Source of the DNA: Hamadaea flava
GTDB taxonomy: Bacteria; Actinomycetota; Actinomycetes; Mycobacteriales; Micromonosporaceae
Length of the DNA stretch: 64,000 nucleotides
Assembly: GCF_024172085.1 (NCBI RefSeq)
Contig: NZ_JAMZDZ010000001.1
Location: 3,844,001 to 3,908,000 of the forward strand
Direction: 5' to 3'
How positions within the stretch are numbered: position 1 is the first letter of the stretch; the number at the start of each line of letters is the position of its first letter. This document shows, one piece after another, positions 1 through 64,000 of the stretch. The notes beneath the pieces are model-generated. The model worked only from the letters and a program-made list of their open reading frames with translations, did no database searches and was not told the origin of the DNA. The translations under genes and the position numbers were made by a program.

Positions 1-2
1 CC

Positions 3-1262
3 GCCGAGCTGAAGCGGCGGGCGTCGGCGGCCAAGAAGCACGAGGCCACCAAGCTGGCCGAGCTGCGCGCCGAGGACCCCGAGGGACACTGGCCCCGGAT
101 CGTGGCCGTCATCGACGAGTTCCAGGTCCTGCTGGGCGAACGGGACGCGGTCACCACCGAGGCGGTCGCCCTGCTGGAAGACCTCGCCCGCCGAGGCCGG
201 TCCCAGGGCATCCACCTCGTCCTGGCCAGCCAGGACGTGACCGGCATCGAGGCGCTGTGGGGCCGGTCGGCGCTGGTCGCCCAGTTCACGCTGCGGATCG
301 CGTTGCCGAAGGCCCGCCGAATCCTGGCCGAGACCAACCTCGCCGCCGAACTCATCCCGCGTCATCACGCCGTCGTGAACGCCGACTCCGGCGCGGTCGG
401 GGCGAACCAGATCGTCAAACTGCCCGACGCCGGAGACCGTACGCGCTGGCAGGAGATCCAGACGCAGTTCTGGACGCTGACCGACGCGCTGCTCGACCCG
501 CCCCGGCTGTTCGACGGCGAAGCCGTGCCCGCCTTCCCGGTGCTGCCCGGTACGCCGCCCGACTTCGCCAAGGACGGCGCGGTCGCCCTGCTCGGCGAGA
601 CCATCGACGTCGCCCGACGACCGGCGACGTTGCGCCTGACCCGCAGCCCTGGGCGCAATCTGGCCGTCCTCGGCACGCGTACGCCGGAAGCCTGCGCGAT
701 CCTCACCTCGGCCGGGCTGACGCTGGCCCGCCAGCACGAGCCGGGAACGGCGGACTTCGTCGTCGCCTGCCTCGACCCGGACGCCCAGCCGGCCGCGAAG
801 GCGCTCGCGGTCGAACTGCCCGGATGCGTCTGGCACGACGAGGACAGTCTGCTGCCGATGCTGACCCAGCTGGCCCAGCTGGACACCGACCGGCCCCGCT
901 ACGTCTTCGTCTTCGCCCTCGACGCGGCCGCTCCGCAGCTCGCGGCGAAACGAGGGGTCGGCGAGCCGACCGGTCACGACCTGCTGCGCACCGTGCTGAA
1001 CCGGGGCCCCGAGCGGCGTACGCACCTGCTCGGCTGGTGGCGGTCGGTGCCCCGGCTCCGCGACGACCTCGGCGGCATCGCCGCCCGGCTCGACTCCATC
1101 GGCGCGTGGATCGCGTTGGACGTGCACGGTCAGGAGCTGGCCCCGCTGTCGGCGCAGCCCGGCGGCCCCGCCTGGTATCCCCGGCCGCACCGGGGGCTGT
1201 TCTTCGACCGGGCGACCCATCGCGCGCCGGAAATCCTCATCCCTTACGAGGTCGACCTGTGA
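3..1262 (+). CDS. FtsK/SpoIIIE-type DNA translocase, C-terminal part (5' end outside window)
   Basis: The gene is open from the left edge; 419 residues are visible. A hydrophobic strand ending in acidic residues (IVAVIDEFQ, about residues 32-40 of the fragment) is a Walker B motif. It is followed by [17 protein letters not shown], the typical FtsK/SpoIIIE/HerA stretch after Walker B. The Walker A lies upstream of the window. Such ATPases pump DNA or, as EccC-type subunits, power type VII secretion. The downstream part has no second recognisable P-loop, so a single-motor translocase (division, conjugation or plasmid-type) is likelier than a multi-ATPase EccC. The stop overlaps the next start (GTGA), so the two genes are translationally coupled. 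The family call is good; the exact role is undetermined. Confidence 0.8.
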
Positions 1263-1882
1263 GCGCCACGGAATATCGTGCCCTGGTGGCCGAACTGGTC
1301 GCCGCGACCCGCCGCCGCGACGTCGCCGTCACGGCCGCCACACAGTCCTACCTGGACGGTGTAGCCGTCGTCGACCAGGACCTGGCCGCCGCCGGCCGGA
1401 TCCACCTGGCCTGCGCCGAAGTCGTGGCGACCCGGGAGGCCACCGTCGCCGACCTCGACGGCCAAGCCGACCGGATCTGGACCGAACTACTGGTGGGCCA
1501 TCGTTGGCGCGCGCGACGGGCAGGCCCGCTGCCGGCCCCCGCCGCCGGAGCGGGCACCGGCGACCCGGTCGCCCTCATCGCCTCCGCCGCCGCCCGCGTC
1601 GCCCGCGCTCGCCGTGGAGCCGAAGCACTTCCGTTGCCGCTGCTGCTCTCGCTCGCCCTCATCGGCGGCATCGGCGCGGTCGCCGTCGGCCTCCTGGCGG
1701 GCGGAGTCTCCGGTACGCCCTGGCTCAGCTGGCCGCTGTTCATGCTCGCCCCGTTCGCCGGTATCCCGTTCGCCGCCCGATGGGTGGACTACTGGGCGGC
1801 CACGCGCCTCGACACCGGCGCGATCGGGCTCACCGTGCTCGGCGGCATGCTCGCCACCTGCCTCGTCGCCGTCTTCCGCTGA
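1259..1882 (+). CDS. Membrane protein coupled to the FtsK-like gene
   Basis: I do not recognise the family. The GTG start overlaps the preceding TGA by four bases. The 207-residue product has an alpha-helical, charged N-terminal two thirds (residues 1-120, possibly coiled-coil) and a C-terminal membrane part with about three hydrophobic segments (roughly 125-147, 155-170 and 185-205). There is no signal peptide. The coupling suggests it works with the translocase, perhaps as its membrane partner; that is inference. An in-frame open stretch continues upstream through the translocase gene but is only a shadow. Confidence 0.7.
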
Positions 1883-1978
1883 CGCGCTGCGTTGGCTGCG
1901 GCGTTGTGGGTGGGCGCTGCCGAAAAGCGCACCGAAGCGGAGGGGTGGCCGGCTCCGCGAGTCGACTTCAGTCGATTT

Positions 1979-2036
1979 CCATGATCAGCGGAAGAATCGC
2001 GGTGCCATGACACCACAATTACTCCGTTGATCACGG
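1979..2036. terminator. Imperfect inverted repeat between convergent genes (GATCA type)
   Basis: CCATGATCAGCGG (1979-1991) and CCGTTGATCACGG (2024-2036) are complementary at 11 of 13 positions. They lie between the convergent membrane-protein and meaA genes. The arrangement resembles the better inverted repeats found between other convergent genes in this window. No U-tract follows, so a terminator role is inferred from position. Confidence 0.4.
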
Positions 2037-2070
2037 AAGCGGTTAAGCGGAAGCGGTTAAGCGGAAGCGG
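2035..2070. repeat. 14-bp tandem repeat over the meaA stop codon
   Basis: GGAAGCGGTTAAGC occurs twice (2035-2048, 2049-2062), followed by a partial third copy (GGAAGCGG). The meaA stop (TTA on this strand, 2057-2059) lies in the second full unit, so the repeat encodes the end of the protein and also duplicates the stop triplet downstream. Confidence 0.85.
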
Positions 2071-4036
2071 AGCGAATCACGGTGACGAGATCCGCCATGA
2101 TGTCGGAGAGCGCGAAGTCCTTCGGCGTGAACACGCGAGCCGCGCCAGCGGCGAGCAGCACCGAAGCGTCCCCCGGCGGAATGATGCCGCCGACGACGAC
2201 GGGCACCGACGACCCCGCCTCCCGCAGCCCTTGCAGGACAAGCGGTACGACGGAGAGGTGTGACCCCGACAGCACGGACAGCCCGACGAGGTCGACGTCT
2301 TCGGCGACGGCGGCTGCCACGATCTGCGCCGGCGTGAGCCGGATGCCTTGGTAGACCACTTCGAATCCGGCGTCGCGGGCGCGTACGGCGATCTGCTCGG
2401 CACCGTTGGAGTGGCCGTCGAGGCCCGGTTTGCCGACGAGGAACCGGGGCGGGTGGCCGAGTTCGGCGGTCAGTTCCTGGACTTGCGCCCGGACCGAGGT
2501 CGCCGAACTCGACGGGGAGACTCCGGCCAGCCCGGTCGGTGCCCGGTACTCGCCGAACACGTCGCGCAGCGCTGCGGCCCACTCTCCCGTGGTCACCCCT
2601 GTGCGTACACACTGAAGCGTCGCGGGCATGAGGTTCGCGGAGGTCGCCGCGTCCGCGCGGAGCTGGTCCAGGGCTTCGCGGACCGCGGTGGGCGAGCGCA
2701 TGGCGCGCCATTCCGCGATGGCCGAGGTGGCGCGTTCCTCGACGCCGGCGTCGATCTGCTCGACGGCCTGCGCGCCGGCGGCCGTGAGCGGCGACGGCTC
2801 GGTCTCGGCGAAGCGGTTGACGCCGATCACGACGTCCTCACCGGACTCCATCCGGGCACGTTTGGCGGCGAGCGAGGCGACGAGGGCGCTCTTGAGGTAG
2901 CCGGATTCGACCGCCGCGACGACTCCGCCGAGGTCGAGGATCTGCTCCAGTTCGGCCCGCGCGCCGGTGACGATGCCGTCCACCAGCGCCTCGACCACGT
3001 GCGACCCCTCGAACAGGTCGGGGTACTCCAGCAGGTCGGACTCGAACGCCAGGACCTGCTGCATGCGCAGGCTCCACTGCTGGTCCCACGGGCGGGGCAG
3101 GCCGAGCGCCTCGTTCCACGCGGGCAGCTGCACGGCTCGCGCGCGGGCGTCGCGCGAGAGGGTCACGCCCAGCATCTCCAGCACGATGCGCTGCACGTTG
3201 TTCTCGGGCTGCGCCTCGGTCAAGCCCAGTGAATTCACTTGTACGCCGTACCGGAACCGTCGTTGGCGCGCATCGGTGACGCCGTAGCGCTCCCGGGTGA
3301 TCTCGTCCCAGAGGCGGCCGAACGCCCGCATCTTCGCCATCTCCTCGACGAACCGGACGCCGGCGTTGACGAAGAACGAGATGCGCTGGACGACGTCGCC
3401 CATCCGCTCGGGCGAGACCTGGCCGCTGTCGCGGACGGCGTCGAGCACGGCGACCGCCGTGGCCATCGCGAAGCCGACCTCCTGGACGGGCGTCGCGCCC
3501 GCCTCTTGGAGGTGGTAGCTGCAGATGTTGACCGGATTCCACTGCGGGGTGTTCTGCACCGTCCACGCGATCATGTCGGTGGTCAGCCGCAGCGACGGGC
3601 CGGGCGGGAAGATGTAGGTGCCTCGGGAGAGGTACTCCTTGATGAGATCGTTCTGCGTGGTGCCGGCCAGTTTCTCGACCGGCGCCCCCTGCTCCTGTGC
3701 CACCGCGACGTACAGGGCGAGCAGCCACATCGCCGTCGCGTTGATGGTCATCGAGGTGTTCGCGCGCGCCAGGTCGATCCCGTCGAACAGCGCGCGGGCG
3801 TCGCCGAGGTGGGAGATCGGTACGCCGACCCGGCCCACCTCCCCGGCGGCCAGCTCGTGATCCGGGTCGTACCCGGTCTGGGTGGGCAGGTCGAACGCGA
3901 CGCTCAGCCCGGTCTGCCCCTTGGCCAGGTTCCGCCGGAACAGCGCGTTCGTCGCCGCCGCGCTGGAGTGGCCGGCGTACGTGCGCATCACCCAGGGCCG
4001 ATCCCGCTCGGGCAGCTTGCCCTCCACGCTCTCCAT
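2057..4036 (-). CDS. meaA: Ethylmalonyl-CoA mutase (coenzyme B12-dependent)
   Basis: The 659-residue product combines a methylmalonyl-CoA-mutase-type TIM barrel (residues about 10-510) with a C-terminal cobalamin-binding domain carrying the DxHxxG motif (DGHSNG, residues 540-545). The start (RDRPWVMRTYAGHS) and the barrel (FDLPTQTGYDPDH, NICSYHLQEAGATPVQE) match actinobacterial MeaA as I remember it, rather than the two-subunit methylmalonyl-CoA mutase. MeaA converts (2R)-ethylmalonyl-CoA to methylsuccinyl-CoA in the ethylmalonyl-CoA pathway for acetyl-CoA assimilation and extender-unit supply. No crotonyl-CoA carboxylase/reductase gene is adjacent. A cobalamin adenosyltransferase gene lies 16 kb away and could supply the cofactor. 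The last codons lie inside a 14-bp tandem repeat. A methylmalonyl-CoA mutase is a less likely alternative. Confidence 0.9.
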   Translation of the reverse strand: MESVEGKLPERDRPWVMRTYAGHSSAAATNALFRRNLAKGQTGLSVAFDLPTQTGYDPDHELAAGEVGRVGVPISHLGDARALFDGIDLARANTSMTINATAMWLLALYVAVAQEQGAPVEKLAGTTQNDLIKEYLSRGTYIFPPGPSLRLTTDMIAWTVQNTPQWNPVNICSYHLQEAGATPVQEVGFAMATAVAVLDAVRDSGQVSPERMGDVVQRISFFVNAGVRFVEEMAKMRAFGRLWDEITRERYGVTDARQRRFRYGVQVNSLGLTEAQPENNVQRIVLEMLGVTLSRDARARAVQLPAWNEALGLPRPWDQQWSLRMQQVLAFESDLLEYPDLFEGSHVVEALVDGIVTGARAELEQILDLGGVVAAVESGYLKSALVASLAAKRARMESGEDVVIGVNRFAETEPSPLTAAGAQAVEQIDAGVEERATSAIAEWRAMRSPTAVREALDQLRADAATSANLMPATLQCVRTGVTTGEWAAALRDVFGEYRAPTGLAGVSPSSSATSVRAQVQELTAELGHPPRFLVGKPGLDGHSNGAEQIAVRARDAGFEVVYQGIRLTPAQIVAAAVAEDVDLVGLSVLSGSHLSVVPLVLQGLREAGSSVPVVVGGIIPPGDASVLLAAGAARVFTPKDFALSDIMADLVTVIRSASA

Positions 4037-4070
4037 TCTCGGAGTCTAAGTGACCGTTAAGTAACTTGCG

Positions 4071-4090
4071 CCGGTGAGAAACTTCACCGG
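4071..4090. promoter_or_regulatory. Inverted repeat in the divergent meaA / ABC promoter region
   Basis: CCGGTGA and TCACCGG form perfect 7-bp arms around a 6-base spacer. The repeat lies in the 100-bp gap between the divergent meaA and ABC-transporter starts, so it is placed to act as a shared operator. No binding protein can be named. Confidence 0.45.
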
Positions 4091-4124
4091 TGGCCTGTGC
4101 CGTGGCCCACTTCGCGCCGAGTTC

Positions 4125-4130
4125 TAGAGT
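4125..4130 (+). promoter_or_regulatory. Candidate -10 box, possibly leaderless transcript
   Basis: TAGAGT lies seven bases before the GTG of the ABC ATPase gene. No Shine-Dalgarno sequence separates it from the start codon, the arrangement of actinobacterial leaderless mRNAs. No convincing -35 box is visible. Confidence 0.45.
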
Positions 4131-4136
4131 GACCCC

Positions 4137-4988
4137 GTGACTTCCGATCTGGCGATCTCCGTCTCGGGGCTCCGCAAGTCCTACCAGGACAAGGCGGCCG
4201 TCGATGGGCTGGACCTGTCGGTCGCCCGCGGCGAGATCTTCGCGCTCCTCGGCCCGAACGGCGCGGGCAAGACGACCACGGTGGAGATCCTCGAAGGCTT
4301 CCGCAAGCGGGACGCCGGCTCGGTCGACGTGCTCGGCGTCGATCCGGGCCACGCTCCGCTGTCCTGGCGTACGCGGGTGGGCGTGGTGCTGCAAGGCACC
4401 GGCGAGTTCGACGAGCTCAAGGTCAGCGAGGTCGTCCGGCACTTCGCCCGGTTCTACCCGGACCCGACCGACCCGGACGAGGTGATCGAGCAGGTCGGGC
4501 TGGCCGAGAAGGCCGACGCGCGCACGCACACGCTGTCGGGCGGGCAGATGCGTCGCCTCGACGTCGCCCTCGGCATCGTCAACAAGCCGGAGCTGCTCTT
4601 CCTCGACGAGCCGACGACCGGCTTCGACCCGGTCGCCCGCCGGGAGTTCTGGGAGCTGATCCGGGGTCTCCGGGCCGGCGGGACGACCATCCTGCTCACC
4701 ACGCACTACCTGGAAGAGGCCGAGGAACTCGCCGACCGGGTCGGGGTGATCGCCGGCGGTCGCATGCTCGAAGTCGCCACTCCGGCCTCGCTCGGTGGCC
4801 GGAACACGGGCCGGACGACGGTCAGCTGGCGTGCCTCCGACGGCTCGCTGCGCTCGGAGGAGACGGACGCGCCGACCGCGGTCGTCCAGCGGCTGTCCGC
4901 GGAGTTCGGCGGTGAGGTGCCGGAGCTGGTGGTGCACCGGCCGACCCTCGAGGACATCTACCTCAAGATGATCGGAGAGCAGTCATGA
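4137..4988 (+). CDS. ABC exporter ATP-binding protein
   Basis: This 283-residue ABC ATPase has Walker A GPNGAGKT (39-46), the signature LSGGQ (133-137), Walker B LLFLDEPT (153-160) and the switch His (H190, LLTTH). The C-terminal tail of about 70 residues is of the kind seen in DrrA/CcmA-like exporter ATPases. It forms a transporter with the overlapping downstream ABC-2 permease (ATGA overlap, 4985-4988). The substrate cannot be inferred; drug or lipid export is common for the family. The GTG start directly follows a -10-like box, suggesting a leaderless transcript. Confidence 0.9.
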   Translation: MTSDLAISVSGLRKSYQDKAAVDGLDLSVARGEIFALLGPNGAGKTTTVEILEGFRKRDAGSVDVLGVDPGHAPLSWRTRVGVVLQGTGEFDELKVSEVVRHFARFYPDPTDPDEVIEQVGLAEKADARTHTLSGGQMRRLDVALGIVNKPELLFLDEPTTGFDPVARREFWELIRGLRAGGTTILLTTHYLEEAEELADRVGVIAGGRMLEVATPASLGGRNTGRTTVSWRASDGSLRSEETDAPTAVVQRLSAEFGGEVPELVVHRPTLEDIYLKMIGEQS

Positions 4989-5764
4989 CCGGGTTGGCCT
5001 TGGCTCAGGGGCGGATCGAGGTCAAGCAGTTCGCGCGTACGCGGGAATCGCTGGTCTTCACCCTCGTGTTCCCCGCGATCATCCTGCTGATCTTCGGCGC
5101 GATCTTCTCCGGCGACATCGACGGCATCTCGTTCAAGCAGTACTTCGCGGCCGGCATGATCGCCTCGGGGTTGATGTCGTCCGGCTTCCAGAACCTGGCC
5201 ATCACCATCCCGATCGAGCGCGATCGCGGGGTGCTCAAGCGCTACCGCAGTACGCCCATGCCGAAGTGGGTGTTCTTCGCCGGGAAGATCATCCAGGTGG
5301 GCGTCATCGGCTTCTTCGCCACCGTGATCCTGCTCGTGATCGGCATGTTCTACGGCCTCGATCTGCCGTCCAGCCCGGAGAAGTGGTTCACCCTGCTCTG
5401 GGTGTGGCTGCTCGGGCTCACCGCCTGCACGCTGCTCGGCATCGCCTTCTCGGCGGCAGCGCGTACGGGGCGGAGCGGGCCGGCCGTGGTCACGCCGATC
5501 GCGCTGATCCTGCAGTTCATCTCCGGGGTGTTCTTCCCCTTCACCCAGCTGCCCCACTGGATGCAGCAGATCGCGGCGTTCTTCCCGCTGAAGTGGATCT
5601 GCCAGGGGATGCGCGCGGCGTTCCTGCCCGACTCGTTCGCGGCGTCGGAGCCGGCCGGCTCGTTCGAACTCGGCAAGGTCGCCTTGATCCTGGGCGCATG
5701 GTGCATCGTCGGGCTGGTGGCCAGCCTGCTGTTCTTCCGGTGGACCACCAAGCGCGACGGCTGA
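4985..5764 (+). CDS. ABC-2 type exporter permease
   Basis: The 259-residue product has about six hydrophobic segments (roughly 21-42, 52-72, 100-125, 133-158, 168-190 and 230-252). It also has the ABC-2 permease pattern, including the cytoplasmic element RDRGVLKRYRSTPM and an FxPFxQLPxWMQ stretch near residue 187. It is translationally coupled to the ATPase gene upstream, so the pair forms one exporter. The substrate is unknown. Confidence 0.88.
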   Translation: MTGLALAQGRIEVKQFARTRESLVFTLVFPAIILLIFGAIFSGDIDGISFKQYFAAGMIASGLMSSGFQNLAITIPIERDRGVLKRYRSTPMPKWVFFAGKIIQVGVIGFFATVILLVIGMFYGLDLPSSPEKWFTLLWVWLLGLTACTLLGIAFSAAARTGRSGPAVVTPIALILQFISGVFFPFTQLPHWMQQIAAFFPLKWICQGMRAAFLPDSFAASEPAGSFELGKVALILGAWCIVGLVASLLFFRWTTKRDG

Positions 5765-5792
5765 GTGCCGTGCCGGGCGCCCGGGGGTGAGT

Positions 5793-6110
5793 TCAGCCAA
5801 CGAGGCGCCTGGCTCGGTCCAACGCGTCCGCGAACACCAGTACGCGTATCCGCCCGTCGACCCCGGTGGTCAGCGTCGACCGGATCCCCGCCGTGGCGAG
5901 GTGTTCCCGGACGAGGTCGGCGTCGACCTGGTCTCGGCAACTCGCGACCGGGACGAGGAGTCCGTAGTCGCCGGGGCGGGACGGCGTCGCTGGGCGCGCC
6001 GCCGCGGCCTCCTGCCGCCGTAAGGCCCGGTGCAGCAACAGGGCCAGTAACCCGGTGACCATCAGGGCGACCACCGGACCGATCACATAAGGGCCGTCCA
6101 GCGCGAGCAT
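5793..6110 (-). CDS. Small membrane-anchored protein of unknown function
   Basis: From the chosen ATG the product is about 105 residues, with an N-terminal transmembrane helix (about residues 9-30, GPVVALMVTGLLALLLH) and a soluble alpha/beta C-terminus (DYGLLVPVASCRDQVDADLVREHL...). That part resembles a small putative signal-transducing or ferredoxin-like fold (DUF2007-like). In-frame upstream starts at 6146 and 6215 exist; 6110 was chosen because it places the helix at the N-terminus, but no start has a strong ribosome-binding site. It is convergent with the exporter permease. Confidence 0.55.
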   Translation of the reverse strand: MLALDGPYVIGPVVALMVTGLLALLLHRALRRQEAAAARPATPSRPGDYGLLVPVASCRDQVDADLVREHLATAGIRSTLTTGVDGRIRVLVFADALDRARRLVG

Positions 6111-6303
6111 GGCCACAGTCTGCCACTGTCTGATAGCTCTCCGCATCAGATCGCGAGAACGGCTCTCATTAGCGGGTTTTGTCCGGTTCGCCCAGGGCAC
6201 ACGCCGCCCAGCCACCCCGCATTCCGAGGTACGCGGGCACCACCGTCACCCGCCGCCCGGCACCGGGCGGAAGCGCTGCTGAAGGCTCGTTAAGGTGAGG
6301 GTC

Positions 6304-7152
6304 ATGACGAAGAAGCTGACGGTCATCGGCGCCGGGCTGATGGGCTCCGGTATCGCGCAGGTGGCAGCCCAGGCCGGCTGGGACGTGACCCTGCGAGACC
6401 TGGACACCGCCGCCACCACACGTGGCCTGGACACCATCAAGAAGTCCCTGGAGAAGTTCGCCGCCAAGGGCACGATCTCCACCGCCGACGCGGAGGCGGC
6501 GCTGGCCCGGATCACCCCGGTGACCGAGCTGGAGGCGGCGGCCGACGCCGACATCGTCGTGGAGGCCGTCTTCGAGTCGATCGAGGTCAAGCAGGAGGTG
6601 TTCCGGGCGCTCGACGGGATCTGCAAGGACACCACCGTGCTGGCGACCAACACGAGCGCCATCCCGATCACGCAGATCGCCGCGGTGACCTCGCGTCCCG
6701 AGTCCGTCGTCGGGACGCACTTCTTCTCCCCGGTCCCGATGATGAAACTCTGCGAACTCGTACGCGGCCTGAAGACCACCGACGAGACGCTGGCAGCTGC
6801 CCGGAGCTTCGCCGAAGAGGTCGGCAAGACCTGCATCGTGGTCAACCGGGACGTCGCCGGATTCGTCACCACCCGCCTCATCGCGGCGCTCGTAGTCGAG
6901 GCGGTCAAGCTCGTCGAGAACGGCGTCGTCTCCCCCGAGGACCTCGACATCGCCTGCAAGCTGGGCTTCGGCCACGCGATGGGCCCGCTGGCGACCACCG
7001 ACCTGACCGGCGTCGACATCCTCGCCCACGCCGCCCGCAACATCTACACCGAGACGGCCGACCCGAAGTTCTTCCCGCCCGAGCTGTTGCAGCGCATGGT
7101 GGCCGCCGGGGACCTCGGCCGCAAGACCGGCAAGGGCTTCTACACCTACTAA
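6304..7152 (+). CDS. 3-hydroxybutyryl-CoA / 3-hydroxyacyl-CoA dehydrogenase
   Basis: The 282-residue protein has the N-terminal NAD-binding motif GAGLMG (residues 9-14), the catalytic-region TNTSA (115-119) and the catalytic His in THFFSP (H139), followed by the C-terminal 3HCDH domain ending KGFYTY. It oxidises (S)-3-hydroxybutyryl-CoA to acetoacetyl-CoA in fatty-acid or butyrate metabolism, a logical companion for the acetyl-CoA assimilation enzyme MeaA nearby. The ATG at 6304 is preceded by AAGGTGAGG (6291-6299); the earlier in-frame GTG at 6295 lies inside that ribosome-binding site. The stop codon spans the junction of a 19-bp tandem duplication. Confidence 0.9.
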   Translation: MTKKLTVIGAGLMGSGIAQVAAQAGWDVTLRDLDTAATTRGLDTIKKSLEKFAAKGTISTADAEAALARITPVTELEAAADADIVVEAVFESIEVKQEVFRALDGICKDTTVLATNTSAIPITQIAAVTSRPESVVGTHFFSPVPMMKLCELVRGLKTTDETLAAARSFAEEVGKTCIVVNRDVAGFVTTRLIAALVVEAVKLVENGVVSPEDLDIACKLGFGHAMGPLATTDLTGVDILAHAARNIYTETADPKFFPPELLQRMVAAGDLGRKTGKGFYTY

Positions 7153-7169
7153 GGGCTTCTACACCCACT
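7132..7169. repeat. 19-bp tandem duplication across the dehydrogenase stop codon
   Basis: The 19 bases at 7132-7150 (AAGGGCTTCTACACCTACT) are repeated at 7151-7169 with one mismatch. The TAA stop (7150-7152) spans the junction. The second copy is the end of the gene copied into the spacer. Confidence 0.9.
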
Positions 7170-7185
7170 AGTCGATCATTGGCTT

Positions 7186-7237
7186 ACGGGCGTGATCAGG
7201 GCGGCGCGGACACGACACGCCGGTTGATCACGCCCGT
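7186..7237. terminator. 13-bp perfect inverted repeat between convergent genes
   Basis: ACGGGCGTGATCA (7186-7198) and TGATCACGCCCGT (7225-7237) are exact reverse complements with a 26-base spacer. They lie between the dehydrogenase and SDR genes, which converge here. A bidirectional terminator is likely, although there is no U-tract. Confidence 0.55.
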
Positions 7238-7248
7238 TAGTTCATGAT

Positions 7249-7320
7249 CACGCGGATGGTCACGCGGACAGACGCGCGGACAGACGCGCGGACGGACGCG
7301 CGGATGGTCACGCGGATAAG
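7249..7320. repeat. Six-unit 12-bp minisatellite overlapping the SDR 3' end
   Basis: Six consecutive 12-bp units with consensus C(A/G)CGCGGA(C/T)(A/G)G(A/T) run from 7249 to 7320. The SDR stop (TCA on this strand, 7308-7310) straddles the junction of the last two units. The last unit encodes the end of the protein, including a TTA leucine codon, which is rare in such GC-rich genomes. Confidence 0.9.
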
Positions 7321-8069
7321 GAGGCGGGGTTGACGGTGAGGAGGCCGCCGTCCACCCGGTATTCGGAGCCGGTGACGAACGACGATCGCGGCCCAGCCAG
7401 GAACGCCACCACTTCGGCGACTTCGGCGGGTTGGGCGACACGGCCCAGCGGGTGCCGGGCGCCCCAGCCGTCGATCGTCTCTTCGACGGTGGACGTGCCT
7501 TTGTACAGGTCGGCTGCCCAGCGCAGCATCGGGGTGTCGACCGAGCCGGGGCAGACGACGTTCGCGCGTACGCCGTAGGGCGCGTAGTCCAGCGCGATCG
7601 ATTTGATCAGTGCGTTGACGCCTGCTTTCGAGGTCGCGTACGCCGCGACGCGTTGCTGTGAGGCGAAGGCCTGTACGGATGAGACGGCGACGATCGCGCC
7701 GGCCCGCTTGCGCAGTTCGGGCAGAGCGGCTTGGCAGGCGTTGAACACTCCGGTCAGGTTGACCGCGAGCACCTCGTCCCACAGCTCGGCCGTGGTCTCC
7801 TCGACGGTTCCGTACCGCTGGATGCCCGCGCTCGTGACGAGGATGTCGACGCCGCCGAACCGGGACACCGCCAGCTCGACCAACGCCTGCATGTCGGCCG
7901 GCGACCGCACGTCCAGGTCACGGCCCACCACGGAGCCTGTGTCCACAGTGGCGCCGACGCCGCAGTAGACGACGGACGCACCTTCAGCGGACAGGTGCGA
8001 GACGACGGCCTCGCCGATCCCCATGGATCCCCCGGTCACGACTGCGGTCTTTCCCGCGAGTTCAGACAT
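7308..8069 (-). CDS. Short-chain dehydrogenase/reductase
   Basis: This classical SDR has 253 residues: cofactor motif TGGSMGIG (12-19), SAG in the NNAG position (80-82), catalytic Ser131, Tyr144 and Lys148 (YATSK), and the C-terminal DGG loop. It is the last gene of the minus-strand carbohydrate cluster and overlaps the upstream mutarotase-like gene by 8 bp. With the glucarate-dehydratase-like enzyme next door it probably oxidises a sugar or sugar acid; the substrate is inferred from context only. The stop codon and the last few codons lie inside a 12-bp tandem repeat array. Confidence 0.88.
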   Translation of the reverse strand: MSELAGKTAVVTGGSMGIGEAVVSHLSAEGASVVYCGVGATVDTGSVVGRDLDVRSPADMQALVELAVSRFGGVDILVTSAGIQRYGTVEETTAELWDEVLAVNLTGVFNACQAALPELRKRAGAIVAVSSVQAFASQQRVAAYATSKAGVNALIKSIALDYAPYGVRANVVCPGSVDTPMLRWAADLYKGTSTVEETIDGWGARHPLGRVAQPAEVAEVVAFLAGPRSSFVTGSEYRVDGGLLTVNPASLSA

Positions 8070-9015
8070 CAGCGCCTCCCGACGCGGCCAGCAGCTGGGC
8101 GGACCATCTCAGGTCCCGCTTGTCGAAGGGGGCCAACCGCAGCGCTGTGCCGTTGCGTACCGCCTCGGCCAGCCCGTCGGTCGGATAGCTGGAGAACGGT
8201 TCGAGCCCCAGCACGTAGGCGCGGCCCCACCAGGGATAGTCGGTCGTCGCGCCCAGTTCTTGCCACAGCCACAGGTACGGCAGCACCGCCGCGTCCCAGT
8301 CGACGCGCAGGCCGTGGCCGTCCGGCGCGGTGATCTCGTACCAGGAAGCGCCGTGCAGGTAGACGATGTCGCTCGGCCCGCCGCGCTCGGGGACGATGGA
8401 CAGATCCGTCGTCCCTTCGGGAAACGCCGCTACGACCGGCCACGCGCCGCGGTCCGGACGAACCATCCGCCCCGCCGGATGGATCGCGGTCTCGTGCGGA
8501 ATCACCGTCACGCCCTCGGGCAGGCGGATGCGGTGCCCCGGCGCGAGGAACGGCTCGCCGAACGTGATGTGCTGCCCCCACATCGTCTCCATCTCGACCG
8601 GCGCGAGGTTCTCCAGCTCCTCGGCGAACTCCAGCCCCGCGCCCCGCAAGCGGATCGTCTTGGTCAGCCGGAGCGGGAAACGCGCGGTCTCGACGGTGAA
8701 GATCACCCCCTCGTCAACCAACTGATACGCCCATGGCACGCCACTGACCTCACCGTGCTGGGACAGTGCCGCGCCCCGGTAGTGGCAGGGGGCGCCCCCG
8801 TTCGGGAGCACCTCCTGCCAACCCCCCGGATACGTGTCGAGGAAGGCGGCGACCGGGTCGGGCGCGCCGCCCGGCACGGCCGAGCGGCGTCCCATCGGCG
8901 ACCGCCAGGCGAGGTCGATCCCGCGCGCCTTGTCGAGCAGCTCGACGAGGTCCGTCCCCTTGTCGGGCAGGAACGTCGCCCGCAGGTGCTCGTTCTCCAG
9001 CACGACGGTTCTCAC
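8062..9015 (-). CDS. Galactose-mutarotase-like sugar-binding protein (aldose epimerase / DUF4432 type)
   Basis: The 317-residue, beta-rich protein has features of the galactose mutarotase-like superfamily: an early MRTVVLENEHLRATFLPDKG strand pair, GGWQEVLPNGG, an HGEV motif (about residues 87-90), a WGQHITFGEPF core and a C-terminal GLEPFSSYP motif. Such proteins interconvert sugar anomers or bind sugars. It lies between the enolase-superfamily and SDR genes, overlapping the latter by 8 bp, in one operon. It would present the correct anomer of the released sugar to the SDR; this role is inferred. No signal peptide, so cytoplasmic. Confidence 0.7.
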   Translation of the reverse strand: MRTVVLENEHLRATFLPDKGTDLVELLDKARGIDLAWRSPMGRRSAVPGGAPDPVAAFLDTYPGGWQEVLPNGGAPCHYRGAALSQHGEVSGVPWAYQLVDEGVIFTVETARFPLRLTKTIRLRGAGLEFAEELENLAPVEMETMWGQHITFGEPFLAPGHRIRLPEGVTVIPHETAIHPAGRMVRPDRGAWPVVAAFPEGTTDLSIVPERGGPSDIVYLHGASWYEITAPDGHGLRVDWDAAVLPYLWLWQELGATTDYPWWGRAYVLGLEPFSSYPTDGLAEAVRNGTALRLAPFDKRDLRWSAQLLAASGGADV

Positions 9016-9031
9016 GACTGCACCAGCGTTC

Positions 9032-10243
9032 TCACGACGGGTCGGCCCAGCGGTCGTTGGGGATCAGCGGGTACCAGTCGGGCCGCCCCGGATCGCGGTC
9101 GTACGGATACCCGCCCAGCTCTTTGTACAGCTCGGCGTACTCGGCGACCTTGGCGCGGTCCAGGGTCACGCCCAGCCCGGGGCCGTTCGGCACCGCGATG
9201 GTTCCGTCCTGGTAGGACATCAGACCGCCGGTGATGACGTCGTCGCGCAGGTGGTGATAGTGCGCGTCGGCGGCGTACGCCAGATTCGGCAGCACCGCGC
9301 CGAGATGCAGCATGGTCGCGAGCTGGATGCCCAGTTCGCCCGACGAGTGCACGGCCACCCCGAGCTGGAAGGTCTCGCACACCCCGGCCGCCTTGACGCA
9401 GGGCCGGATGCCGCCCCAGAACGTCGTGTCCAGCAGGATCACGTCGACTGCGGGGTCCCGGACGTTGGTGGCCAGCTGTTCGAGGTTGACCACGACCGTG
9501 TTCGTCGCCAGCGGGATGCCGAGGTCGCGCAACTGCCGCATCCCGTTGAGGCCCCAGGTCGGGTCCTCGAGGTAGTCGTTGGGCAGGTCGGCGATCGCCT
9601 GGCCGAAGCGCCGGGCCTGGCCGACGGAGAGCGCGGCGTTCGGGTCGTATCGGAGCCGGTCGCCGGGAACGGCGTCGGCCAGCGCCCGATAGCACTCCAG
9701 CTCGTAGTCGGGGTGGAACACCCCGCCCTTGAGTTTGTGCACGCTGAACCCGTACTGCCGCTTCAGCTCGGCCGCCTCGGCGGCCAACTGCTCCGGCGTA
9801 CGCACCTCGCCCTCGCCGTCGTCGTTGGCGTACCGGAAGAAGAGATAGGAGGCGAACGGCACCTGGTCGCGCAGCTTCCCGCCGAGCAGGTCGTAGACCG
9901 GTACGCCCAAGTGCTGCCCGATCACGTCCAGGCAGGCGAACTCGATGGCGGCGTGCAGTTGGGTGCGGTTGTTGTAGAGGCTGGCCGTCGGGTTGGTGAT
10001 GGCGAATCGCAGCGCCTCCAACTGGAACGGATCATGCCCCTTCAGGTACGCGTTCAGCCCACGGATGGCGGCTTCGGCGCTCTCCCCGCCGCCGCCCAGC
10101 TCGCCGAGGCCGATGAGCCCGGTGTCGGTCTCGACCTCGACGATGGTGCGGACGAACCGGCCCCAGTGGGCGCCGTTGGAATGCCGCAACGGCGCCTGGA
10201 GCGGCACCGTCACGGTGGTGGCCCGGATGTCGGCGATCCTCAC
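9032..10243 (-). CDS. Enolase-superfamily sugar-acid dehydratase, glucarate-dehydratase-like
   Basis: This 403-residue protein belongs to the enolase superfamily. It has the KxK base motif (KLK, 170-172), metal-ligand positions in RYDPNAA (Asp200, Asn202) and LEDP (Glu226), the PLATNTV stretch and a catalytic His in [11 protein letters not shown] (about H299). The layout fits the glucarate dehydratase subgroup, which removes water from an aldarate or aldonate to give a 2-keto-3-deoxy acid. The actual acid may differ from glucarate. The start overlaps the glycosidase stop by four bases (ATGA). No 2-keto-3-deoxy-acid aldolase is in the cluster, so the pathway must be completed elsewhere. Confidence 0.78.
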
Positions 10244-13200
10244 AGCGCATCCTCCGTAGTGGCCGGTCCGACGGAGGTGGCCAGGTCGACGGAGAGGGCG
10301 ACGAACGCGCCCGCCGGGACGGTCACCCGGATCGCCCCGTCCACCACCGGCGCTTCGACCTGATCGCGTTCGAGCGACGTGCCGAGGTAAGCCCGTTCGA
10401 CGGCTTGCGGTAGGCGTACCAGTGTGGCGACGGAATCAGCCGAGACGGACCGCAGGTAGACCACGAGCGTGTGGCCGCGCAGCGAGCGGCCGAGCGACGA
10501 CACGTGGAGATCGGGATGCTCGATCTCCACGAAGGACATCACGGCGGCGGTGCGGGCGTGGCCCGTGAGCGGCACGGCCAGGAACGGGTCGACGAGACCG
10601 GCGGCCGCGCGGACCCCGGCGTTCGAGTCGCTCGGGCCCGAGGTGATCGCGTAGCGGAAGGTCGTCTCGCCCTGCTGCTGCGCCGGGAAGTTGGTGTCCC
10701 AGATGTTGTTGAGCGCCCAGGAGTAGACGGTGCCGGGCTCCGCCGGATCGGGCCGGACGGTCGGCGGGAAGGGTGCGTAAGGCAGGTACAGCTCGCCGAA
10801 CATGACGAGCGGCGCCTCCAGCGTGGCCCACCCGACGCTCAGCTCGCCGTCGTCGAACTCGACCCAGTGCCGGATCGGCTGCATGTGGTCGGCCGCGCCG
10901 GGGACGGTCGGCGCGGCCGGGCCGCCGAGGCCGCCGGTCAGTTCCCACGCCTTCGGCGCGCCTGTCGCGAACGGGTACGCGAAGAAGACGCTCTCCTTAG
11001 CCGGAGCGCCCCGTTTGTAGAGCGTGTTGGTGATGTCGACGCGCGGCACGCCCGCCGGGAGCGTGATCGTGGTACGCAGCCAGTCGATCCCGTCGCCGTC
11101 GAGCAGGATCTCCAGCGTCTCCCCCGCCGCGGTGCGTTCGGCGCGGCTGATCGACGGCCGGCGGCCCAGCGTACGCCCGGCCAGCAGCGCGTCGTGCTCG
11201 TGCGCCTCGATGTGCCCGCTGAGGTGGTTGATGTGCGGCGCGGTCGAGTACTTGTCGTAGACGTATTGGTTGAGCCCGGCGTACGCGTCCTTGTTGACCA
11301 GCTCGCGACCTGCTCGCTTGTCGAACACGCTGGCGATGACGCCCGCCTTGAGGTCGTACTCCACCCGGAAGTACTCGTTCTCGACGATCGAACCGATCTC
11401 GGCGACGGCGACCGGGCCGGAACCCGGGACGACATCGAACCGGACCGCCCCGAACGCCGGGACGTCGGACGCGGGGAAGATCAGGCGGCGGCCGTAGGGC
11501 CGGGTCGGCCATTCCTCGGGGCGTACCACCTCTTCGTGATGCGGGACGGCCTCGCCGGTCCGTCCATCCACAACGGACACCGCAACGTCGAGTGGGACGG
11601 TGCTGGCCGGGAGGAACGCCGTCGCGACATCGGTCCGCGCCGCCGGTCCGGGATTGTGGATGAGGAACCCGGCCTCGGCGCCCGCCGCGGTTCCGTAGCG
11701 CGCTCCGAGGCGACGAAGACCGGCGTGCCGCAGATCCTCCGCGTCGTCCGCCCCCGAGTACGCCAGCTCGCACTTGCGCGCCCACTGGAGTCCACCGGAG
11801 TCGAACCCGTCCTCGTGGTCGTGCCACGGATTGGCCGCACCCCAGGTGTGCTCGTCGAACAGGCCGAGCTTGTCGTAGACCGCGTCCACCGCCGGGCCGG
11901 CGTCTGCGCCGGCACCGGTGTCGGCCGGGTCAGCCCAGCCTGCCAGTGTGTGCAGGGTTTCCGCGTGGCGGACGGCGTGCTGGGCGCGGCGGGCGTACCC
12001 GAGCGGGCGGGCGCCCGAGCCGAGCCCGTCGGCCCACCAGTCGGTCCAGTCCCCGGTGTGCTCCGGTACGCGATCGCCGAACGACTCCTCGGCGGCGGCG
12101 AAGAACTCCGTGTTCGTGGCCATCCGCAGCCGGGGGTACTCGTAGACGGCGTTCCACTCGCGGATGATCGACGGCGGCAGGATCGACGGCCCGGCGTTGT
12201 CGGCGTTGCCGCCCTGCACCCGCAGATGCAGCAGGTCATGCGGGTACGGCTGACGCGTGATCTGCGCCTCCGGCAGCCCCGACCAGCCGAACGCCTCGGG
12301 ACCGTACGGGAACGGCCGCCCGGCCAACGCGTCCAGGTAGCCGGGCAGCAGGTCGACGGCGGCGGGGAAGCTCTCGGCCAGCCCGACGACGTTGCCCTCC
12401 ATGTACGCCATCCCGTGCGGGGTGTCGGTGAACCACACGAGTACCCGGTTCCCGGCGGGCGACCGCCACCAGAACGGGCGGCCCAGCTCCTGCCCGCCGC
12501 GCAGGAAGGGCACCGACCGCCCGGCCCAGTTGTGCGCGGCGCTCAGGTAGCGGACCCCCGAGGCGGCCAGCGCGTCCACGAACCCGACGACCGCGCCCGG
12601 CACGTCCGTGTGCATGGCGGAGGTGATCGGGATGCCGTGCTCCTCCCGCAACGCGTCGGTGAAACGCAGCAACCGGTGCAGTTCCTCGGTCGAGCAGGCC
12701 TCGGTGTGCAGCTGGAACGGCATCGCGGTCACCTCGACACGACCCGTCCGCGCGAGATCGACGAATCTGTCCACTGCCGACTTGGCGCGCGCTTGGAGCC
12801 AGCGGCGTACCGGGAGCGCGGACTCCACGGTCCATCGGAACCGCGCGTCGTCCGGCCAGTCGTCGGTCTGACCGGCCAGCTCGACCGCCTCGTCGAGATA
12901 CTCCAGGTGGTTGCGCAGCACCACGCCCTGCCGATCGGTGTACCCGATGTCCAGGTGCGAGTGATGCACGACGTAGACCGTCCACTTGCGCTGCGCGGTC
13001 ACGGTCACGCTCGTCTCGCCCAGGTCCTTTTCCTGGAGCTGGTACGCCGTGGGCCGGTCCACCTCGGGCACCCAGAAGTCGTGGCTGGCTCCGTCGGCGA
13101 TGCGCTCGGTCCGCGCCGCCATCGTCGCGGTCACCGACGCGCCCCGCGCCGCCACTCGGACGGCTTGGACCAGGCCGTCGGGAGTCTTCTTGAACAGCGG

Positions 13201-13344
13201 CAGCGGCTGGGCGTACACCTCGACGCCCCGCCCATCGACGCCCCGTCCGGAGAGGACGGGCCGGGTGTGGGTGGCGCGGAGGGTGGCCCGCATGTCGTCG
13301 TAGGTCGGCGAACCGAGGCTCGCGCGCAACAGTCGCGTGGTCAT
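10240..13344 (-). CDS. Glycoside hydrolase family 38-type glycosidase (alpha-mannosidase-like)
   Basis: The 1034-residue protein has the GH38 N-terminal motif [11 protein letters not shown] (127-137; zinc-ligand His and Asp) and a candidate nucleophile Asp247 in HTDVPG. It also has a conserved [10 protein letters not shown] stretch and a long beta-sandwich C-terminal half. Classical GH38 enzymes are zinc-dependent retaining alpha-mannosidases. No signal peptide is seen, so it should act in the cytoplasm on imported oligosaccharides. The ATG is preceded by GAGAGAAAGGCAAGC with good spacing. It heads the catabolic half of the cluster, separated from the ABC genes by a large inverted repeat. Its link to an acid-sugar dehydratase is unusual for a mannosidase, so the true substrate may be different. 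Confidence 0.78.
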
Positions 13345-13365
13345 GCTTGCCTTTCTCTCTTGTCC

Positions 13366-13442
13366 CGCCTCCCTCGTTGATCATGGAATTGACCGTGGTC
13401 TCGACGGTGTGTCGGGACCGGAAACTCCATGATCAACGGGGA
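13366..13442. terminator. Large inverted repeat between ABC importer and glycosidase genes
   Basis: CGTTGATCATGGA (13373-13385) pairs perfectly with TCCATGATCAACG (13424-13436). Six further pairs extend it (CCTCCC / GGGAGG, one bulged T). An inner stem, GGTCTCGAC / GTCGGGACC, sits in the loop. It fills the 102-bp gap between the permease and glycosidase genes, both on the minus strand, and may attenuate transcription into the catabolic genes. Confidence 0.55.
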
Positions 13443-13446
13443 GGCG

Positions 13447-14265
13447 TCAGTACTGGCCGAGCGCCAAGCCGCGGGCGAACAGCCGCTGGGTCAGCAGGAA
13501 CAGCAGGATCGTGGGGAGCGAGATGAACAGGCCGGCGGCGAGCACCACCGGGATGGACTTGCCGCCGTACGCGCTCGACAGCGAGCTGACCGCGGTCATG
13601 ATCGGCCGGACCGATTCGCTCTGCGACAGGGTGAGGCCGAAGAGCAGGTCGTTCCAGATGAAGGTGAACTCGAGGATGAAGACCGCCCCGAGCGCGGGCA
13701 GCGCCATCGGCAGGTAGATCCGCCAGAAGATGCGCCAGCTGGACGCCCCGTCCGTCCGCGCCGCCTCATAGATCGTGTACGCGATCCCCGTGAAGAAGTT
13801 GCGCAGCACGAACGCCGCCAGCGGTACGCACACCGCCGTGTAGATGAGGATCAGCCCGGATCGGGTGTCGTAGAGCAGATTGGTGCTGTAGCCGAGGAAC
13901 AGCGGGATGACCAGCATCTGGGTCGGGAAGATCGTCCCGCCGAAGATGAGCATGAACCACCAGAACCCGGCTCGCAGCCGCAGGACGACGATGGCGTACC
14001 CGGCGAGGGCTCCGATCAGCACCCCGGCGGCGGGCGAGACGATCGCGTAGAGAGCGGTGCTCCCGATGCTCTCGCCGAGCTGCGCCGCCTCCCAGGCGAT
14101 CTTGACGTTCTCGACGAAGCCGAACCCGGACGGCGTCCAGATCTTGTCCGCGTCGTACTCCGTGGCCGGTCGAGTGGCGTTGACGAGCAGCAGGTACGTC
14201 GGCAGCAGCCAGATCAGGCCGAGCACCACGAGCACTGCTCTCCGCAGAAAGCCGCTCACGCTCAT
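13447..14265 (-). CDS. Carbohydrate ABC importer permease (MalG type)
   Basis: The 272-residue protein has six transmembrane segments and the cytoplasmic EAA loop EAARTDGASSWRIFWRIYLP (about residues 166-185) that contacts the ATPase. It is the second permease of a CUT1-type sugar importer. The ATG overlaps the stop of the first permease gene (ATGA). No ATPase gene lies in the cluster; actinobacterial CUT1 importers commonly share a housekeeping ATPase such as MsiK, which is probably the case here. Confidence 0.9.
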   Translation of the reverse strand: MSVSGFLRRAVLVVLGLIWLLPTYLLLVNATRPATEYDADKIWTPSGFGFVENVKIAWEAAQLGESIGSTALYAIVSPAAGVLIGALAGYAIVVLRLRAGFWWFMLIFGGTIFPTQMLVIPLFLGYSTNLLYDTRSGLILIYTAVCVPLAAFVLRNFFTGIAYTIYEAARTDGASSWRIFWRIYLPMALPALGAVFILEFTFIWNDLLFGLTLSQSESVRPIMTAVSSLSSAYGGKSIPVVLAAGLFISLPTILLFLLTQRLFARGLALGQY

Positions 14266-15230
14266 GCGAGACCCTCCTTCGACGTGGACATCTGGCGGCG
14301 GAGGTAGACGAACGACACCAGGCCGGTGACGAGGCTGAGCGCGAAGGCGACCGCCGCGCCGTAGCCGTACTCGGCCGAGACGAAGGCGTCGCGATACATG
14401 GTCACGGCCAAGGTCTCGGAGTTGCGGCCCGGACCGCCCTGCGTGGTGACCCAGACGATGTCGAACGTCTTCAGACTCGCCACCAGCGACAGCCCGACCA
14501 CGACCGTGGTCAGGGGCGCGAGCAGCGGCCAGGTGATGCTGCGGAACAGCCGCCAGCCGGACGCCCCGTCCAGCCGGGCCGCCTCCTGCGGCTCCTTCGG
14601 GATCGACTGCAGACCGACCAGGAACAGCAGCGCGTTCACCCCGGCCTGTTGCCAGGTCAGCGCGACGATCATGGCGATGGTGTTGGCCGGTTCCTCGACC
14701 AGGAACCGGGTGTCCGCCCCCGGCAGCCCGAGCGCGCCGAGGAAGTCGTTGGCCGCGCCGCCGGTCTGGAGGATGAAGCCCCAGATCACCGCCAATCCCG
14801 CGCCCGACAAGGCGTACGGGAGGAGGAAGGGCAGCCGGAACCAGGTGCCGCCCTTGATCCCGTAGGACAGGACCGCGATGAGCAGACCGAGCGCGACCGG
14901 CAGGACGGTCGCCCCGACCGCCCACATCAGGGTGTTGCGGACCGAGGTGGTCAGCGCCGGATCGTCGAGGAACCGGCGGAAGTTGTCCAGGCCCACGAAC
15001 GACGCCGGGGTCAACCCGTCGTAGTCGGTGAAGCCCAGATAGACCGTGTAAAGGAAGGGCAGGTAGAGCAGACCGGCGACGATGAGCACGGCCGGCGACA
15101 CGAAGCCGTAGCCGCCGAGGCGGCCGGTCCTGCTGGACCGGCGGCCGCTCGATCCGACGGAGGTCACCCGAACGTCGGCGTGGACCGGGGCATCGGCTAC
15201 CTGGCCGCCCCGGCGGCTACGGATCGTCAT
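14262..15230 (-). CDS. Carbohydrate ABC importer permease (MalF type)
   Basis: The 322-residue protein has a charged cytoplasmic N-terminus (about 40 residues), six transmembrane segments and the EAA loop EAARLDGASGWRLFRSITWP. It pairs with the downstream MalG-type permease to form the channel of a sugar importer. It starts one base after the solute-binding-protein stop, so the genes are co-translated. Substrate by context: an oligosaccharide processed by the GH38-type enzyme. Confidence 0.9.
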   Translation of the reverse strand: MTIRSRRGGQVADAPVHADVRVTSVGSSGRRSSRTGRLGGYGFVSPAVLIVAGLLYLPFLYTVYLGFTDYDGLTPASFVGLDNFRRFLDDPALTTSVRNTLMWAVGATVLPVALGLLIAVLSYGIKGGTWFRLPFLLPYALSGAGLAVIWGFILQTGGAANDFLGALGLPGADTRFLVEEPANTIAMIVALTWQQAGVNALLFLVGLQSIPKEPQEAARLDGASGWRLFRSITWPLLAPLTTVVVGLSLVASLKTFDIVWVTTQGGPGRNSETLAVTMYRDAFVSAEYGYGAAVAFALSLVTGLVSFVYLRRQMSTSKEGLA

Positions 15231-15231
15231 C

Positions 15232-16491
15232 TCACTTACCGGCCTTCGCCCAGTAGTCGTCGGCCGCCTTCTGGAGCGTGGCCAGCTGCTTCTGGTAGTC
15301 CGCGGGCTTGACCGTGAACGCCCCGAAGGCGTCCAGCGCGGCGGTCAGCACCGGAGCCGGCACCAGTTCGAAGAACCGGCTGGCCAGGGCGACGTCCGAA
15401 CCGCCCGCCGATTGGTTGATCGCGTTCAGCGCGGGATCCGGGATGGTGACCTTGGGGTTGGCCGACACGTCGCCGCGCGAGGTCGCCCACTTCTCCTGAG
15501 CCGCCGGCTCCAGCCACCACTGCGCGAACTTCAGGCTCGCCGCCTTGTCCGGAGCCTTGTCCAGCACGCAGAGCGGGCCGCTCTCGAACAGCAGCGTGTT
15601 CTTCGTGTTGGCCGGGTTCAGGTTCGGGATGGTGAACATGCCGTAATCGGTTCCGGGCTTGAGCCCGACCTGGGTCATGCTCGTGTTGAACCAGGTCCCG
15701 AACGGTGCCATCGCGACCTTGCCCGACTTCAGCAGCTCCTGCGGCTCCGTCTTGTCGCCCGGGTCCGACATGTACCCGGAGTCGATCAGCGACTTCCACT
15801 GCTCCATGACCTTGACGACGCCCGGGTCGGTGAACTTCGCCTTGCCGGTGCCGAGGTCGTTGTAGAGCTGCGGGTCCTGCCCGATCAGCAGCTGCTGGAA
15901 CCAGACGAAGCTGAACAGCTGCGAGGTCCCGTAGAACGGGGTGACCCCCTTGGCCTTGAGCTTGACCGCCGCGTCCATCATGTCGGCCCAGGTCTTGGGC
16001 GGCTGCAGACCGGCGTCGTCGAAGACCTTCTTGTTGTAGAACATCACCCAGTACGCGACGTTCAACGGTACGCAGTACTGCTTGCCGTCGAAGGTGTAGT
16101 ACTGCTTCAGCGACTCGGGCAGGTAGCCCTTGCCGACGGCATCGCTCCAGAGCGACGAGGTGTCGGCGACCTGGCCCGCCTTGACGATCTCCGCAAGCTG
16201 CGCGCCGGTGTGCCAGGTGAACAGGTCCGGCTTGACGTTGGTGCGGAAGGACGCCTTGATGAACGCGTCGTAGGTGTTCGCGTCGGTGTATCCGACCGGC
16301 TCCATCCCCAGCCCGATCTGCTGCTGGGACAGGGTGCCGATCTCCTTGAAGTAGGGCGACCAGGCGCCCTTGTCGTTGTAGAGCTTCAGCTGGGTCTTGC
16401 CTTCGGTCTTGGTGTCGCCGCCGGAACCGCAGGCCGACAAGGCCAGGGCCGCGGTGACGACGACCGCCGTGAGCAGTCGCGTACGCCGCAC
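15232..16491 (-). CDS. Extracellular solute-binding lipoprotein of a sugar ABC importer
   Basis: From the chosen GTG the product is 419 residues. It starts with basic residues, a hydrophobic stretch and the lipobox LSAC with Cys21, so it is a membrane-anchored lipoprotein outside the cell. The remainder is a family 1 carbohydrate-binding protein, with the ending DDYWAKAGK. The GTG at 16491 has AAAGGCG eight bases upstream; an earlier in-frame start at 16536 would bury the signal peptide. It captures substrate for the two permeases downstream and lies 13 bp after the GntR regulator gene. Confidence 0.88.
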   Translation of the reverse strand: MRRTRLLTAVVVTAALALSACGSGGDTKTEGKTQLKLYNDKGAWSPYFKEIGTLSQQQIGLGMEPVGYTDANTYDAFIKASFRTNVKPDLFTWHTGAQLAEIVKAGQVADTSSLWSDAVGKGYLPESLKQYYTFDGKQYCVPLNVAYWVMFYNKKVFDDAGLQPPKTWADMMDAAVKLKAKGVTPFYGTSQLFSFVWFQQLLIGQDPQLYNDLGTGKAKFTDPGVVKVMEQWKSLIDSGYMSDPGDKTEPQELLKSGKVAMAPFGTWFNTSMTQVGLKPGTDYGMFTIPNLNPANTKNTLLFESGPLCVLDKAPDKAASLKFAQWWLEPAAQEKWATSRGDVSANPKVTIPDPALNAINQSAGGSDVALASRFFELVPAPVLTAALDAFGAFTVKPADYQKQLATLQKAADDYWAKAGK

Positions 16492-16504
16492 GGTTATCGC
16501 CTTT

Positions 16505-17278
16505 CTAAGGGGACGGTTCGCTCTCCCGCCGGGCATGCTTGGCTGTAACGTCGGCGCGCTCTGTGGGGACGACTTCGTCGTCTCCTCGAGCCAGCGCTAC
16601 CACCGTCTTCACGTCGTCGAGATGACGGCGCATGAGATCACCGGCGAGCTGCGTGTCGCCGGCCTCGATGGCCGCCAGGACGGCGCAGTGCTCGTCGTAG
16701 TCGCGTACCCGGTCGTCGAAGAGCTGGAGGATCTCGCGTTGTTCGCCGGCATGGACGAACAGGAGGGAGTCGACGACCTCGCGCAGCACACCGTGACCGC
16801 TGGCGGCGGCCACCGCCCGGTGGAAGGCCATGTTGGCCTCGTGCAACGCTGCGTCGTCGCCGGGCGCGCCGGCCAGGTGACGTTGCGCCGTGGCGAGCAG
16901 CTCACGCAGATCGGCCAGGCGTTGGGGGTCGCGGCGGGCGGCCGCGAGTCCGGCGAGATAGGGCTCCATCAACGCCCGCGCGTCGAGCAGTTGGATCAAC
17001 TGCTCGCCACGAGGCTCCGGGACGTTCGGGTTCGGCAGGACGAGGCGGTCGACCGCCTCGCTGACGTAGACGCCGGAGCCGTGCCTGATCTCGATCGCCC
17101 CGGTGGTCTGCAGGCGGCGCAGGGACTCCCGCACCGTCGGCATCGCCACCGCGAACCGTTCGGCGAGCGCCCGCGTCGAGGGCAGCCGGTTGCCCGGCTG
17201 GAGTCCCTGGTCGCGGATCAGCTCCATGATCCGTTCGGTCAGCGAGTCGGACAGGCTCTGGCGTACCAGCTCCCCCAT
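16505..17278 (-). CDS. GntR-family (FadR subfamily) transcriptional regulator
   Basis: The 257-residue regulator has an N-terminal winged helix-turn-helix (residues about 8-75; LPSTRALAERFAVAMPTVRE, then GSGVYV) and an all-helical FCD ligand-binding domain, as in sugar-acid responsive GntR proteins. FCD proteins often bind acidic ligands through a metal site, which would suit an aldonate or keto-acid intermediate. It lies between the secreted-protein gene and the importer genes. A 17-bp palindrome upstream of the first gene (18437-18453) is a good candidate operator. Confidence 0.88.
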   Translation of the reverse strand: MGELVRQSLSDSLTERIMELIRDQGLQPGNRLPSTRALAERFAVAMPTVRESLRRLQTTGAIEIRHGSGVYVSEAVDRLVLPNPNVPEPRGEQLIQLLDARALMEPYLAGLAAARRDPQRLADLRELLATAQRHLAGAPGDDAALHEANMAFHRAVAAASGHGVLREVVDSLLFVHAGEQREILQLFDDRVRDYDEHCAVLAAIEAGDTQLAGDLMRRHLDDVKTVVALARGDDEVVPTERADVTAKHARRESEPSP

Positions 17279-17306
17279 CTCGGTCTCCTTCGTAGCTCGG
17301 TCCGCC

Positions 17307-18401
17307 CTAGGGCGCGAGCTGGACTTCGACGAACCGTGGTCGGTACTTGGTCACGTCTTCCAGCACATCGGTGAAGGTCAGGCTGTTGACGTTATAGGTG
17401 ATGACCACTTTGTCGTCACGCCGGAGTTCGGGATGCTCGTGCGCGTTGTAGGTGATCACGTCCGGATCGCCGTAACTGCCGAACAGACCGCTCTCCGGCA
17501 TCGTGTGGAGCAGCCGGCGGTCGCCGAAGGGACCGGTCGGCGTCGGGGCGGTGTAGCCCACGATCTCGTTGCTGAACAAGGTGTTCGTGTCCTGCGTGAC
17601 CAGCAGCCACCGGTCCCGCCAGGGGGTCACGCTGTACTCGTTTCCGACGCCGGCCATGACGCGCGCCGAGTCCTGTTCGGAGGTCGACCACCCGTCGCCG
17701 GTGAAGTACTGCCACGGCCGCCGCAGGTCGTCGCCGGCGACCCGGGCGACGTGCATGTGCTTCGTCAGGCCGAGGTCTTCGACGCCGTGCACATAGGTGT
17801 GTCCGCCGATGCGCTGCAACCAGCTCGCCCACTGCACGTTCGCACCGGACGGCATCGGATGGAGACTCTTGACGGTCAGCGTCGCGACGTCGAACCGGGC
17901 GAGGACGTTCTCCTTCCAGGCCCAGTCCCACATCCCCGGTCCGAACCGCTCGAACCGCAGGAACATCACGTTGAGCGCGCCCGCGCCCAGGTACGCCCCG
18001 CCGAGCCAGTACCAGGAGTCGGCCTGGTCCGGCGACAGGATCGCGGCCGGTTCGGCCGCCGTTCCCCCGTGGATCGTGGTCATCGTGCGGCCACGCTGCA
18101 CGACGAAGGTGTTGTTGACGATCGGGCTGTCCGCCGGCCGGGATCCGTCGGGGTCGACGGTGCCGAGGAACGTGTCGGAGAAGAGCCAGAGCTGACGGTC
18201 GCCGGGGAGCCGGACCGAATAGGTCGAGTCCGCTCCGGTCCAGCCGCGCCCGCTGTTCCCGTATGCCGTGAACGCCTCGGTGAGCCGCTCGGCTGTGCTG
18301 GTGGCGCCGGTCGCGTTTGCCTGCCCGGGGATCGCCAACGCGGCGACCGGGGCGGCGGCCAGCCCGGCGAGCAGAGTACGCCGGGCGACGGGGTGGTCCA
18401 T
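17307..18401 (-). CDS. Exported beta-propeller-like protein (DUF5005/DUF4185-like)
   Basis: The product is 364 residues from ATG 18401, which is preceded by GGAGG at ideal spacing. The N-terminus has twin arginines (PVARRTLLAGLAAAPVAALA), so Tat export is likely. The body is beta-rich with repeats such as RQLWLFSDTFLG and YGDPDVITYN, resembling five-bladed glycosidase-like propellers of the DUF5005/DUF4185 kind. It is the first gene of the sugar cluster and could bind or cleave an external polysaccharide to feed the importer. The catalytic activity is unproven and the family name uncertain. Confidence 0.7.
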   Translation of the reverse strand: MDHPVARRTLLAGLAAAPVAALAIPGQANATGATSTAERLTEAFTAYGNSGRGWTGADSTYSVRLPGDRQLWLFSDTFLGTVDPDGSRPADSPIVNNTFVVQRGRTMTTIHGGTAAEPAAILSPDQADSWYWLGGAYLGAGALNVMFLRFERFGPGMWDWAWKENVLARFDVATLTVKSLHPMPSGANVQWASWLQRIGGHTYVHGVEDLGLTKHMHVARVAGDDLRRPWQYFTGDGWSTSEQDSARVMAGVGNEYSVTPWRDRWLLVTQDTNTLFSNEIVGYTAPTPTGPFGDRRLLHTMPESGLFGSYGDPDVITYNAHEHPELRRDDKVVITYNVNSLTFTDVLEDVTKYRPRFVEVQLAP

Positions 18402-18436
18402 GTGCCGCACCTCCACGTTGAGGGGGTCAAGTGACT

Positions 18437-18453
18437 AAGTGATCAGATCACTT
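18437..18453. promoter_or_regulatory. 17-bp palindrome, candidate GntR operator
   Basis: AAGTGATCAGATCACTT is a perfect palindrome with 8-bp arms around a central A. It lies about 35-52 bp upstream of the first gene of the sugar cluster, where a repressor would block a promoter. The cluster encodes a FadR-type GntR regulator, a family that binds short palindromes of this size. Confidence 0.55.
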
Positions 18454-18497
18454 GTTCACTGCGGCGACAAGAGCCCGCAACAGAGCCGTTATAGAAA

Positions 18498-18523
18498 GAG
18501 CGGCGCCGTTGCCGGCGCCGCTC
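18498..18523 (-). terminator. Rho-independent terminator of murA
   Basis: GAGCGGCGCC (18498-18507) and GGCGCCGCTC (18514-18523) form perfect 10-bp arms with a 6-base loop. On the minus strand the stem is followed by TTTCTATAAC. It lies 30 bp beyond the murA stop. Confidence 0.75.
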
Positions 18524-18552
18524 AGTATTCGCAGGTGATCGCAGGGATGTCG

Positions 18553-19860
18553 CTATTCGAAGGTGTACTCCGGGTCGGGCAGCGCCTCCAGCCGCTCCGC
18601 CGTCACTCCGAGCGCACGCAGGTCGGCGACGAAATCCGGGTAGCCCCGGTCGATGTGATGCGCGTGGCGTACCGTCGTGGGCCCGTCGGTGCAGAGGCCC
18701 GCGATGGCCAGGCCCGCACCCGCGCGGATGTCGGTCGCGCGGACCTCGGCCGAGGAGAGCAGCGGCCGCCCGCGGACCACGGCGTGGTGGCCGTCGGTCT
18801 TGATCTCCGCGCCGAGCCGGACCATCTCCTGGACGAACATGAAGCGCCCGTCGAAGATGTTCTCCGTGATCATCGAGACGCCGTCGGAGACGACGGCGAG
18901 CCCGATGGCCATCGGGAGCAGGTCGGTCGCGAAGCCGGGGTACGGCAGTGTGACCACATCGACCGCACGCGGTCGCTGATCCATCTGTACGCGCAGCGCG
19001 TCGGGCCGCGTCTCGATGAGCCCGCCGGCCTGGGCGATCTTGTCGAGCGCGATGTCCAGGAAGTGCGGGTCGATGCCGGTGACGGTGACGTCCCCCTGAG
19101 TCATCGCCGCGCCGAACGCCCAGGTGCCGGCCACGATGCGGTCGCCGACGGTGGCGTGCCGGACCGGCTGAAGCGCGTCGACGCCCTCGATGGTGAGTTT
19201 GGACGTGCCCGCGCCGTCGATGCGCGCGCCCATCTCGGTGAGCATGCGGCAGATGTCGACGATCTCCGGCTCCCGGGCGGCGTTGTCGATCTCCGTGACG
19301 CCCTTGGCCAGCACCGCCGCCATCAGGAGGTTCTCGGTCGCGCCGACGCTCGGGAAGTCGAGCCAGATCTCCGCACCGCGCAGGCCGAAGGGTGCCTCGG
19401 CCAGCACGAAGCCGTGCTCGCTGCCGATCTCGGCGCCCATCCGGGCCAGCCCGCCGACGTGCATGTCCAGCCCGCGCGAGCCGATCGCGTCGCCGCCCGG
19501 ATGCGCCACCCGCGCCTTGCCGGTGCGGGCCAGCAGGGGCCCGAGGACGCAGATCGACGCCCGGAGCCGCCGGACGAGGTCGTAGTCGGCCTCGTGGTGC
19601 AACGTGGCGGGTACGCCGATCTCGACCGTGCCGCTGCCGTCCAGGGCGGTGTCGAACCGCACGTCGGCCCCGAGCCGCCGGAGCACCTCGCCCATCAGGG
19701 CGATGTCGGTGATCCGGGGAACGTTGGTGACGGCGCTGCCGCCCTCCGCGAGGAGTGCGGCGGCCATGAGTTTGAGGGCCGAGTTCTTCGCGCCTACGAC
19801 GCCGACCGTGCCGTTCAGGCGGGCCGGGCCGGCCACTCTGATCACGTCCACATCCGCCAT
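18553..19860 (-). CDS. murA: UDP-N-acetylglucosamine 1-carboxyvinyltransferase
   Basis: This 435-residue EPSP-synthase-fold enzyme transfers enolpyruvate to UDP-GlcNAc, the first committed step of peptidoglycan synthesis in the cytoplasm. The early [19 protein letters not shown] stretch and the inverted alpha/beta repeats fit MurA. The catalytic-loop Cys of E. coli MurA is Asp here (PGGDAIGSR, Asp124). The Cys-to-Asp change is known from mycobacteria and gives intrinsic fosfomycin resistance. The start at 19860 was chosen over 19926, which would add 22 residues unlike MurA. It is divergent from the adenosyltransferase gene and has a clear terminator. Confidence 0.95.
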
Positions 19861-19924
19861 CGTAGGCAGAGTGCCGCCGTTACCCCAGCCGTCGTCGGCA
19901 GGCCGCGTGAGTACGCTGCTGTGC

Positions 19925-20503
19925 ATGGCCGTTCACCTCACCCGCATCTACACCAAGACCGGCGACGCCGGAACCACCGCGCTCGGCAATGGCGAGCGGG
20001 TGGCGAAGACCGACCCACGGATCGGCGCGTACGCCGATGTGGATGAGTGCAACGCCGCACTGGGCGTGGCGCTTGCTCTGGGCGAACTGCCTGACGACGT
20101 TCGCGCCGTGCTCACCTTAGTCCAGAACGATCTGTTCGATGTGGGCGCAGACCTGTGCAACCCGATCACCCCCGATCCGAAATACCCACCGCTTCGCGTC
20201 ACCGCCGACTACGTCACCCGCCTGGAAGGCTGGTGCGACGAGTTCAACGCGCGGCTGGCGAAACTGGATTCGTTCGTCCTGCCGGGTGGTACCCCGGGCG
20301 CGTCGTTCTTGCACGTCGCGCGCACGGTCGCTCGCCGTGCGGAGCGGTCGACGTTCGCCCTGCTGGAAGCGGATTCGGAGCGGACCTCCACGCTCCCGGC
20401 CCAGTATCTCAACCGGCTCTCCGATCTGTTGTTCATCCTGTCCCGGGTGGCGAACTCGGACGGCACTGGCGATGTGAAGTGGGTCCCGGGCGGGTCCCGC
20501 TGA
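19925..20503 (+). CDS. Cob(I)alamin adenosyltransferase, PduO type
   Basis: The 192-residue protein has the PduO/MMAB N-terminal pattern [20 protein letters not shown], then the [20 protein letters not shown] helix and the C-terminal helical bundle with RRAERS and [11 protein letters not shown]. It attaches the 5'-deoxyadenosyl group from ATP to cob(I)alamin, making coenzyme B12 for mutases such as MeaA at 2-4 kb. The start ATG lies 64 bp from divergent murA. A longer in-frame open stretch upstream runs antisense through murA and is not real. Confidence 0.92.
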
Positions 20504-20581
20504 TCGGCCGCCCTCCGCAGGGCAGCTTGATCAACTCGGCGATCCGGCCCGACGGACCATGATCGTCGCTAGGTTGAGGAA

Positions 20582-21544
20582 ATGGCGGATGCGATCCTCG
20601 CCGAAGGCCTCGTCAAGCAGTATGGCAGCGTGACGGCCCTCAACGGGCTGGACTTGCGTGTACCCGAGGGAACCGTCCTCGGACTGCTCGGGCCGAACGG
20701 CGCCGGAAAGACCACGTCGGTGCGGATCATCACCACGTTGCTGCGGCCCGACCAGGGTCGCTGCCTCGTGAACGGCATCGACGTGTTCGAGCGCCCGCAC
20801 GAGGTCCGCAAGATCATCGGGGTCAGCGGCCAGTACGCCGCGGTCGACGAGTACCTGACCGGCCGCGAGAACCTGGAGATGATCGGCCGGCTCTACCACC
20901 TGGGCAAACGGACCGCCCGGTCCCGGGCCGAGGCGCTGCTGGAGCGGTTCAACCTGACCGACGCCGCCAACCGGCCGGTCAAGACCTACTCCGGTGGGAT
21001 GCGCCGCCGCCTGGACCTGGCCGGGGCGCTGGTGATCTCGCCGCCGATCATCGTCCTCGACGAGCCGACGACCGGCCTCGATCCCCGAGGGCGGATGGGC
21101 ATGTGGGACGTCATCAGCGAACGCGTACGGGCGGGCTCGACCCTGCTGCTGACCACGCAGTACCTCGAAGAGGCCGACCAGCTCGCCGACGACATCGTGG
21201 TGATCGACCGGGGGCAGGCCATCGCCCACGGCACACCGGACGACCTGAAGAAGGAGGTCGGCGGGGAACGCCTCCAGGTGACCGTCGGGAACCGGGCCGA
21301 GACCCAGATCGCCAAGGACATCCTCAGCCAGGTCTGCTCCGGCCCGGCGACCGTCGTCGACCACCAGGTCACGGCGCCGATCACCAAGGGCGCGTGGACC
21401 CTGATCGAGGCCGTACGCCGCCTCGACGCGGCCGGCATCGAGCCGGTCGACATCGGCATCACCCGGGCCAGCCTCGACGACGTCTTCCTGAAGCTGACCG
21501 GCACCACAGCCGAAGCCGAGGCGGAGGAGGCGGAGCAGCGATGA
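20582..21544 (+). CDS. ABC exporter ATP-binding protein, DrrA-like
   Basis: This 320-residue ATPase of the daunorubicin-resistance type has Walker A GPNGAGKT (37-44), the signature YSGGM (136-140), Walker B IIVLDEPT (156-163) and the DrrA-style C-terminal domain (DUF4162-like), ending in an acidic tail. It energises the permease encoded next (ATGA overlap). Export of a drug or lipid is the family norm; no biosynthetic cluster is adjacent, so the substrate is unknown. Confidence 0.92.
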   Translation: MADAILAEGLVKQYGSVTALNGLDLRVPEGTVLGLLGPNGAGKTTSVRIITTLLRPDQGRCLVNGIDVFERPHEVRKIIGVSGQYAAVDEYLTGRENLEMIGRLYHLGKRTARSRAEALLERFNLTDAANRPVKTYSGGMRRRLDLAGALVISPPIIVLDEPTTGLDPRGRMGMWDVISERVRAGSTLLLTTQYLEEADQLADDIVVIDRGQAIAHGTPDDLKKEVGGERLQVTVGNRAETQIAKDILSQVCSGPATVVDHQVTAPITKGAWTLIEAVRRLDAAGIEPVDIGITRASLDDVFLKLTGTTAEAEAEEAEQR

Positions 21545-22347
21545 GCGCCGTGGGCGGAGCGCTGGCCGACGGCTGGGTCGTCGCCAAGCGGAACCTGATC
21601 AAGATCAAGCGCATCCCCGACCTGCTGATCTTCTCGACCATCCAGCCGATCATGTTCGTGCTGCTGTTCGCGTACGTGTTCGGCGGGTCGATCATCATCC
21701 CCGGGGTCTCCTACCGGGAGTACCTCATGCCCGGCATCTTCGTGCAGACCGTGGCGTTCGGGGCCGGCATCACCGCCATCGGCCTCGCCGACGACCTGCA
21801 GAAGGGCATCGTCGACCGATTCCGCTCGCTGCCCATGTCGAGGGCGGCGGTGCTGGTCGGCCGGACGACCTCCGACCTGATCAACAACATCTTCGTCGTG
21901 GTGGTCATGTCGGTCACCGGCCTGCTCGTCGGCTGGCGCATCCACACCGGCCTGCTCGACGGGATCTACGGCTACCTGCTGCTGTTCGCCTTCGGGTACG
22001 CCATGAGCTGGATCAGCGCCGTCATCGGCCTGTCGGTGAAGTCGGTCGAGGTGGCCCAGAGCGCCGGGTTCATCTGGATGTTCCCGCTGACGTTCCTGTC
22101 CAACGCCTTCGTCTCCACAGCGACCCTGCCGGGCTGGCTGCAGCCGATCGCGGAATGGAACCCGATCTCGTCGATGGTGCTGTCCCTACGCAAGCTGTGG
22201 GGCAACCTGTCGAGCGATCCCGCGTACAACGGAAGCGGGTTCCCGGCCGAACACGCGATCCCCCTCGCGATCGGCTGGATCGCGCTCATCTTGATCATCT
22301 TCGTGCCGCTGGCGATCTCGCGCTATCGCAAGGCCGCCTCTCGCTGA
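21541..22347 (+). CDS. ABC-2 exporter permease, DrrB-like
   Basis: The 268-residue membrane protein has six hydrophobic segments and the DrrB-type element DRFRSLPMSRAAVLVGR (about residues 95-111). It is coupled to the DrrA-like ATPase gene by a four-base overlap. The TGA stop sits inside the first copy of a 16-bp direct repeat (period 18). Confidence 0.9.
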   Translation: MSAVGGALADGWVVAKRNLIKIKRIPDLLIFSTIQPIMFVLLFAYVFGGSIIIPGVSYREYLMPGIFVQTVAFGAGITAIGLADDLQKGIVDRFRSLPMSRAAVLVGRTTSDLINNIFVVVVMSVTGLLVGWRIHTGLLDGIYGYLLLFAFGYAMSWISAVIGLSVKSVEVAQSAGFIWMFPLTFLSNAFVSTATLPGWLQPIAEWNPISSMVLSLRKLWGNLSSDPAYNGSGFPAEHAIPLAIGWIALILIIFVPLAISRYRKAASR

Positions 22348-22371
22348 GGAGCTGGCTCTCGCTGAGGAGCT
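22338..22371. repeat. Tandem duplication over the DrrB-like stop codon
   Basis: CTCTCGCTGAGGAGCT occurs at 22338-22353 and again at 22356-22371, separated by GG (period 18). The TGA stop (22345-22347) is in the first copy, so the second copy duplicates the last codons and the stop downstream. Confidence 0.9.
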
Positions 22372-22379
22372 ACGGCTGC

Positions 22380-22841
22380 TCAGGTGAGGTGCGACGGGCC
22401 GGGCGGGGCCGACTCGTACCAGGAGAGGAACCCGGTCACCACGGTCGGCGACATGGCGATCTCGACGAGCTTGTCGTCCGGGGGTGGATCCGGCTGCACC
22501 GTACGCGTCGGCCGCAGCAGTCGCACGACGACCCACTCGGCCGGCACAAGGACCTGCTCGGCCGTGCTCGGCGTACGCCGTCCCACCATCGACAGATCCC
22601 GCCGGTGCAGTATCCGGCGCGGCCGCGGCGAGAAGCTGAACATGCGGTACCAGCGAAGTTCGTCGCCCGCATAACGAGCGAAGCCCGGCGCCCAGCCCCG
22701 CCCCTCGACCATCATGCCCAACCGCATGTAGATCTCGACGGTGCCGCCACGCCGGGCGAACCACTCACGACGCAGGAACAGCGTCGCCAGCAGTGCGAAA
22801 ACAACTATCAGGCCGACTGCGATCGCCTTGAGGATCCCCAT
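22380..22841 (-). CDS. DUF2550 family membrane-anchored protein
   Basis: The 153-residue protein has one N-terminal transmembrane helix (about residues 5-24) followed by a basic cytoplasmic domain (WFARRGGTVEIYMR, WYRMFSFSPRPR). This matches the DUF2550 family conserved after atpC in actinobacteria. It lies 19 bp downstream of atpC in the same direction, so it is probably the last gene of the ATP synthase operon. Function unknown. Confidence 0.8.
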   Translation of the reverse strand: MGILKAIAVGLIVVFALLATLFLRREWFARRGGTVEIYMRLGMMVEGRGWAPGFARYAGDELRWYRMFSFSPRPRRILHRRDLSMVGRRTPSTAEQVLVPAEWVVVRLLRPTRTVQPDPPPDDKLVEIAMSPTVVTGFLSWYESAPPGPSHLT

Positions 22842-22860
22842 CGGCCGCTGCGCTCGGTTC

Positions 22861-23145
22861 TCAGTGCCGGTCTGCGGCCGAGGCCGGAGAGCATTCCTCG
22901 GCGAGGACTGTGACGCCTTCGCCGGTCACGGAGATGAACCCGCCCGTGACGTTCCAGACCTGCGTGTCGCCGCCCGCCAGCTTGAGGCGTACCTGACCGG
23001 GCTCGGCGAGCTGGCCGAGCATCGGGGCGTGACCGGGCAGCACACCCAGCTCGCCCTCGGTCGTGCGAGCGGTCACCAGCTCGGCGGTGCCGGTGAAGAT
23101 GCGCTCCTCGACGGCGACCAGCTCGACGCGGAGTTCCTTCGCCAC
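22861..23145 (-). CDS. atpC: F1 ATP synthase epsilon subunit, short form
   Basis: The 94-residue product contains the epsilon beta-sandwich (ELRVELVAVEERIFTGTAEL, GELGVLPGHAPMLGQL). It lacks most of the C-terminal two-helix domain found in the approximately 135-residue E. coli protein, as in other actinobacteria. Epsilon couples rotation to the c-ring and can inhibit hydrolysis; without the long C-terminal helices that inhibition should be weak. A strong intra-operon hairpin separates it from atpD. Confidence 0.95.
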   Translation of the reverse strand: MAKELRVELVAVEERIFTGTAELVTARTTEGELGVLPGHAPMLGQLAEPGQVRLKLAGGDTQVWNVTGGFISVTGEGVTVLAEECSPASAADRH

Positions 23146-23171
23146 GTCCCCACCTTTCCTGACTGACTAGA

Positions 23172-23201
23172 GGCGCGGGCGACGTCGCCGTCGCCCGCGC
23201 C
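23172..23201 (-). terminator. Intra-operon hairpin between atpD and atpC
   Basis: GGCGCGGGCGAC (23172-23183) and GTCGCCCGCGCC (23190-23201) form perfect 12-bp arms with a 6-base loop in the 64-bp atpD-atpC gap. No U-tract follows. It may attenuate or protect the transcript rather than end it. Confidence 0.55.
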
Positions 23202-23209
23202 CTGAAGAA

Positions 23210-25569
<2,360 letters not shown>

Positions 25570-25573
25570 GGGA

Positions 25574-27211
25574 TTACTTCTTCTTCGGGGTGGGCACGAC
25601 CCGCGTCACGGTCTCCGCGCCCTCACCCTCGAGAGCCTCGGCCGGGGCGTCGTGCACCACGACCTTGTCATCGGTGGCGAGGAACATGCCCTTGAACTTG
25701 ACGACCGCGTCGTCCAGGGCGGCGACCACGTCGTCGTCCCAGGTGCCGGCGGCGATGGTGTCCAGCGTCGAGGCGTGCGAGTGCCGCAGGTACTGCAGGA
25801 ACTCGGACTCGAAGCGGCGGACCTCGCCGACCGGGACGTCGTCGATCTTGCCCTCGGTGCCGGTCCAGATCGACACGGTCTGCTCGGCCGCCGGGTACGG
25901 CGAGAAGGCGGGCTGCTTGAGCAGCTCGACCAGTCGCGAACCCTTGTCCAGCTGCGCGCGGGAGGCCTTGTCCAGGTCGGAGGCGAAGGCGGCGAACGCC
26001 TCCAGCTCACGGAACTGGGCCAGGTCCAGCCGCAGGCGGCCGGCGACCTTGCGCATCGGCTTCTCCTGCGCGGCGCCACCGACTCGGGAGACCGAGGTAC
26101 CGACGTTGATCGCCGGCCGGACACCCGAGTTGAACAGGCCCTCCTCGAGGAAGATCTGGCCGTCGGTGATGGAGATGACGTTGGTCGGGATGAACGCCGA
26201 GATGTCACCGGCCTTCGTCTCGATGATCGGCAGACCGGTCATCGAGCCGCCGCCCAGCTCGTCGGACAGCTTCGCGCAGCGCTCCAGCAACCGGGAGTGC
26301 AGGTAGAAGACGTCACCCGGGTACGCCTCACGGCCCGGCGGGCGACGCAGCAGCAGCGACACGGCGCGGTACGCCTCGGCCTGCTTGCTCAGGTCGTCGA
26401 AGATGATCAGGACGTGCTTGCCGGCGTACATCCAGTGCTGGCCGATGGCCGAACCGGCGTAGGGGGCCAGGTACTTGAAGCCGGCCGGGTCGGACGCGGG
26501 CGACGCGACGATGGTGGTGTACTCCATCGCGCCGTGCTGCTCGAGGGTGCCCTTGACCGACGCGATGGTGGAGGCCTTCTGGCCGATCGCGACGTAGATG
26601 CAGCGGACCTGCTTCTTCGGGTCGCCCGACTCCCAGTTCGCCCGCTGGTTGATGATCGTGTCCAGGGCGATGGTGGTCTTGCCGGTCTTGCGGTCACCGA
26701 TGATCAGCTGACGCTGACCACGGCCGATGGGGGTCATCGAGTCGATGGCCTTGATGCCGGTCGCGAGCGACTCGTGCACGCTCTTGCGGACCATGACGTT
26801 GGGGGCCTGTACCTCGAGTTCGCGGCTGCCCTCGTTCTCGATCTCGCCGAGGCCGTCGATCGGCTCGCCCAGCGGGTTGACGACCCGGCCGAGGAACTTG
26901 TCGCCGACCGGGACGGAGAGCACCCGGCCGGTCCGCTTGACGGTCTGGCCTTCCTCGATGCCCTCGAACGGGCCGAGGACGACGACACCGATCTCCCGGA
27001 CGTCGAGGTTCTGCGCGACACCCAGGGTGCCGTCGGCGAACTCCAGCAGCTCGTTGGCCATGGTCGAGGGCAGGCCCTCAACCTTGGCGATACCGTCACC
27101 GGCCTCGGTGACGATACCGACCTCCTCACGGGAGATCTCCGGTGTGTACGAGGAGACGAAGCGCTCCAGCGCTCCCCGGATCTCCTCGGACGAGATGGTC
27201 AGCTCGGCCAT
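25574..27211 (-). CDS. atpA: F1 ATP synthase alpha subunit
   Basis: The 545-residue protein has Walker A GDRKTGKT (172-179), the [15 protein letters not shown] alpha signature and the [20 protein letters not shown] stretch. It forms the non-catalytic sites of the F1 head. An extended C-terminal tail (about 30 residues beyond the E. coli end) is common in actinobacteria and has been linked to regulation of hydrolysis in mycobacteria. Confidence 0.98.
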
Positions 27212-27313
27212 CCTCAGCTTCCTATCGGTGTCGTGGTGCTCGAAAAATCCGTCTGTGTGTCTGTGCCGATCGCAGCAGCTCAGGCTCGCGCCTCCAGCGT
27301 GCCCGGTCCGGCG

Positions 27314-28126
27314 CTACTTGGCCGCCAGCGCGTTGCGCACGTCACTCAGCCGACGCGACACGGTGCCGTCGTAGAGGTCGGAACCGACCAGGACGCGCGC
27401 CCCGCCCAGGACCTTCGGGTCGACGGTGACCTTGAGGGCCACCTCCCGACCGTACCGCCGGGCCAGCGCCTCGCCGAGTTTCGCCTCGTCGGCGTCGCTC
27501 ATCGGCTGCGCGACGGTGACGTACGCGACGCTACGGTCCCGCTGCTCCGCCGCCAGCTCGACGAGACGGGTCAGCGCACCGGCGAACGACCGTCCACCGA
27601 AGCCCTTGACCGCCTCCTTCGCCAGCAGCACGGTCGCCGGCTTGGCTTTGCCGGTCAGCAACTGGTCGACCAGCTCGAACCGGCGCTGCACCGGAGCGGT
27701 CGAGTCACCGATCGCAGCCGCCAGCGCGGAGTCGCCGCCGGCGATCTGGCCGAACCGGAACAGTTCGTCCTCGACCTCGGCGAGTTCCCCGGCCCGGTCG
27801 GCGCCGACGACGAGCGTCTCGACGCCCAGTCGCTCAGCCCCGTCGAGCAGGTCGACCGGGCTGGACCAACGGCCCGCCACCAGCGAACCGAGCAGGTTCT
27901 GCGCGGTCGCCCCGATCTGCCCGCCGACCAGCCCGACGAGCAGCTGCGACCGCTGCTCACCCGTACGCGCCGGGTCGGAGACGGCCCGCCGCAAGCGCGG
28001 CTCGGCCCGCAGTAGCCCGGCCACGGCGAGGATCTCCTCCGCCGCCGTCGCCAACGCCGCCGCGTCGGTCAGCTGCTCCAGCTCGGCCCGGGTGGCCGCG
28101 TAGGACTCCCGGCTGGCTCCCTGCAT
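27314..28126 (-). CDS. atpH: F1 ATP synthase delta subunit
   Basis: The 270-residue OSCP/delta subunit links the F1 head to the b stalk. It is longer than the approximately 180-residue E. coli protein through an extended N-terminal region, as in other actinobacteria. The C-terminal ATP-delta signature (GGARVLVGSDLYDGTVSRRL) is intact. The start overlaps the atpF stop by one base (TGATG). Confidence 0.95.
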   Translation of the reverse strand: MQGASRESYAATRAELEQLTDAAALATAAEEILAVAGLLRAEPRLRRAVSDPARTGEQRSQLLVGLVGGQIGATAQNLLGSLVAGRWSSPVDLLDGAERLGVETLVVGADRAGELAEVEDELFRFGQIAGGDSALAAAIGDSTAPVQRRFELVDQLLTGKAKPATVLLAKEAVKGFGGRSFAGALTRLVELAAEQRDRSVAYVTVAQPMSDADEAKLGEALARRYGREVALKVTVDPKVLGGARVLVGSDLYDGTVSRRLSDVRNALAAK

Positions 28127-28650
28127 CAGCGCGCCCCCGCCAGATCCGAGAGGAACCGGTCGACGGTGCCCTTACGGCGGGCCTCGTCCTCCAGCGACTC
28201 ACCGACGATCTTGCCGGCCAGGTCGACCGCCAGGGTGCCGATCTCGCCCCGCAGCTCGTTGATGATGGACTGCCGCTCCGCGGCCAGGGCTTCCCGGCCG
28301 GTCGCGATGATCCGGTCGCGCTCCTGCTGGGCCTGTGCCTGGATGTCGGCACGGATGCCCTCGGCGTCCGCGCGCGCCTCGTCGCGGATGCGAGCAGCCT
28401 CGGTCCGCGCCTCGGCGAGCTGGGTCTTGTACTGCTCCAGCAGCGCGTTGGCCTCGGCCTGGGCCCGCTCGGCCCGCTCGATGCCGCCCTCGATCGCGTC
28501 GACTCGTGCCTTGAAGGTCTTCTCCATCTGCGGGAAGACATACTTCATCAGCACGAAGCAGAGCACGCCGAAGGCGATGGTGCCGACGACCAGTTCCTGC
28601 CAGATCGGCAGAACGGGGCTCGGCGTGTGGTCACCCTCAGCAAGAAACAT
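28126..28650 (-). CDS. atpF: Fo ATP synthase b subunit
   Basis: The 174-residue peripheral-stalk subunit has one transmembrane helix (about residues 19-38) and a long charged helix rich in Ala, Glu and Arg that dimerises (ERAERAQAEANALLEQYK). It connects the a subunit to delta. Position between atpE and atpH is standard. Confidence 0.96.
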   Translation of the reverse strand: MFLAEGDHTPSPVLPIWQELVVGTIAFGVLCFVLMKYVFPQMEKTFKARVDAIEGGIERAERAQAEANALLEQYKTQLAEARTEAARIRDEARADAEGIRADIQAQAQQERDRIIATGREALAAERQSIINELRGEIGTLAVDLAGKIVGESLEDEARRKGTVDRFLSDLAGAR

Positions 28651-28682
28651 GATGTACCTCCGGTCTCAGGCCGGGTCCGGGG

Positions 28683-28951
<269 letters not shown>

Positions 28952-28989
28952 CGGCGCTTGTGGTGCGAACTTAAGGTGGATCTAGAAGA

Positions 28990-29772
28990 TCAGTGCTCGT
29001 CCGCGAGCGAGGTCTGCACGTAGCTGGCGGTCAGCAGGACGAAGACGTACGCCTGCAGCAGCGCCACACCTGCCTCGAAGAGCGTCATGACGATCGACAT
29101 GCCCCACGAGATCACGCCGACGGCGGCCAGACCGATGTTGCCGGTGCCCATCAGCACGAACCCGCCGAGCGTGAAGACCAGCAGGATCAGGTGGCCGGCG
29201 AAGAGGTTGGCGAAGAGTCGGACGGCCAGCGTGACCGGGCGGATGAGCAGGATCTGCGCGAGTTCGATCGGCAGCAGGATCGGCTGCACCCACCACGGCG
29301 CCGGGAGCAGGATGCTGGTCTTGACGTAGTGCCCGAAGCCGTGCTTCTTGATGCCCTGGTACCAGTAGAGGCCGAAGCTGATCAGCGCGAGGACCGCCGG
29401 GAAGGCGATGTGCGAGCTCGGCGAAATCTGGAAGCCGGGGATGACGGCGAAGATGTTGATGAAGCAGATGAAGACGAAGAGGGTCGTCAGGTACGGCGCG
29501 AAACGCGGCCCCTCGTGCCCGATGACCTCTTTGCTGATCCCGTTACGCACAAAGCTGTAGATCGACTCGCCGAGCCACTGCGCCTTGGTCGGAACGATCT
29601 TCGGGTTCCGCTGCGTGACCAGGAAGAAGACGATGATGATCGCGACTGCGATCCAGACCATGATCGAGAACTTGGTGACCCAGTTTCCGACCAGTCCCGG
29701 CGGGAAGAATTCTTCGACGCTCGGAGGCCACGGCACGCTGCTGTCTGCCAGTGGCGCAAGCTGAAGGCTCAC
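28990..29772 (-). CDS. atpB: Fo ATP synthase a subunit
   Basis: The 260-residue membrane protein forms the proton half-channels. The essential stator arginine is in the motif VRLFANLFAGH (Arg185). Five to six hydrophobic helices are visible. It is the first structural Fo gene, 16 bp after the AtpZ-like gene. Confidence 0.97.
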   Translation of the reverse strand: MSLQLAPLADSSVPWPPSVEEFFPPGLVGNWVTKFSIMVWIAVAIIIVFFLVTQRNPKIVPTKAQWLGESIYSFVRNGISKEVIGHEGPRFAPYLTTLFVFICFINIFAVIPGFQISPSSHIAFPAVLALISFGLYWYQGIKKHGFGHYVKTSILLPAPWWVQPILLPIELAQILLIRPVTLAVRLFANLFAGHLILLVFTLGGFVLMGTGNIGLAAVGVISWGMSIVMTLFEAGVALLQAYVFVLLTASYVQTSLADEH

Positions 29773-29788
29773 CCGTCCATCCTTTCGA

Positions 29789-30013
29789 TCACGTGCCCAT
29801 GTTCTTGACGATCAGGTAGACCGCCCCGGCCATGCCGACCAACATGCCGATCAGGGTGCCGAAGTGCATGGGCACGTCCAGCCATTTGTCGACAAGCCAC
29901 CCGATGCCGCCCCAAACGCCGATCCCGGCGATCAGGTAACCGACGGCAGTCCAGCCTGCATTAGCACCCGCTTGAGGAGTGGGGCGCTTCTGAGGGGACT
30001 GGTCACCGGCCAT
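29789..30013 (-). CDS. Small ATP-synthase-associated membrane protein (AtpZ/AtpI-like)
   Basis: The 74-residue protein has two transmembrane helices (about residues 22-42 and 50-70; GYLIAGIGVWGGIGWLVDKW, FGTLIGMLVGMAGAVYLIV). This is the pattern of the AtpZ/putative F0F1-ATPase subunit family encoded before atpB. These proteins assist c-ring assembly or cation uptake. It is the first gene of the atp transcription unit; the 171-bp gap upstream must hold the operon promoter, but I cannot fix the boxes. Confidence 0.8.
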   Translation of the reverse strand: MAGDQSPQKRPTPQAGANAGWTAVGYLIAGIGVWGGIGWLVDKWLDVPMHFGTLIGMLVGMAGAVYLIVKNMGT

Positions 30014-30134
30014 GACGCGCGAACCTTATCAGTCGTTACGGCGGTGTGTCGTAGCGACCCCCCTGCGCACGGTTCGCAGTGTGAGCGGGGCGGCACGTTC
30101 TGTCAGATTCATCGTTGCGCGGCAACCCTCGGAC

Positions 30135-30151
30135 GCTGTCTCATAGACAGC
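30135..30151. promoter_or_regulatory. 7-bp inverted repeat upstream of the lipoprotein gene
   Basis: GCTGTCT-CAT-AGACAGC lies about 34 bp before the lipoprotein ATG, in the divergent region shared with the atp operon. It could be an operator or a leader hairpin. Confidence 0.35.
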
Positions 30152-30184
30152 AACCCCTACCCCTCCCAAGGTTGGTGCCCCGAG

Positions 30185-30640
30185 ATGCCGAGGACCACTG
30201 TACCTGTTGTCTTGCTGGTGCTTGCCGCGCTGCTCACGGGGTGCGAGCCCACCCATGCCGGCGAGGGACCGAAGCCGGTGGACTGCACCGTCGTCGTGGA
30301 CGGTCCGGAGAAGGCCGACACCACCCAGCGCATCGAAGGACGCGTACGCTTCCGGTGCGGCAAGCCGGGTGCCGAGAAGCTCACGGTGAAGATCCGGATG
30401 GAGCAGAAGTCCGGCACCAAGTGGAAGGTCGTGACCAGCAAATCCTTCACTGTGAAGGGGAAGCAGACGATCGCGGCCGAGCTGAAGTACCAGAACCGCA
30501 CGGTCAGCATCGGCTGCAAGGACGGCACATTCCGTACCGTCGTCGACTGGAGCCGGACGTCGCGCGGGAACACCGAGAGCGACAACCTGATCAGCGGCTC
30601 GATGTCGAACCCGTGCAAGTCGCTGTTCGGCGACCGCTGA
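30185..30640 (+). CDS. Small secreted lipoprotein of unknown function
   Basis: The 151-residue product has a signal peptide with lipobox LLTGC (Cys20) and a soluble domain with three further cysteines that may form a disulphide (VRFRCG, SIGCKDG, SNPCKS). The family is not recognised. The gene is on the opposite strand to, and splits, the otherwise continuous atp gene block, lying between the AtpZ-like gene and the four-helix AtpI-like gene. It converges on the latter with an 18-bp gap. Confidence 0.75.
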   Translation: MPRTTVPVVLLVLAALLTGCEPTHAGEGPKPVDCTVVVDGPEKADTTQRIEGRVRFRCGKPGAEKLTVKIRMEQKSGTKWKVVTSKSFTVKGKQTIAAELKYQNRTVSIGCKDGTFRTVVDWSRTSRGNTESDNLISGSMSNPCKSLFGDR

Positions 30641-30658
30641 CGAGCCGGCTGAAGACGG

Positions 30659-31048
30659 TCAGACCTCGAGGGTGAACTTGGCCCGCGAGGTCCACCAGAT
30701 CTGGGTGCCGGTCCAGGCGAGCACGGCGACCAGCACCCCCGCGGCCAGCCACAGGGTCCCCGACCAGTCGCGCGAGGCGACCCAGCCGACGAACGCGAAG
30801 AGCACTGTGAACTTGATCGCATAGGTGCCCAGTGCCGCGACCAGCAACATGCTGCGCTTGACCTTGTCGACCCACGCGACGACACCGGTGGAGATCAGGT
30901 AGCTGAGCACGACCAGCGCCGTTCCCGCCAAGAAGCCCAGCAGGCCGGATCCCCCGTGCACCACCAGCCCCACGACGGCGCCGAGGACTCCGGCCGCCCC
31001 GGTCACGAGGAGGGCCGGGCGCAGGTATCCCGTCGCAGAGCTGGTCAC
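30659..31048 (-). CDS. ATP synthase protein I-like membrane protein
   Basis: This 129-residue protein has four predicted transmembrane helices (about residues 12-31, 35-56, 67-87 and 94-115). Its position upstream of the atp genes matches the AtpI-like proteins of actinobacteria, which are thought to assist assembly of the c-ring. Sequence signatures are weak, so the call rests on topology and place. It follows the phosphatase gene by 9 bp and is probably co-transcribed with it. Confidence 0.65.
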   Translation of the reverse strand: MTSSATGYLRPALLVTGAAGVLGAVVGLVVHGGSGLLGFLAGTALVVLSYLISTGVVAWVDKVKRSMLLVAALGTYAIKFTVLFAFVGWVASRDWSGTLWLAAGVLVAVLAWTGTQIWWTSRAKFTLEV

Positions 31049-31057
31049 GGGAGAAGG

Positions 31058-31666
31058 CTACCGGTTGAGCAGGGCGGCTGCGAGCGGGCGTACGGTGGCT
31101 TCGATCTCGTCGGCGACCCGGGAGAACGTCTGGTCGCCCCGGCCCCAGGGATCGTCGAGATCGTCGTCGTGCAGCGGCGCCGCCGTCCCGCGTACGCGGT
31201 TGACCGCCGCGACGAGCGCCTCGCCGCGTACCTGGATGTCCTCGGGAGTCTCGCCGACCGGCGGCAGCTCGCCGAGATCCACGCGCCCGATCAGCCGGCC
31301 GAACTCGCCCAGCACGAAGGTGCGGCTCTCCGCGTCCGGCCGCAACGCGGTCACGTACTCCGCCTGGTCGGCCGTCGCGGTCAGGATGAGATCCGCCGCG
31401 TCGATGTGGTCCGCCCGCAGTTTCCGGGCCGCGAAGTCGGCCGGGTCCGCCCCGCGCGCCTTCACCTGACGGGCCGCGGGCGGGTTCATCTCCTCGCCCT
31501 CGTGCCAGCCGCCGGTGCCCGCGCTGTGCGAGTGCACGACGTCGTCCGAGCCGCCCGCCTCGCGTACCTCGTGGGCGAGCAGCCGTTCCGCCATCGGCGA
31601 CCGGCAGATGTTGCCCATGCAGACGTGCAGCACGACGAACGGGGGCAGGTGATGGGTGGACATCAC
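31058..31666 (-). CDS. Low-molecular-weight protein tyrosine phosphatase
   Basis: The protein carries the CX5R catalytic loop (CMGNICRS, Cys15 to Arg21 counted from the ATG at 31663) and the general-acid loop DDPWGRG near the end. Total length is about 200 residues. Targets of such phosphatases are tyrosine kinases of capsule synthesis or free phosphotyrosine proteins; none is nearby. A GTG (31666) and an ATG (31663) both overlap the tsaC stop, so either start gives translational coupling. Confidence 0.88.
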   Translation of the reverse strand: MMSTHHLPPFVVLHVCMGNICRSPMAERLLAHEVREAGGSDDVVHSHSAGTGGWHEGEEMNPPAARQVKARGADPADFAARKLRADHIDAADLILTATADQAEYVTALRPDAESRTFVLGEFGRLIGRVDLGELPPVGETPEDIQVRGEALVAAVNRVRGTAAPLHDDDLDDPWGRGDQTFSRVADEIEATVRPLAAALLNR

Positions 31667-32310
31667 GCCGCCGCCGGCTGGATGTCGGGCACGACCGAAC
31701 GCAGCTGGTCGAACTCGATCGCGCCCTGGCGCAGCACGACCGGGCGCTCCTGGGTGAGGTCGACGATCGTCGACGGCACCGGAGCCGGGCAGGGCCCGGC
31801 CTCCAGGTAGACGCTCACCTTGTAGCCGAGCTGCTCACGCGCCTCGTCCGCGGTGTTCGCGGTCGGCTCGCCGGTCAGGTTGGCCGAGGACACCGCCATC
31901 GGCCCGGTCTCCCGCAGGATTTCCAGCGCCACCGGGTGCAGCGGCATCCGGACCGCCACCGTCCCGTTCGTCTCGCCGAGATCCCATTGCAGGCTGGCCG
32001 CCTGCTCGACGACGATCGTGAGCGCGCCGGGCCAGAAGGCCTCGACCAGGTCGCGGGCCCGGGACGGCATCCGGGCGACCAGCCCGTCCAGGGTGTTACG
32101 GGAGCCGACGAGGACCGGCGGCGGCATGTGCCGGCCGCGCCCCTTGGCGTTCAGCAGCGCCGTCACCGACCACGACTTGAACGCGTCCGCGCCGACACCG
32201 TAGACCGTGTCGGTGGGCAGGACGACGAGGTCGCCGCTCTTCACGGCCGAGACGGCGGCCTCGATCCCCAGGTCGCGCTCGGCGACGTTACGGCAGTCAT
32301 AGAGCCTCAC
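31663..32310 (-). CDS. tsaC: L-threonylcarbamoyladenylate synthase (Sua5/YrdC)
   Basis: The protein makes threonylcarbamoyl-AMP from threonine, bicarbonate and ATP for the t6A modification of tRNAs reading ANN codons. The YrdC-fold motifs are present: VVLPTDTVYGVGADAF, the KGRGRHMPPPVLV loop and VSSANLTGEPT. The GTG at 32310 (GLHLVRLYDC region) has GGCAGGA nine bases upstream and fits the family start better than the GTG at 32328. Position between prmC and the phosphatase is standard for actinobacteria. Confidence 0.9.
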   Translation of the reverse strand: MRLYDCRNVAERDLGIEAAVSAVKSGDLVVLPTDTVYGVGADAFKSWSVTALLNAKGRGRHMPPPVLVGSRNTLDGLVARMPSRARDLVEAFWPGALTIVVEQAASLQWDLGETNGTVAVRMPLHPVALEILRETGPMAVSSANLTGEPTANTADEAREQLGYKVSVYLEAGPCPAPVPSTIVDLTQERPVVLRQGAIEFDQLRSVVPDIQPAAA

Positions 32311-32376
32311 GAGGTGCAATCCTGCCACTTCGGCCCGGCGGTCCGCCGCACCCTCCCGCCCCCCGGAACGCGCGGG

Positions 32377-33219
32377 TCATTTCACGCCGGTCGTGAAGCG
32401 TGGGCGGCCCGCCAGGTCGGGCAGGCCGCGGACGTCGCGGAAGTGCCGCCCGAGGATCCGCGCGACCTCCTCCGGGTGCGACTCGTCGTGCTCGATTCCC
32501 GCCCGGCCGCCGTCGCGGAGCAGATCCGCGGCCAGCTCGGCCACCACCGGGATCAGATCCAGGCCGTCCACCCCGGCGAACACGGCCAGCGGCGGATCCG
32601 CGCGCACTTCCACGGGTACGCGTTGGGCAGCGGGCACATAAGGCGGGTTGCAGAGGACCAGATCGGCTTGGCCGCGTACCTCGGCGAGCAGGTCGGGATC
32701 GCGGACGTCACCCGGCACCACTCGCACCCGCGTCCCGAAAGCGTTGCGGCCCAGCCATTCCAGCGCTTCCGGCGACACCTCGACGGCGTACGCCTCGGCG
32801 TCCGGGCGCGCTCTGGCGACCGCCAGTGCCAAGGCGCCGCTGCCGCTGCACAGGTCGACGACGGTCGGCCGTTCCAGCCCGGCGATGTGGTCGATCCCCC
32901 ACTGGGCGAGCGTCTCGGTCTCCGGACGGGGGACGAACACGCCGGGTCCCACCTGAAGATCGAGGTCGAGGAACCAAGCGCTGCCGGTGATGTGCTGGAG
33001 CGGTTCCCGGGCCGCCCGGCGCTCGACGACGGCCCGATAGCGCTCGGCCTGGACGGTGTCGATCACGTCGAGCAGGTAGAGCCGGCCGCGCTCGCACTCC
33101 AGGACATGAGCCAGCAGCAGCTCCGAGTCGGTTCGCGGGCTGCCCACCCCGGCTGCGCCCAACCGGCTGGCCGCCTCCCGAAGAAGGGACCTGACCTGCG
33201 CAGATTCACCGGCCTGCAC
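32377..33219 (-). CDS. prmC: Peptide chain release factor N5-glutamine methyltransferase
   Basis: PrmC methylates the Gln of the GGQ motif in release factors. The catalytic NPPY motif (LVLCNPPYVP) and the SAM-binding motif VVDLCSGSGALALA are present, with the N-terminal helical substrate-binding domain (LLREAASRLGAAGV, ITGSAWFLDLDL). It directly follows prfA, encoding its substrate. The GTG at 33219 lies 11 bp after the prfA stop and fits the family N-terminus; the longer in-frame start at 33255 would overlap prfA. Confidence 0.93.
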   Translation of the reverse strand: MQAGESAQVRSLLREAASRLGAAGVGSPRTDSELLLAHVLECERGRLYLLDVIDTVQAERYRAVVERRAAREPLQHITGSAWFLDLDLQVGPGVFVPRPETETLAQWGIDHIAGLERPTVVDLCSGSGALALAVARARPDAEAYAVEVSPEALEWLGRNAFGTRVRVVPGDVRDPDLLAEVRGQADLVLCNPPYVPAAQRVPVEVRADPPLAVFAGVDGLDLIPVVAELAADLLRDGGRAGIEHDESHPEEVARILGRHFRDVRGLPDLAGRPRFTTGVK

Positions 33220-33229
33220 GTCTGTCAGT

Positions 33230-34318
<1,089 letters not shown>

Positions 34319-34360
34319 CCGCGCCATCCCCTCCTGTCGAAACCCCGGTGTACACGCGAA

Positions 34361-34405
34361 GAGGGCGGCGCGCCGCGTCCTTCATGAACGCGGCGCGCCG
34401 CCCTC
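34361..34405 (-). terminator. 18-bp perfect hairpin between rpmE and prfA
   Basis: The arms 34361-34378 (GAGGGCGGCGCGCCGCGT) and 34388-34405 are perfect reverse complements with a 9-base loop, placed just after the rpmE stop. Each arm itself contains the palindrome GGCGCGCC. Only a short weak U-run follows, so it may be a partial terminator that gives more rpmE than prfA transcript. Confidence 0.7.
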
Positions 34406-34413
34406 TGCGGCAG

Positions 34414-34635
34414 CTACTTGGCGGCCTTGCCGACCTTGGCGTACTTCGCCTGGAACTTGGCCACGCGGCCGGCGGTGTCCAGGACACGCTGCTTGCCGGT
34501 GTAGAACGGGTGGCACTCGTTGCACGACTCCGCGTGGATCTGACCGTTCTTCGCGGTGCTGCGGGTCGTGAAGGAGTTGCCGCAGGAGCACGTGACGGTG
34601 GTCACGTTGTACTCCGGGTGGATACCAGACTTCAT
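34414..34635 (-). CDS. rpmE: 50S ribosomal protein L31, zinc-binding form
   Basis: This 73-residue L31 carries the zinc ligands CSC (16, 18) and CNEC (37, 40), i.e. the C+ form made when zinc is sufficient, and the family stretch HPFYTGKQ. The leader contains a repeated GGCGACATG that also forms the translation start (GGCGACATG, ATG at 34633-34635), suggesting leader-based control. Position downstream of rho and upstream of prfA is conserved; here a plus-strand cassette separates it from rho. Confidence 0.96.
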
Positions 34636-34702
34636 GTCGCCTCAGGTCCTCTCATGGCTGTGCGCTGGGTCGCCGTCAACACATGTCGCCTGTGGCGACA
34701 TG
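34633..34702 (-). promoter_or_regulatory. rpmE mRNA leader with two mutually exclusive pairings
   Basis: In mRNA sense three 9-base elements occur. A is CATGTCGCC (34702-34694), B is GGCGACATG (34690-34682), and C is GGCGACATG (34641-34633), which includes the rpmE start codon and part of the ribosome-binding site. A can pair with B in a 3-base-loop hairpin, freeing the start, or with C, hiding it. This is the layout of a translational switch, possibly for autoregulation by L31. The switching is inferred from complementarity only. Confidence 0.5.
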
Positions 34703-34874
34703 CTCGGGCGTGAACCAGCGCCCCGGGCAGTTGCCGGGCCACTCTGCTAACTACTCGGCCTACGGCCGACGGTCCATCCTGCCACGCGTCCCAATTGAGG
34801 TGCGCAGCAGGTGACGAGATCCGTAACGTGACACCCCCCTTCGCTATTCCGCCACCCCTCGAAAGGGACCGATT

Positions 34875-35951
34875 GTGGTCACGCTCACCGACCTCTTCCC
34901 GGCGGGCGCGCTCCAGGCTGCGCTCGACGCCGGTCATCTGCGTACGCAGACTCATCCTGAGCTGCCCTTGGTGATCTACAACTACACCGAGAAATGCGCA
35001 TACGACGGCGCTTGGCGCGAAACCACGCTTATCTGCCGAGGGTTGATCGCGCATGCCCAAACCGGTGAGATCCTCGCGCGGCCCTACCGGAAGTTCTTCA
35101 ACCACGGCCAGACCGGCGCGCCTACGTTCGCGCTGGACGAGGCGGTGGAGGTGACCGACAAGGCCGACGGCTCGCTGGGGATCGTCTACCCCGTCACGGG
35201 CGGCCACGCCATCGCGACGCGCGGGTCGTTCACCTCCGACCAGGCGGTCCGGGCGACCGCGCTGCTGCGTAAGCGGTACCCGGACTGGTCGCCGCCGGCC
35301 GGTCAGACGGTTCTCTTCGAGATCATCTACCCGGAGAACCGGATCGTGGTCGACTATGGGGGCATGGAGGATCTCGTCCTGCTCGGCGCGGTCGACACGA
35401 TCTCCGGCCGGTCGCTCGGTCCGGCGCAGGTCGCCTGGCCCGGCCCGCGCGTCGAGACGTTCGCGTACGCCACCTTCGGCGCGGCGCTGGCCGCCCCGGC
35501 CCGGCCGAATCGGGAGGGCCTGGTCGTCCACGCCTTCGCCACCGGTGAGCGCGTGAAGATCAAGTACGAGGACTACCTGCGGCTGCACCGGATCGTGACC
35601 GGTCTCACCTCCCGGACGATCTGGGAGGCGCTGGTAGCCGGGTCGACCGTGGCCGCGATCTGCGAGCCGCTGCCCGACGAGTTCCACGTCTGGGCCCGGG
35701 AGGTGGCCGACCGGCTGCGTACCGAGGTCGACGCCGGGGTCGAGGAGGTCGAGCGGGTCTTCCGGGAGATCGTGGCCGGCCTGCCCGACGGTTACAGCCG
35801 CAAGGACTTCGCGCTCATCGCAAGCCGGCACGAGCTGCGGGGTCTGCTGTTCGCCCGGCTCGACGAGCGGGATCTTCGCCCCGCGCTCTGGCAGGCGGCC
35901 AAGCCCGAGGCCGGCGAGACGCCCCATGGACGGACCTTCGATGACGAATGA
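34875..35951 (+). CDS. RNA ligase of the T4 Rnl1 family
   Basis: The 358-residue ligase has the nucleotidyltransferase motif I KADGS (Lys96 is the AMP-accepting lysine), an upstream YNYTEK/CRGLI/ARPYRKFFN block as in T4 Rnl1, and motif IIIa FEIIYPENRIVV (149-159). Motif IV is EGLVV (214-218) and motif V VKIKY (227-231), again in T4 Rnl1 order; the C-terminal helical domain (about 240-345) is where Rnl1 recognises tRNA. It seals 3'-OH to 5'-phosphate RNA ends. The GTG start has AAGGGA six bases upstream. It heads a three-gene operon with RlaP- and Pnkp-like genes that would heal the ends before sealing. Confidence 0.9.
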   Translation: MVTLTDLFPAGALQAALDAGHLRTQTHPELPLVIYNYTEKCAYDGAWRETTLICRGLIAHAQTGEILARPYRKFFNHGQTGAPTFALDEAVEVTDKADGSLGIVYPVTGGHAIATRGSFTSDQAVRATALLRKRYPDWSPPAGQTVLFEIIYPENRIVVDYGGMEDLVLLGAVDTISGRSLGPAQVAWPGPRVETFAYATFGAALAAPARPNREGLVVHAFATGERVKIKYEDYLRLHRIVTGLTSRTIWEALVAGSTVAAICEPLPDEFHVWAREVADRLRTEVDAGVEEVERVFREIVAGLPDGYSRKDFALIASRHELRGLLFARLDERDLRPALWQAAKPEAGETPHGRTFDDE

Positions 35952-36684
35952 CCCTGCTCCGACCCCTCCGACCGAACCGACGGGCGGCACCGGGCCGCTT
36001 CCAGCCGGCAGCACCGTACTGCTGGAGGGCGTCGTCGGGTCGACGGCGTACGGCCTGGCCGGTCCGCACTCTGATGTGGACCGGCTGGGCGTCTTCGCCG
36101 CCCCGACCGAGTCCTTCCACGGACTGCGCCCGCCCCGCGAGTCCATCGTGGAAAACGAGCCGGACCGGACGCTGCACGAAGCCGGGAAGTACTGCCGCCT
36201 CGCGCTGTCCGGCAATCCCACCGCCATCGAACTGCTGTGGCTGCCTGATGAGCTCTACGAGGTGCGTACGCCGCTGGGCGACGAACTGATCGGCCTCCGG
36301 TCGGCGTTCCTCTCGGCGCCCCGAGTGCGCGACGCCTTCCTCGGGTACGCCGCCCAGCAGTTGTCCCGGCTCGGCAGCAAACGCCGCAGCGGGAACTGGA
36401 TCGACCGGCGGGCCGCCAAGCACGCCCGGCACATGCTGCGCCTGATCGACCAGGGGCTGGCCCTCTACGAGACCGGGGTGCTGCCGATCCGGCTCGCCGA
36501 CCCCGAGCGATACCTCGACTTCGGCACCCATGTGGACGCCGACCCCGGCCTCGCCGGGCCGGTGCTCGAAGACGCCCGGGAGCGGTTCGCCGCCGCGCGT
36601 ACCGTACTGCCGGAGCAGCCGGACGAGGCCGCGGTCGAACACTGGCTGCTACGCGTACGCGCGCACCACTTGAACGGAGACTGA
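35941..36684 (+). CDS. RlaP-like nucleotidyltransferase (DNA polymerase beta superfamily)
   Basis: The 247-residue protein has the Pol-beta nucleotidyltransferase signature GSTAYG (33-38) followed by SDVD (44-47) with the two metal-binding aspartates. A Pro/Thr-rich N-terminal tail of about 20 residues precedes it. The fold and the NPTAIELLWLP stretch match a family (Pfam PF10127, 'RlaP') that comparative genomics has linked to RNA repair. Lying between a ligase and an end-healing enzyme, it may add nucleotides to damaged RNA ends. It overlaps the ligase gene by 11 bp and the Pnkp gene by one base (TGATG). An in-frame ATG at 35926 is a possible alternative start. Its reaction has not been shown. 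Confidence 0.78.
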   Translation: MTNDPAPTPPTEPTGGTGPLPAGSTVLLEGVVGSTAYGLAGPHSDVDRLGVFAAPTESFHGLRPPRESIVENEPDRTLHEAGKYCRLALSGNPTAIELLWLPDELYEVRTPLGDELIGLRSAFLSAPRVRDAFLGYAAQQLSRLGSKRRSGNWIDRRAAKHARHMLRLIDQGLALYETGVLPIRLADPERYLDFGTHVDADPGLAGPVLEDARERFAAARTVLPEQPDEAAVEHWLLRVRAHHLNGD

Positions 36685-37571
36685 TGCGTACCCCCACCCT
36701 GACCATCACCCGTGGCCTGCCCGGCTCGGGCAAGACCACCTGGGCCAAGACTCAGCAGCCGAAGGCGGTCCGGGTCAATCGCGACGATCTGCGCCTGATG
36801 CTGCACGGCGGCCGGCTCGGCGAATCGTGGGCGGAGAACCAGGTGTCGATCGCCCACCGGTCCTCGATCGAAGCTCTGCTGCGCGCCGGCGTCGACGTGA
36901 TCAGCGACAACACCAACCTGCGTGCGCGATACGTCCGGGAACTCGCCGAACTCGGGATGGCCTGCGGAGCCGCCGTCGTCATCGAGGACTTCACCGGCGT
37001 ACCGCTGGAAGTCTGCATCGAACGGGACGCCGCGCGACCGGACCCGGTCGGTGCGGAGGTCATCCGCTCGATGCACGCCCGCTACCTGGCGGGCAAGCGC
37101 GCGCCGCTGGACCTGCCGGTCGCCCCGCCCACGGCGGTCTACGAGCCGCCCGCGGACCGGCCGAGCGCGATCCTGGTCGACCTGGACGGCACGGTGGCCC
37201 TCATGGGCGACCGGTCGCCCTACGACGTCACCCGGGTCCACCTGGACCGGCCCAACGAGCCCGTCATCGCGGCGGTACGCGCGATGCACGCCGCCGGGCA
37301 CACCATCGTCTACTGCTCCGGCCGCACCGACGACGGGCGGGCGCTGACCGAGACCTGGCTGGCCGAGCACGTCGGCGTCCCACACGCCGGTCTCTACATG
37401 CGCGCCTTCGGCGACGCCCGCAAGGACTCGGTGGTGAAGCGGGAACTGTTCGAGCGGCACATCCGCACCGAGTTCCGGGTCATCGCCGTCTTCGACGACC
37501 GCAACCAGGTCGTACGCATGTGGCGAGAGGTGGGCCTGACCGTCTTCCAGGTCGCCGAAGGCAACTTCTGA
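36684..37571 (+). CDS. Polynucleotide 5'-kinase / 3'-phosphatase of the T4 Pnkp type
   Basis: The 295-residue protein has the same domain order and almost the same length as T4 Pnkp. The N-terminal kinase has P-loop GLPGSGKT (11-18), catalytic-base region NRDD (32-35) and SDNTN (74-78). The C-terminal acylphosphatase-type phosphatase has DLDGT (Asp166, Asp168), SGR (212-214) and DDRNQVVRMW (271-280), very close to the T4 ending. It removes 2',3'-cyclic or 3'-phosphate and phosphorylates 5'-OH ends, preparing them for the co-encoded Rnl1-like ligase. The ribosome-binding site GGAG lies inside the preceding gene. A run of 14 C residues directly follows the stop. Confidence 0.92.
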   Translation: MRTPTLTITRGLPGSGKTTWAKTQQPKAVRVNRDDLRLMLHGGRLGESWAENQVSIAHRSSIEALLRAGVDVISDNTNLRARYVRELAELGMACGAAVVIEDFTGVPLEVCIERDAARPDPVGAEVIRSMHARYLAGKRAPLDLPVAPPTAVYEPPADRPSAILVDLDGTVALMGDRSPYDVTRVHLDRPNEPVIAAVRAMHAAGHTIVYCSGRTDDGRALTETWLAEHVGVPHAGLYMRAFGDARKDSVVKRELFERHIRTEFRVIAVFDDRNQVVRMWREVGLTVFQVAEGNF

Positions 37572-37585
37572 CCCCCCCCCCCCCC
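37572..37585. repeat. Homopolymer tract of 14 C residues
   Basis: Fourteen consecutive C residues begin immediately after the TGA of the Pnkp-like gene. Such a tract is slippage-prone in replication and sequencing. It is outside the coding region, so length change would not alter the protein. Confidence 0.9.
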
Positions 37586-37598
37586 GGATTTTCCCCAC

Positions 37599-37674
37599 GA
37601 TCATGAACTAGCGGTCGTGATCGACCGGCGTGTCGTGTCCGCAGCGCCCTGATCATTCCCGCGCGGGCATGATC
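37599..37674. repeat. GATCATG inverted repeat between pnkp-like gene and rho
   Basis: GATCATG (37599-37605) and CATGATC (37668-37674) are inverted copies flanking further GATC words (GTGATCG, TGATCA). They lie between two convergent genes, like the other GATCA-bearing repeats in the window. Confidence 0.4.
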
Positions 37675-37695
37675 ACCGAGTCGGCCCGCGCACGA

Positions 37696-37729
37696 AGAAG
37701 GGGGCTGGGTTCGCACCCAGCCCCCTTCT
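37696..37729. terminator. Terminator of rho / of the RNA-repair operon
   Basis: AGAAGGGGGCTGGGT (37696-37710) and ACCCAGCCCCCTTCT (37715-37729) form perfect 15-bp arms with a TCGC loop. They lie 13 bp beyond the rho stop and downstream of the convergent Pnkp-like gene, so the hairpin can serve both strands. Confidence 0.75.
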
Positions 37730-37742
37730 CTATGAAGTGCTC

Positions 37743-39623
37743 TTACTCGCCAGGAGTCGTCTTGGCGATCTGCATGAGGAACTCGATGTTCGTCCGCGTC
37801 TGCTTGAGCTTGTCGAGCAGCAGATCCAGCGCGGCCTGCGAGTCCAGCGAGTGCAGAACCTTGCGGAGCTTGTGGACGATCGCCAGCTCCTCCGGCGCCA
37901 TAAGGATCTCTTCCTTCCGCGTACCGGACGGGTCGATGTCGATCGCCGGGAAGATGCGCTTGTCGGCGATCTTCCGGTCGAGCTTCAGCTCCGCGTTGCC
38001 GGTGCCCTTGAACTCCTCGAAGATGACCGTGTCCATCATGGAGCCCGTCTCCACCAGCGCCGTGGCGATGATGGTGAGCGAGCCGCCGTTCTCGATGTTG
38101 CGGGCGGCGCCGAGGAAGCGCTTGGGCGGGTAGAGCGCGGTCGAGTCGATACCGCCGGACAGGATGCGGCCCGACGCCGGCGCGGCCAGGTTGTACGCCC
38201 GGCCGAGGCGGGTGATCGAGTCCAGCAGGACGACCACGTCGTGACCGAGTTCCACCAGGCGCTTCGCGCGCTCGATGGCCAGCTCGGCGACGGTGGTGTG
38301 GTCCGTCGGCGGACGGTCGAAGGTGGAGGCGATGACCTCACCCTTGACCGAGCGCTGCATGTCGGTGACCTCTTCCGGCCGCTCGTCGACGAGCACGACC
38401 ATCAGGTGGGTCTCCGGGTTGTTGTGGGTGATCGCGTTGGCGATCGCCTGCAGCACCATGGTCTTGCCCGCCTTCGGCGGGGACACGATCAGCGCACGCT
38501 GGCCCTTGCCGATCGGCATCACCAGGTCGATGACCCGGGTGGTGAGCACGTTCGGCTCCGTCTCCAGCCGCAGGCGGTCCTGCGGGTAGAGCGGGGTCAG
38601 CTTGTAGAACTCGGGGCGGCGCTTGGCCTCCTCGGCCTCCATGCCGTTGATCGTGTCGAGCCGGACCAGCGGGTTGTACTTGTCCCGACGGCCTTCGCCC
38701 TCACGGGCGGAGCGCACCGCTCCGGTGATCGCGTCACCGCGGCGCAGGCCGTACTTCTTGACCTGCGACATCGCGACGTAGACGTCGTTCGGTCCGGACA
38801 GGTATCCGCTGGTACGGACGAATGCGTAGTTCTCGAGCACGTCGACGATGCCGGCCACCGGGATGAGGACGTCGTCCTCGGCGACCTGCGGCTCCCGAGC
38901 GGAGGAGGACTCCCCGTCACGCTCGTTGCGGCCCCGACGGCGGTCGCGGAAGCGGCTGCGCCGTCCGCGACGGCCACCGTCCTCGTCGTCGTCGTAGTTG
39001 CGGTCGCGGTCGTTGCCACGGTCGCCACGCGGCTTGTCGTCACCGCTGTCGCCCTCGTCGGAGGGCTGATTGCGGTTGCCCCGCTCGCTGCGCTCGGCAC
39101 GCTCGTTCCCGCCCCGCTCGCTGTTGCGCTCGCGGCGGTCCCGGCGCTCACGCTGGGGACGCTCGGTGCCCTCGGACCGGCTCTCCTCCTGGGAGGCCGG
39201 GGCGGCAGCGGACTCGGTCGGCTGCGCGGTCTCCCGCGACCGCTCAGCCGGCGGGCCGGCGGGACGGCTGGCCCGGCGGGAACGCTCCCGCTCGGCCGGA
39301 CGCTCCGCGGGTGCTTCGGTGCTCGGCGCGGCGGCCGCGTCGCGTACCTCAGCTCGCACCTCATCGCGGGTGTTGCCGGCGGTGGCGGCCACCTCGGCGC
39401 GGGGCCGGGGCGTCCCGGCTTGACGCTCCTGAATCGCGGAGATGAGTTCGCCCTTGCGCATCCGGGCGGTGCCCGAGATGCCCAGCGAGGCGGCCATGCT
39501 CTGCAGTTCCGGGAGCAGCATCGCTGTCAGGCCGCTGCCCGACCGGCGGCGCCGGGCGGTGCCGGCGGAGGCGTCGTCAGCGACGGTGGAGACATCCGAC
39601 GTGGTGTCGGTAGTGTCGCTCAA
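37743..39623 (-). CDS. rho: Transcription termination factor Rho with extended N-terminal insert
   Basis: The 626-residue protein has the Rho N-terminal helical domain (about residues 33-70; LPELQSMAASLGISGTARMR) and then an Arg/Glu/Ser-rich, low-complexity insertion of about 190 residues typical of high-GC actinobacteria. The RNA-binding OSB domain (GYLSGPNDVYVAMSQVKKYG) and the ATPase core follow, with P-loop PPKAGKT and Walker B VVVLLDSITRLGRAYN. It is a hexameric RNA helicase that ends transcription. A 311-bp leader precedes it. Confidence 0.97.
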   Translation of the reverse strand: MSDTTDTTSDVSTVADDASAGTARRRRSGSGLTAMLLPELQSMAASLGISGTARMRKGELISAIQERQAGTPRPRAEVAATAGNTRDEVRAEVRDAAAAPSTEAPAERPAERERSRRASRPAGPPAERSRETAQPTESAAAPASQEESRSEGTERPQRERRDRRERNSERGGNERAERSERGNRNQPSDEGDSGDDKPRGDRGNDRDRNYDDDEDGGRRGRRSRFRDRRRGRNERDGESSSAREPQVAEDDVLIPVAGIVDVLENYAFVRTSGYLSGPNDVYVAMSQVKKYGLRRGDAITGAVRSAREGEGRRDKYNPLVRLDTINGMEAEEAKRRPEFYKLTPLYPQDRLRLETEPNVLTTRVIDLVMPIGKGQRALIVSPPKAGKTMVLQAIANAITHNNPETHLMVVLVDERPEEVTDMQRSVKGEVIASTFDRPPTDHTTVAELAIERAKRLVELGHDVVVLLDSITRLGRAYNLAAPASGRILSGGIDSTALYPPKRFLGAARNIENGGSLTIIATALVETGSMMDTVIFEEFKGTGNAELKLDRKIADKRIFPAIDIDPSGTRKEEILMAPEELAIVHKLRKVLHSLDSQAALDLLLDKLKQTRTNIEFLMQIAKTTPGE

Positions 39624-39934
39624 TGGATTCCTTCCCTCGATGGGCCGAGCTGCCCGGATTTGCGTCTGGCGCTGAAGGCTTCAGCGCTCGGCGCGAAGAG
39701 TGGCCGGGCGGCCTGGCGATACACCCGCCCCATCAGAACCTGAGGCAGGGGTTTGTCGCGCAACCGAGCAAATCTTTGCGCAGCGCGGCTTGCGGACGGG
39801 GGTGGGCGGAGACCCGCCATTAACCGTTGGGGAAAGCCGAACCGCCGAAGAACGCTGTCTCGCGGCTGTGCTAGGTCAAAGCCTAGCTAACTCGTGAGAC
39901 CTGCGGCAATAGGGTCCCGCTCGGCGTGTCCAGC
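39624..39934 (-). promoter_or_regulatory. Long rho leader / thrB-rho intergenic region
   Basis: No gene is seen in these 311 bases. The region holds a 19-bp palindrome, GCGCTGAAG-G-CTTCAGCGC (39669-39687), about 46 bases before the rho ATG. It also holds an inverted repeat, CTAGG / CCTAG, at 39871-39886 containing TTGACC in minus-strand sense, a possible -35 box. A long leader would suit autoregulation of rho; nothing here proves it. Confidence 0.45.
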
Positions 39935-40828
39935 TTAGCTCATGAGATGGGCTCCCCGCGAATCGAACCCCAGGTTGTGGCGGATCCAACCGATTCCCAG
40001 GTCGAAACCGGACGGTACCTCGGAAAGCGCCAGGACGGTGGGTCCCGCGCCGGAGACCACAGCCGCCACTCCAGCCTCACGAAGCCGCCGGACCACATCC
40101 GCGGTTCCGGGCATCCCACCCGCCCGGTACGCCTGGTGCAGCCGGTCCTCGGTGGCCGCGTACAGCAGGGCCGGGTCGGCGGTCAGCGCGTGCACGAGAA
40201 GGGCGGAGCGCCCCGCGTTGAAGGCGGCGTCGGCGTGCGGCACGGTGGCGGGCAGCGCCGCTCGGGCGACCGCCGTCAGCCCTTGGACGTCCGGCACGAA
40301 GACGACCGGCTGGACACTCTGGACGGGCGTCATCCTTGCGGCCCGGGCGCGGTGCTCGTCGTCGAGCCAGGCGATCGTGAACCCACCCAGTACGCACGGC
40401 GCGACGTTGTCGGGGTGTCCCTCGATGGCTCCCGCGATCTCCAACGCCAGTTCTTGGTCGGTCTTTCCGGCGAGCGCCTGCGCAAGCGTCACTCCAGCCA
40501 CAATGGCCGCACTGGACGATCCGAGCCCCCGTGCCTGCGGAATCCGGTTCACGCAGCGCAACTCGACCTCCGGCGCAGTCGCCCCGAGCGCCTCGAACGC
40601 CGTACGCATCGAGCGCACGACCAGATGCGACTCGTCGGCGGGCAACTCCCCCGCGCCCTCGCCGGTGATCTCGACCCGGGTCGGCCCGTCCACGACGGTC
40701 GCCGTGACCTCGTCGTAGAGGGTCAGGGCGACGCCCAGGGCGTCGAAGCCGGGGCCGAGGTTGGCGCTGGTGGCGGGGACCCGGACGGTGACCGGGCCAG
40801 GCTGCGGGGAGATCGACACAGCGGTCAT
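39935..40828 (-). CDS. thrB: Homoserine kinase
   Basis: The 297-residue GHMP kinase phosphorylates homoserine for threonine synthesis. The ATP-binding motif is IPQARGLGSSSAA (96-108), the N-terminal VRVPATSANLGPGFDALG is diagnostic, and the C-terminal AVVSGAGPTVLAL is the third GHMP motif. The ATG at 40828 fits the family length; the longer in-frame stretch runs through the divergent neighbour. It is separated from thrC by an MFS gene, unlike the usual hom-thrC-thrB order. Confidence 0.95.
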   Translation of the reverse strand: MTAVSISPQPGPVTVRVPATSANLGPGFDALGVALTLYDEVTATVVDGPTRVEITGEGAGELPADESHLVVRSMRTAFEALGATAPEVELRCVNRIPQARGLGSSSAAIVAGVTLAQALAGKTDQELALEIAGAIEGHPDNVAPCVLGGFTIAWLDDEHRARAARMTPVQSVQPVVFVPDVQGLTAVARAALPATVPHADAAFNAGRSALLVHALTADPALLYAATEDRLHQAYRAGGMPGTADVVRRLREAGVAAVVSGAGPTVLALSEVPSGFDLGIGWIRHNLGFDSRGAHLMS

Positions 40829-40882
40829 CGTAGGTGCGGAACGCCGGTACGATCCTCGCGAACCCACCCCTCGGGAGGAAAC

Positions 40883-41329
40883 GTGTCGGATTACTTTCCG
40901 CTGAACACCTCGTTCCTGATCTCGATGATCCCGGTCCTGCTGACGCTCGTCACCTTCCTCGCCGGGTTCATAGCGGTGATGGCCAATCGGCGGAAGCTGG
41001 GCAAGGCGACCGGCCTGGCCGCGGCGGGCACCGGCGTGTTGACGTTCGGCGCGCTGCTCAACGTCGGCTGGTACATCGTCTCGTTCAACATGCCCGTGAT
41101 CATGCGCGACCTCGAGGTCTCCTACAGCACGATCAGCGTCTGGTACAGCATCGCCGGCCTCTGCCTCGGCGCGGTGCACCTGCTGGGTTTCATCCTTCTG
41201 CTCCTCTCGGTGTTCGCGGGGCGCGCCGCGACTCCGGCGACTCCGGCCGGGACTCCGCCCATCGCTCCGGGCGCGCCCTACAGCCAGTACGCCCCGCCCG
41301 CCGCTCCCGGCTCACCGATCCAAGGCTGA
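40883..41329 (+). CDS. Small four-helix membrane protein with Pro/Ala-rich tail
   Basis: The 148-residue product starts at a GTG with GGGAGGAAAC just upstream. It has about four hydrophobic helices (roughly residues 10-30, 40-62 and 75-115) and ends in a Pro/Ala/Thr/Gly-rich tail containing YSQYAPPAAPG. I do not recognise the family. It is divergent from thrB with a 54-bp gap and ends at a strong bidirectional hairpin. Confidence 0.72.
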   Translation: MSDYFPLNTSFLISMIPVLLTLVTFLAGFIAVMANRRKLGKATGLAAAGTGVLTFGALLNVGWYIVSFNMPVIMRDLEVSYSTISVWYSIAGLCLGAVHLLGFILLLLSVFAGRAATPATPAGTPPIAPGAPYSQYAPPAAPGSPIQG

Positions 41330-41348
41330 CCCAGCCCCGGGCTTTCCT

Positions 41349-41407
41349 GCGGATCACGGTTACGCATGCGATCTTGAGCGGTTTTGCGATGCGTAACCGT
41401 GATCCGC
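41349..41407. terminator. 19-bp perfect inverted repeat between convergent genes
   Basis: GCGGATCACGGTTACGCAT (41349-41367) and its exact reverse complement (41389-41407) flank a 21-base loop. They lie between the small membrane protein and MFS genes, which converge. A bidirectional terminator is likely although no long U-tract follows. Confidence 0.65.
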
Positions 41408-41437
41408 ACGCCATGGAGCTAGGCGGTCGCGAACGAG

Positions 41438-42649
41438 CTAGGCGGTGGCGAGGTCGCCGCGGGCGATCCGTCGAGTGGCGAACCGCCAGCCGGCGGCGTA
41501 CGCGAGAGTCGTGAGCGCGCATCCGGCGACGAGCATCCTGGTGTCCACCGAGTCGACGAGCAGCCCGGCGACGAACTGCGACGCCGTCACCGCGATCATG
41601 GCGATCATCGTGTCGGTCGCGCCGATCCGGCCGCGCAGCTCGTCCGGCACCGACCGCTGGATGGCGTACGCGCTCATGACCCAGTTGCCCCCACCGGCGG
41701 CGTGCGCCACGAAGATGCCGAGCAGCGCGAGCGGGAACCAGTCGACCGCCGCCACCCCCAGGTACGCCACTCCGTAGCAGGCCATCGAGATGGAAAGTCC
41801 TGGTAGGAGCCACTCGGTCCGGTTCAGCACCCGCCGCAGGACGAACGGGCCGAGAAGCGAGCCGAGGCCGCGGACGGCGTACATCAGGCCGACGCCCATC
41901 GCCCCGACGCCGTAGTGCAGGGCGAGCAGCGGGAAGGCCACCAGGAGCCCGTTGCCGACGCCGACCGCTGCCTTCACGGTCACGAGCGAGACGAGGCGCG
42001 GTCGGCGGCGCAGGTAGGCCATCGCCTCCCGGATCGCCGGCCAGGCGTCGGACCGGTCGGCGGTCGCCACGGCGACCTGGGTCGGCTGATGGATCCCCCA
42101 GCTCAGTGCGGCCGAGGTCGCCAACAGGATCGCGACTGCGCCGAAGCACACGTACGGCGAGACGAGGCTCGCGAGCACACCGCCCAGAGAGGACCCGACG
42201 ACCGTCATCGTGCCCCAGGTCGACCCGGCGACGGCCATGGCGGCGGACAGCTCGTTCGGCTGGACCAGATTGGGCAGCGCCGAGTTCGCGGCCGGGCCGA
42301 AGAACGCCTTCGCGCTCGCGAGGACGGCGATCGCCACCGCCGCGAGCGGCCCCGCCCAGTGGCCGCGTACGAAGAACATGCCGCACACAGCGACACAGGC
42401 CGCCAGGTTGGCGACGATCATCATGCGCTTGCGGTCCACCCGGTCCGCCACGGTCCCCGCGTACGGCAGCAGCAACGCGACGACGCCGGTGTCCACGGCG
42501 AGCACGACCCCGCCCCAGAAGCCGCCGCCGGTGAGGTCGGTGAGAAGCGCCAGGACCGGGACCATGAGGAACCAGTCGGCGCCGTTGGTGATCAGCTGAG
42601 CGAGGAAAAGCCGGCGGAAGTCACGGTTTTGCGTTAGGAGCGCACGCAC
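41438..42649 (-). CDS. Major facilitator superfamily transporter
   Basis: The 403-residue protein has twelve predicted transmembrane helices and the loop-2 motif DRVDRKR (about residues 68-74). Its start, NRDFRRLFLAQLITNGADWF, is typical of the EntS/MefA-like exporter branch. The substrate is unknown. It starts with GTG 26 bp after thrC and is probably co-transcribed with it, so export of an amino-acid-related compound is conceivable but unsupported. Confidence 0.88.
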   Translation of the reverse strand: MRALLTQNRDFRRLFLAQLITNGADWFLMVPVLALLTDLTGGGFWGGVVLAVDTGVVALLLPYAGTVADRVDRKRMMIVANLAACVAVCGMFFVRGHWAGPLAAVAIAVLASAKAFFGPAANSALPNLVQPNELSAAMAVAGSTWGTMTVVGSSLGGVLASLVSPYVCFGAVAILLATSAALSWGIHQPTQVAVATADRSDAWPAIREAMAYLRRRPRLVSLVTVKAAVGVGNGLLVAFPLLALHYGVGAMGVGLMYAVRGLGSLLGPFVLRRVLNRTEWLLPGLSISMACYGVAYLGVAAVDWFPLALLGIFVAHAAGGGNWVMSAYAIQRSVPDELRGRIGATDTMIAMIAVTASQFVAGLLVDSVDTRMLVAGCALTTLAYAAGWRFATRRIARGDLATA

Positions 42650-42675
42650 TCCAGCACCTTACAAGGACAGGTGCC

Positions 42676-43725
42676 TCAGGCAAGATCCAGGGCCTTGGCC
42701 GCCGTGAGCCCGTCCAGCGCGATCGTGGTCGGCGCGGGCGCGGTGGAGATCGCCCACTCCGGGTCCTTCAGACCGTGGCCGGTCACGGTGCACACGATGG
42801 TCGAGCCCGCGGGCAGCAGCCCCTTGTCCGCCGACTGCATCAGGCCCGCGACGCTCGCGGCGCTGCCCAGCTCGACGAACACGCCCACCTCACGCGCCAG
42901 CAGGCGGTACGCCGAAAGGATCTCCCGGTCGGTGACGCTCGAGATCAGTCCACCGGACTCGTCTCGCGCCTCGACGGCCTTGGTCCACGAGGCGGGATTG
43001 CCGATCCGGATCGCCGTCGCGATCGTCGACGGGTGCTCGACGACGTTGCCGGTGACGAGCGGGGCCGCGCCGGCGGCCTGGAAGCCGAACATCTTCGGAC
43101 GGCGGGTCGTGTTGCCGGCCGCGAAGTCCTCCGAATACCCCATCCAGTACGCGCTGATGTTGCCGGCGTTGCCGACCGGCAGGCAGTGGATGTCGGGGGC
43201 ATCGCCGAGCGCCTCGACGATCTCGAAGGCGGCCGTCTTCTGGCCGTGCAGGCGGTCGATGTTCACCGAGTTCACCAGCGCGACCGGGTAGTCGACGGCG
43301 AGCTTGCTGGCCAGCGCCAGGCAGTCGTCGAAGTTTCCGGTCACCTGCAGCAGCTTGGCGCCGTGCACGAGCGCCTGGGCGAGCTTGCCCAGGGCGATCT
43401 TGCCCTGCGGCACCAGGACGGCACACGTGATGCCCGCCCGAGCCGCGTACGCCGCCGCGCTGGCGCTGGTGTTGCCGGTGGAGGCGCAGATGATGGCCTT
43501 CGCGCCCTGCTCGACGGCCTTGGAGACGGCGACGGTCATGCCGCGGTCCTTGAACGAGCCGGTCGGGTTCGCGCCCTCGACCTTCAGGTAGACGTCGCAT
43601 CCGGTGCGGCCGGACAACACCGGCGCGGGGACCAGCGGCGTGTTCCCCTCATGCAGAGTGATCACGGGCGTGGCCGCCGAGACAGGCAGCCGGTCCCGAT
43701 AGCGATCGATCAATCCACGCCACAT
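42676..43725 (-). CDS. thrC: Threonine synthase
   Basis: The 349-residue PLP enzyme converts O-phosphohomoserine to threonine. The PLP lysine is in [11 protein letters not shown] (Lys59), and the phosphate-binding loop and [10 protein letters not shown] are present. ATG 43725 is preceded by GAGGAGACC; the upstream in-frame start at 43749 lies before that ribosome-binding site. A four-gene toxin module separates it from hom. Confidence 0.95.
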
Positions 43726-43833
43726 GCTGGTCTCCTCACACAGAGTCACAGGCTAGCCTGCCTGCTCAACGCTCGGATCACCAGTCGGTTCCACCCTCCG
43801 GGAAGAGCCCGCGCCCTTCCCGGAAGGTGCTGG

Positions 43834-44451
43834 TCACGCCCCGAGCGAAGTGATCTCGGCCGGATCGAACCCGGTCTGCTCGCAGAAGTCCGCGACGGTC
43901 CGGGCCGGATCGCCGGGATCACGCTGGTAGAGGGTAACGGAGTGGACCTTCGGGTCGGCCGACCCGAGGAAGGCCAGCGTCTGACCGGTACCGATCTGGA
44001 AGACCAGCACCGGCAGAGCCACGTCGCCCGTCTTCACGGTGTCGAACAGCGCCCGGAGGAAGTCGCCCAGCCGGACCGTCGACCAGTCGATCCTGGCGAT
44101 CGCTCGCGCCTGGCCGAAGGTCTCCCACTGCTTGACGTCGAGCATCCGGAAGCGCGGCGCGGGCCACGGCTCCCGGGCGTCGAGCTGGCCCGCGATCTTG
44201 CCGAGGAACTCCCGTACGCGCGACTCGTCGTGCCGGGTGTCGACGGCGTCCTCGCCCAGCAGCACAGACGATCCGAGGGCCTGGCCGATCGCCTCGCGGT
44301 AGACGGCCGGGCCGCTGCGGAAGAAGTCGTATTCGATCATCCGCCCGACGATCTCGGCCGCGTCCTCGTCGGACAGGTCCGGGTAGTAGTTCGTCAGGTA
44401 GAGGATCTGGTTCAGCGTTCCACGCCAGACCTCATCGGTCATCGAGCTCAC
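43834..44451 (-). CDS. Putative immunity protein of the adjacent toxin
   Basis: The product is about 205 residues, helical in its first half, with no signal peptide or membrane segment and no family that I recognise. The GTG at 44451 overlaps the toxin stop (GTGA). The gene directly follows a secreted-toxin-like gene, the usual place for a cognate immunity gene, and is acidic. In-frame starts at 44457 (GTG) and 44442 (ATG) are alternatives. The immunity function is inferred from position alone. Confidence 0.6.
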   Translation of the reverse strand: MSSMTDEVWRGTLNQILYLTNYYPDLSDEDAAEIVGRMIEYDFFRSGPAVYREAIGQALGSSVLLGEDAVDTRHDESRVREFLGKIAGQLDAREPWPAPRFRMLDVKQWETFGQARAIARIDWSTVRLGDFLRALFDTVKTGDVALPVLVFQIGTGQTLAFLGSADPKVHSVTLYQRDPGDPARTVADFCEQTGFDPAEITSLGA

Positions 44452-45788
44452 CGCCACAGGTCTTCCTTCAGGTTTTCAGGTTTGAGGCCCTGGGCGAGCA
44501 ACTCGTCGCGGGCCTGGGCATGGTGGGCGACGGTCGGCTGGTAGTGCCCGCTGCTGTTGTTCATGCCGGTGACCACACCATTCTTCACGGTCAGCTCACC
44601 GGCGCTCGCCACGGGCTGGCCGCCCAGGAAGCTGGAGTGGTGGAAGTCACCGACTCCGTGGTAGTTACTCGCGAAGAGGTTGCCGTTCTCGTCCATGACG
44701 AAGACCGCCCGGCCCGCACCGTTGTGGGCCGATCCGCCGGAGGTCGAGTCGAACAGGCTGCCGTCGCTGGCCCGGCGCAGTTTGCCTTCGCTGTCGACGA
44801 CGAGCCGGAACTGCTCACGCCCCGCCTCGTCGAAGTACCGCACGCCGTTGCTCGGAATCCCGAAGAGCCGCGAGGCCTCGGCGGCGTCGGTCTCGTTCGC
44901 GTACTTGCCGAGCAGGTTGCGCGGGTAGAGCGGACCGTTCGCCGGGCCGGTTCGCGGCCCTGGTATCTCGCCGGGCTTCAGCGGCGGCGGGCCGTCGGCG
45001 TTGCGGGTCAGCGGGTTGCTGCGGCCGAGCTTCTTCAACAACTCCTTGAGCTGTTCCAGGATCTCGCCGAGCTTCTTGACCATCGGGGTGAGCTTCTTGA
45101 GGCTCGACAGCAGGGCCCGGACAAACTTCTGAATCTTGTTCACCCAGGTCGTCACCAGGCTGACCACCTGGCCGATGACGACCGGTGTGGCCAGACCCAG
45201 CGTCAGGCCCGCCTCAGCCAGCCACTGCGGCAGCCGGGCGGCGAGCGTCCCGATGAACTGCGCGATCAGGTCCCGGACGATGCCCCGGACCAGGCCGACG
45301 ATCAGGCCCGCGCCCATCACCGCGTAGTGAATGCCGTGGGCGGCCTTGCTGATGCCCTCCATGACGTTCAGGTGGCCGCTCGCGTGACCCCGGTACGCGT
45401 CCCCGGAGTCCCCCAGCCACTCGGCCGTCTCGATCCGCAGCGCGTCGGCGTAGTACTTCTGCGCGTCGAGGGTGTACTTGGCGACGTTCTCCCAGGTCTG
45501 GGCGTGGGCGGAGATCTCGTCGGGGTTGCCGGCGAGCCAGTCGAGCGCCTCCTTGAGCGGCTTGACGTGCTCCATCAACCAGGACACGCCCCACGCGACC
45601 AGCGACCCCAGCGGGTCGATGACCATGCCGAGGACGTCGAGCGCGCCGCCGACGGTGCCGAGCGTGCCGTCGACCCAGCTGTCGTTCTTGATGCCGTTGG
45701 AGATCTGTGCGGCGTCCTCGATCAAGCCGAGGCCGGTGTACCAGGTGGTAGACGATTGAGTCTGAGCTACGAGCGGATTTCCCGTCAC
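44448..45788 (-). CDS. Polymorphic toxin with WXG-like N-terminus and IQM-like C-terminal domain
   Basis: The 446-residue protein has an N-terminal helical, WXG100/PPE-like export part (residues about 1-130, with AEWLGDSGDAYRGH), two hydrophobic helices, a Lys/Leu-rich amphipathic region (225-260) and a Pro/Gly linker (265-290). The C-terminal domain (about 300-446) contains VFVMDENGNLFAS, FHHSSFLGGQPV, AGELTVKNGVV and SGHYQPT. From memory these match the conserved part of plant IQM proteins, which also read HSSFLAGG and SGHYxPT. It is probably secreted by an ESX-type system. It is flanked by EspC- and YbaB-like genes upstream and a putative immunity gene downstream. The catalytic activity is unknown. 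Confidence 0.65.
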   Translation of the reverse strand: MTGNPLVAQTQSSTTWYTGLGLIEDAAQISNGIKNDSWVDGTLGTVGGALDVLGMVIDPLGSLVAWGVSWLMEHVKPLKEALDWLAGNPDEISAHAQTWENVAKYTLDAQKYYADALRIETAEWLGDSGDAYRGHASGHLNVMEGISKAAHGIHYAVMGAGLIVGLVRGIVRDLIAQFIGTLAARLPQWLAEAGLTLGLATPVVIGQVVSLVTTWVNKIQKFVRALLSSLKKLTPMVKKLGEILEQLKELLKKLGRSNPLTRNADGPPPLKPGEIPGPRTGPANGPLYPRNLLGKYANETDAAEASRLFGIPSNGVRYFDEAGREQFRLVVDSEGKLRRASDGSLFDSTSGGSAHNGAGRAVFVMDENGNLFASNYHGVGDFHHSSFLGGQPVASAGELTVKNGVVTGMNNSSGHYQPTVAHHAQARDELLAQGLKPENLKEDLWR

Positions 45789-46129
45789 AGGGCCAGCTCG
45801 ATTCCGGGATGACGCGCGGTGATCGCGGTCGTCGCCTGCTCCCGGGCCAGATCGGTGGTCTGCGTGCTGGTCGCAGCGGTACGCAGCTTCTCCGCCGTCT
45901 CCTCCAGCGAGGAGACCGACTCGGCCAGCGCCGAGTTGGCGATCATGAAGATCGGGCTCAGGATGGCCGGCAGGAACTGGCAGAGCTGCCCATAAGCCTC
46001 GGTGCTCATGGTGACCTCTTGAATGGCGCCCTTCGCCGTCTCCATGGCCGAGGCGATGTTCTGCACCGTGCCGGCGTGCTGTTGGACGACGGCGATCGGG
46101 AACTGCACGACCTGTCCGTCACCGGCCAT
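45785..46129 (-). CDS. EspC-like type VII secretion-associated protein
   Basis: The product is about 114 residues, all helical, with an IAxAMxTAK stretch and a heptad-rich C-terminus. The pattern fits the EspC/DUF2580-like small substrates or chaperones encoded beside ESX-secreted toxins. The ATG at 46129 has GGACGGCGGTGG upstream and overlaps the YbaB-like gene by 11 bp; the stop overlaps the toxin start (ATGA). It probably helps export of the toxin as a helical partner. Confidence 0.65.
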   Translation of the reverse strand: MAGDGQVVQFPIAVVQQHAGTVQNIASAMETAKGAIQEVTMSTEAYGQLCQFLPAILSPIFMIANSALAESVSSLEETAEKLRTAATSTQTTDLAREQATTAITARHPGIELAL

Positions 46130-46526
46130 GGCGGCCACCGCCGTCCTGGCCGTCCTCGGCCGGCTGCGGGAACCTTGTGTCGAACGAGTGGATGACCGCG
46201 CGGCCGGTCTCGGTGTCCGCGCCCACGGTGGCCTGGACCTCCTCGGCGACCTGCTGCGACAGCTTCGCCTGCGCCTTGCGCATCACGCCCAGGATCTCGG
46301 CGGCCAGGTCGGCGCCGCGCAACCGCTGGACCCGATCGTCGAGTTCGAGCTTCTCCACCTGGCCCGATGCGCCTACGGTCACGCGGATCGAGCCGTCGTT
46401 GCTCTCCGCCTTGCCGGTCAGCGAAGCGACCCGCGACGAAAGCTGCGCCGCTCTCGCCGCCTGTTCGCTCACTCCCGCGGACCAGCTCTCGAGCCACTCC
46501 TCGGCTGCGTCGATGTTCTGGAACAT
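46119..46526 (-). CDS. YbaB/EbfC-family protein of the toxin operon
   Basis: The 135-residue protein has the YbaB pattern: N-terminal helix, a SIRVTVGASGQVEKLELDD beta-hairpin (about residues 45-65) and a long C-terminal helix. YbaB-like proteins bind DNA, but copies inside ESX toxin operons are common and their role there is unknown. The ATG at 46526 is preceded by GAGGGG; earlier in-frame residues are not family-like. It is the first gene of a four-gene coupled module. Confidence 0.7.
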   Translation of the reverse strand: MFQNIDAAEEWLESWSAGVSEQAARAAQLSSRVASLTGKAESNDGSIRVTVGASGQVEKLELDDRVQRLRGADLAAEILGVMRKAQAKLSQQVAEEVQATVGADTETGRAVIHSFDTRFPQPAEDGQDGGGRHGR

Positions 46527-46654
46527 CGCCCCAACCCCTCCCCTCGGTCGAACCAACGTCGAGAACCCTAGGCAGGCCCGATGAAGATCCGCAAACCTCA
46601 TTCACCAAGCCTGTGGATAACCGGCCGAGCGGGGGATGAGTCGTTACCGAGCGT

Positions 46655-47944
46655 CTATTCGCCCTCGACTCTCAGGACGCTCGCGATCGACCGGACGATG
46701 TCCAGCGACCGCAGTTCCTCGACCGTCGCGGCCAGCGCCGCGTCCGGCGCGGAGTGGGTGACGATGACGAGGATCGCGTCGTTGCCCCGGCCGCTCTGGT
46801 TGACCGTGGCGATGGAGACGTCGTGCTTGGCGAACACCCCGGCGACGGCGGCGAGCACGCCTGCGCGGTCGGCCACGTCGAGGGAGATGTGGTAGCGGGT
46901 ACGCACCTCGCCCATCGAGCGCACCGGCAGGTCGGCGTACGCCGATTCGCTGGCCGCCCGGGTCTTCGCGAGCCGGTTGCGCGCGACGGCCACGAGGTCG
47001 CCGAGGACCGCGCTGGCGGTCGGCGCGCCACCGGCGCCCCGGCCGTAGAACATGAGCTGACCGGCCGCCTCCGCCTCGACGAAGACGGCGTTGAACGCGT
47101 CGCCGACCCCGGCCAGCGGATGCGTCCTCGGGATCATCGCCGGATGCACCCGTACGCTCACCCCGCCGTCGCCGGTCCGGGTCGCGATGCACAGCAGCTT
47201 GATGGTGCAGCCCATCGCCTTGGCGCTCGCCACGTCGGCCGCGCTCACCTCGGTGATGCCCTCGCGATAGACGTCCGCGGCGCCGACCCGGGTGTGGAAG
47301 GCCAGCGAGGCGAGGATCGCCGCCTTGGCGGCCGCGTCGAAGCCCTCCACGTCGGCCGTCGGATCCGCTTCGGCGTACCCGAGGGTGGTGGCCTCCTCCA
47401 GCGCCTCGCCGAAGCCGGCCCCCGTGGCGTCCATGCTGGACAGGATGAAGTTGGTGGTGCCGTTGACGATGCCCGTGACCCGCGTGATGCGGTCGCCGTG
47501 CAGCGACTCGCGCAGCGGGCGGAGCAGCGGGATGGCCCCGGCGACCGCGGCCTCGTAGTAGAGGTCGGCGCTGCCGCGGGCGGCGGCGTCGTGCAGCGTG
47601 CCGCCGTCCTCCGCGAGCAGCGCCTTGTTGGCGGTGACCACGCTCTTGCCGGCGCTCAGCGCCTCGACGAGCCAGGTCCGGGCCGGCTCGATGCCGCCCA
47701 CCACCTCGACGACGACGTCGACATCATCGCGCTTGACCAGGCCGAGGGCGTCTGTCGTGAAGATCGAGGAGTCGACGGGGAGCCCGCCGCGATCCCGGCC
47801 GAGACGGCGGACCGCCACGCCCACGATTTCGATCGGCGCGCCGATCCGCGCGGTGAGGTCGTCGGCCTGCTCGTGGAGCAGGCGCACCACTTCCGCGCCG
47901 ACGTTGCCGCACCCCAGGAGGGCTACCTTGACAGGCTCCTTCAC
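46655..47944 (-). CDS. hom: Homoserine dehydrogenase
   Basis: The 429-residue enzyme reduces aspartate semialdehyde to homoserine. It has the NAD(P)-binding motif GCGNVG (11-16), the catalytic domain (NGTTNFILSSM, LGYAEADPTADVEG with the catalytic Lys region) and a C-terminal ACT domain (about 350-429, DRAGVLAAVAGVFAKHDVSI) for feedback inhibition, probably by threonine. The GTG start has AAGGGG upstream. It is encoded in the order argS-lysA-hom, with thrC displaced by the toxin module. Confidence 0.95.
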   Translation of the reverse strand: MKEPVKVALLGCGNVGAEVVRLLHEQADDLTARIGAPIEIVGVAVRRLGRDRGGLPVDSSIFTTDALGLVKRDDVDVVVEVVGGIEPARTWLVEALSAGKSVVTANKALLAEDGGTLHDAAARGSADLYYEAAVAGAIPLLRPLRESLHGDRITRVTGIVNGTTNFILSSMDATGAGFGEALEEATTLGYAEADPTADVEGFDAAAKAAILASLAFHTRVGAADVYREGITEVSAADVASAKAMGCTIKLLCIATRTGDGGVSVRVHPAMIPRTHPLAGVGDAFNAVFVEAEAAGQLMFYGRGAGGAPTASAVLGDLVAVARNRLAKTRAASESAYADLPVRSMGEVRTRYHISLDVADRAGVLAAVAGVFAKHDVSIATVNQSGRGNDAILVIVTHSAPDAALAATVEELRSLDIVRSIASVLRVEGE

Positions 47945-48035
47945 GACAGACCCCTTGTCGATAAAACTTGGGTTGACAGCGGCCGTCCTCCCGGCTCCTT
48001 TCGGTCGCCGGATCGAGCGATCGCTGCCAACGGTG

Positions 48036-49418
48036 TCAGCCGACGTCCAGCGCGAGCAGGTCGTCCTCGGTCTCCCGGCGCACGATCACCCGCGACTGCC
48101 CGTCCCGGACGGCCACCACCGGCGGTCGCGGCACGTGGTTGTAGTTGCTCGCCATGCTCCGGCAATAGGCGCCGGTGCCCGGCACGGCGAGAAGATCTCC
48201 GGGCCGGATGTCAGCGGGCAGGAATTCATCCTTCACCACCACGTCCCCGGACTCACAATGTTTTCCCACCACGCGGGCAAGCATCGGCCCGGCGTGTGAC
48301 GTACGCGACGCCAGGGTGGCCGAGTAGGAGGCGTCGTAGAGGGCGGTCCGGATGTTGTCGCTCATCCCGCCGTCCACACTGACGTAGGTCCGCAGACCCT
48401 CCATCGGCTTGACCGTGCCCACCTCGTACAGCGTGAACACGGCCGGCCCGACGATCGCCCGGCCCGGCTCCACGCTCAGGTGCGGCCGGTCCAGGCCGAG
48501 GGCGGCGCACTCGTCGTCGACGATCTTGTTCATCCGGTCGGCCAGGTCGCCGGCGGGCTGCGGATCGTCCTGGCTCGTGTACGCGATGCCGAAGCCGCCG
48601 CCGAGGTCGAGTTCGGGCAGGGTGACCCCGAGTTCGTCGACGATCCGCTTGTGCAGCGAGAGGATGCGCCGCGCGCTGACCTCGAAGCCGGACGCGTCGA
48701 AGATCTGCGAGCCGATGTGCGAGTGCAGCCCGCGCAGCTCCAGTACGCCCGCGCCAAGGATCGTCCCGGCGGCGCGGAACGCCTCGCCGCCCGACAGCGA
48801 GAAGCCGAACTTCTGGTCCTCGTGCGCGGTGGCGATGAACTCATGGGTGTGCGCCTCGACACCGACCGTCACACGGATCATGACCTGCGGACGCACTCCG
48901 CGCTCGACGGCCAGCGCCGAGAGCCGCTCGATCTCGTCGAACGAGTCGACGATGATCCGGCCGACGCCGGCGTCCAGCGCCCGGCCCAGTTCGCCGACCG
49001 ACTTGTTGTTCCCGTGGAACCCGATCTTGGCCGGATCCATCCCGGCCGCCAAGGCGGTGGCCAGCTCGCCGCCGGAGCAGACGTCGAGGTGCAGGCCCTC
49101 TTCGTGGACCATCCGCACGATCGCCTTGGAGAGGAACGCCTTACCGGCGTAGTAGACGTCGGCCCCGGCGAACGCGGTGCGAAAGGTCCGGCAGCGGGCC
49201 CGGAAGTCCTCCTCGTCCAGCAGGTACGCCGGGGTGCCGTGCTCGGCGGCCAGCTCGGTCACCGGCTTGCCGCCGACCCGCAGTACGCCGCCGTCGTCCT
49301 TCGTGGCCGTCTGCGGCCACAGCTCGGTCATGAGCTTGTTGACATCGGCCGGGGGCCGCAGCCACGTGGGGTGCTGACCGAAGTCCCCGTGCAGGGCTCC
49401 GGCTTCGTGTGCGCGCAT
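48036..49418 (-). CDS. lysA: Diaminopimelate decarboxylase
   Basis: The 460-residue PLP enzyme makes lysine from meso-DAP. The PLP lysine is Lys93 in YYAGKAFLSK, the barrel motif HSHIGSQI... is present (LRGLHSHIGSQIFD), and the active-site CESGD motif lies near the end. The N-terminus is about 40 residues longer than in E. coli, as in other actinobacteria. It starts at an ATG with AAGAGGAA, six bases after argS, and is probably co-transcribed with argS and hom. Confidence 0.96.
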   Translation of the reverse strand: MRAHEAGALHGDFGQHPTWLRPPADVNKLMTELWPQTATKDDGGVLRVGGKPVTELAAEHGTPAYLLDEEDFRARCRTFRTAFAGADVYYAGKAFLSKAIVRMVHEEGLHLDVCSGGELATALAAGMDPAKIGFHGNNKSVGELGRALDAGVGRIIVDSFDEIERLSALAVERGVRPQVMIRVTVGVEAHTHEFIATAHEDQKFGFSLSGGEAFRAAGTILGAGVLELRGLHSHIGSQIFDASGFEVSARRILSLHKRIVDELGVTLPELDLGGGFGIAYTSQDDPQPAGDLADRMNKIVDDECAALGLDRPHLSVEPGRAIVGPAVFTLYEVGTVKPMEGLRTYVSVDGGMSDNIRTALYDASYSATLASRTSHAGPMLARVVGKHCESGDVVVKDEFLPADIRPGDLLAVPGTGAYCRSMASNYNHVPRPPVVAVRDGQSRVIVRRETEDDLLALDVG

Positions 49419-49424
49419 TTCCTC

Positions 49425-51080
49425 TTACATCCGTTCCGGGGCGGAGACGCCGAGCAGGGTCAGGCCGTTGACGATGACCTGCCGCGTCGCGTCGTTCAGC
49501 CAGAGCCGCGCGACGTGCAGGGCGTTGATCGACTCGTCGGCCTGGGGCAACACCCGGCAGTTGTCGTAGAAGCGGTGGTACGCCCCGGCGAGTTCCTCGA
49601 GGTAGCGGGCCACTCGGTGGGGTTCGCGCAGTTCGGCGGCGGACTGCACGACGGCCGGGAAGTCGCCGAGCGTCTTGAGCAGCTCCAGCTCCTTCTCATG
49701 GGTCAGCAGCGCCGGGTCGAACGGCGCGGTGTCCCGGGTCAGGCCGAGCTCGGCCGCGTTCCGGCCCACGCTCGCGGTCCGGGCGGCGACGTACTGGACG
49801 TAGTACACGGGGTTGTCCCGCGTCGCCCGGGTCCAGAGCTCGATGTCGATGTCGATCGGCGAGTCCGACGAGTAGCGCGCCAGGGCGTACCGGCTCGCGT
49901 CGACGCCGATGGCGTCCACGAGGTCCTCCAGCGTCACCACCGTGCCGGCGCGCTTGCTCATCCGGACCGGCTGCCCGTCGCGTACCAGATTGACCATCTG
50001 GCCGATGAGGATCTCCAGATTGCGGTCGGGGTCGTCGCCGAAGCACGCGGACATGGCCCGCATCCGCCCGATGTAGCCGTGGTGGTCGGCACCGAGCATG
50101 ATCACCACACGCTCCGCGCCCCGCTCGCGCTTGTCGAGGTAGTACGCGCAGTCGGCGGCGAAGTAGGTCCATTCGCCGTTGGACTTGCGCAGGACGCGGT
50201 CCTTGTCGTCGCCGAAGTCGGTGGTACGCAGCCACATCGCGCCGTCGGCCTCGAAGGTGTGACCCTGCGCCCGCAGCCGCTCCAGCGCGTGGTCGAGCTC
50301 GCCGCGGTCGTGCAGGTCCTTCTCGTTGAAGTAGACGTCGAAGTGCGTGCCGAACTGGGCGAGAGACTCCTTGATCTGCTCGAACATCAGCTGTACGCCC
50401 TCGACCCGGAAGATCTCCTGCGGGTCCTCGGCGTCGAGGACGTCCGGGCGCTTGGCGACCACGGTCTGCGCGATCTCGGTGATGTACGCCCCGACGTAGC
50501 CGTCCTCGGGCGCCTGCTCACCACGGGCGCTGGCCAGCAGCGACTTGGCGAACCGGTCGATCTGCGAGCCGGCGTCGTTGAAGTAGTACTCGGTCGCGAC
50601 CCGCGCTCCGGCGGCCTTCAGCATCCGGGCCAGCGCGTCGCCGACCGCCGCCCAGCGCACCGCGCCGAGGTGGATCGGGCCGGTCGGATTGGCCGAGACG
50701 AATTCGAGGATCAGCGCCTCACCGCCCAGCGCCGTGCCGTCGCCGTACGCCGCACCCGCCTCCACGACCGTCCGCGCGAGCGCGCCGGCCGCGCCGGCGT
50801 CGAGCCGGATGTTGAGAAACCCCGGCCCGGCGATTTCGACGGTCTTGATTCCGTTCGTCTTCGCCAGCTCGGCGGCGATGCCCCCGGCGAGCTCCCGCGG
50901 GTTGGCCCCGGCCCGCTTGGCGACCTGCATCGCCAGGTTGGAGGCGTAGTCTCCGTGCTCCGGATTGCGCGGTCGCTCGACGGCAGTCGTGCTCGGCAGC
51001 ACCGAGTGATCCAGGCCACGCTCGGTGAAGACGGCGTGAGCGGCGGTCAAGACTGCGTCGGCGAGCTTCTCAGGAGTCAC
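49425..51080 (-). CDS. argS: Arginyl-tRNA synthetase
   Basis: The 551-residue class I synthetase has the HIGH-type motif HLGA (137-140, [12 protein letters not shown]) and the KMSKS-equivalent RMSKRAG, with the N-terminal Add-1 domain and a C-terminal helical anticodon-binding domain. It charges tRNA-Arg; a tRNA-Arg(CCG) gene lies 2.8 kb away. The GTG start is preceded by a short AT-containing stretch (GATACCATG), and the transcript may be nearly leaderless. Confidence 0.96.
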
Positions 51081-51099
51081 TGATCCATGGTATCCGCGC

Positions 51100-51105
51100 T
51101 AGACT
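51100..51105 (+). promoter_or_regulatory. Candidate -10 box of the DUF3105 gene
   Basis: TAGACT lies 86 bp before the ATG. Just downstream, TGACGGG / CCCGTCA (51114-51120, 51130-51136) forms a hairpin at what would be the transcript's 5' end. The -35 box is unclear. Confidence 0.4.
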
Positions 51106-51190
51106 CTGGGCCTTGACGGGCGGTCACACCCCGTCAGCTTGTTGTGATCCGATCCTGGCCAGCCACGATCCCACCCCTTAGAGGCATGTG

Positions 51191-52093
51191 ATGAGCGTCA
51201 GCACCCCCGGTGAGAACCGGCAAGTGAACGTCGTCAAGAGCGGCAAGTCGACCGCGACCGGTGGCAAGCCCCCGGCCGACGACGACAAGCCGTCCGGCTC
51301 GAAGTCGACGACCGGAACGAAGACGACGACCAGCTCCAAGCCCGGCGGCGCGGCGAAGCCCGGACAGCGGCCGGCGGGCGCCGGCGGCAAGGGCCGCCGT
51401 CCCGTGACCCCGGTCAAGGTCACCCAGCAGCGTTCGTGGGGGCCGATCGGGCTGCTCACCGCGGTGATCCTGGTGGCCGTCGCGATCGTCGGCTTCGGGG
51501 CGTACTTCATCATCAAGGACATGCGGGCCACCTCCGCCGCCGAGGCCAAGCAGAAGTCCGAGGCCGAACTGGAGAAGAAGGAGGCCTCGACGCCGTGGAC
51601 GCAGCGGGCCGCCGCCATCCAGGGCATCGTGAACTACCGCGATCAGAAGCCGGCCTGGCTGACGAACAACCACAAGCAGGGCAAGCTGACCTACGCCGTG
51701 ACCCCGTCGGTCGGCGGTGACCACAACCCGGTCTGGCAGAACTGCATGGGTGACGTCTACAAGGCCCCGATCGCGACCGAGCACGCCACGCACAGCCTCG
51801 AGCACGGCGCCATCTGGATCACCTACGACAGCAAGCTCGACGCCGCGCAGGTCGCGAAGCTCGCCGAGCGGGTGACCGGCAAGGAGTACATGCTCATGAG
51901 CCCGGTCGACAACCTCGGCTCGCCGATCACCCTCCAGGCCTGGGGCTACCAGCTGAAGGTCGACAACGCCGACGACTCGCGCATCGACGCGTTCGTCCGC
52001 GCGCTGCGCAAGAACGCCTCCATGGAGTCGGGCGCGTCCTGCTCCGGTGGCGTGACCCGGACCGGCACGACCCCCTACGACCTGGGTTCCTGA
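51191..52093 (+). CDS. DUF3105 family membrane-anchored protein
   Basis: The 300-residue protein has a Ser/Thr/Lys/Pro-rich cytoplasmic tail (residues 1-80), one transmembrane helix (about 86-108) and an extracytoplasmic domain with the DUF3105 motif HATHSLEHGAIW (about 196-207) and two conserved cysteines. The His-rich motif suggests metal binding. It is coupled by one base (TGATG) to the DUF305 gene, whose product is also His-rich; the pair may handle a metal such as copper at the cell surface, which is inference. Confidence 0.82.
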   Translation: MSVSTPGENRQVNVVKSGKSTATGGKPPADDDKPSGSKSTTGTKTTTSSKPGGAAKPGQRPAGAGGKGRRPVTPVKVTQQRSWGPIGLLTAVILVAVAIVGFGAYFIIKDMRATSAAEAKQKSEAELEKKEASTPWTQRAAAIQGIVNYRDQKPAWLTNNHKQGKLTYAVTPSVGGDHNPVWQNCMGDVYKAPIATEHATHSLEHGAIWITYDSKLDAAQVAKLAERVTGKEYMLMSPVDNLGSPITLQAWGYQLKVDNADDSRIDAFVRALRKNASMESGASCSGGVTRTGTTPYDLGS

Positions 52094-52725
52094 TGCCGGC
52101 TCGCAGGTGGTTGATCGCCGGGGGCATCGCCTTCGCCATCGTCGTCGCGCTCATGGGCGGGTACGCCGTGGGCCGCGTCGTCACGCCGACGACCCCGTCG
52201 GCGACCGCGGCGACGAAGCAGACCCCGGCGGACGACTCATCTGAGGCGGGCTTCGCCCGGGACATGTCGACGCACCACGCCCAGGCGGTCGAGATGAGCA
52301 TGATCGCGGCCGCCCGGGCGACCGACCCCGAGGTACGCCAGCTCGGCTACGACATCGCGCTGACCCAGGAGAACCAGATCGGCCAGATGCAGACCTGGCT
52401 CACCTTCTGGGGGCTCAACCCGACCTCGGACCAGCCCGCGATGGCCTGGATGCCGGACGGCGTGGCCTCGCTGAAGAACGGCCTGATGCCGGGCATGGCG
52501 TCGCAGGACGAGATCCAGCAGCTCCGGGACGCCAAGGGCAAGCAGGTCGACGTCCTGTTCCTGAAGCTGATCCTGACCCACCACCTCGGCGGCATCCACA
52601 TGGTCGACGGCCTGCTCGCGCAGTCGAAGAACCCTGAGGTCGTCGCGCTCGCCGAGAACATGAAGGCGGGTCAGCAGAACGAGCTGACGGTCATCCAGAA
52701 CCTGCAGAAGAAGATCGGCTCCTAG
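52093..52725 (+). CDS. DUF305 family membrane-anchored protein
   Basis: The 210-residue protein has an N-terminal membrane anchor (about residues 7-28) and a four-helix domain with paired His/Met motifs (DMSTHHAQAVEMS near 60, LTHHLGGIHM near 162), the DUF305 hallmark. These are thought to bind metal or act in metal handling. It overlaps the DUF3105 gene by one base. A strong terminator follows. Confidence 0.85.
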   Translation: MPARRWLIAGGIAFAIVVALMGGYAVGRVVTPTTPSATAATKQTPADDSSEAGFARDMSTHHAQAVEMSMIAAARATDPEVRQLGYDIALTQENQIGQMQTWLTFWGLNPTSDQPAMAWMPDGVASLKNGLMPGMASQDEIQQLRDAKGKQVDVLFLKLILTHHLGGIHMVDGLLAQSKNPEVVALAENMKAGQQNELTVIQNLQKKIGS

Positions 52726-52738
52726 TCGGTTCACAACG

Positions 52739-52775
52739 CGAAAGAGGGGTGTCCCACCGGGACACCCCTCTTTCG
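52739..52775 (+). terminator. Rho-independent-type terminator after the DUF3105/DUF305 pair
   Basis: GAAAGAGGGGTGTCCC (52740-52755) and GGGACACCCCTCTTTC (52759-52774) form perfect 16-bp arms around ACC, with an additional C-G pair outside. It lies 14 bp after the DUF305 stop and is followed by TTCTCT. Confidence 0.8.
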
Positions 52776-52801
52776 TTCTCTGGACTTACTCGGCGCCTTC
52801 G

Positions 52802-52852
52802 TGATCAGGGTCAATTCCATGTAGCTATGCGACGCGAAAGTGACCCTGATCA
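52802..52852. terminator. 12-bp perfect inverted repeat (GATCA type) before the convergent gene
   Basis: TGATCAGGGTCA (52802-52813) and TGACCCTGATCA (52841-52852) are exact reverse complements with a 27-base loop. They lie just past the end of the convergent LPXTG gene. Confidence 0.55.
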
Positions 52853-52866
52853 TGGAGCTGCCGCTC

Positions 52867-53685
52867 TCAGCTCGCCTCGTCGGTCAACTCCCGGCGACGG
52901 CGTACGGCCACCAGGGCGATGCCGGCCGCGATCAGGCCGACCGCCGTCAGCACCGTCGCACCCCACGCGACACCGGTCACCGGCAGCCCACCGGTCGACG
53001 AGGTGGACGGCGACGGGGTCTGTTCGCCTCCTCCGGGCTGGGTCGACTCCGACGTTCCCGGGGTCGGCGTACCGGACTCGCCCGGCTTCGGCGACTCGGA
53101 GCTCCCCGGCGTCGGCGTACCCGTCGTCGGCGTACCGGCGCAGACGTGGCTCAGGTTGAACATGTCCTGGGCGTAGGTCTTGCCGTCGGCCCGCTGGATC
53201 ACCGCCGTGCCGCCCTTGAGGGTCCACCCGGAGAACGTCAGCAGGTACGCGTGCTTGTTGCTCTTGCCGCCGGCCGCGCCCAGCACACCCCAGTACGGGT
53301 CGTCATCCTCGCCACCGCCCGGGATCGCCGCGGTGACCGGGCCGTCCGGCGTCGCGAAGGTCAGGCTCAGCGAGACGAAGGCGTCCCCAGCCGAATCCGG
53401 CAGCACGAAATGCCAGCCGTCGATCGGGGAACCGGGCACGTCGATGATGCCCTTGGTCACCTTGTTGAACCGGGGGTCCTCGGGGCCGGTCACGTCGAAG
53501 AAGAAGTCGAAGATGTCATCGCAGTCATGCGACTGGAAATCCGCTGCGGTGACCCCATTGGCTCCGACGTTGCCAGGGTTGATCGGGACGGTCGCAGTGG
53601 CCGCGTGAGCAGGCGAGGCGAACGCCAGACCGGCGATAGCGGCCGTCACCGCCGCGAGAGCGACCCGCGCAAGGCGCTGGCGCAT
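52867..53685 (-). CDS. LPXTG-anchored surface protein
   Basis: The 272-residue protein starts at an ATG with GGAGGA six bases upstream; the in-frame sequence before it is not part of the gene. It has a signal peptide (residues 1-28, ending SPAHA), a beta-rich domain (about 30-180), a Thr/Pro/Ser/Gly-rich spacer (about 185-232) and a sortase motif LPVTG (234-238), followed by a hydrophobic helix and a basic tail. It should be covalently attached to the wall. No sortase gene is adjacent. The outer domain's function is unknown. Confidence 0.82.
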   Translation of the reverse strand: MRQRLARVALAAVTAAIAGLAFASPAHAATATVPINPGNVGANGVTAADFQSHDCDDIFDFFFDVTGPEDPRFNKVTKGIIDVPGSPIDGWHFVLPDSAGDAFVSLSLTFATPDGPVTAAIPGGGEDDDPYWGVLGAAGGKSNKHAYLLTFSGWTLKGGTAVIQRADGKTYAQDMFNLSHVCAGTPTTGTPTPGSSESPKPGESGTPTPGTSESTQPGGGEQTPSPSTSSTGGLPVTGVAWGATVLTAVGLIAAGIALVAVRRRRELTDEAS

Positions 53686-53849
53686 ATATTCCTCCGTGAG
53701 AACGAGGGGCAGAGTGAACGACACATGGTCACCCAGCCACCGGCCCTCCCGGATCGGACGAAAAGTCGCGGCATCGATAGCCGTTCGCGACACGCATGGG
53801 CCAGATGACCGACCCAGGTCCCGATTTCGGTGTCGCCGAGGACGCCTGG

Positions 53850-53855
53850 TACTCT
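53850..53855 (+). promoter_or_regulatory. Candidate -10 box of the tRNA-Arg gene
   Basis: TACTCT lies 15 bases before the tRNA-Arg 5' end. The -35 box is unclear. Confidence 0.4.
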
Positions 53856-53869
53856 TTGTCGGTCACTGA

Positions 53870-53941
53870 GCCCCCGTAGCTCAGGGGATAGAGCACCGCC
53901 CTCCGGAGGCGGGGGCGCAGGTTCGAATCCTGCCGGGGGCA
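53870..53941 (+). tRNA. tRNA-Arg (anticodon CCG)
   Basis: The 72 bases fold into a full cloverleaf: acceptor GCCCCCG / CGGGGGC, D-arm GCTC/GAGC, anticodon stem CCGCC/GGCGG with loop CTCCGGA (anticodon CCG) and T-arm GCAGG-TTCGAAT-CCTGC. The discriminator is A and CCA is not encoded. It reads the Arg codon CGG. The 3' two thirds are overlapped on the other strand by the end of a large serine recombinase gene, which marks this tRNA as a likely integration site. Confidence 0.95.
53881..53941. other. Candidate attachment-site region in tRNA-Arg
   Basis: The tRNA 3' part coincides with the end of the recombinase gene. Integrated elements commonly carry a copy of the tRNA 3' end at their border. 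The exact crossover bases cannot be defined without the other att half, which lies outside the window. Confidence 0.4.
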
Positions 53942-55914
53942 CGTAGAACATGGGAACGGATTTGACCGGCAGGGGCGGACGCCAACGCGTCCGCCCCTGC
54001 CGCTGCGCGTTCCGGCTGCCGCTGCCTCGGAACGGTAGGGGCCTTGGCCGTGGCTTCGGCAGCAGCCCGGCTGATGACGTCGACCATCTCGGCGCGTACG
54101 GCGACGCGCAGGGTGATTCGCTGGAGGTGGCGGTCGTACCGGATCTCCAGCTGGAAGGCGTCGAACAGCTGCCTTTGCTTCTCATCGGGCAGGTCGAGCA
54201 CGTTCAGGTCAACGTGTGGTAGTTGGTCCACAAGTTCGCGTGTTCCTGCCCCCTTGGGCTGTGCGGCCTTGGCCAGCTCCTGGAGTTCCGCGGCCAGTAC
54301 CTGCTTCCGTTTGGCGTTGTCGGCGAACTGCTGCTGAATGCCGGTGCGCCATTGCGCGTCGATCTCGGGGTCGCCTGAACTCGTCATCTGCTGGAGTGAC
54401 AAGATCAGATTTTTGTTGGCTGCGTCGAGGTCGCTGATCTGTCGGGCGTATGTGGCGGCCATGGCCTCCGTCCCGGACCGGATGGGCTCGTCTGCTGGTC
54501 CCTCCAGGTAGTCCAGCCGGTGGGCACCGAACACCCGCTCGTTGAAGAACCGTGCGACGAAGGTGTCAACGACGTCTTCGTTCACCGTGAGAGCAGGTGG
54601 ATGGATCTCGTACCACATTTCGTTCTTGTGATGCTCGCGCTTGGTGACGCAGGCGTAGTACGTGTCGTCGGCGCGAGTCTTCCTCTGACGCGTCTTTCCG
54701 AACATGCGTCGCGAACAGATGTCGCACTTGATGTAGGACCTGTACCGATAGCTGCGCTTGGTCTTGGGGTGGGCGTTGTTGCTGGCCTTCGACCGCGACC
54801 CTTGCCGGTACCGCCCGACTGGACTGCCCGCATCGAAGTAGGCGCGGGTCGTCAGGGGCTCATGGGTGACGCTCGGCGACCATACCCATTCGCTGGGCGG
54901 GTTGACACGGCCCTTCACGCCTCGGTCCGGCCGCGAGCGCTTACGCCGGTTCCAGACCATGTACCCGGTGTACTTGGGGTTGTTGAGGATGTCTCGTACG
55001 GCGGTCGAGGTCCATGCACCGATGGCGGTGTTGTAGGACTCCCGCTTGACCGGTACGGGTGGCGGGTACCTGTCGAGGTCGGTGTTCAGCCGGTCGGCGA
55101 TGTGCTGGTACGACAGCCGCTCCAGCGCTCGCCACGCGAAGATCTGCGTCACCACAGGCCCGCAAGCGGGGTCTCTCACCAGCCGGTGCTTCGTGATGCC
55201 CTCCTCGCGTTTAGCCTTGACCGGGTGCGGATGACGTTCCCCGATATATCCGTACGGCGGCTTGCCGATGTTCCAGCCCTGTGCCGTGTGCTGCATGAAC
55301 CCTTTCCACGAGAGTTCCAACATTTGCAGGACGTACCACTCGGCAATGGCCTGCTTGACCCGCCGGGTCAGAACAGAGGTGGCGTTCTTCGGGCCACCAG
55401 TTCCGCTCGGGCGAACCGCATCGCGGTCGATGCCTTCGTCCGCAGCAAGGAGGGCGACGCCGGCCTGTTCGAGTTCGTGCTCGATCTTCGTGCCGTAGTA
55501 GGTCGTGCGAGCGATCCGCTCAATGGACTCGCAGACGACCGCGACGAACCGCCGGTCAGGCCGCTGGGCCTCCGCGAGAAGGTCAGCGATGCTGCCGTCG
55601 CGCGGCACCGGGATGTCGAAGGCTTGGTAGGCGTCGCTCTGACCGCGCAGGTCCAGGAGCGTCCGGCCAGATTCGATGTCGTAGAAGTGAGCCACGATCA
55701 CGAAGCCGGGCGGCAGCTTGACGTTCACGCTGTCCAGCTGACGCGGGATCGCGAGCGTGGGATCTTGCCTGTCCTCGGTCGAAGTACGGGCAAGGAAGGC
55801 GACTGGCACGATCGTGGGGACGTCGTCGTTCGGCCGGTGTTGGTCGGCCATCTGCATGAGCCAGTCAAGGATGCCGACGTCCATGTCATCGGCTTCATCT
55901 GCGACTGCTGTCAT
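53881..55914 (-). CDS. Large serine recombinase (integrase), 3' end inside tRNA-Arg
   Basis: The product has 677 residues. The N-terminal resolvase domain has the catalytic serine in ARTST (Ser45) and the helix ESIERIARTTYYG. It is followed by a recombinase domain (YNTAIGAWTSTAVRDILNNP, KYTGYMVWNRRK), a zinc ribbon (CDICSRRM ... YYACV), a coiled-coil and a C-terminal extension. Such enzymes integrate mobile elements by cutting att sites at a central dinucleotide. The last 20 codons or so are antisense to the tRNA-Arg gene, so the coding sequence crosses the likely attachment site. ATG 55914 overlaps the stop of the small upstream gene (ATGA). The ATG at 55962 is too far upstream. Confidence 0.88.
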   Translation of the reverse strand: MTAVADEADDMDVGILDWLMQMADQHRPNDDVPTIVPVAFLARTSTEDRQDPTLAIPRQLDSVNVKLPPGFVIVAHFYDIESGRTLLDLRGQSDAYQAFDIPVPRDGSIADLLAEAQRPDRRFVAVVCESIERIARTTYYGTKIEHELEQAGVALLAADEGIDRDAVRPSGTGGPKNATSVLTRRVKQAIAEWYVLQMLELSWKGFMQHTAQGWNIGKPPYGYIGERHPHPVKAKREEGITKHRLVRDPACGPVVTQIFAWRALERLSYQHIADRLNTDLDRYPPPVPVKRESYNTAIGAWTSTAVRDILNNPKYTGYMVWNRRKRSRPDRGVKGRVNPPSEWVWSPSVTHEPLTTRAYFDAGSPVGRYRQGSRSKASNNAHPKTKRSYRYRSYIKCDICSRRMFGKTRQRKTRADDTYYACVTKREHHKNEMWYEIHPPALTVNEDVVDTFVARFFNERVFGAHRLDYLEGPADEPIRSGTEAMAATYARQISDLDAANKNLILSLQQMTSSGDPEIDAQWRTGIQQQFADNAKRKQVLAAELQELAKAAQPKGAGTRELVDQLPHVDLNVLDLPDEKQRQLFDAFQLEIRYDRHLQRITLRVAVRAEMVDVISRAAAEATAKAPTVPRQRQPERAAAGADALASAPAGQIRSHVLRAPGRIRTCAPASGGRCSIP

Positions 55915-56168
55915 TTTCCCTCCCCAGGGTTGTCGTCGCGGGCCTGCTGCTCGATGGCCCACAGCAGGGCGTCGCGAATGGCGCGAGCTTGTATCGCCTG
56001 TAGCTTCTCTCCTTCACGTCCCGAAATAGCGACTATTTCGAGGCGGAACGAGATGCCGCCGTTGGCTGAATTGCTGCCGTCCCGGTCGTCAATTGCATTG
56101 ATTGGCGATCGTTCCGCTGCCTGTTCATCGTACATTCCATTGGATTCGTGGGCAGTGGCGTCAACCAC
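55911..56168 (-). CDS. Small protein coupled to the serine recombinase
   Basis: The product is about 85 residues, acidic and polar in the first half and helical at the end (LQAIQARAIRDALLWAIEQQ). I do not recognise it. The GTG at 56168 has GGGGGA at good spacing, better than the GTG at 56195. The stop overlaps the recombinase start (ATGA), so the two proteins are made together. A recombination directionality factor or regulator is possible but only by position. Confidence 0.6.
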   Translation of the reverse strand: MVDATAHESNGMYDEQAAERSPINAIDDRDGSNSANGGISFRLEIVAISGREGEKLQAIQARAIRDALLWAIEQQARDDNPGEGK

Positions 56169-56298
56169 GCTATTCCCCCTGTTTTCGCAGCGCACAGCGG
56201 TGCGCTGAATCGCGAATCAGCCATGGGGAACCCCCTTTCAATGACGAGGTAAGCGCTTCTCGTGAAGCTCGACAAAACTGCTCCAAGTCCGAGCAATG

Positions 56299-56334
56299 AG
56301 AAAGCCCGCAGAGCGCGTGCTCTGCGGGCTTTCT
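56299..56334. terminator. 16-bp perfect hairpin
   Basis: AGAAAGCCCGCAGAGC (56299-56314) and GCTCTGCGGGCTTTCT (56319-56334) flank a GCGT loop. It lies between the small recombinase-linked gene and the secreted-protein gene, both on the minus strand. The region around it is distinctly more AT-rich than the core genome. Confidence 0.65.
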
Positions 56335-56361
56335 GTAAATTGGTTATTGGCGGATAAATAA

Positions 56362-56403
56362 AGGCCCCTGAACCGAGAACGGGGGATCTCGGCTCAGGGG
56401 CCT
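56362..56403 (-). terminator. Rho-independent terminator of the secreted-protein gene
   Basis: AGGCCCCTGA (56362-56371) and TCAGGGGCCT (56394-56403), with inner CCGAGA / TCTCGG, form a long stem. On the minus strand it is followed by TTTATTTAT. It lies 25 bp past the stop of the secreted-protein gene. Confidence 0.8.
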
Positions 56404-56427
56404 GTCTGCGGTCGAACGTGGTTCCGG

Positions 56428-57294
56428 TTAGAGGACTACCACGGCTCGTTGTTCGGTGACGGTGATGCTGACCGTCGTGGTGGTGGTGATGGCGGGTTCA
56501 GTCCCCGACAGGCCGCCGCCGCTCCACGACACGTCCCAGGTGGCCACGGCCCGGAGAGTGAACTTGCCGCCGGGGCTGCTCGCGGATGTCTTGCTGTATG
56601 TATGCCCGCACGTCGGCGACGCTGCCAGCGGGTTGGCCGAGACGGTCCACGGCGTACCCGGTCCCGTGCACACCGTGCTGGTGCCATCGCCCGCGTACCA
56701 GGTGATCTTTCGTGGTACAGCCTTGGCCTCAATGGTGAGACCACCGGCCGAGGCGCGTGCAGTCTGGGTCTGCCACCAGCCGGGCTGCACCCACCACCAC
56801 ACGGGCACGTGGACGAACTGTGTTGTGGTCAATGAGGGGTTGGCCGCGATGACCGGCCGAGGCATGGTCAGGTTGTCCACGGCTCGCTGCGTGATCACGC
56901 CAAGCGCGGCTGGCGGCTGGAACAGCGTGACGATGGTTAGTCCAGGGATAGGGTCGCCGGTGGCAGGATCGAGGCAGGTCTTGATCCACTGGTTGGCTGG
57001 TAGGAAGTTGCCGTCATCCTTGCCGTAGTAGCAGCCGTCCTTGCCGAGCCAGCCGTAGGCGTTGTGGCAGTCGACGACGTTGTCGCCGACCTTGCACACG
57101 ACATTCCCGCCGCCTCCCCCGCCGCCGTTCCCGCCGCCGGTGTAGGTGACCGTGACCGTGCATCGTGCGTCATTGGGGGTCGCCTGGCAGTCAAGATCGC
57201 CCCATTGGTCTGCTCGTGCTGGTGCCGCGACTGCGATTGCCATCGTCAACGCTGTGGTGACGATCGCGAGTAGGCGCGGCGCTAGAGAGTGCAT
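56428..57294 (-). CDS. Secreted Trp- and Cys-containing protein, pilus-locus associated
   Basis: The 288-residue product has a Sec signal peptide (residues 1-28), a Gly-rich stretch (TYTGGGNGGGGGGG, about 50-63), a Cys-rich middle (CKVGDNVVDCHNAYGWLGKDGC) and a Trp cluster (VPVWWWVQPGWWQTQT, about 166-181). It ends in a beta-sandwich-like Thr/Val-rich region. Proteins of this kind occur beside TadA/CpaF genes in Streptomyces-like genomes, sometimes misnamed ATP/GTP-binding proteins; no nucleotide-binding motif is present. It overlaps the lipoprotein gene by 13 bp. The role in pilus assembly is inferred from place. Confidence 0.7.
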   Translation of the reverse strand: MHSLAPRLLAIVTTALTMAIAVAAPARADQWGDLDCQATPNDARCTVTVTYTGGGNGGGGGGGNVVCKVGDNVVDCHNAYGWLGKDGCYYGKDDGNFLPANQWIKTCLDPATGDPIPGLTIVTLFQPPAALGVITQRAVDNLTMPRPVIAANPSLTTTQFVHVPVWWWVQPGWWQTQTARASAGGLTIEAKAVPRKITWYAGDGTSTVCTGPGTPWTVSANPLAASPTCGHTYSKTSASSPGGKFTLRAVATWDVSWSGGGLSGTEPAITTTTTVSITVTEQRAVVVL

Positions 57295-57866
57295 GACCCC
57301 ACCTCCCTGATGGCTACGGATGTCACCATCCAGTTCCCGTTGATGCGCTCGACGTCGGCGAGTGTCAGGCGCAGACCGCCGGGCGTGTCCTTGTAGGGGC
57401 TGCCGTCGGCCTTGTAGCGCGATGTCCTGCTGGTGTCCATGCAGTCCTGCACAGACGCCTTGGTCGGCGCGGCCGGAGGTGACAATGACGCGATCTTTGG
57501 GTGGAAGACGGTCTGCCCTCGCCCGAGGAGGCCCTGACTCTTGGCCGACTTGAGGCCGTTGGTGTAGAGGGTCAAGGCGGCGCCGGTGCCGTACTTTGCG
57601 AGGTCTGGGTAGTTGGGGTCACCGGCGGCGCTGGCCTTCTCGAACGCGTTCTGGAAGGCCAGATAGGCGTCGATCGCGTGTTGCTTGGCCTGATCCGGCG
57701 TCTCGGCCGCCGCGGACGTCGGCGCCCAAGGGCTCGCTGACGCTGACGCCGGCGGGGCCGAGGTCGGAGTGGTGGTCGGTGTCTTGTCTTCATGTGTGCA
57801 TCCGGCAAGCAGCATTCCGAATGCCACTGCCGCCGTAAGTCCTGTGTGGGTAACGGTGCGTTTCAC
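57282..57866 (-). CDS. Lipoprotein upstream of the secreted protein
   Basis: The 194-residue product has a lipobox LLAGC (Cys23), a Thr/Pro/Ser/Ala-rich spacer (about 28-55) and a C-terminal domain (TSRTSRYKADGSP, RLTLADVERINGNWMV) resembling the small nuclear-transport-factor-like folds of actinobacterial lipoproteins. It is overlapped by the secreted-protein gene, so the two are probably made together. It is preceded by a GTGTACGTAC-bearing inverted repeat. Confidence 0.72.
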   Translation of the reverse strand: MKRTVTHTGLTAAVAFGMLLAGCTHEDKTPTTTPTSAPPASASASPWAPTSAAAETPDQAKQHAIDAYLAFQNAFEKASAAGDPNYPDLAKYGTGAALTLYTNGLKSAKSQGLLGRGQTVFHPKIASLSPPAAPTKASVQDCMDTSRTSRYKADGSPYKDTPGGLRLTLADVERINGNWMVTSVAIREVGSCTL

Positions 57867-57920
57867 TTGCCCTCCAACGCGAGAGGCCCCGTAAATCAGT
57901 CGTACCGCAGGGTCGGCGGG

Positions 57921-57965
57921 GCGCGCTACCGACAGTTGTGTACGTACATGCTGTCAGTAGCGCGT
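57921..57965. promoter_or_regulatory. Inverted repeat enclosing GTGTACGTAC upstream of the lipoprotein gene
   Basis: GCGCGCTACCGACAG (57921-57935) and CTGTCAGTAGCGCGT (57951-57965) pair at 13 of 15 positions. The loop contains GTGTACGTAC (57938-57947). The same GTGTACGTA word appears twice more, inverted, upstream of the CpaB-like gene, on the other side of the regulator gene. Confidence 0.5.
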
Positions 57966-58447
57966 CATGCCGCGTACTTTGCACACGGTCCATCATGGAC
58001 AGGACAGGTGCCGTCGCACTCGTCGCGGGCCATGTCCAGGTGCGCCAGGACGCAGGCGAGGGCCTCGTAGGTTGTGAGGTAGCTCTCGCCCTTGTCTGCC
58101 AGGGAGTAGGTCTTGATGACGCGGCTGCCGAAGTGCTTGCTGTCGGCGCGGATCGCGCCGATCTTCGTGAGGCGGTGGAGGCTGCGCGACACTGCGTTGT
58201 CGTCCACGTGCTCACCGAGGTGCGTTTCAAGCCGTGTGTGGAGCGCCCGGTACCTGTAGGGCCGTTCGGCCAACACCGCGACGACCGCTGGGTCCAAGCG
58301 GTGGCGGAACAGGTCGGCAATCCGGACTAGTGCATCGATGTCAATCTTTGTCCCCCATGCATGCAAGTTGCACGAGCTATCCAAGGTGCCACGGGAGATC
58401 AAGGGCGGCAAATGATATTGACCCGTATGCCTTGGGGGATAACGCAT
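57965..58447 (-). CDS. Winged-helix DNA-binding regulator
   Basis: The 160-residue protein has an MarR/HxlR-like winged helix-turn-helix (about residues 50-115; LRIALHTRL... ending NAVSRSLHRLTKIGAI), a wing and a short Cys-containing tail (DECDGTCPVHDGPC) that could bind metal. It lies between the lipoprotein operon and the pilus genes, which are transcribed away from it, and both flanks carry GTGTACGTA motifs. The start is not certain; ATG 58447 has AAAGAGAG upstream. It probably controls both neighbours. Confidence 0.65.
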   Translation of the reverse strand: MRYPPRHTGQYHLPPLISRGTLDSSCNLHAWGTKIDIDALVRIADLFRHRLDPAVVAVLAERPYRYRALHTRLETHLGEHVDDNAVSRSLHRLTKIGAIRADSKHFGSRVIKTYSLADKGESYLTTYEALACVLAHLDMARDECDGTCPVHDGPCAKYAA

Positions 58448-58513
58448 TCGCTCTCTTTGGCCTGGTAACGATGGGCTCTTTGAGCGATACCGAGTCCTGA
58501 CATGTCACGACCT

Positions 58514-58538
58514 GCGCACTAGCGCCGCGCTAGTGCGC
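58514..58538. promoter_or_regulatory. 11-bp perfect inverted repeat in the pilus promoter region
   Basis: GCGCACTAGCG and CGCTAGTGCGC flank CCG. It lies in the 215-bp divergent gap between the winged-helix and CpaB-like genes, so it may be an operator or leader hairpin. Confidence 0.5.
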
Positions 58539-58556
58539 TGTCGCATACGAGTCGAA

Positions 58557-58589
58557 CGTACACCGTGTACGTACGCGGTCTACGTACAC
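58557..58589. promoter_or_regulatory. Overlapping GTGTACGTA palindromes upstream of the pilus locus
   Basis: CGTACAC-C-GTGTACG (58557-58571) overlaps GTGTACGTA (58565-58573), which pairs with TACGTACAC (58581-58589) across seven bases. Three copies of GTGTACGTA flank the winged-helix regulator gene (57938, 58565 and, inverted, 58581-58589), making this a candidate operator. Confidence 0.55.
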
Positions 58590-58662
58590 GCATGTCCGTG
58601 GCGGCGATCCTTCGCGCTCAGGTACGACAAAGGTTCGTACTTCGCAACGGGGGTGAGTCACC

Positions 58663-59310
58663 ATGACCGCGGTCGCCGAACGCGCCAAGGCACCGGCACG
58701 GCCGAGCATCAGCACGGCGCAGCCGAAGCGGCGCTGGTCGCTACTGGTCGGCGGTTTGCTGCTTGTTCTGTTGTCCGCAGGCGTCTTCGCCGTGATCCAG
58801 CTGGGCGGTGATGCCCGGGTCCAGGTGCTCGCGGTCGCGCGGCCGGTGGCCGCTGGGCAACCTATCAGCGCTGCTGATCTTCGTACTGTCGGGGTGGTTC
58901 CCGACCCGACCATCAAGCTCGTCCCGGCGGGGCAGGCGCAGCAGATCATCGGCCGCACGGCCGCCGTCCCGCTGGCTGAAGGTGTTCTGCTGACTGAGTC
59001 GCAGCTCGGCCCGGCCAGCTGGCCCGAGGCCGGTCAGGCGGTGGTGGCCACGGCGCTCAAGCCCGGCCAGGTCCCGGCGGGCATCGCGCCGGGAAGCCGC
59101 GTCCTTGTGGTCATGGTCGCCAAGGACACCGGCCCCGCCGACCCGGCCCTGCCGTCCGCGCCGGTGTCAGTCCCGGCCACAGTGGTCGAGGTCGTGCCGA
59201 GCGCGGATGGCGCGGACACCACCGTGGTATCGCTGCTGCTGGGCCGTGACGATGCGACCAAGGTCGCCGGGTCAGGCTCGGCGGTTTCCCTGGTCGTGGT
59301 GGGCAGCTGA
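58663..59310 (+). CDS. CpaB/RcpC-like SAF-domain pilus assembly protein
   Basis: The 215-residue protein has an N-terminal membrane anchor (about residues 26-47) and a SAF domain (VARPVAAGQPISAADLRTV, about 57-77) as in Flp pilus subunits CpaB/RcpC. It is the first gene of the Tad-like operon and starts with GGGGGTGA upstream. It acts in the envelope to guide pilus assembly. Confidence 0.8.
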   Translation: MTAVAERAKAPARPSISTAQPKRRWSLLVGGLLLVLLSAGVFAVIQLGGDARVQVLAVARPVAAGQPISAADLRTVGVVPDPTIKLVPAGQAQQIIGRTAAVPLAEGVLLTESQLGPASWPEAGQAVVATALKPGQVPAGIAPGSRVLVVMVAKDTGPADPALPSAPVSVPATVVEVVPSADGADTTVVSLLLGRDDATKVAGSGSAVSLVVVGS

Positions 59311-59311
59311 C

Positions 59312-60010
59312 GTGTTGATCGCTGTCACCTCGCTCAAGTCCGGCGGAGCCACCACCGTCGCCGCCGCGCTCGCGGCCGTCTGGCCCGAGCCCGCCTGCCT
59401 CATTGAGGCCGACCCAGCGGGTGGTGACCTCGGCGGCTGGCACCGTTTGCCGGACGCTCCCGGGCTGGCGTCGCTGGCCAATGCGTGCCGCACCGGGCAG
59501 GCCGACCTCACTGAGCACGCCACGCGGCTGCCGTTCGGCGTCGATGTGGTTCTCGCTGCTGCTGGTCGCCCTCAGGCCAGCGCCGCGATCGGGTTGCTGG
59601 CCGATACCGAGCCCGCCCGGTGGGCCAAGGAGCGCCCCATCGTCCTCGATGTCGGCCGTCTGGAGCCCGGTTCCCCGGCGCTGCCGCTGCTGGAGCTGGC
59701 CGACATGGTCCTCGTCGTGGCCGGCGGCGACGTGCTGTCCCTTCTGCGGGTCTCCCTCGCCGACATCCCGGTCCAGCGAGCTGGCCTGGTCACCGTCGGG
59801 CCGCTCGCGCACCCGCGCGAAGACCTGGCCCGGGTGCTGCCGCTGCCGCTGCTGGCCGAGATGCCGTGGGACCGCCACAGCGCCGAGGTCATCGCCGGGA
59901 CCCGCAAACCCCGCCGGGCGTGGACTCGCGTCGGCCTGCCCGCCACTGCCCGCGCCCTAGCCGTATCCCTTGCCGCGCCAGCGATCCCCGCAGGAGGTGA
60001 CCACCGATGA
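59312..60010 (+). CDS. CpaE-like MinD/ParA-family protein with degenerate P-loop
   Basis: The 232-residue protein follows the CpaB-like gene by one base. The N-terminal stretch SLKSGGATTVAAALA (about 7-21) is a deviant Walker A that keeps the first lysine and GG but lacks the P-loop GKT lysine. Later motifs (LIEADPAGGDLGGW, PIVLDVGRL, LADMVLVV) match MinD-like folds. CpaE positions Flp pili at the pole; here ATP use may be lost. The GTG start gives the family-like N-terminus. Confidence 0.75.
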   Translation: MLIAVTSLKSGGATTVAAALAAVWPEPACLIEADPAGGDLGGWHRLPDAPGLASLANACRTGQADLTEHATRLPFGVDVVLAAAGRPQASAAIGLLADTEPARWAKERPIVLDVGRLEPGSPALPLLELADMVLVVAGGDVLSLLRVSLADIPVQRAGLVTVGPLAHPREDLARVLPLPLLAEMPWDRHSAEVIAGTRKPRRAWTRVGLPATARALAVSLAAPAIPAGGDHR

Positions 60011-61335
60011 CCACGCCGTCGAACCCCGCTGACACGGAAGCCGTGCTCGTCGCCGACCTGCGCGCCCAGGTCACCCAGGCCCTGGCCGGACACGCCGGGG
60101 GCGGGCCGCTGGCCGCCGCCGAGCGCCGCCGCCTGGCCGAGCAGTACACCGCCGAAGCCCTCGACGCCCACGCCCGGCAGGCTTTGGGGGCCGGGCGGGC
60201 GCCGCTGGCGGCCAACGTCGAGGCCCGCGTCGCTCGCGCCGTGATCGACCATCTGGTCGGCGCGGGCGGACTGCAGCACCTGCTCGACAACCCCGACATC
60301 GAAAACGTGCACGCCAACGGCTGCGATGAGGTGTTCATCCGCTACGCCGGGGGCAAGTCGGAGATCGGGCCGCCGATCGCTGAATCCGATGAGGCGCTGA
60401 TCGAGATGATCCGGGCGCTGGCCACTGAGGCCGCGTTCGGCGACGACTTCTCCGGCCACGGCGAGGAGCGCACCTTCGACCGCACCAACCCGGTCCTGGA
60501 CCTGCGGCTTCGCGACGGGTCCCGGCTCTGTGCGGTGATGTCGGTGGCTCGCCGCCCGTCGCTGTCGATCCGCCGCCCGACGATGATCAACGCCGATCTC
60601 GAAGACCTGGTGGCCAAGGGCACCCTCGACGAGGCGTTGTGCCGGGTGATCCAGGCTGCCATGCGCGCGAAGCTCAACATCATCTTCTCCGGCGGCACCA
60701 ACACCGGCAAGACGACCCTGGCCAGGGCCGCCGCGCGGGCGATCGGCCCGCACGAGCGGCTGATCACCATCGAGGACAGCTACGAGCTGGAGCTGCACGA
60801 CGCGGTCGCGCACCCCAACGTCACCGCGCTGCAGGCCCGCCGCCCGAACCTGGAGGGCGTCGGGGCGGTGTCGATGTCGGCGTTGGTGCGTACGGCTCTG
60901 AGGATGGACCCCGATCGCGTCATCGTCGGTGAGGCGCGGGGCGATGAGGTGATCGATCTGCTCAAGGCCATGAGCCAGGGCAACGACGGCAGCTTCGCCA
61001 CCGTGCACGCGAGCTCATCGGCGCAGGCGTTCTCCCGCCTCATGATGTACGCGGTCCAGGCGCCCGAACGGCTCAGCTTCGAGGCATCAGCAATGCTGAT
61101 CGCCGAGAGCCTGAACCTGGTGGTCCAGCTGTCCTGGTCACCGGACAAGACCCGCGTCGTGTCCAGCATGCGCGAGGTCGTCGGGTTCGACGGCCGCGAC
61201 GTCATCAGCAACGAGGTGTGGAAGCCCGGCCCCGGGCAGCGGGCGGTACCCAACACCCCGCTGCGGGCCGACACCCTCGACCGCCTCGAAGCCGCCGGGC
61301 TCGACCCGGCCGTCATCGACCGGGTCGGGTGGTAG
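60007..61335 (+). CDS. TadA/CpaF-type secretion ATPase
   Basis: The 442-residue ATPase of the VirB11/TadA family has Walker A GGTNTGKTT (about 224-232), the Asp box (LITIEDSYELEL), the Walker B region RVIVGEARGDEV and the His box (GSFATVHASS). It powers extrusion of the Flp pilus from the cytoplasmic membrane. It overlaps the CpaE-like gene (ATGA). Confidence 0.92.
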   Translation: MTTPSNPADTEAVLVADLRAQVTQALAGHAGGGPLAAAERRRLAEQYTAEALDAHARQALGAGRAPLAANVEARVARAVIDHLVGAGGLQHLLDNPDIENVHANGCDEVFIRYAGGKSEIGPPIAESDEALIEMIRALATEAAFGDDFSGHGEERTFDRTNPVLDLRLRDGSRLCAVMSVARRPSLSIRRPTMINADLEDLVAKGTLDEALCRVIQAAMRAKLNIIFSGGTNTGKTTLARAAARAIGPHERLITIEDSYELELHDAVAHPNVTALQARRPNLEGVGAVSMSALVRTALRMDPDRVIVGEARGDEVIDLLKAMSQGNDGSFATVHASSSAQAFSRLMMYAVQAPERLSFEASAMLIAESLNLVVQLSWSPDKTRVVSSMREVVGFDGRDVISNEVWKPGPGQRAVPNTPLRADTLDRLEAAGLDPAVIDRVGW

Positions 61336-61337
61336 CC

Positions 61338-62162
61338 GTGACCGCACTGTCCGCCCTGCTCGGCGCGGGCTTCGGCCTCGGCCTGATCGCCATGCTCGCC
61401 GGACTACGCCGCCCCGCCGCCACCGACCGGCCGCGTACGCCCGGCGTGCGGATGACCCGCGAGCAGGTCATCCGCCTGGCTATCGCGTTGGTCGTCGCCG
61501 TCCTTGCCGGGCTGCTCACGGGCTGGCCGGTCGGAGCGATCCTGGCCGGGATCGGCGCGTACGCGCTGCCGATCGCCCTCGGTACGGACAAGCACGCCGC
61601 CCGCGCCCTGGCACGGACGGAGGCGATTGCGATGTGGGCGGAGATGCTGCGCGACAACCTGTCCGCCGCCGCCGGTCTGGAGCAGGCCATCCTCGTGACG
61701 GCTCCGTACGCGCCGGCCGCCATCCGCGACGAGATCAGCGAGCTGGCCGCCGCGGTGCGGCTCGGCCAGCGCCTTCCGGTCGCGCTGGGCGAACTGCGTA
61801 CGCGTCTGGACGACCCGACCGGCCGTCTGGTGGTGCGGGCGCTGATCCAGGCGTCGACCCGCCAGTCCCGGCAGCTCGCCGAGCTGCTGTCGGAGCTGGC
61901 CAGCCGGGCACGCGCCCGAGCCACGCTGCGGTTGAAGATCGCACCGGGGCACGCGAAGATCCGCACGAACGCCAGGGTGATCACAGGTTTCACCATCACG
62001 ATGGCGGTCGGCCTGATCGTGCTCAACCCGGCCTTCCTCAAGCCCTACGACAGTGTCACCGGGCAGCTGGTCCTCATCGTCGTCGGCGTCGTGTTCGCCG
62101 CCGGGTTCCTCGGCATCGCGCGGTTGGCCAAGGTCGGCGTCACAGAGGGAGGTCCCCGATGA
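61338..62162 (+). CDS. TadB-like type II/IV secretion membrane protein
   Basis: The 274-residue protein has an N-terminal helix, a cytoplasmic GspF-like domain (MLRDNLSAAAGLEQAI, about 101-116) and C-terminal transmembrane helices (about 215-265). It forms the inner-membrane platform with the TadC-like protein. The GTG at 61338 lies two bases after the TadA stop. Confidence 0.85.
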   Translation: MTALSALLGAGFGLGLIAMLAGLRRPAATDRPRTPGVRMTREQVIRLAIALVVAVLAGLLTGWPVGAILAGIGAYALPIALGTDKHAARALARTEAIAMWAEMLRDNLSAAAGLEQAILVTAPYAPAAIRDEISELAAAVRLGQRLPVALGELRTRLDDPTGRLVVRALIQASTRQSRQLAELLSELASRARARATLRLKIAPGHAKIRTNARVITGFTITMAVGLIVLNPAFLKPYDSVTGQLVLIVVGVVFAAGFLGIARLAKVGVTEGGPR

Positions 62163-63067
62163 CCACCGCGATCATCCTCGGGCTCGGGACCGGCCTCGGG
62201 CTGGCGCTGCTGGCCGCATACGCCTTCCCGCCCCGCCTCACCCTGGCACAGGCGTTCGCCGCGCTGCACCCGCCCACGTCAGTCATGGCCGCGCCTACGC
62301 GCCCGGCCATCGCCGTGCAGGCGGGCGGACGGCTGGCCGGAGTGGGCAAGCCCTTCGTCCCGCTGCTGGCCCGCCTCGGCCTGCCCCGGGCCAGTGTGCG
62401 CGCCGACCTCGGCATCTGCGGCCGTGACCCATCGCGGCACCTAGCCGAGCAGGCGTCCATGGCCCTGTTCGGGTTCCTCATCCCGCCCGCGTTCGCGGCC
62501 GTGGTGACCCTGGGCGGCACGCCGATCGGCTGGCAGCTGCCGGTTTGGGCGTCGCTGATACTGGCCGGGCTCGGCGCGTTCGTACCCGATCTCGCCCTCG
62601 CGTCGGAGGCCGTCAAACGCCGCGCCGAGCTACGCAACGCCGTGTCGGCCATGTTGGACCTGGTCGTCATCTCCCTCGCGGGCGGCGCCGGGGTCGAGCA
62701 GGCGCTGCGTGACGCGACCGACGACGCCGAAGGCTGGGCTCAGGCTGCTCTGCGCCAGGCGGTGGAGGCGGCGCACCTGCGGCGCCGGCCGCCGTGGCAG
62801 ACCCTCGGTGAACTCGGTGAGACCGCGGGCATGACCGCGCTGGCCGAGCTGTCGGCGGCATTGTCGATGGCAGGCAGCGAGGGCGCGCGGATCAAGGCCA
62901 CCTTGTCGGCCCGGTCGGCGGCGCTGATGACCCACCAACTCGCCGAGGCCGAGGCCGCCGCCGCATCCGCCACCGAGCGCATGGTGCTGCCCCTGGTCCT
63001 GCTCTTGGGCGGCTTCATGATCTTCCTCATTTTCCCTGCCTTCGCGTCGATCCTCGGCGCGTTCTAG
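62159..63067 (+). CDS. TadC-like type II/IV secretion membrane protein
   Basis: The 302-residue protein has the GspF-like domain (ELRNAVSAMLDLVVISLAGGAGV) with flanking transmembrane helices, ending in FMIFLIFPAFASIL. It pairs with TadB as the platform of the pilus machine. Start ATG overlaps the TadB stop (ATGA). Confidence 0.87.
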   Translation: MTTAIILGLGTGLGLALLAAYAFPPRLTLAQAFAALHPPTSVMAAPTRPAIAVQAGGRLAGVGKPFVPLLARLGLPRASVRADLGICGRDPSRHLAEQASMALFGFLIPPAFAAVVTLGGTPIGWQLPVWASLILAGLGAFVPDLALASEAVKRRAELRNAVSAMLDLVVISLAGGAGVEQALRDATDDAEGWAQAALRQAVEAAHLRRRPPWQTLGELGETAGMTALAELSAALSMAGSEGARIKATLSARSAALMTHQLAEAEAAAASATERMVLPLVLLLGGFMIFLIFPAFASILGAF

Positions 63068-63122
63068 ACCCTTGCGCCGGAACGGAAAGGCCGGTCCGGC
63101 ACTACCTCACGGGAGGAAAGAA

Positions 63123-63317
63123 ATGATCCACCAGCTGTATGCGTACGCCACGGTCGTCGGCATGGAGCTGCGCGACCGGGCGCGGCGGCGTACCCCGGAC
63201 GGCGGCTACTCCACCGAGGCCATCGCCGTGACCGCGTTCCTGGTCGCGCTCGCCCTGGCGGCGCTGGCGATCCTGGGGCCGAAGGTGATGGCGAAGGTGC
63301 GGGGCATCAACCCGTGA
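63123..63317 (+). CDS. Flp-type pilin-like small membrane protein
   Basis: The 64-residue protein has a short basic N-terminus, a STEAIAVTAFLVALALAALAIL hydrophobic segment near the end that is like the Flp pilin core, and position after TadC. GGGAGGAAAGAA precedes the ATG; the in-frame ATG at 63072 is far from any ribosome-binding site. It is a likely pilin or pilin-like subunit, although the Glu-containing processing site is not obvious. Confidence 0.65.
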   Translation: MIHQLYAYATVVGMELRDRARRRTPDGGYSTEAIAVTAFLVALALAALAILGPKVMAKVRGINP

Positions 63318-63706
63318 CCCGCCACCGGCGGCGTCGCCGCAGGGACAGAGGGGCGGCCAGCGTCGAGCTGGTGCTGGCCACCCCGCTCCTCCTCCTGCTG
63401 ATCATGGCAGGGGTCCAGTTCGCGCTGTGGGCGCACGCCCGCCACATGGCCCAGGCTGCCGCCAACGAGGGCGTGCAGTCCGCGCGGGCCTACCGCAGCA
63501 GCGCCGCTGCCGGGAAAGCCGACACCGAGGCGCTGCTACGCGACCTGTCCGGCGGGTCGCTGACCGGGACCGCCGTGACCGCCAGCCGCAGCGCCACGGC
63601 GGCCACGATCACCGTCACCGGCGGTGCGTCGTCGGTCATCCCCGGCCTGACGTTCCCCGTCCGGGTCACCGTCACCGCGCCCGTCGAGCGAGTGCCCGGC
63701 ACATAG
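63314..63706 (+). CDS. TadE-like pseudopilin
   Basis: The 130-residue protein has an Arg-rich start, the TadE motif RGAASVELVLATPLLLLLI (residues about 12-30) with the conserved Glu, and a beta-rich exported domain. The GTG start overlaps the pilin stop (GTGA). TadE proteins are processed by a prepilin peptidase and help pilus assembly. Confidence 0.85.
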   Translation: MTRHRRRRRRDRGAASVELVLATPLLLLLIMAGVQFALWAHARHMAQAAANEGVQSARAYRSSAAAGKADTEALLRDLSGGSLTGTAVTASRSATAATITVTGGASSVIPGLTFPVRVTVTAPVERVPGT

Positions 63707-63764
63707 CCATTCCCCTACAGCGCACACATCGGCCCGCATTGGCGCGGGCCGCGAGGAGGTGTCC

Positions 63765-64000
63765 ATGTCGAGCATCAACCGTGACGGCCGCCTGCCCCGC
63801 GCAGGCGGCCTGCGCCGCCTCCGCGCGGCCAGCGACCGCGGCTCGGTCACCACCGAGATGGCGGTCCTCGTCGTGCCGTTCCTGATCGTGCTGGCCATGT
63901 TCATCGTCGTGGCCGCCCGAGTCGCCTCCGTCTCCATCGACGCGCGGGCCGTGGCCGCAGCAGCGGCTCGAGCCGCCGCCGACGCACCGACCCCCGCCGC
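63765..64000 (+). CDS. TadE/TadG-like pseudopilin, 5' part (runs off the window)
   Basis: The ATG has GAGGAGGTG six bases upstream. The 78 visible residues contain a basic start (about 25 residues), the TadE-type motif RGSVTTEMAVLVVPFLIVL with the conserved Glu, and an Ala-rich helix. It is the second TadE-like gene; the 3' end lies outside the window. Confidence 0.8.
   Translation, partial: MSSINRDGRLPRAGGLRRLRAASDRGSVTTEMAVLVVPFLIVLAMFIVVAARVASVSIDARAVAAAAARAAADAPTPA

Follow-up and report, generated by a model that had tools for sequence, protein, structure and literature searches.

Within the window, the stretch of 64,000 nucleotides from the 8.86-Mb genome of Hamadaea flava that was analysed here, three overlapping genes on the forward strand encode a T4 Rnl1-type RNA ligase, an RlaP-family nucleotidyltransferase and a T4-type polynucleotide kinase/3'-phosphatase (Pnkp) (Table 1). 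As originally predicted, all three frames are open, overlap and share a strand. The trio (34875-37571) lies between genes that we take, from their sequences, to be prfA and rpmE on one side and rho on the other, all on the opposite strand, in agreement with its proposed placement inside a rho-rpmE block. The accompanying claim that no nuclease gene is adjacent holds for these three immediate neighbours, none of which encodes a nuclease. The hairpin that separates Pnkp from rho is weak, since the pattern scan found one such element where 0.8 were expected by chance, and a pattern scan upstream of the trio found no sigma-70-like site. When the upstream DNA of six genomes was compared, its conserved part proved to be the rpmE side, and no element particular to the trio was seen.

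Table 1 Features of the three-gene locus and its flanks, numbered from the first nucleotide of the window
Feature	Coordinates	Strand	Remarks
T4 Rnl1-type ATP-dependent RNA ligase	34875..35951	+	358 aa, GTG start, predicted nucleophile Lys96
RlaP-family Pol-beta nucleotidyltransferase	35926..36684	+	252 aa; G38 S39, D50, D52
T4-type polynucleotide kinase/3'-phosphatase (Pnkp)	36684..37571	+	295 aa; kinase, then HAD phosphatase
prfA (release factor 1), left flank	33230..34327	-	ORF; divergent in 30/30 ligase loci checked
rpmE (ribosomal protein L31), divergent neighbour	34414..34635	-	Translation and coordinates
rho (termination factor), convergent right flank	37743..39623	-	ORF; adjoins the pair in relatives wherever the fetched stretch extends that far
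Terminator-like hairpin between convergent Pnkp and rho	37707..37723	+	Pattern scan; weak

The first gene product belongs among the RNA ligases, its match to Pfam RNA_lig_T4_1 (PF09511; 2e-10, 41.3 bits) passing the cut-off of 28.3. Because its score for the NCBIfam T4 RnlA equivalog TIGR02308, 49.1 bits, falls short of the cut-off of 242.25, we place it in the T4 Rnl1 superfamily and fold, outside the narrow RnlA equivalog. Structure comparison revealed the Rnl1 fold, including its C-terminal helical domain. The catalytic motifs are intact (K96-ADGS, EGLVV at 214 and KIK at 228), and K96, E149, E214, K228 and K230 are invariant across 25 sequences. In the HMMER alignment Lys96 stands opposite the lysine of KEDGS in motif I of T4 Rnl1, and it is the predicted site of adenylylation. 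Relatives of the ligase on plasmids (31 records) all fall below 60% identity.

Pnkp matches AAA_33 (PF13671; 2e-21) and HAD_PNKP (PF25109; 4.1e-54), both above cut-off, and retains a P-loop (GLPGSGKTT at 11) and a DxDGT motif (DLDGT at 166). Its best relative in the PDB is Pnkp1 (4xrp, 5.2e-37), followed here by T4 Pnkp (1ltq, 2.3e-33), residues 4-301 of which align with residues 6-295 of the window's protein, that is, up to its C-terminal residue. The domain order of T4, kinase then HAD phosphatase, is thus borne out. The only PADLOC match in the locus was to Pnkp, at 0.041 (library of 2023).

The protein encoded between them matches Pfam PF10127 over positions 19-176 of the 249 in the profile (7.4e-20, 72.1 bits, cut-off 23), so that the profiles for Rnl1, PF10127 and Pnkp were all matched above cut-off. 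It carries GS at 38-39 followed by D50 and D52, an arrangement that we take to be the GS...DxD catalytic motif of the Pol-beta superfamily, to which the original prediction had likewise assigned it; across 72 sequences G38, S39 and D52 are invariant and D50 is conserved in at least 90%. Since the first ~28 residues of the frame are not conserved, the true start may be the ATG at 35941. A sequence search of the PDB with RlaP returned nothing meaningful, and in a fold comparison the nearest solved structure was HalB. Plasmid relatives (13 records) are again all below 60% identity. RlaP is described in passages of one paper, which cites Burroughs and Aravind 2016, as acting beside RNA ligases in jumbo phages, with the predicted task of putting back nucleotides that were lost (PMC7824862), and in passages of another as occurring across several counter-RNase repair systems (PMC6514570). 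No experimental study of RlaP was found in the literature searched, which left out most subscription papers.

Purifying selection acts on each of the three genes: among the four sampled genomes of the genus, dN/dS is 0.18-0.36 in the ligase, 0.14-0.27 in RlaP and 0.12-0.32 in Pnkp. Six genome pairs and three genes give 18 comparisons, and as every one falls between 0.12 and 0.36, the locus is not a product of chance; it is a genuine RNA repair locus, conserved and maintained by selection.

How far the arrangement extends was assessed in 150 Micromonosporaceae genomes. The ligase was matched in 55 of them, in one case weakly, HAD_PNKP in 96, in some cases weakly, and PF10127 in 118. The HAD_PNKP profile also picks up distant phosphatases, so weak matches were not counted as Pnkp, and among the PF10127 matches listed many outscore the window's RlaP and form tandem pairs. 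The ligase match was strong in 54 genomes, a count that leaves out G007 (E 6e-4). We checked the 30 best-matching ligase loci, from 30 of these 54 genomes; some of the remaining 24 were viewed in part through their Pnkp loci. A divergent prfA lies upstream in all 30 and a same-strand Pnkp within the 1.5-kb flank in 29, the thirtieth (G036) having a GH18-like open reading frame between ligase and Pnkp. RlaP occupies that position in only four loci, which belong to the four sampled members of the window's genus, and 26 of the 30 hold ligase and Pnkp without it. The idea of a fixed three-gene chromosomal cassette is therefore rejected. Variants occur at the site: in G040 the pair occupies this interval in inverted orientation, downstream of a gene for microbial PARG (PF10021), and G043 has Pnkp without the ligase. 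G010 carries a second ligase-Pnkp pair elsewhere in its genome, the ligase match of G105 is split, and five ligase rows of relatives each contain one in-frame stop within the match. Across 246 genomes of the phylum the ligase was matched in three, the window's included; the other two have ligase and Pnkp adjacent by coordinates and RlaP far away. Conversely, among the matches listed, 12 chromosomal loci with this type of RlaP were read outside the genus, and in 10 of them the stretch read contains no Pnkp or Rnl1 (L105 being without its left flank), while two Micromonosporaceae genomes (L107, L111) pair RlaP with a PNKP that consists of the phosphatase domain only.

Phylogenies point to separate histories for the pair and for RlaP. 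The ligase tree (70 rows, some of them near-duplicates from one genome) was built by a quick method with midpoint rooting and gave long-branch warnings; the two ligases from another family (G172, G342) were not among its rows. A branch with SH-aLRT 96 has its 60 Micromonosporaceae rows all on the same side, and Catellatospora and G017 share a group (98) with the window's genus. As judged from these sequences, the Rnl1-Pnkp pair appears to have been inherited at this spot across the Micromonosporaceae and to be old there. With the ligases of the family together in this way, a recent import of the whole trio from a phage is not favoured. The RlaP tree contains 92 of 120 rows. Those from the genus, four in number, group together (100), and viral rows make up most of the sets enclosing them (17 of 23, support 90; 9 of 15, support 84), but no row lies closer to them than L104 of G021, a chromosomal RlaP that also has the best identity, 66%. 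The simplest account is that RlaP was inserted later between the members of the old pair in this genus, a gain being simpler than loss elsewhere, which would take more events because several lineages would each have had to lose the gene. The inserted gene may derive from the RlaP pool of phage type or from a chromosomal copy that stood alone. Since viral and chromosomal proteins both figure among its relatives, we prefer neither source; with moderate support (SH-aLRT 84-90) and a chromosomal nearest row, we do not conclude that it came from a phage.

To follow the company that RlaP keeps in viruses, IMG/VR was scanned with the RlaP alignment and the best 80 of 89 loci were analysed, neighbours being called in flanks of up to 5 kb (complete on both sides in 58 loci, cut in 22) with HMMs built from the collected loci. 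Pnkp is present in the flanks of 40 of the 80, as a full-length protein in 25, as the phosphatase domain only in 13 and cut in 2, and in all 40 it lies on the same strand as RlaP. The distance between them is within 110 nt in 26 of the 40, where about one would be expected were positions uniform over 5 kb and the loci treated as independent. In the flanks of the remaining 40 loci no Rnl1 or Pnkp is seen. Clustering at 70% identity gave 56 clusters, with Pnkp in 30 and the trio in 14. The genomic link between RlaP and an end-healing enzyme is thus strong in viral contigs. Rnl1 completes the trio in 15 of the 80 loci, in the orders Rnl-RlaP-PNKP (9 loci, the order of the window), Rnl-PNKP-RlaP (5) and RlaP-Rnl-PNKP (1). 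The neighbours of one such contig, L142, identify it as a phage (ribonucleotide reductase, a UvsX-like protein, an exonuclease and thymidylate synthase), and its trio genes overlap in the window's order; in L191, the only other trio contig inspected for phage neighbours, these gave little.

A role for RlaP as a plain accessory of the ligase did not survive this comparison. Among the 44 non-trio viral RlaP records searched (of 65; these may be fragments), none contained an intact Rnl1, although two held partial Rnl1 matches, one with internal stops, and nine a PF09414 ligase; and in 13 of the 80 loci the partner is the phosphatase alone. These 13, together with L099, L107 and L111, keep DxDGT, and the open frame upstream of their phosphatase-only PNKP does not contain the Walker A pattern. 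Neither Rnl1 nor PF09414 was found in the 11 phosphatase-only viral records searched, which may be fragments. The pairing of RlaP with a phosphatase-only PNKP in 13 loci suggests a substrate for RlaP, namely 3' ends that the phosphatase has freed, and since no ligase was seen in many RlaP phages, it may also have a role of its own without one.

Several known systems resemble the locus in part. The Pnkp-Rnl1 tRNA repair of phage T4 is a viral, two-gene system, whereas the locus described here is on a bacterial chromosome, has a nucleotidyltransferase gene in between, and encodes a ligase with 21-23% identity to T4 Rnl1 in structural alignments. Arthrobacter phage Seahorse (MH910041) likewise has adjacent Rnl1 (52%) and Pnkp (46%) genes in the same order, but it is a phage, and no RlaP was found in the 9-kb stretch read. 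Pnkp1-Rnl-Hen1 of Capnocytophaga gingivalis shares with the window a T4-type Pnkp adjoining a separate bacterial ligase; according to passages of the 2015 paper, its third partner is Hen1, all three proteins are required to repair cut tRNA, and there too hen1 is far from the Pnkp1-Rnl pair (PMC4411300). In the window the third gene is RlaP, and the Hen1 of this genome adjoins a different, bacterial-type Pnkp rather than the trio. The window's RlaP is a PF10127 member of the nucleotidyltransferases of Burroughs and Aravind 2016, whose role beside RNA ligases was predicted there, as cited in passages of PMC7824862 and PMC6514570. HalB of the Hailong system (PDB 9dbh, 9dbi, 9dbj) is a match in fold, with no match found by sequence, and is linked to DNA oligomers; passages of two papers report that Hailong makes single-stranded DNA oligomers (PMC12657230) and that HalB forms poly-dA adducts (PMC13275509).

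The trio does not stand alone in its genome, which also encodes an RtcB-family ligase with PrfH (G000:C1, ~90.8-92.6 kb; NCBIfam above cut-off) and a pair of bacterial Pnkp (1281 bits) and Hen1 (655 bits) at 3.409-3.413 Mb. By these family assignments, the cell is predicted to hold at least three RNA repair systems. Only that of the window adjoins a nucleotide-adding candidate, and the Pnkp-Hen1 and RtcB families are not known to add nucleotides; this argues, short of proof, that the trio may serve a different kind of damage. A profile search of the genome found no PF13166 (PrrC/RloC-type) protein, so an anticodon nuclease of this type encoded by the cell itself was set aside as the threat. 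An external source of damage, as the original prediction had proposed, fits without being proven.

We consider it probable that the trio, with the history outlined above, is an RNA break-repair unit able also to mend breaks from which nucleotides have been lost. Pnkp would remove the 2',3'-cyclic or 3' phosphate and phosphorylate the 5'-OH, RlaP would next extend the freed 3'-OH by one or a few nucleotides, and the Rnl1-type ligase would finally seal the ends, the likely substrates being tRNA anticodon loops cut by ribotoxins. Of the repair cassette first proposed, the family assignments stand and RNA repair with nucleotide addition is still the best reading, while the fixed trio and the simple ligase accessory have been given up. 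This reading draws on the families and motifs, the ligase fold, the viral linkage, the phosphatase-only pairs, the fold similarity to HalB, the trees and the published proposals on RloC and RlaP. Among the points against gap repair are the many RlaP loci without Rnl1 or Pnkp, the in-frame stops in five ligase rows of relatives, and the question of how an untemplated enzyme would choose the right nucleotide.

That RlaP and the 3'-phosphatase domain might instead restore 3' ends independently of sealing, such as tRNA acceptor ends or those of tRNA fragments that have been trimmed, with the position of RlaP reflecting a shared phosphatase, seems to us unlikely, although the kinase-less partner in 13 of 80 viral loci, the lack of either ligase in all 11 such records searched and the annotation of some Gordonia phage RlaPs as tRNA nucleotidyltransferase all speak for it. 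Set against these are the 15 viral loci and four genomes of the genus that join RlaP to a ligase and a full Pnkp, and the possibly fragmentary state of the viral records. Somewhat less probable still is an RlaP that extends no RNA and moves a nucleotide onto a protein, a tRNA or a small molecule, in the manner of MNT or aminoglycoside nucleotidyltransferases, so as to regulate or block repair. We regard it as very improbable that RlaP is a chance passenger in this genus and that the T4-like Rnl1-Pnkp pair is the working unit. Its absence from 26 of 30 ligase loci, and the GH18-like frame that sits between ligase and Pnkp in one, would suit a passenger, but the same three-gene order recurs in 9 of 80 viral loci, its constraint is similar to that of its neighbours, and it overlaps both of them in the window and has been retained by all four genomes of the genus.

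Building on the repair reading, we suggest, with less confidence than we attach to that reading itself, that RlaP and the PNKP 3'-phosphatase may form the core of RNA gap repair in which nucleotides are added ahead of sealing. The genus would have coupled this core to its old Rnl1-Pnkp pair, gaining a third pathway that reverses lesions of the RloC type, while the phosphatase-RlaP pair of phages would rely on a ligase that is borrowed or unknown. According to passages of PMC2610378, RloC cuts out the wobble nucleotide, and this was proposed to be able to defy phage repair. Nucleotide replacement by RlaP at RNA breaks is put forward as a prediction in passages of PMC7824862; the component families, and the general idea of nucleotide addition by RlaP, were thus already in print. 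To these we add a two-step history of the locus, a quantified linkage, a gene order found in phages as well, RlaP-phosphatase pairs that hint at the order of reactions, and two further repair pairs in the genome. The locus comprises three compact proteins and the viral loci offer a two-protein version, phosphatase and RlaP, whose purification is expected to be simple. If nucleotide addition is true, it would explain how excision of the wobble nucleotide is countered, and one cell would possess three distinct RNA repair routes.

Besides the trio, the window's own genome (G000) carries an RtcB-family ligase gene followed immediately by the gene for PrfH (peptide chain release factor H), as well as a bacterial Pnkp-Hen1 RNA repair pair, which scored 1281 bits for Pnkp and 655 bits for Hen1. 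Many Micromonosporaceae genomes also hold a PF10127 group (fetched loci L018-L037) that, among the matches listed, scores above the window's RlaP and whose members, among these same matches, often form tandem pairs. In two genomes of the family, a chromosomal RlaP is paired with a phosphatase-only PNKP domain.

Coordinates of repair genes and site variants (G, sampled genome; C1, contig; L, fetched locus)
Feature	Locus	Genome position
RtcB-family ligase + PrfH	L210:1322-3093	G000:C1 about 90.8-92.6 kb
Bacterial Pnkp-Hen1	L209:1367-5308	G000:C1 about 3.409-3.413 Mb
RlaP + phosphatase-only PNKP	L107:6028-7139	
RlaP + phosphatase-only PNKP	L111:5372-6468	
Second ligase-Pnkp pair		G010:C1 near 8.16 Mb
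Two-piece ligase match		G105:C1 near 1.437 Mb
Chitinase-like ORF	L204:2201-3559	G036
Pnkp only	L121:3922-4815	G043
PARG gene	L205:4359-5111	G040

Among the relatives, G010 has an additional ligase-Pnkp pair, and the ligase match in G105 falls into two pieces about 1 kb apart. A chitinase-like ORF (GH18/CBM5-12) separates Rnl1 from Pnkp in G036, and the prfA-rho interval of G043 holds Pnkp without a ligase. In G040, the Rnl1-Pnkp pair is adjoined on the same strand by a microbial-type PARG gene (PF10021), an adjacency hinting that this RNA repair pair is connected with ADP-ribose chemistry.
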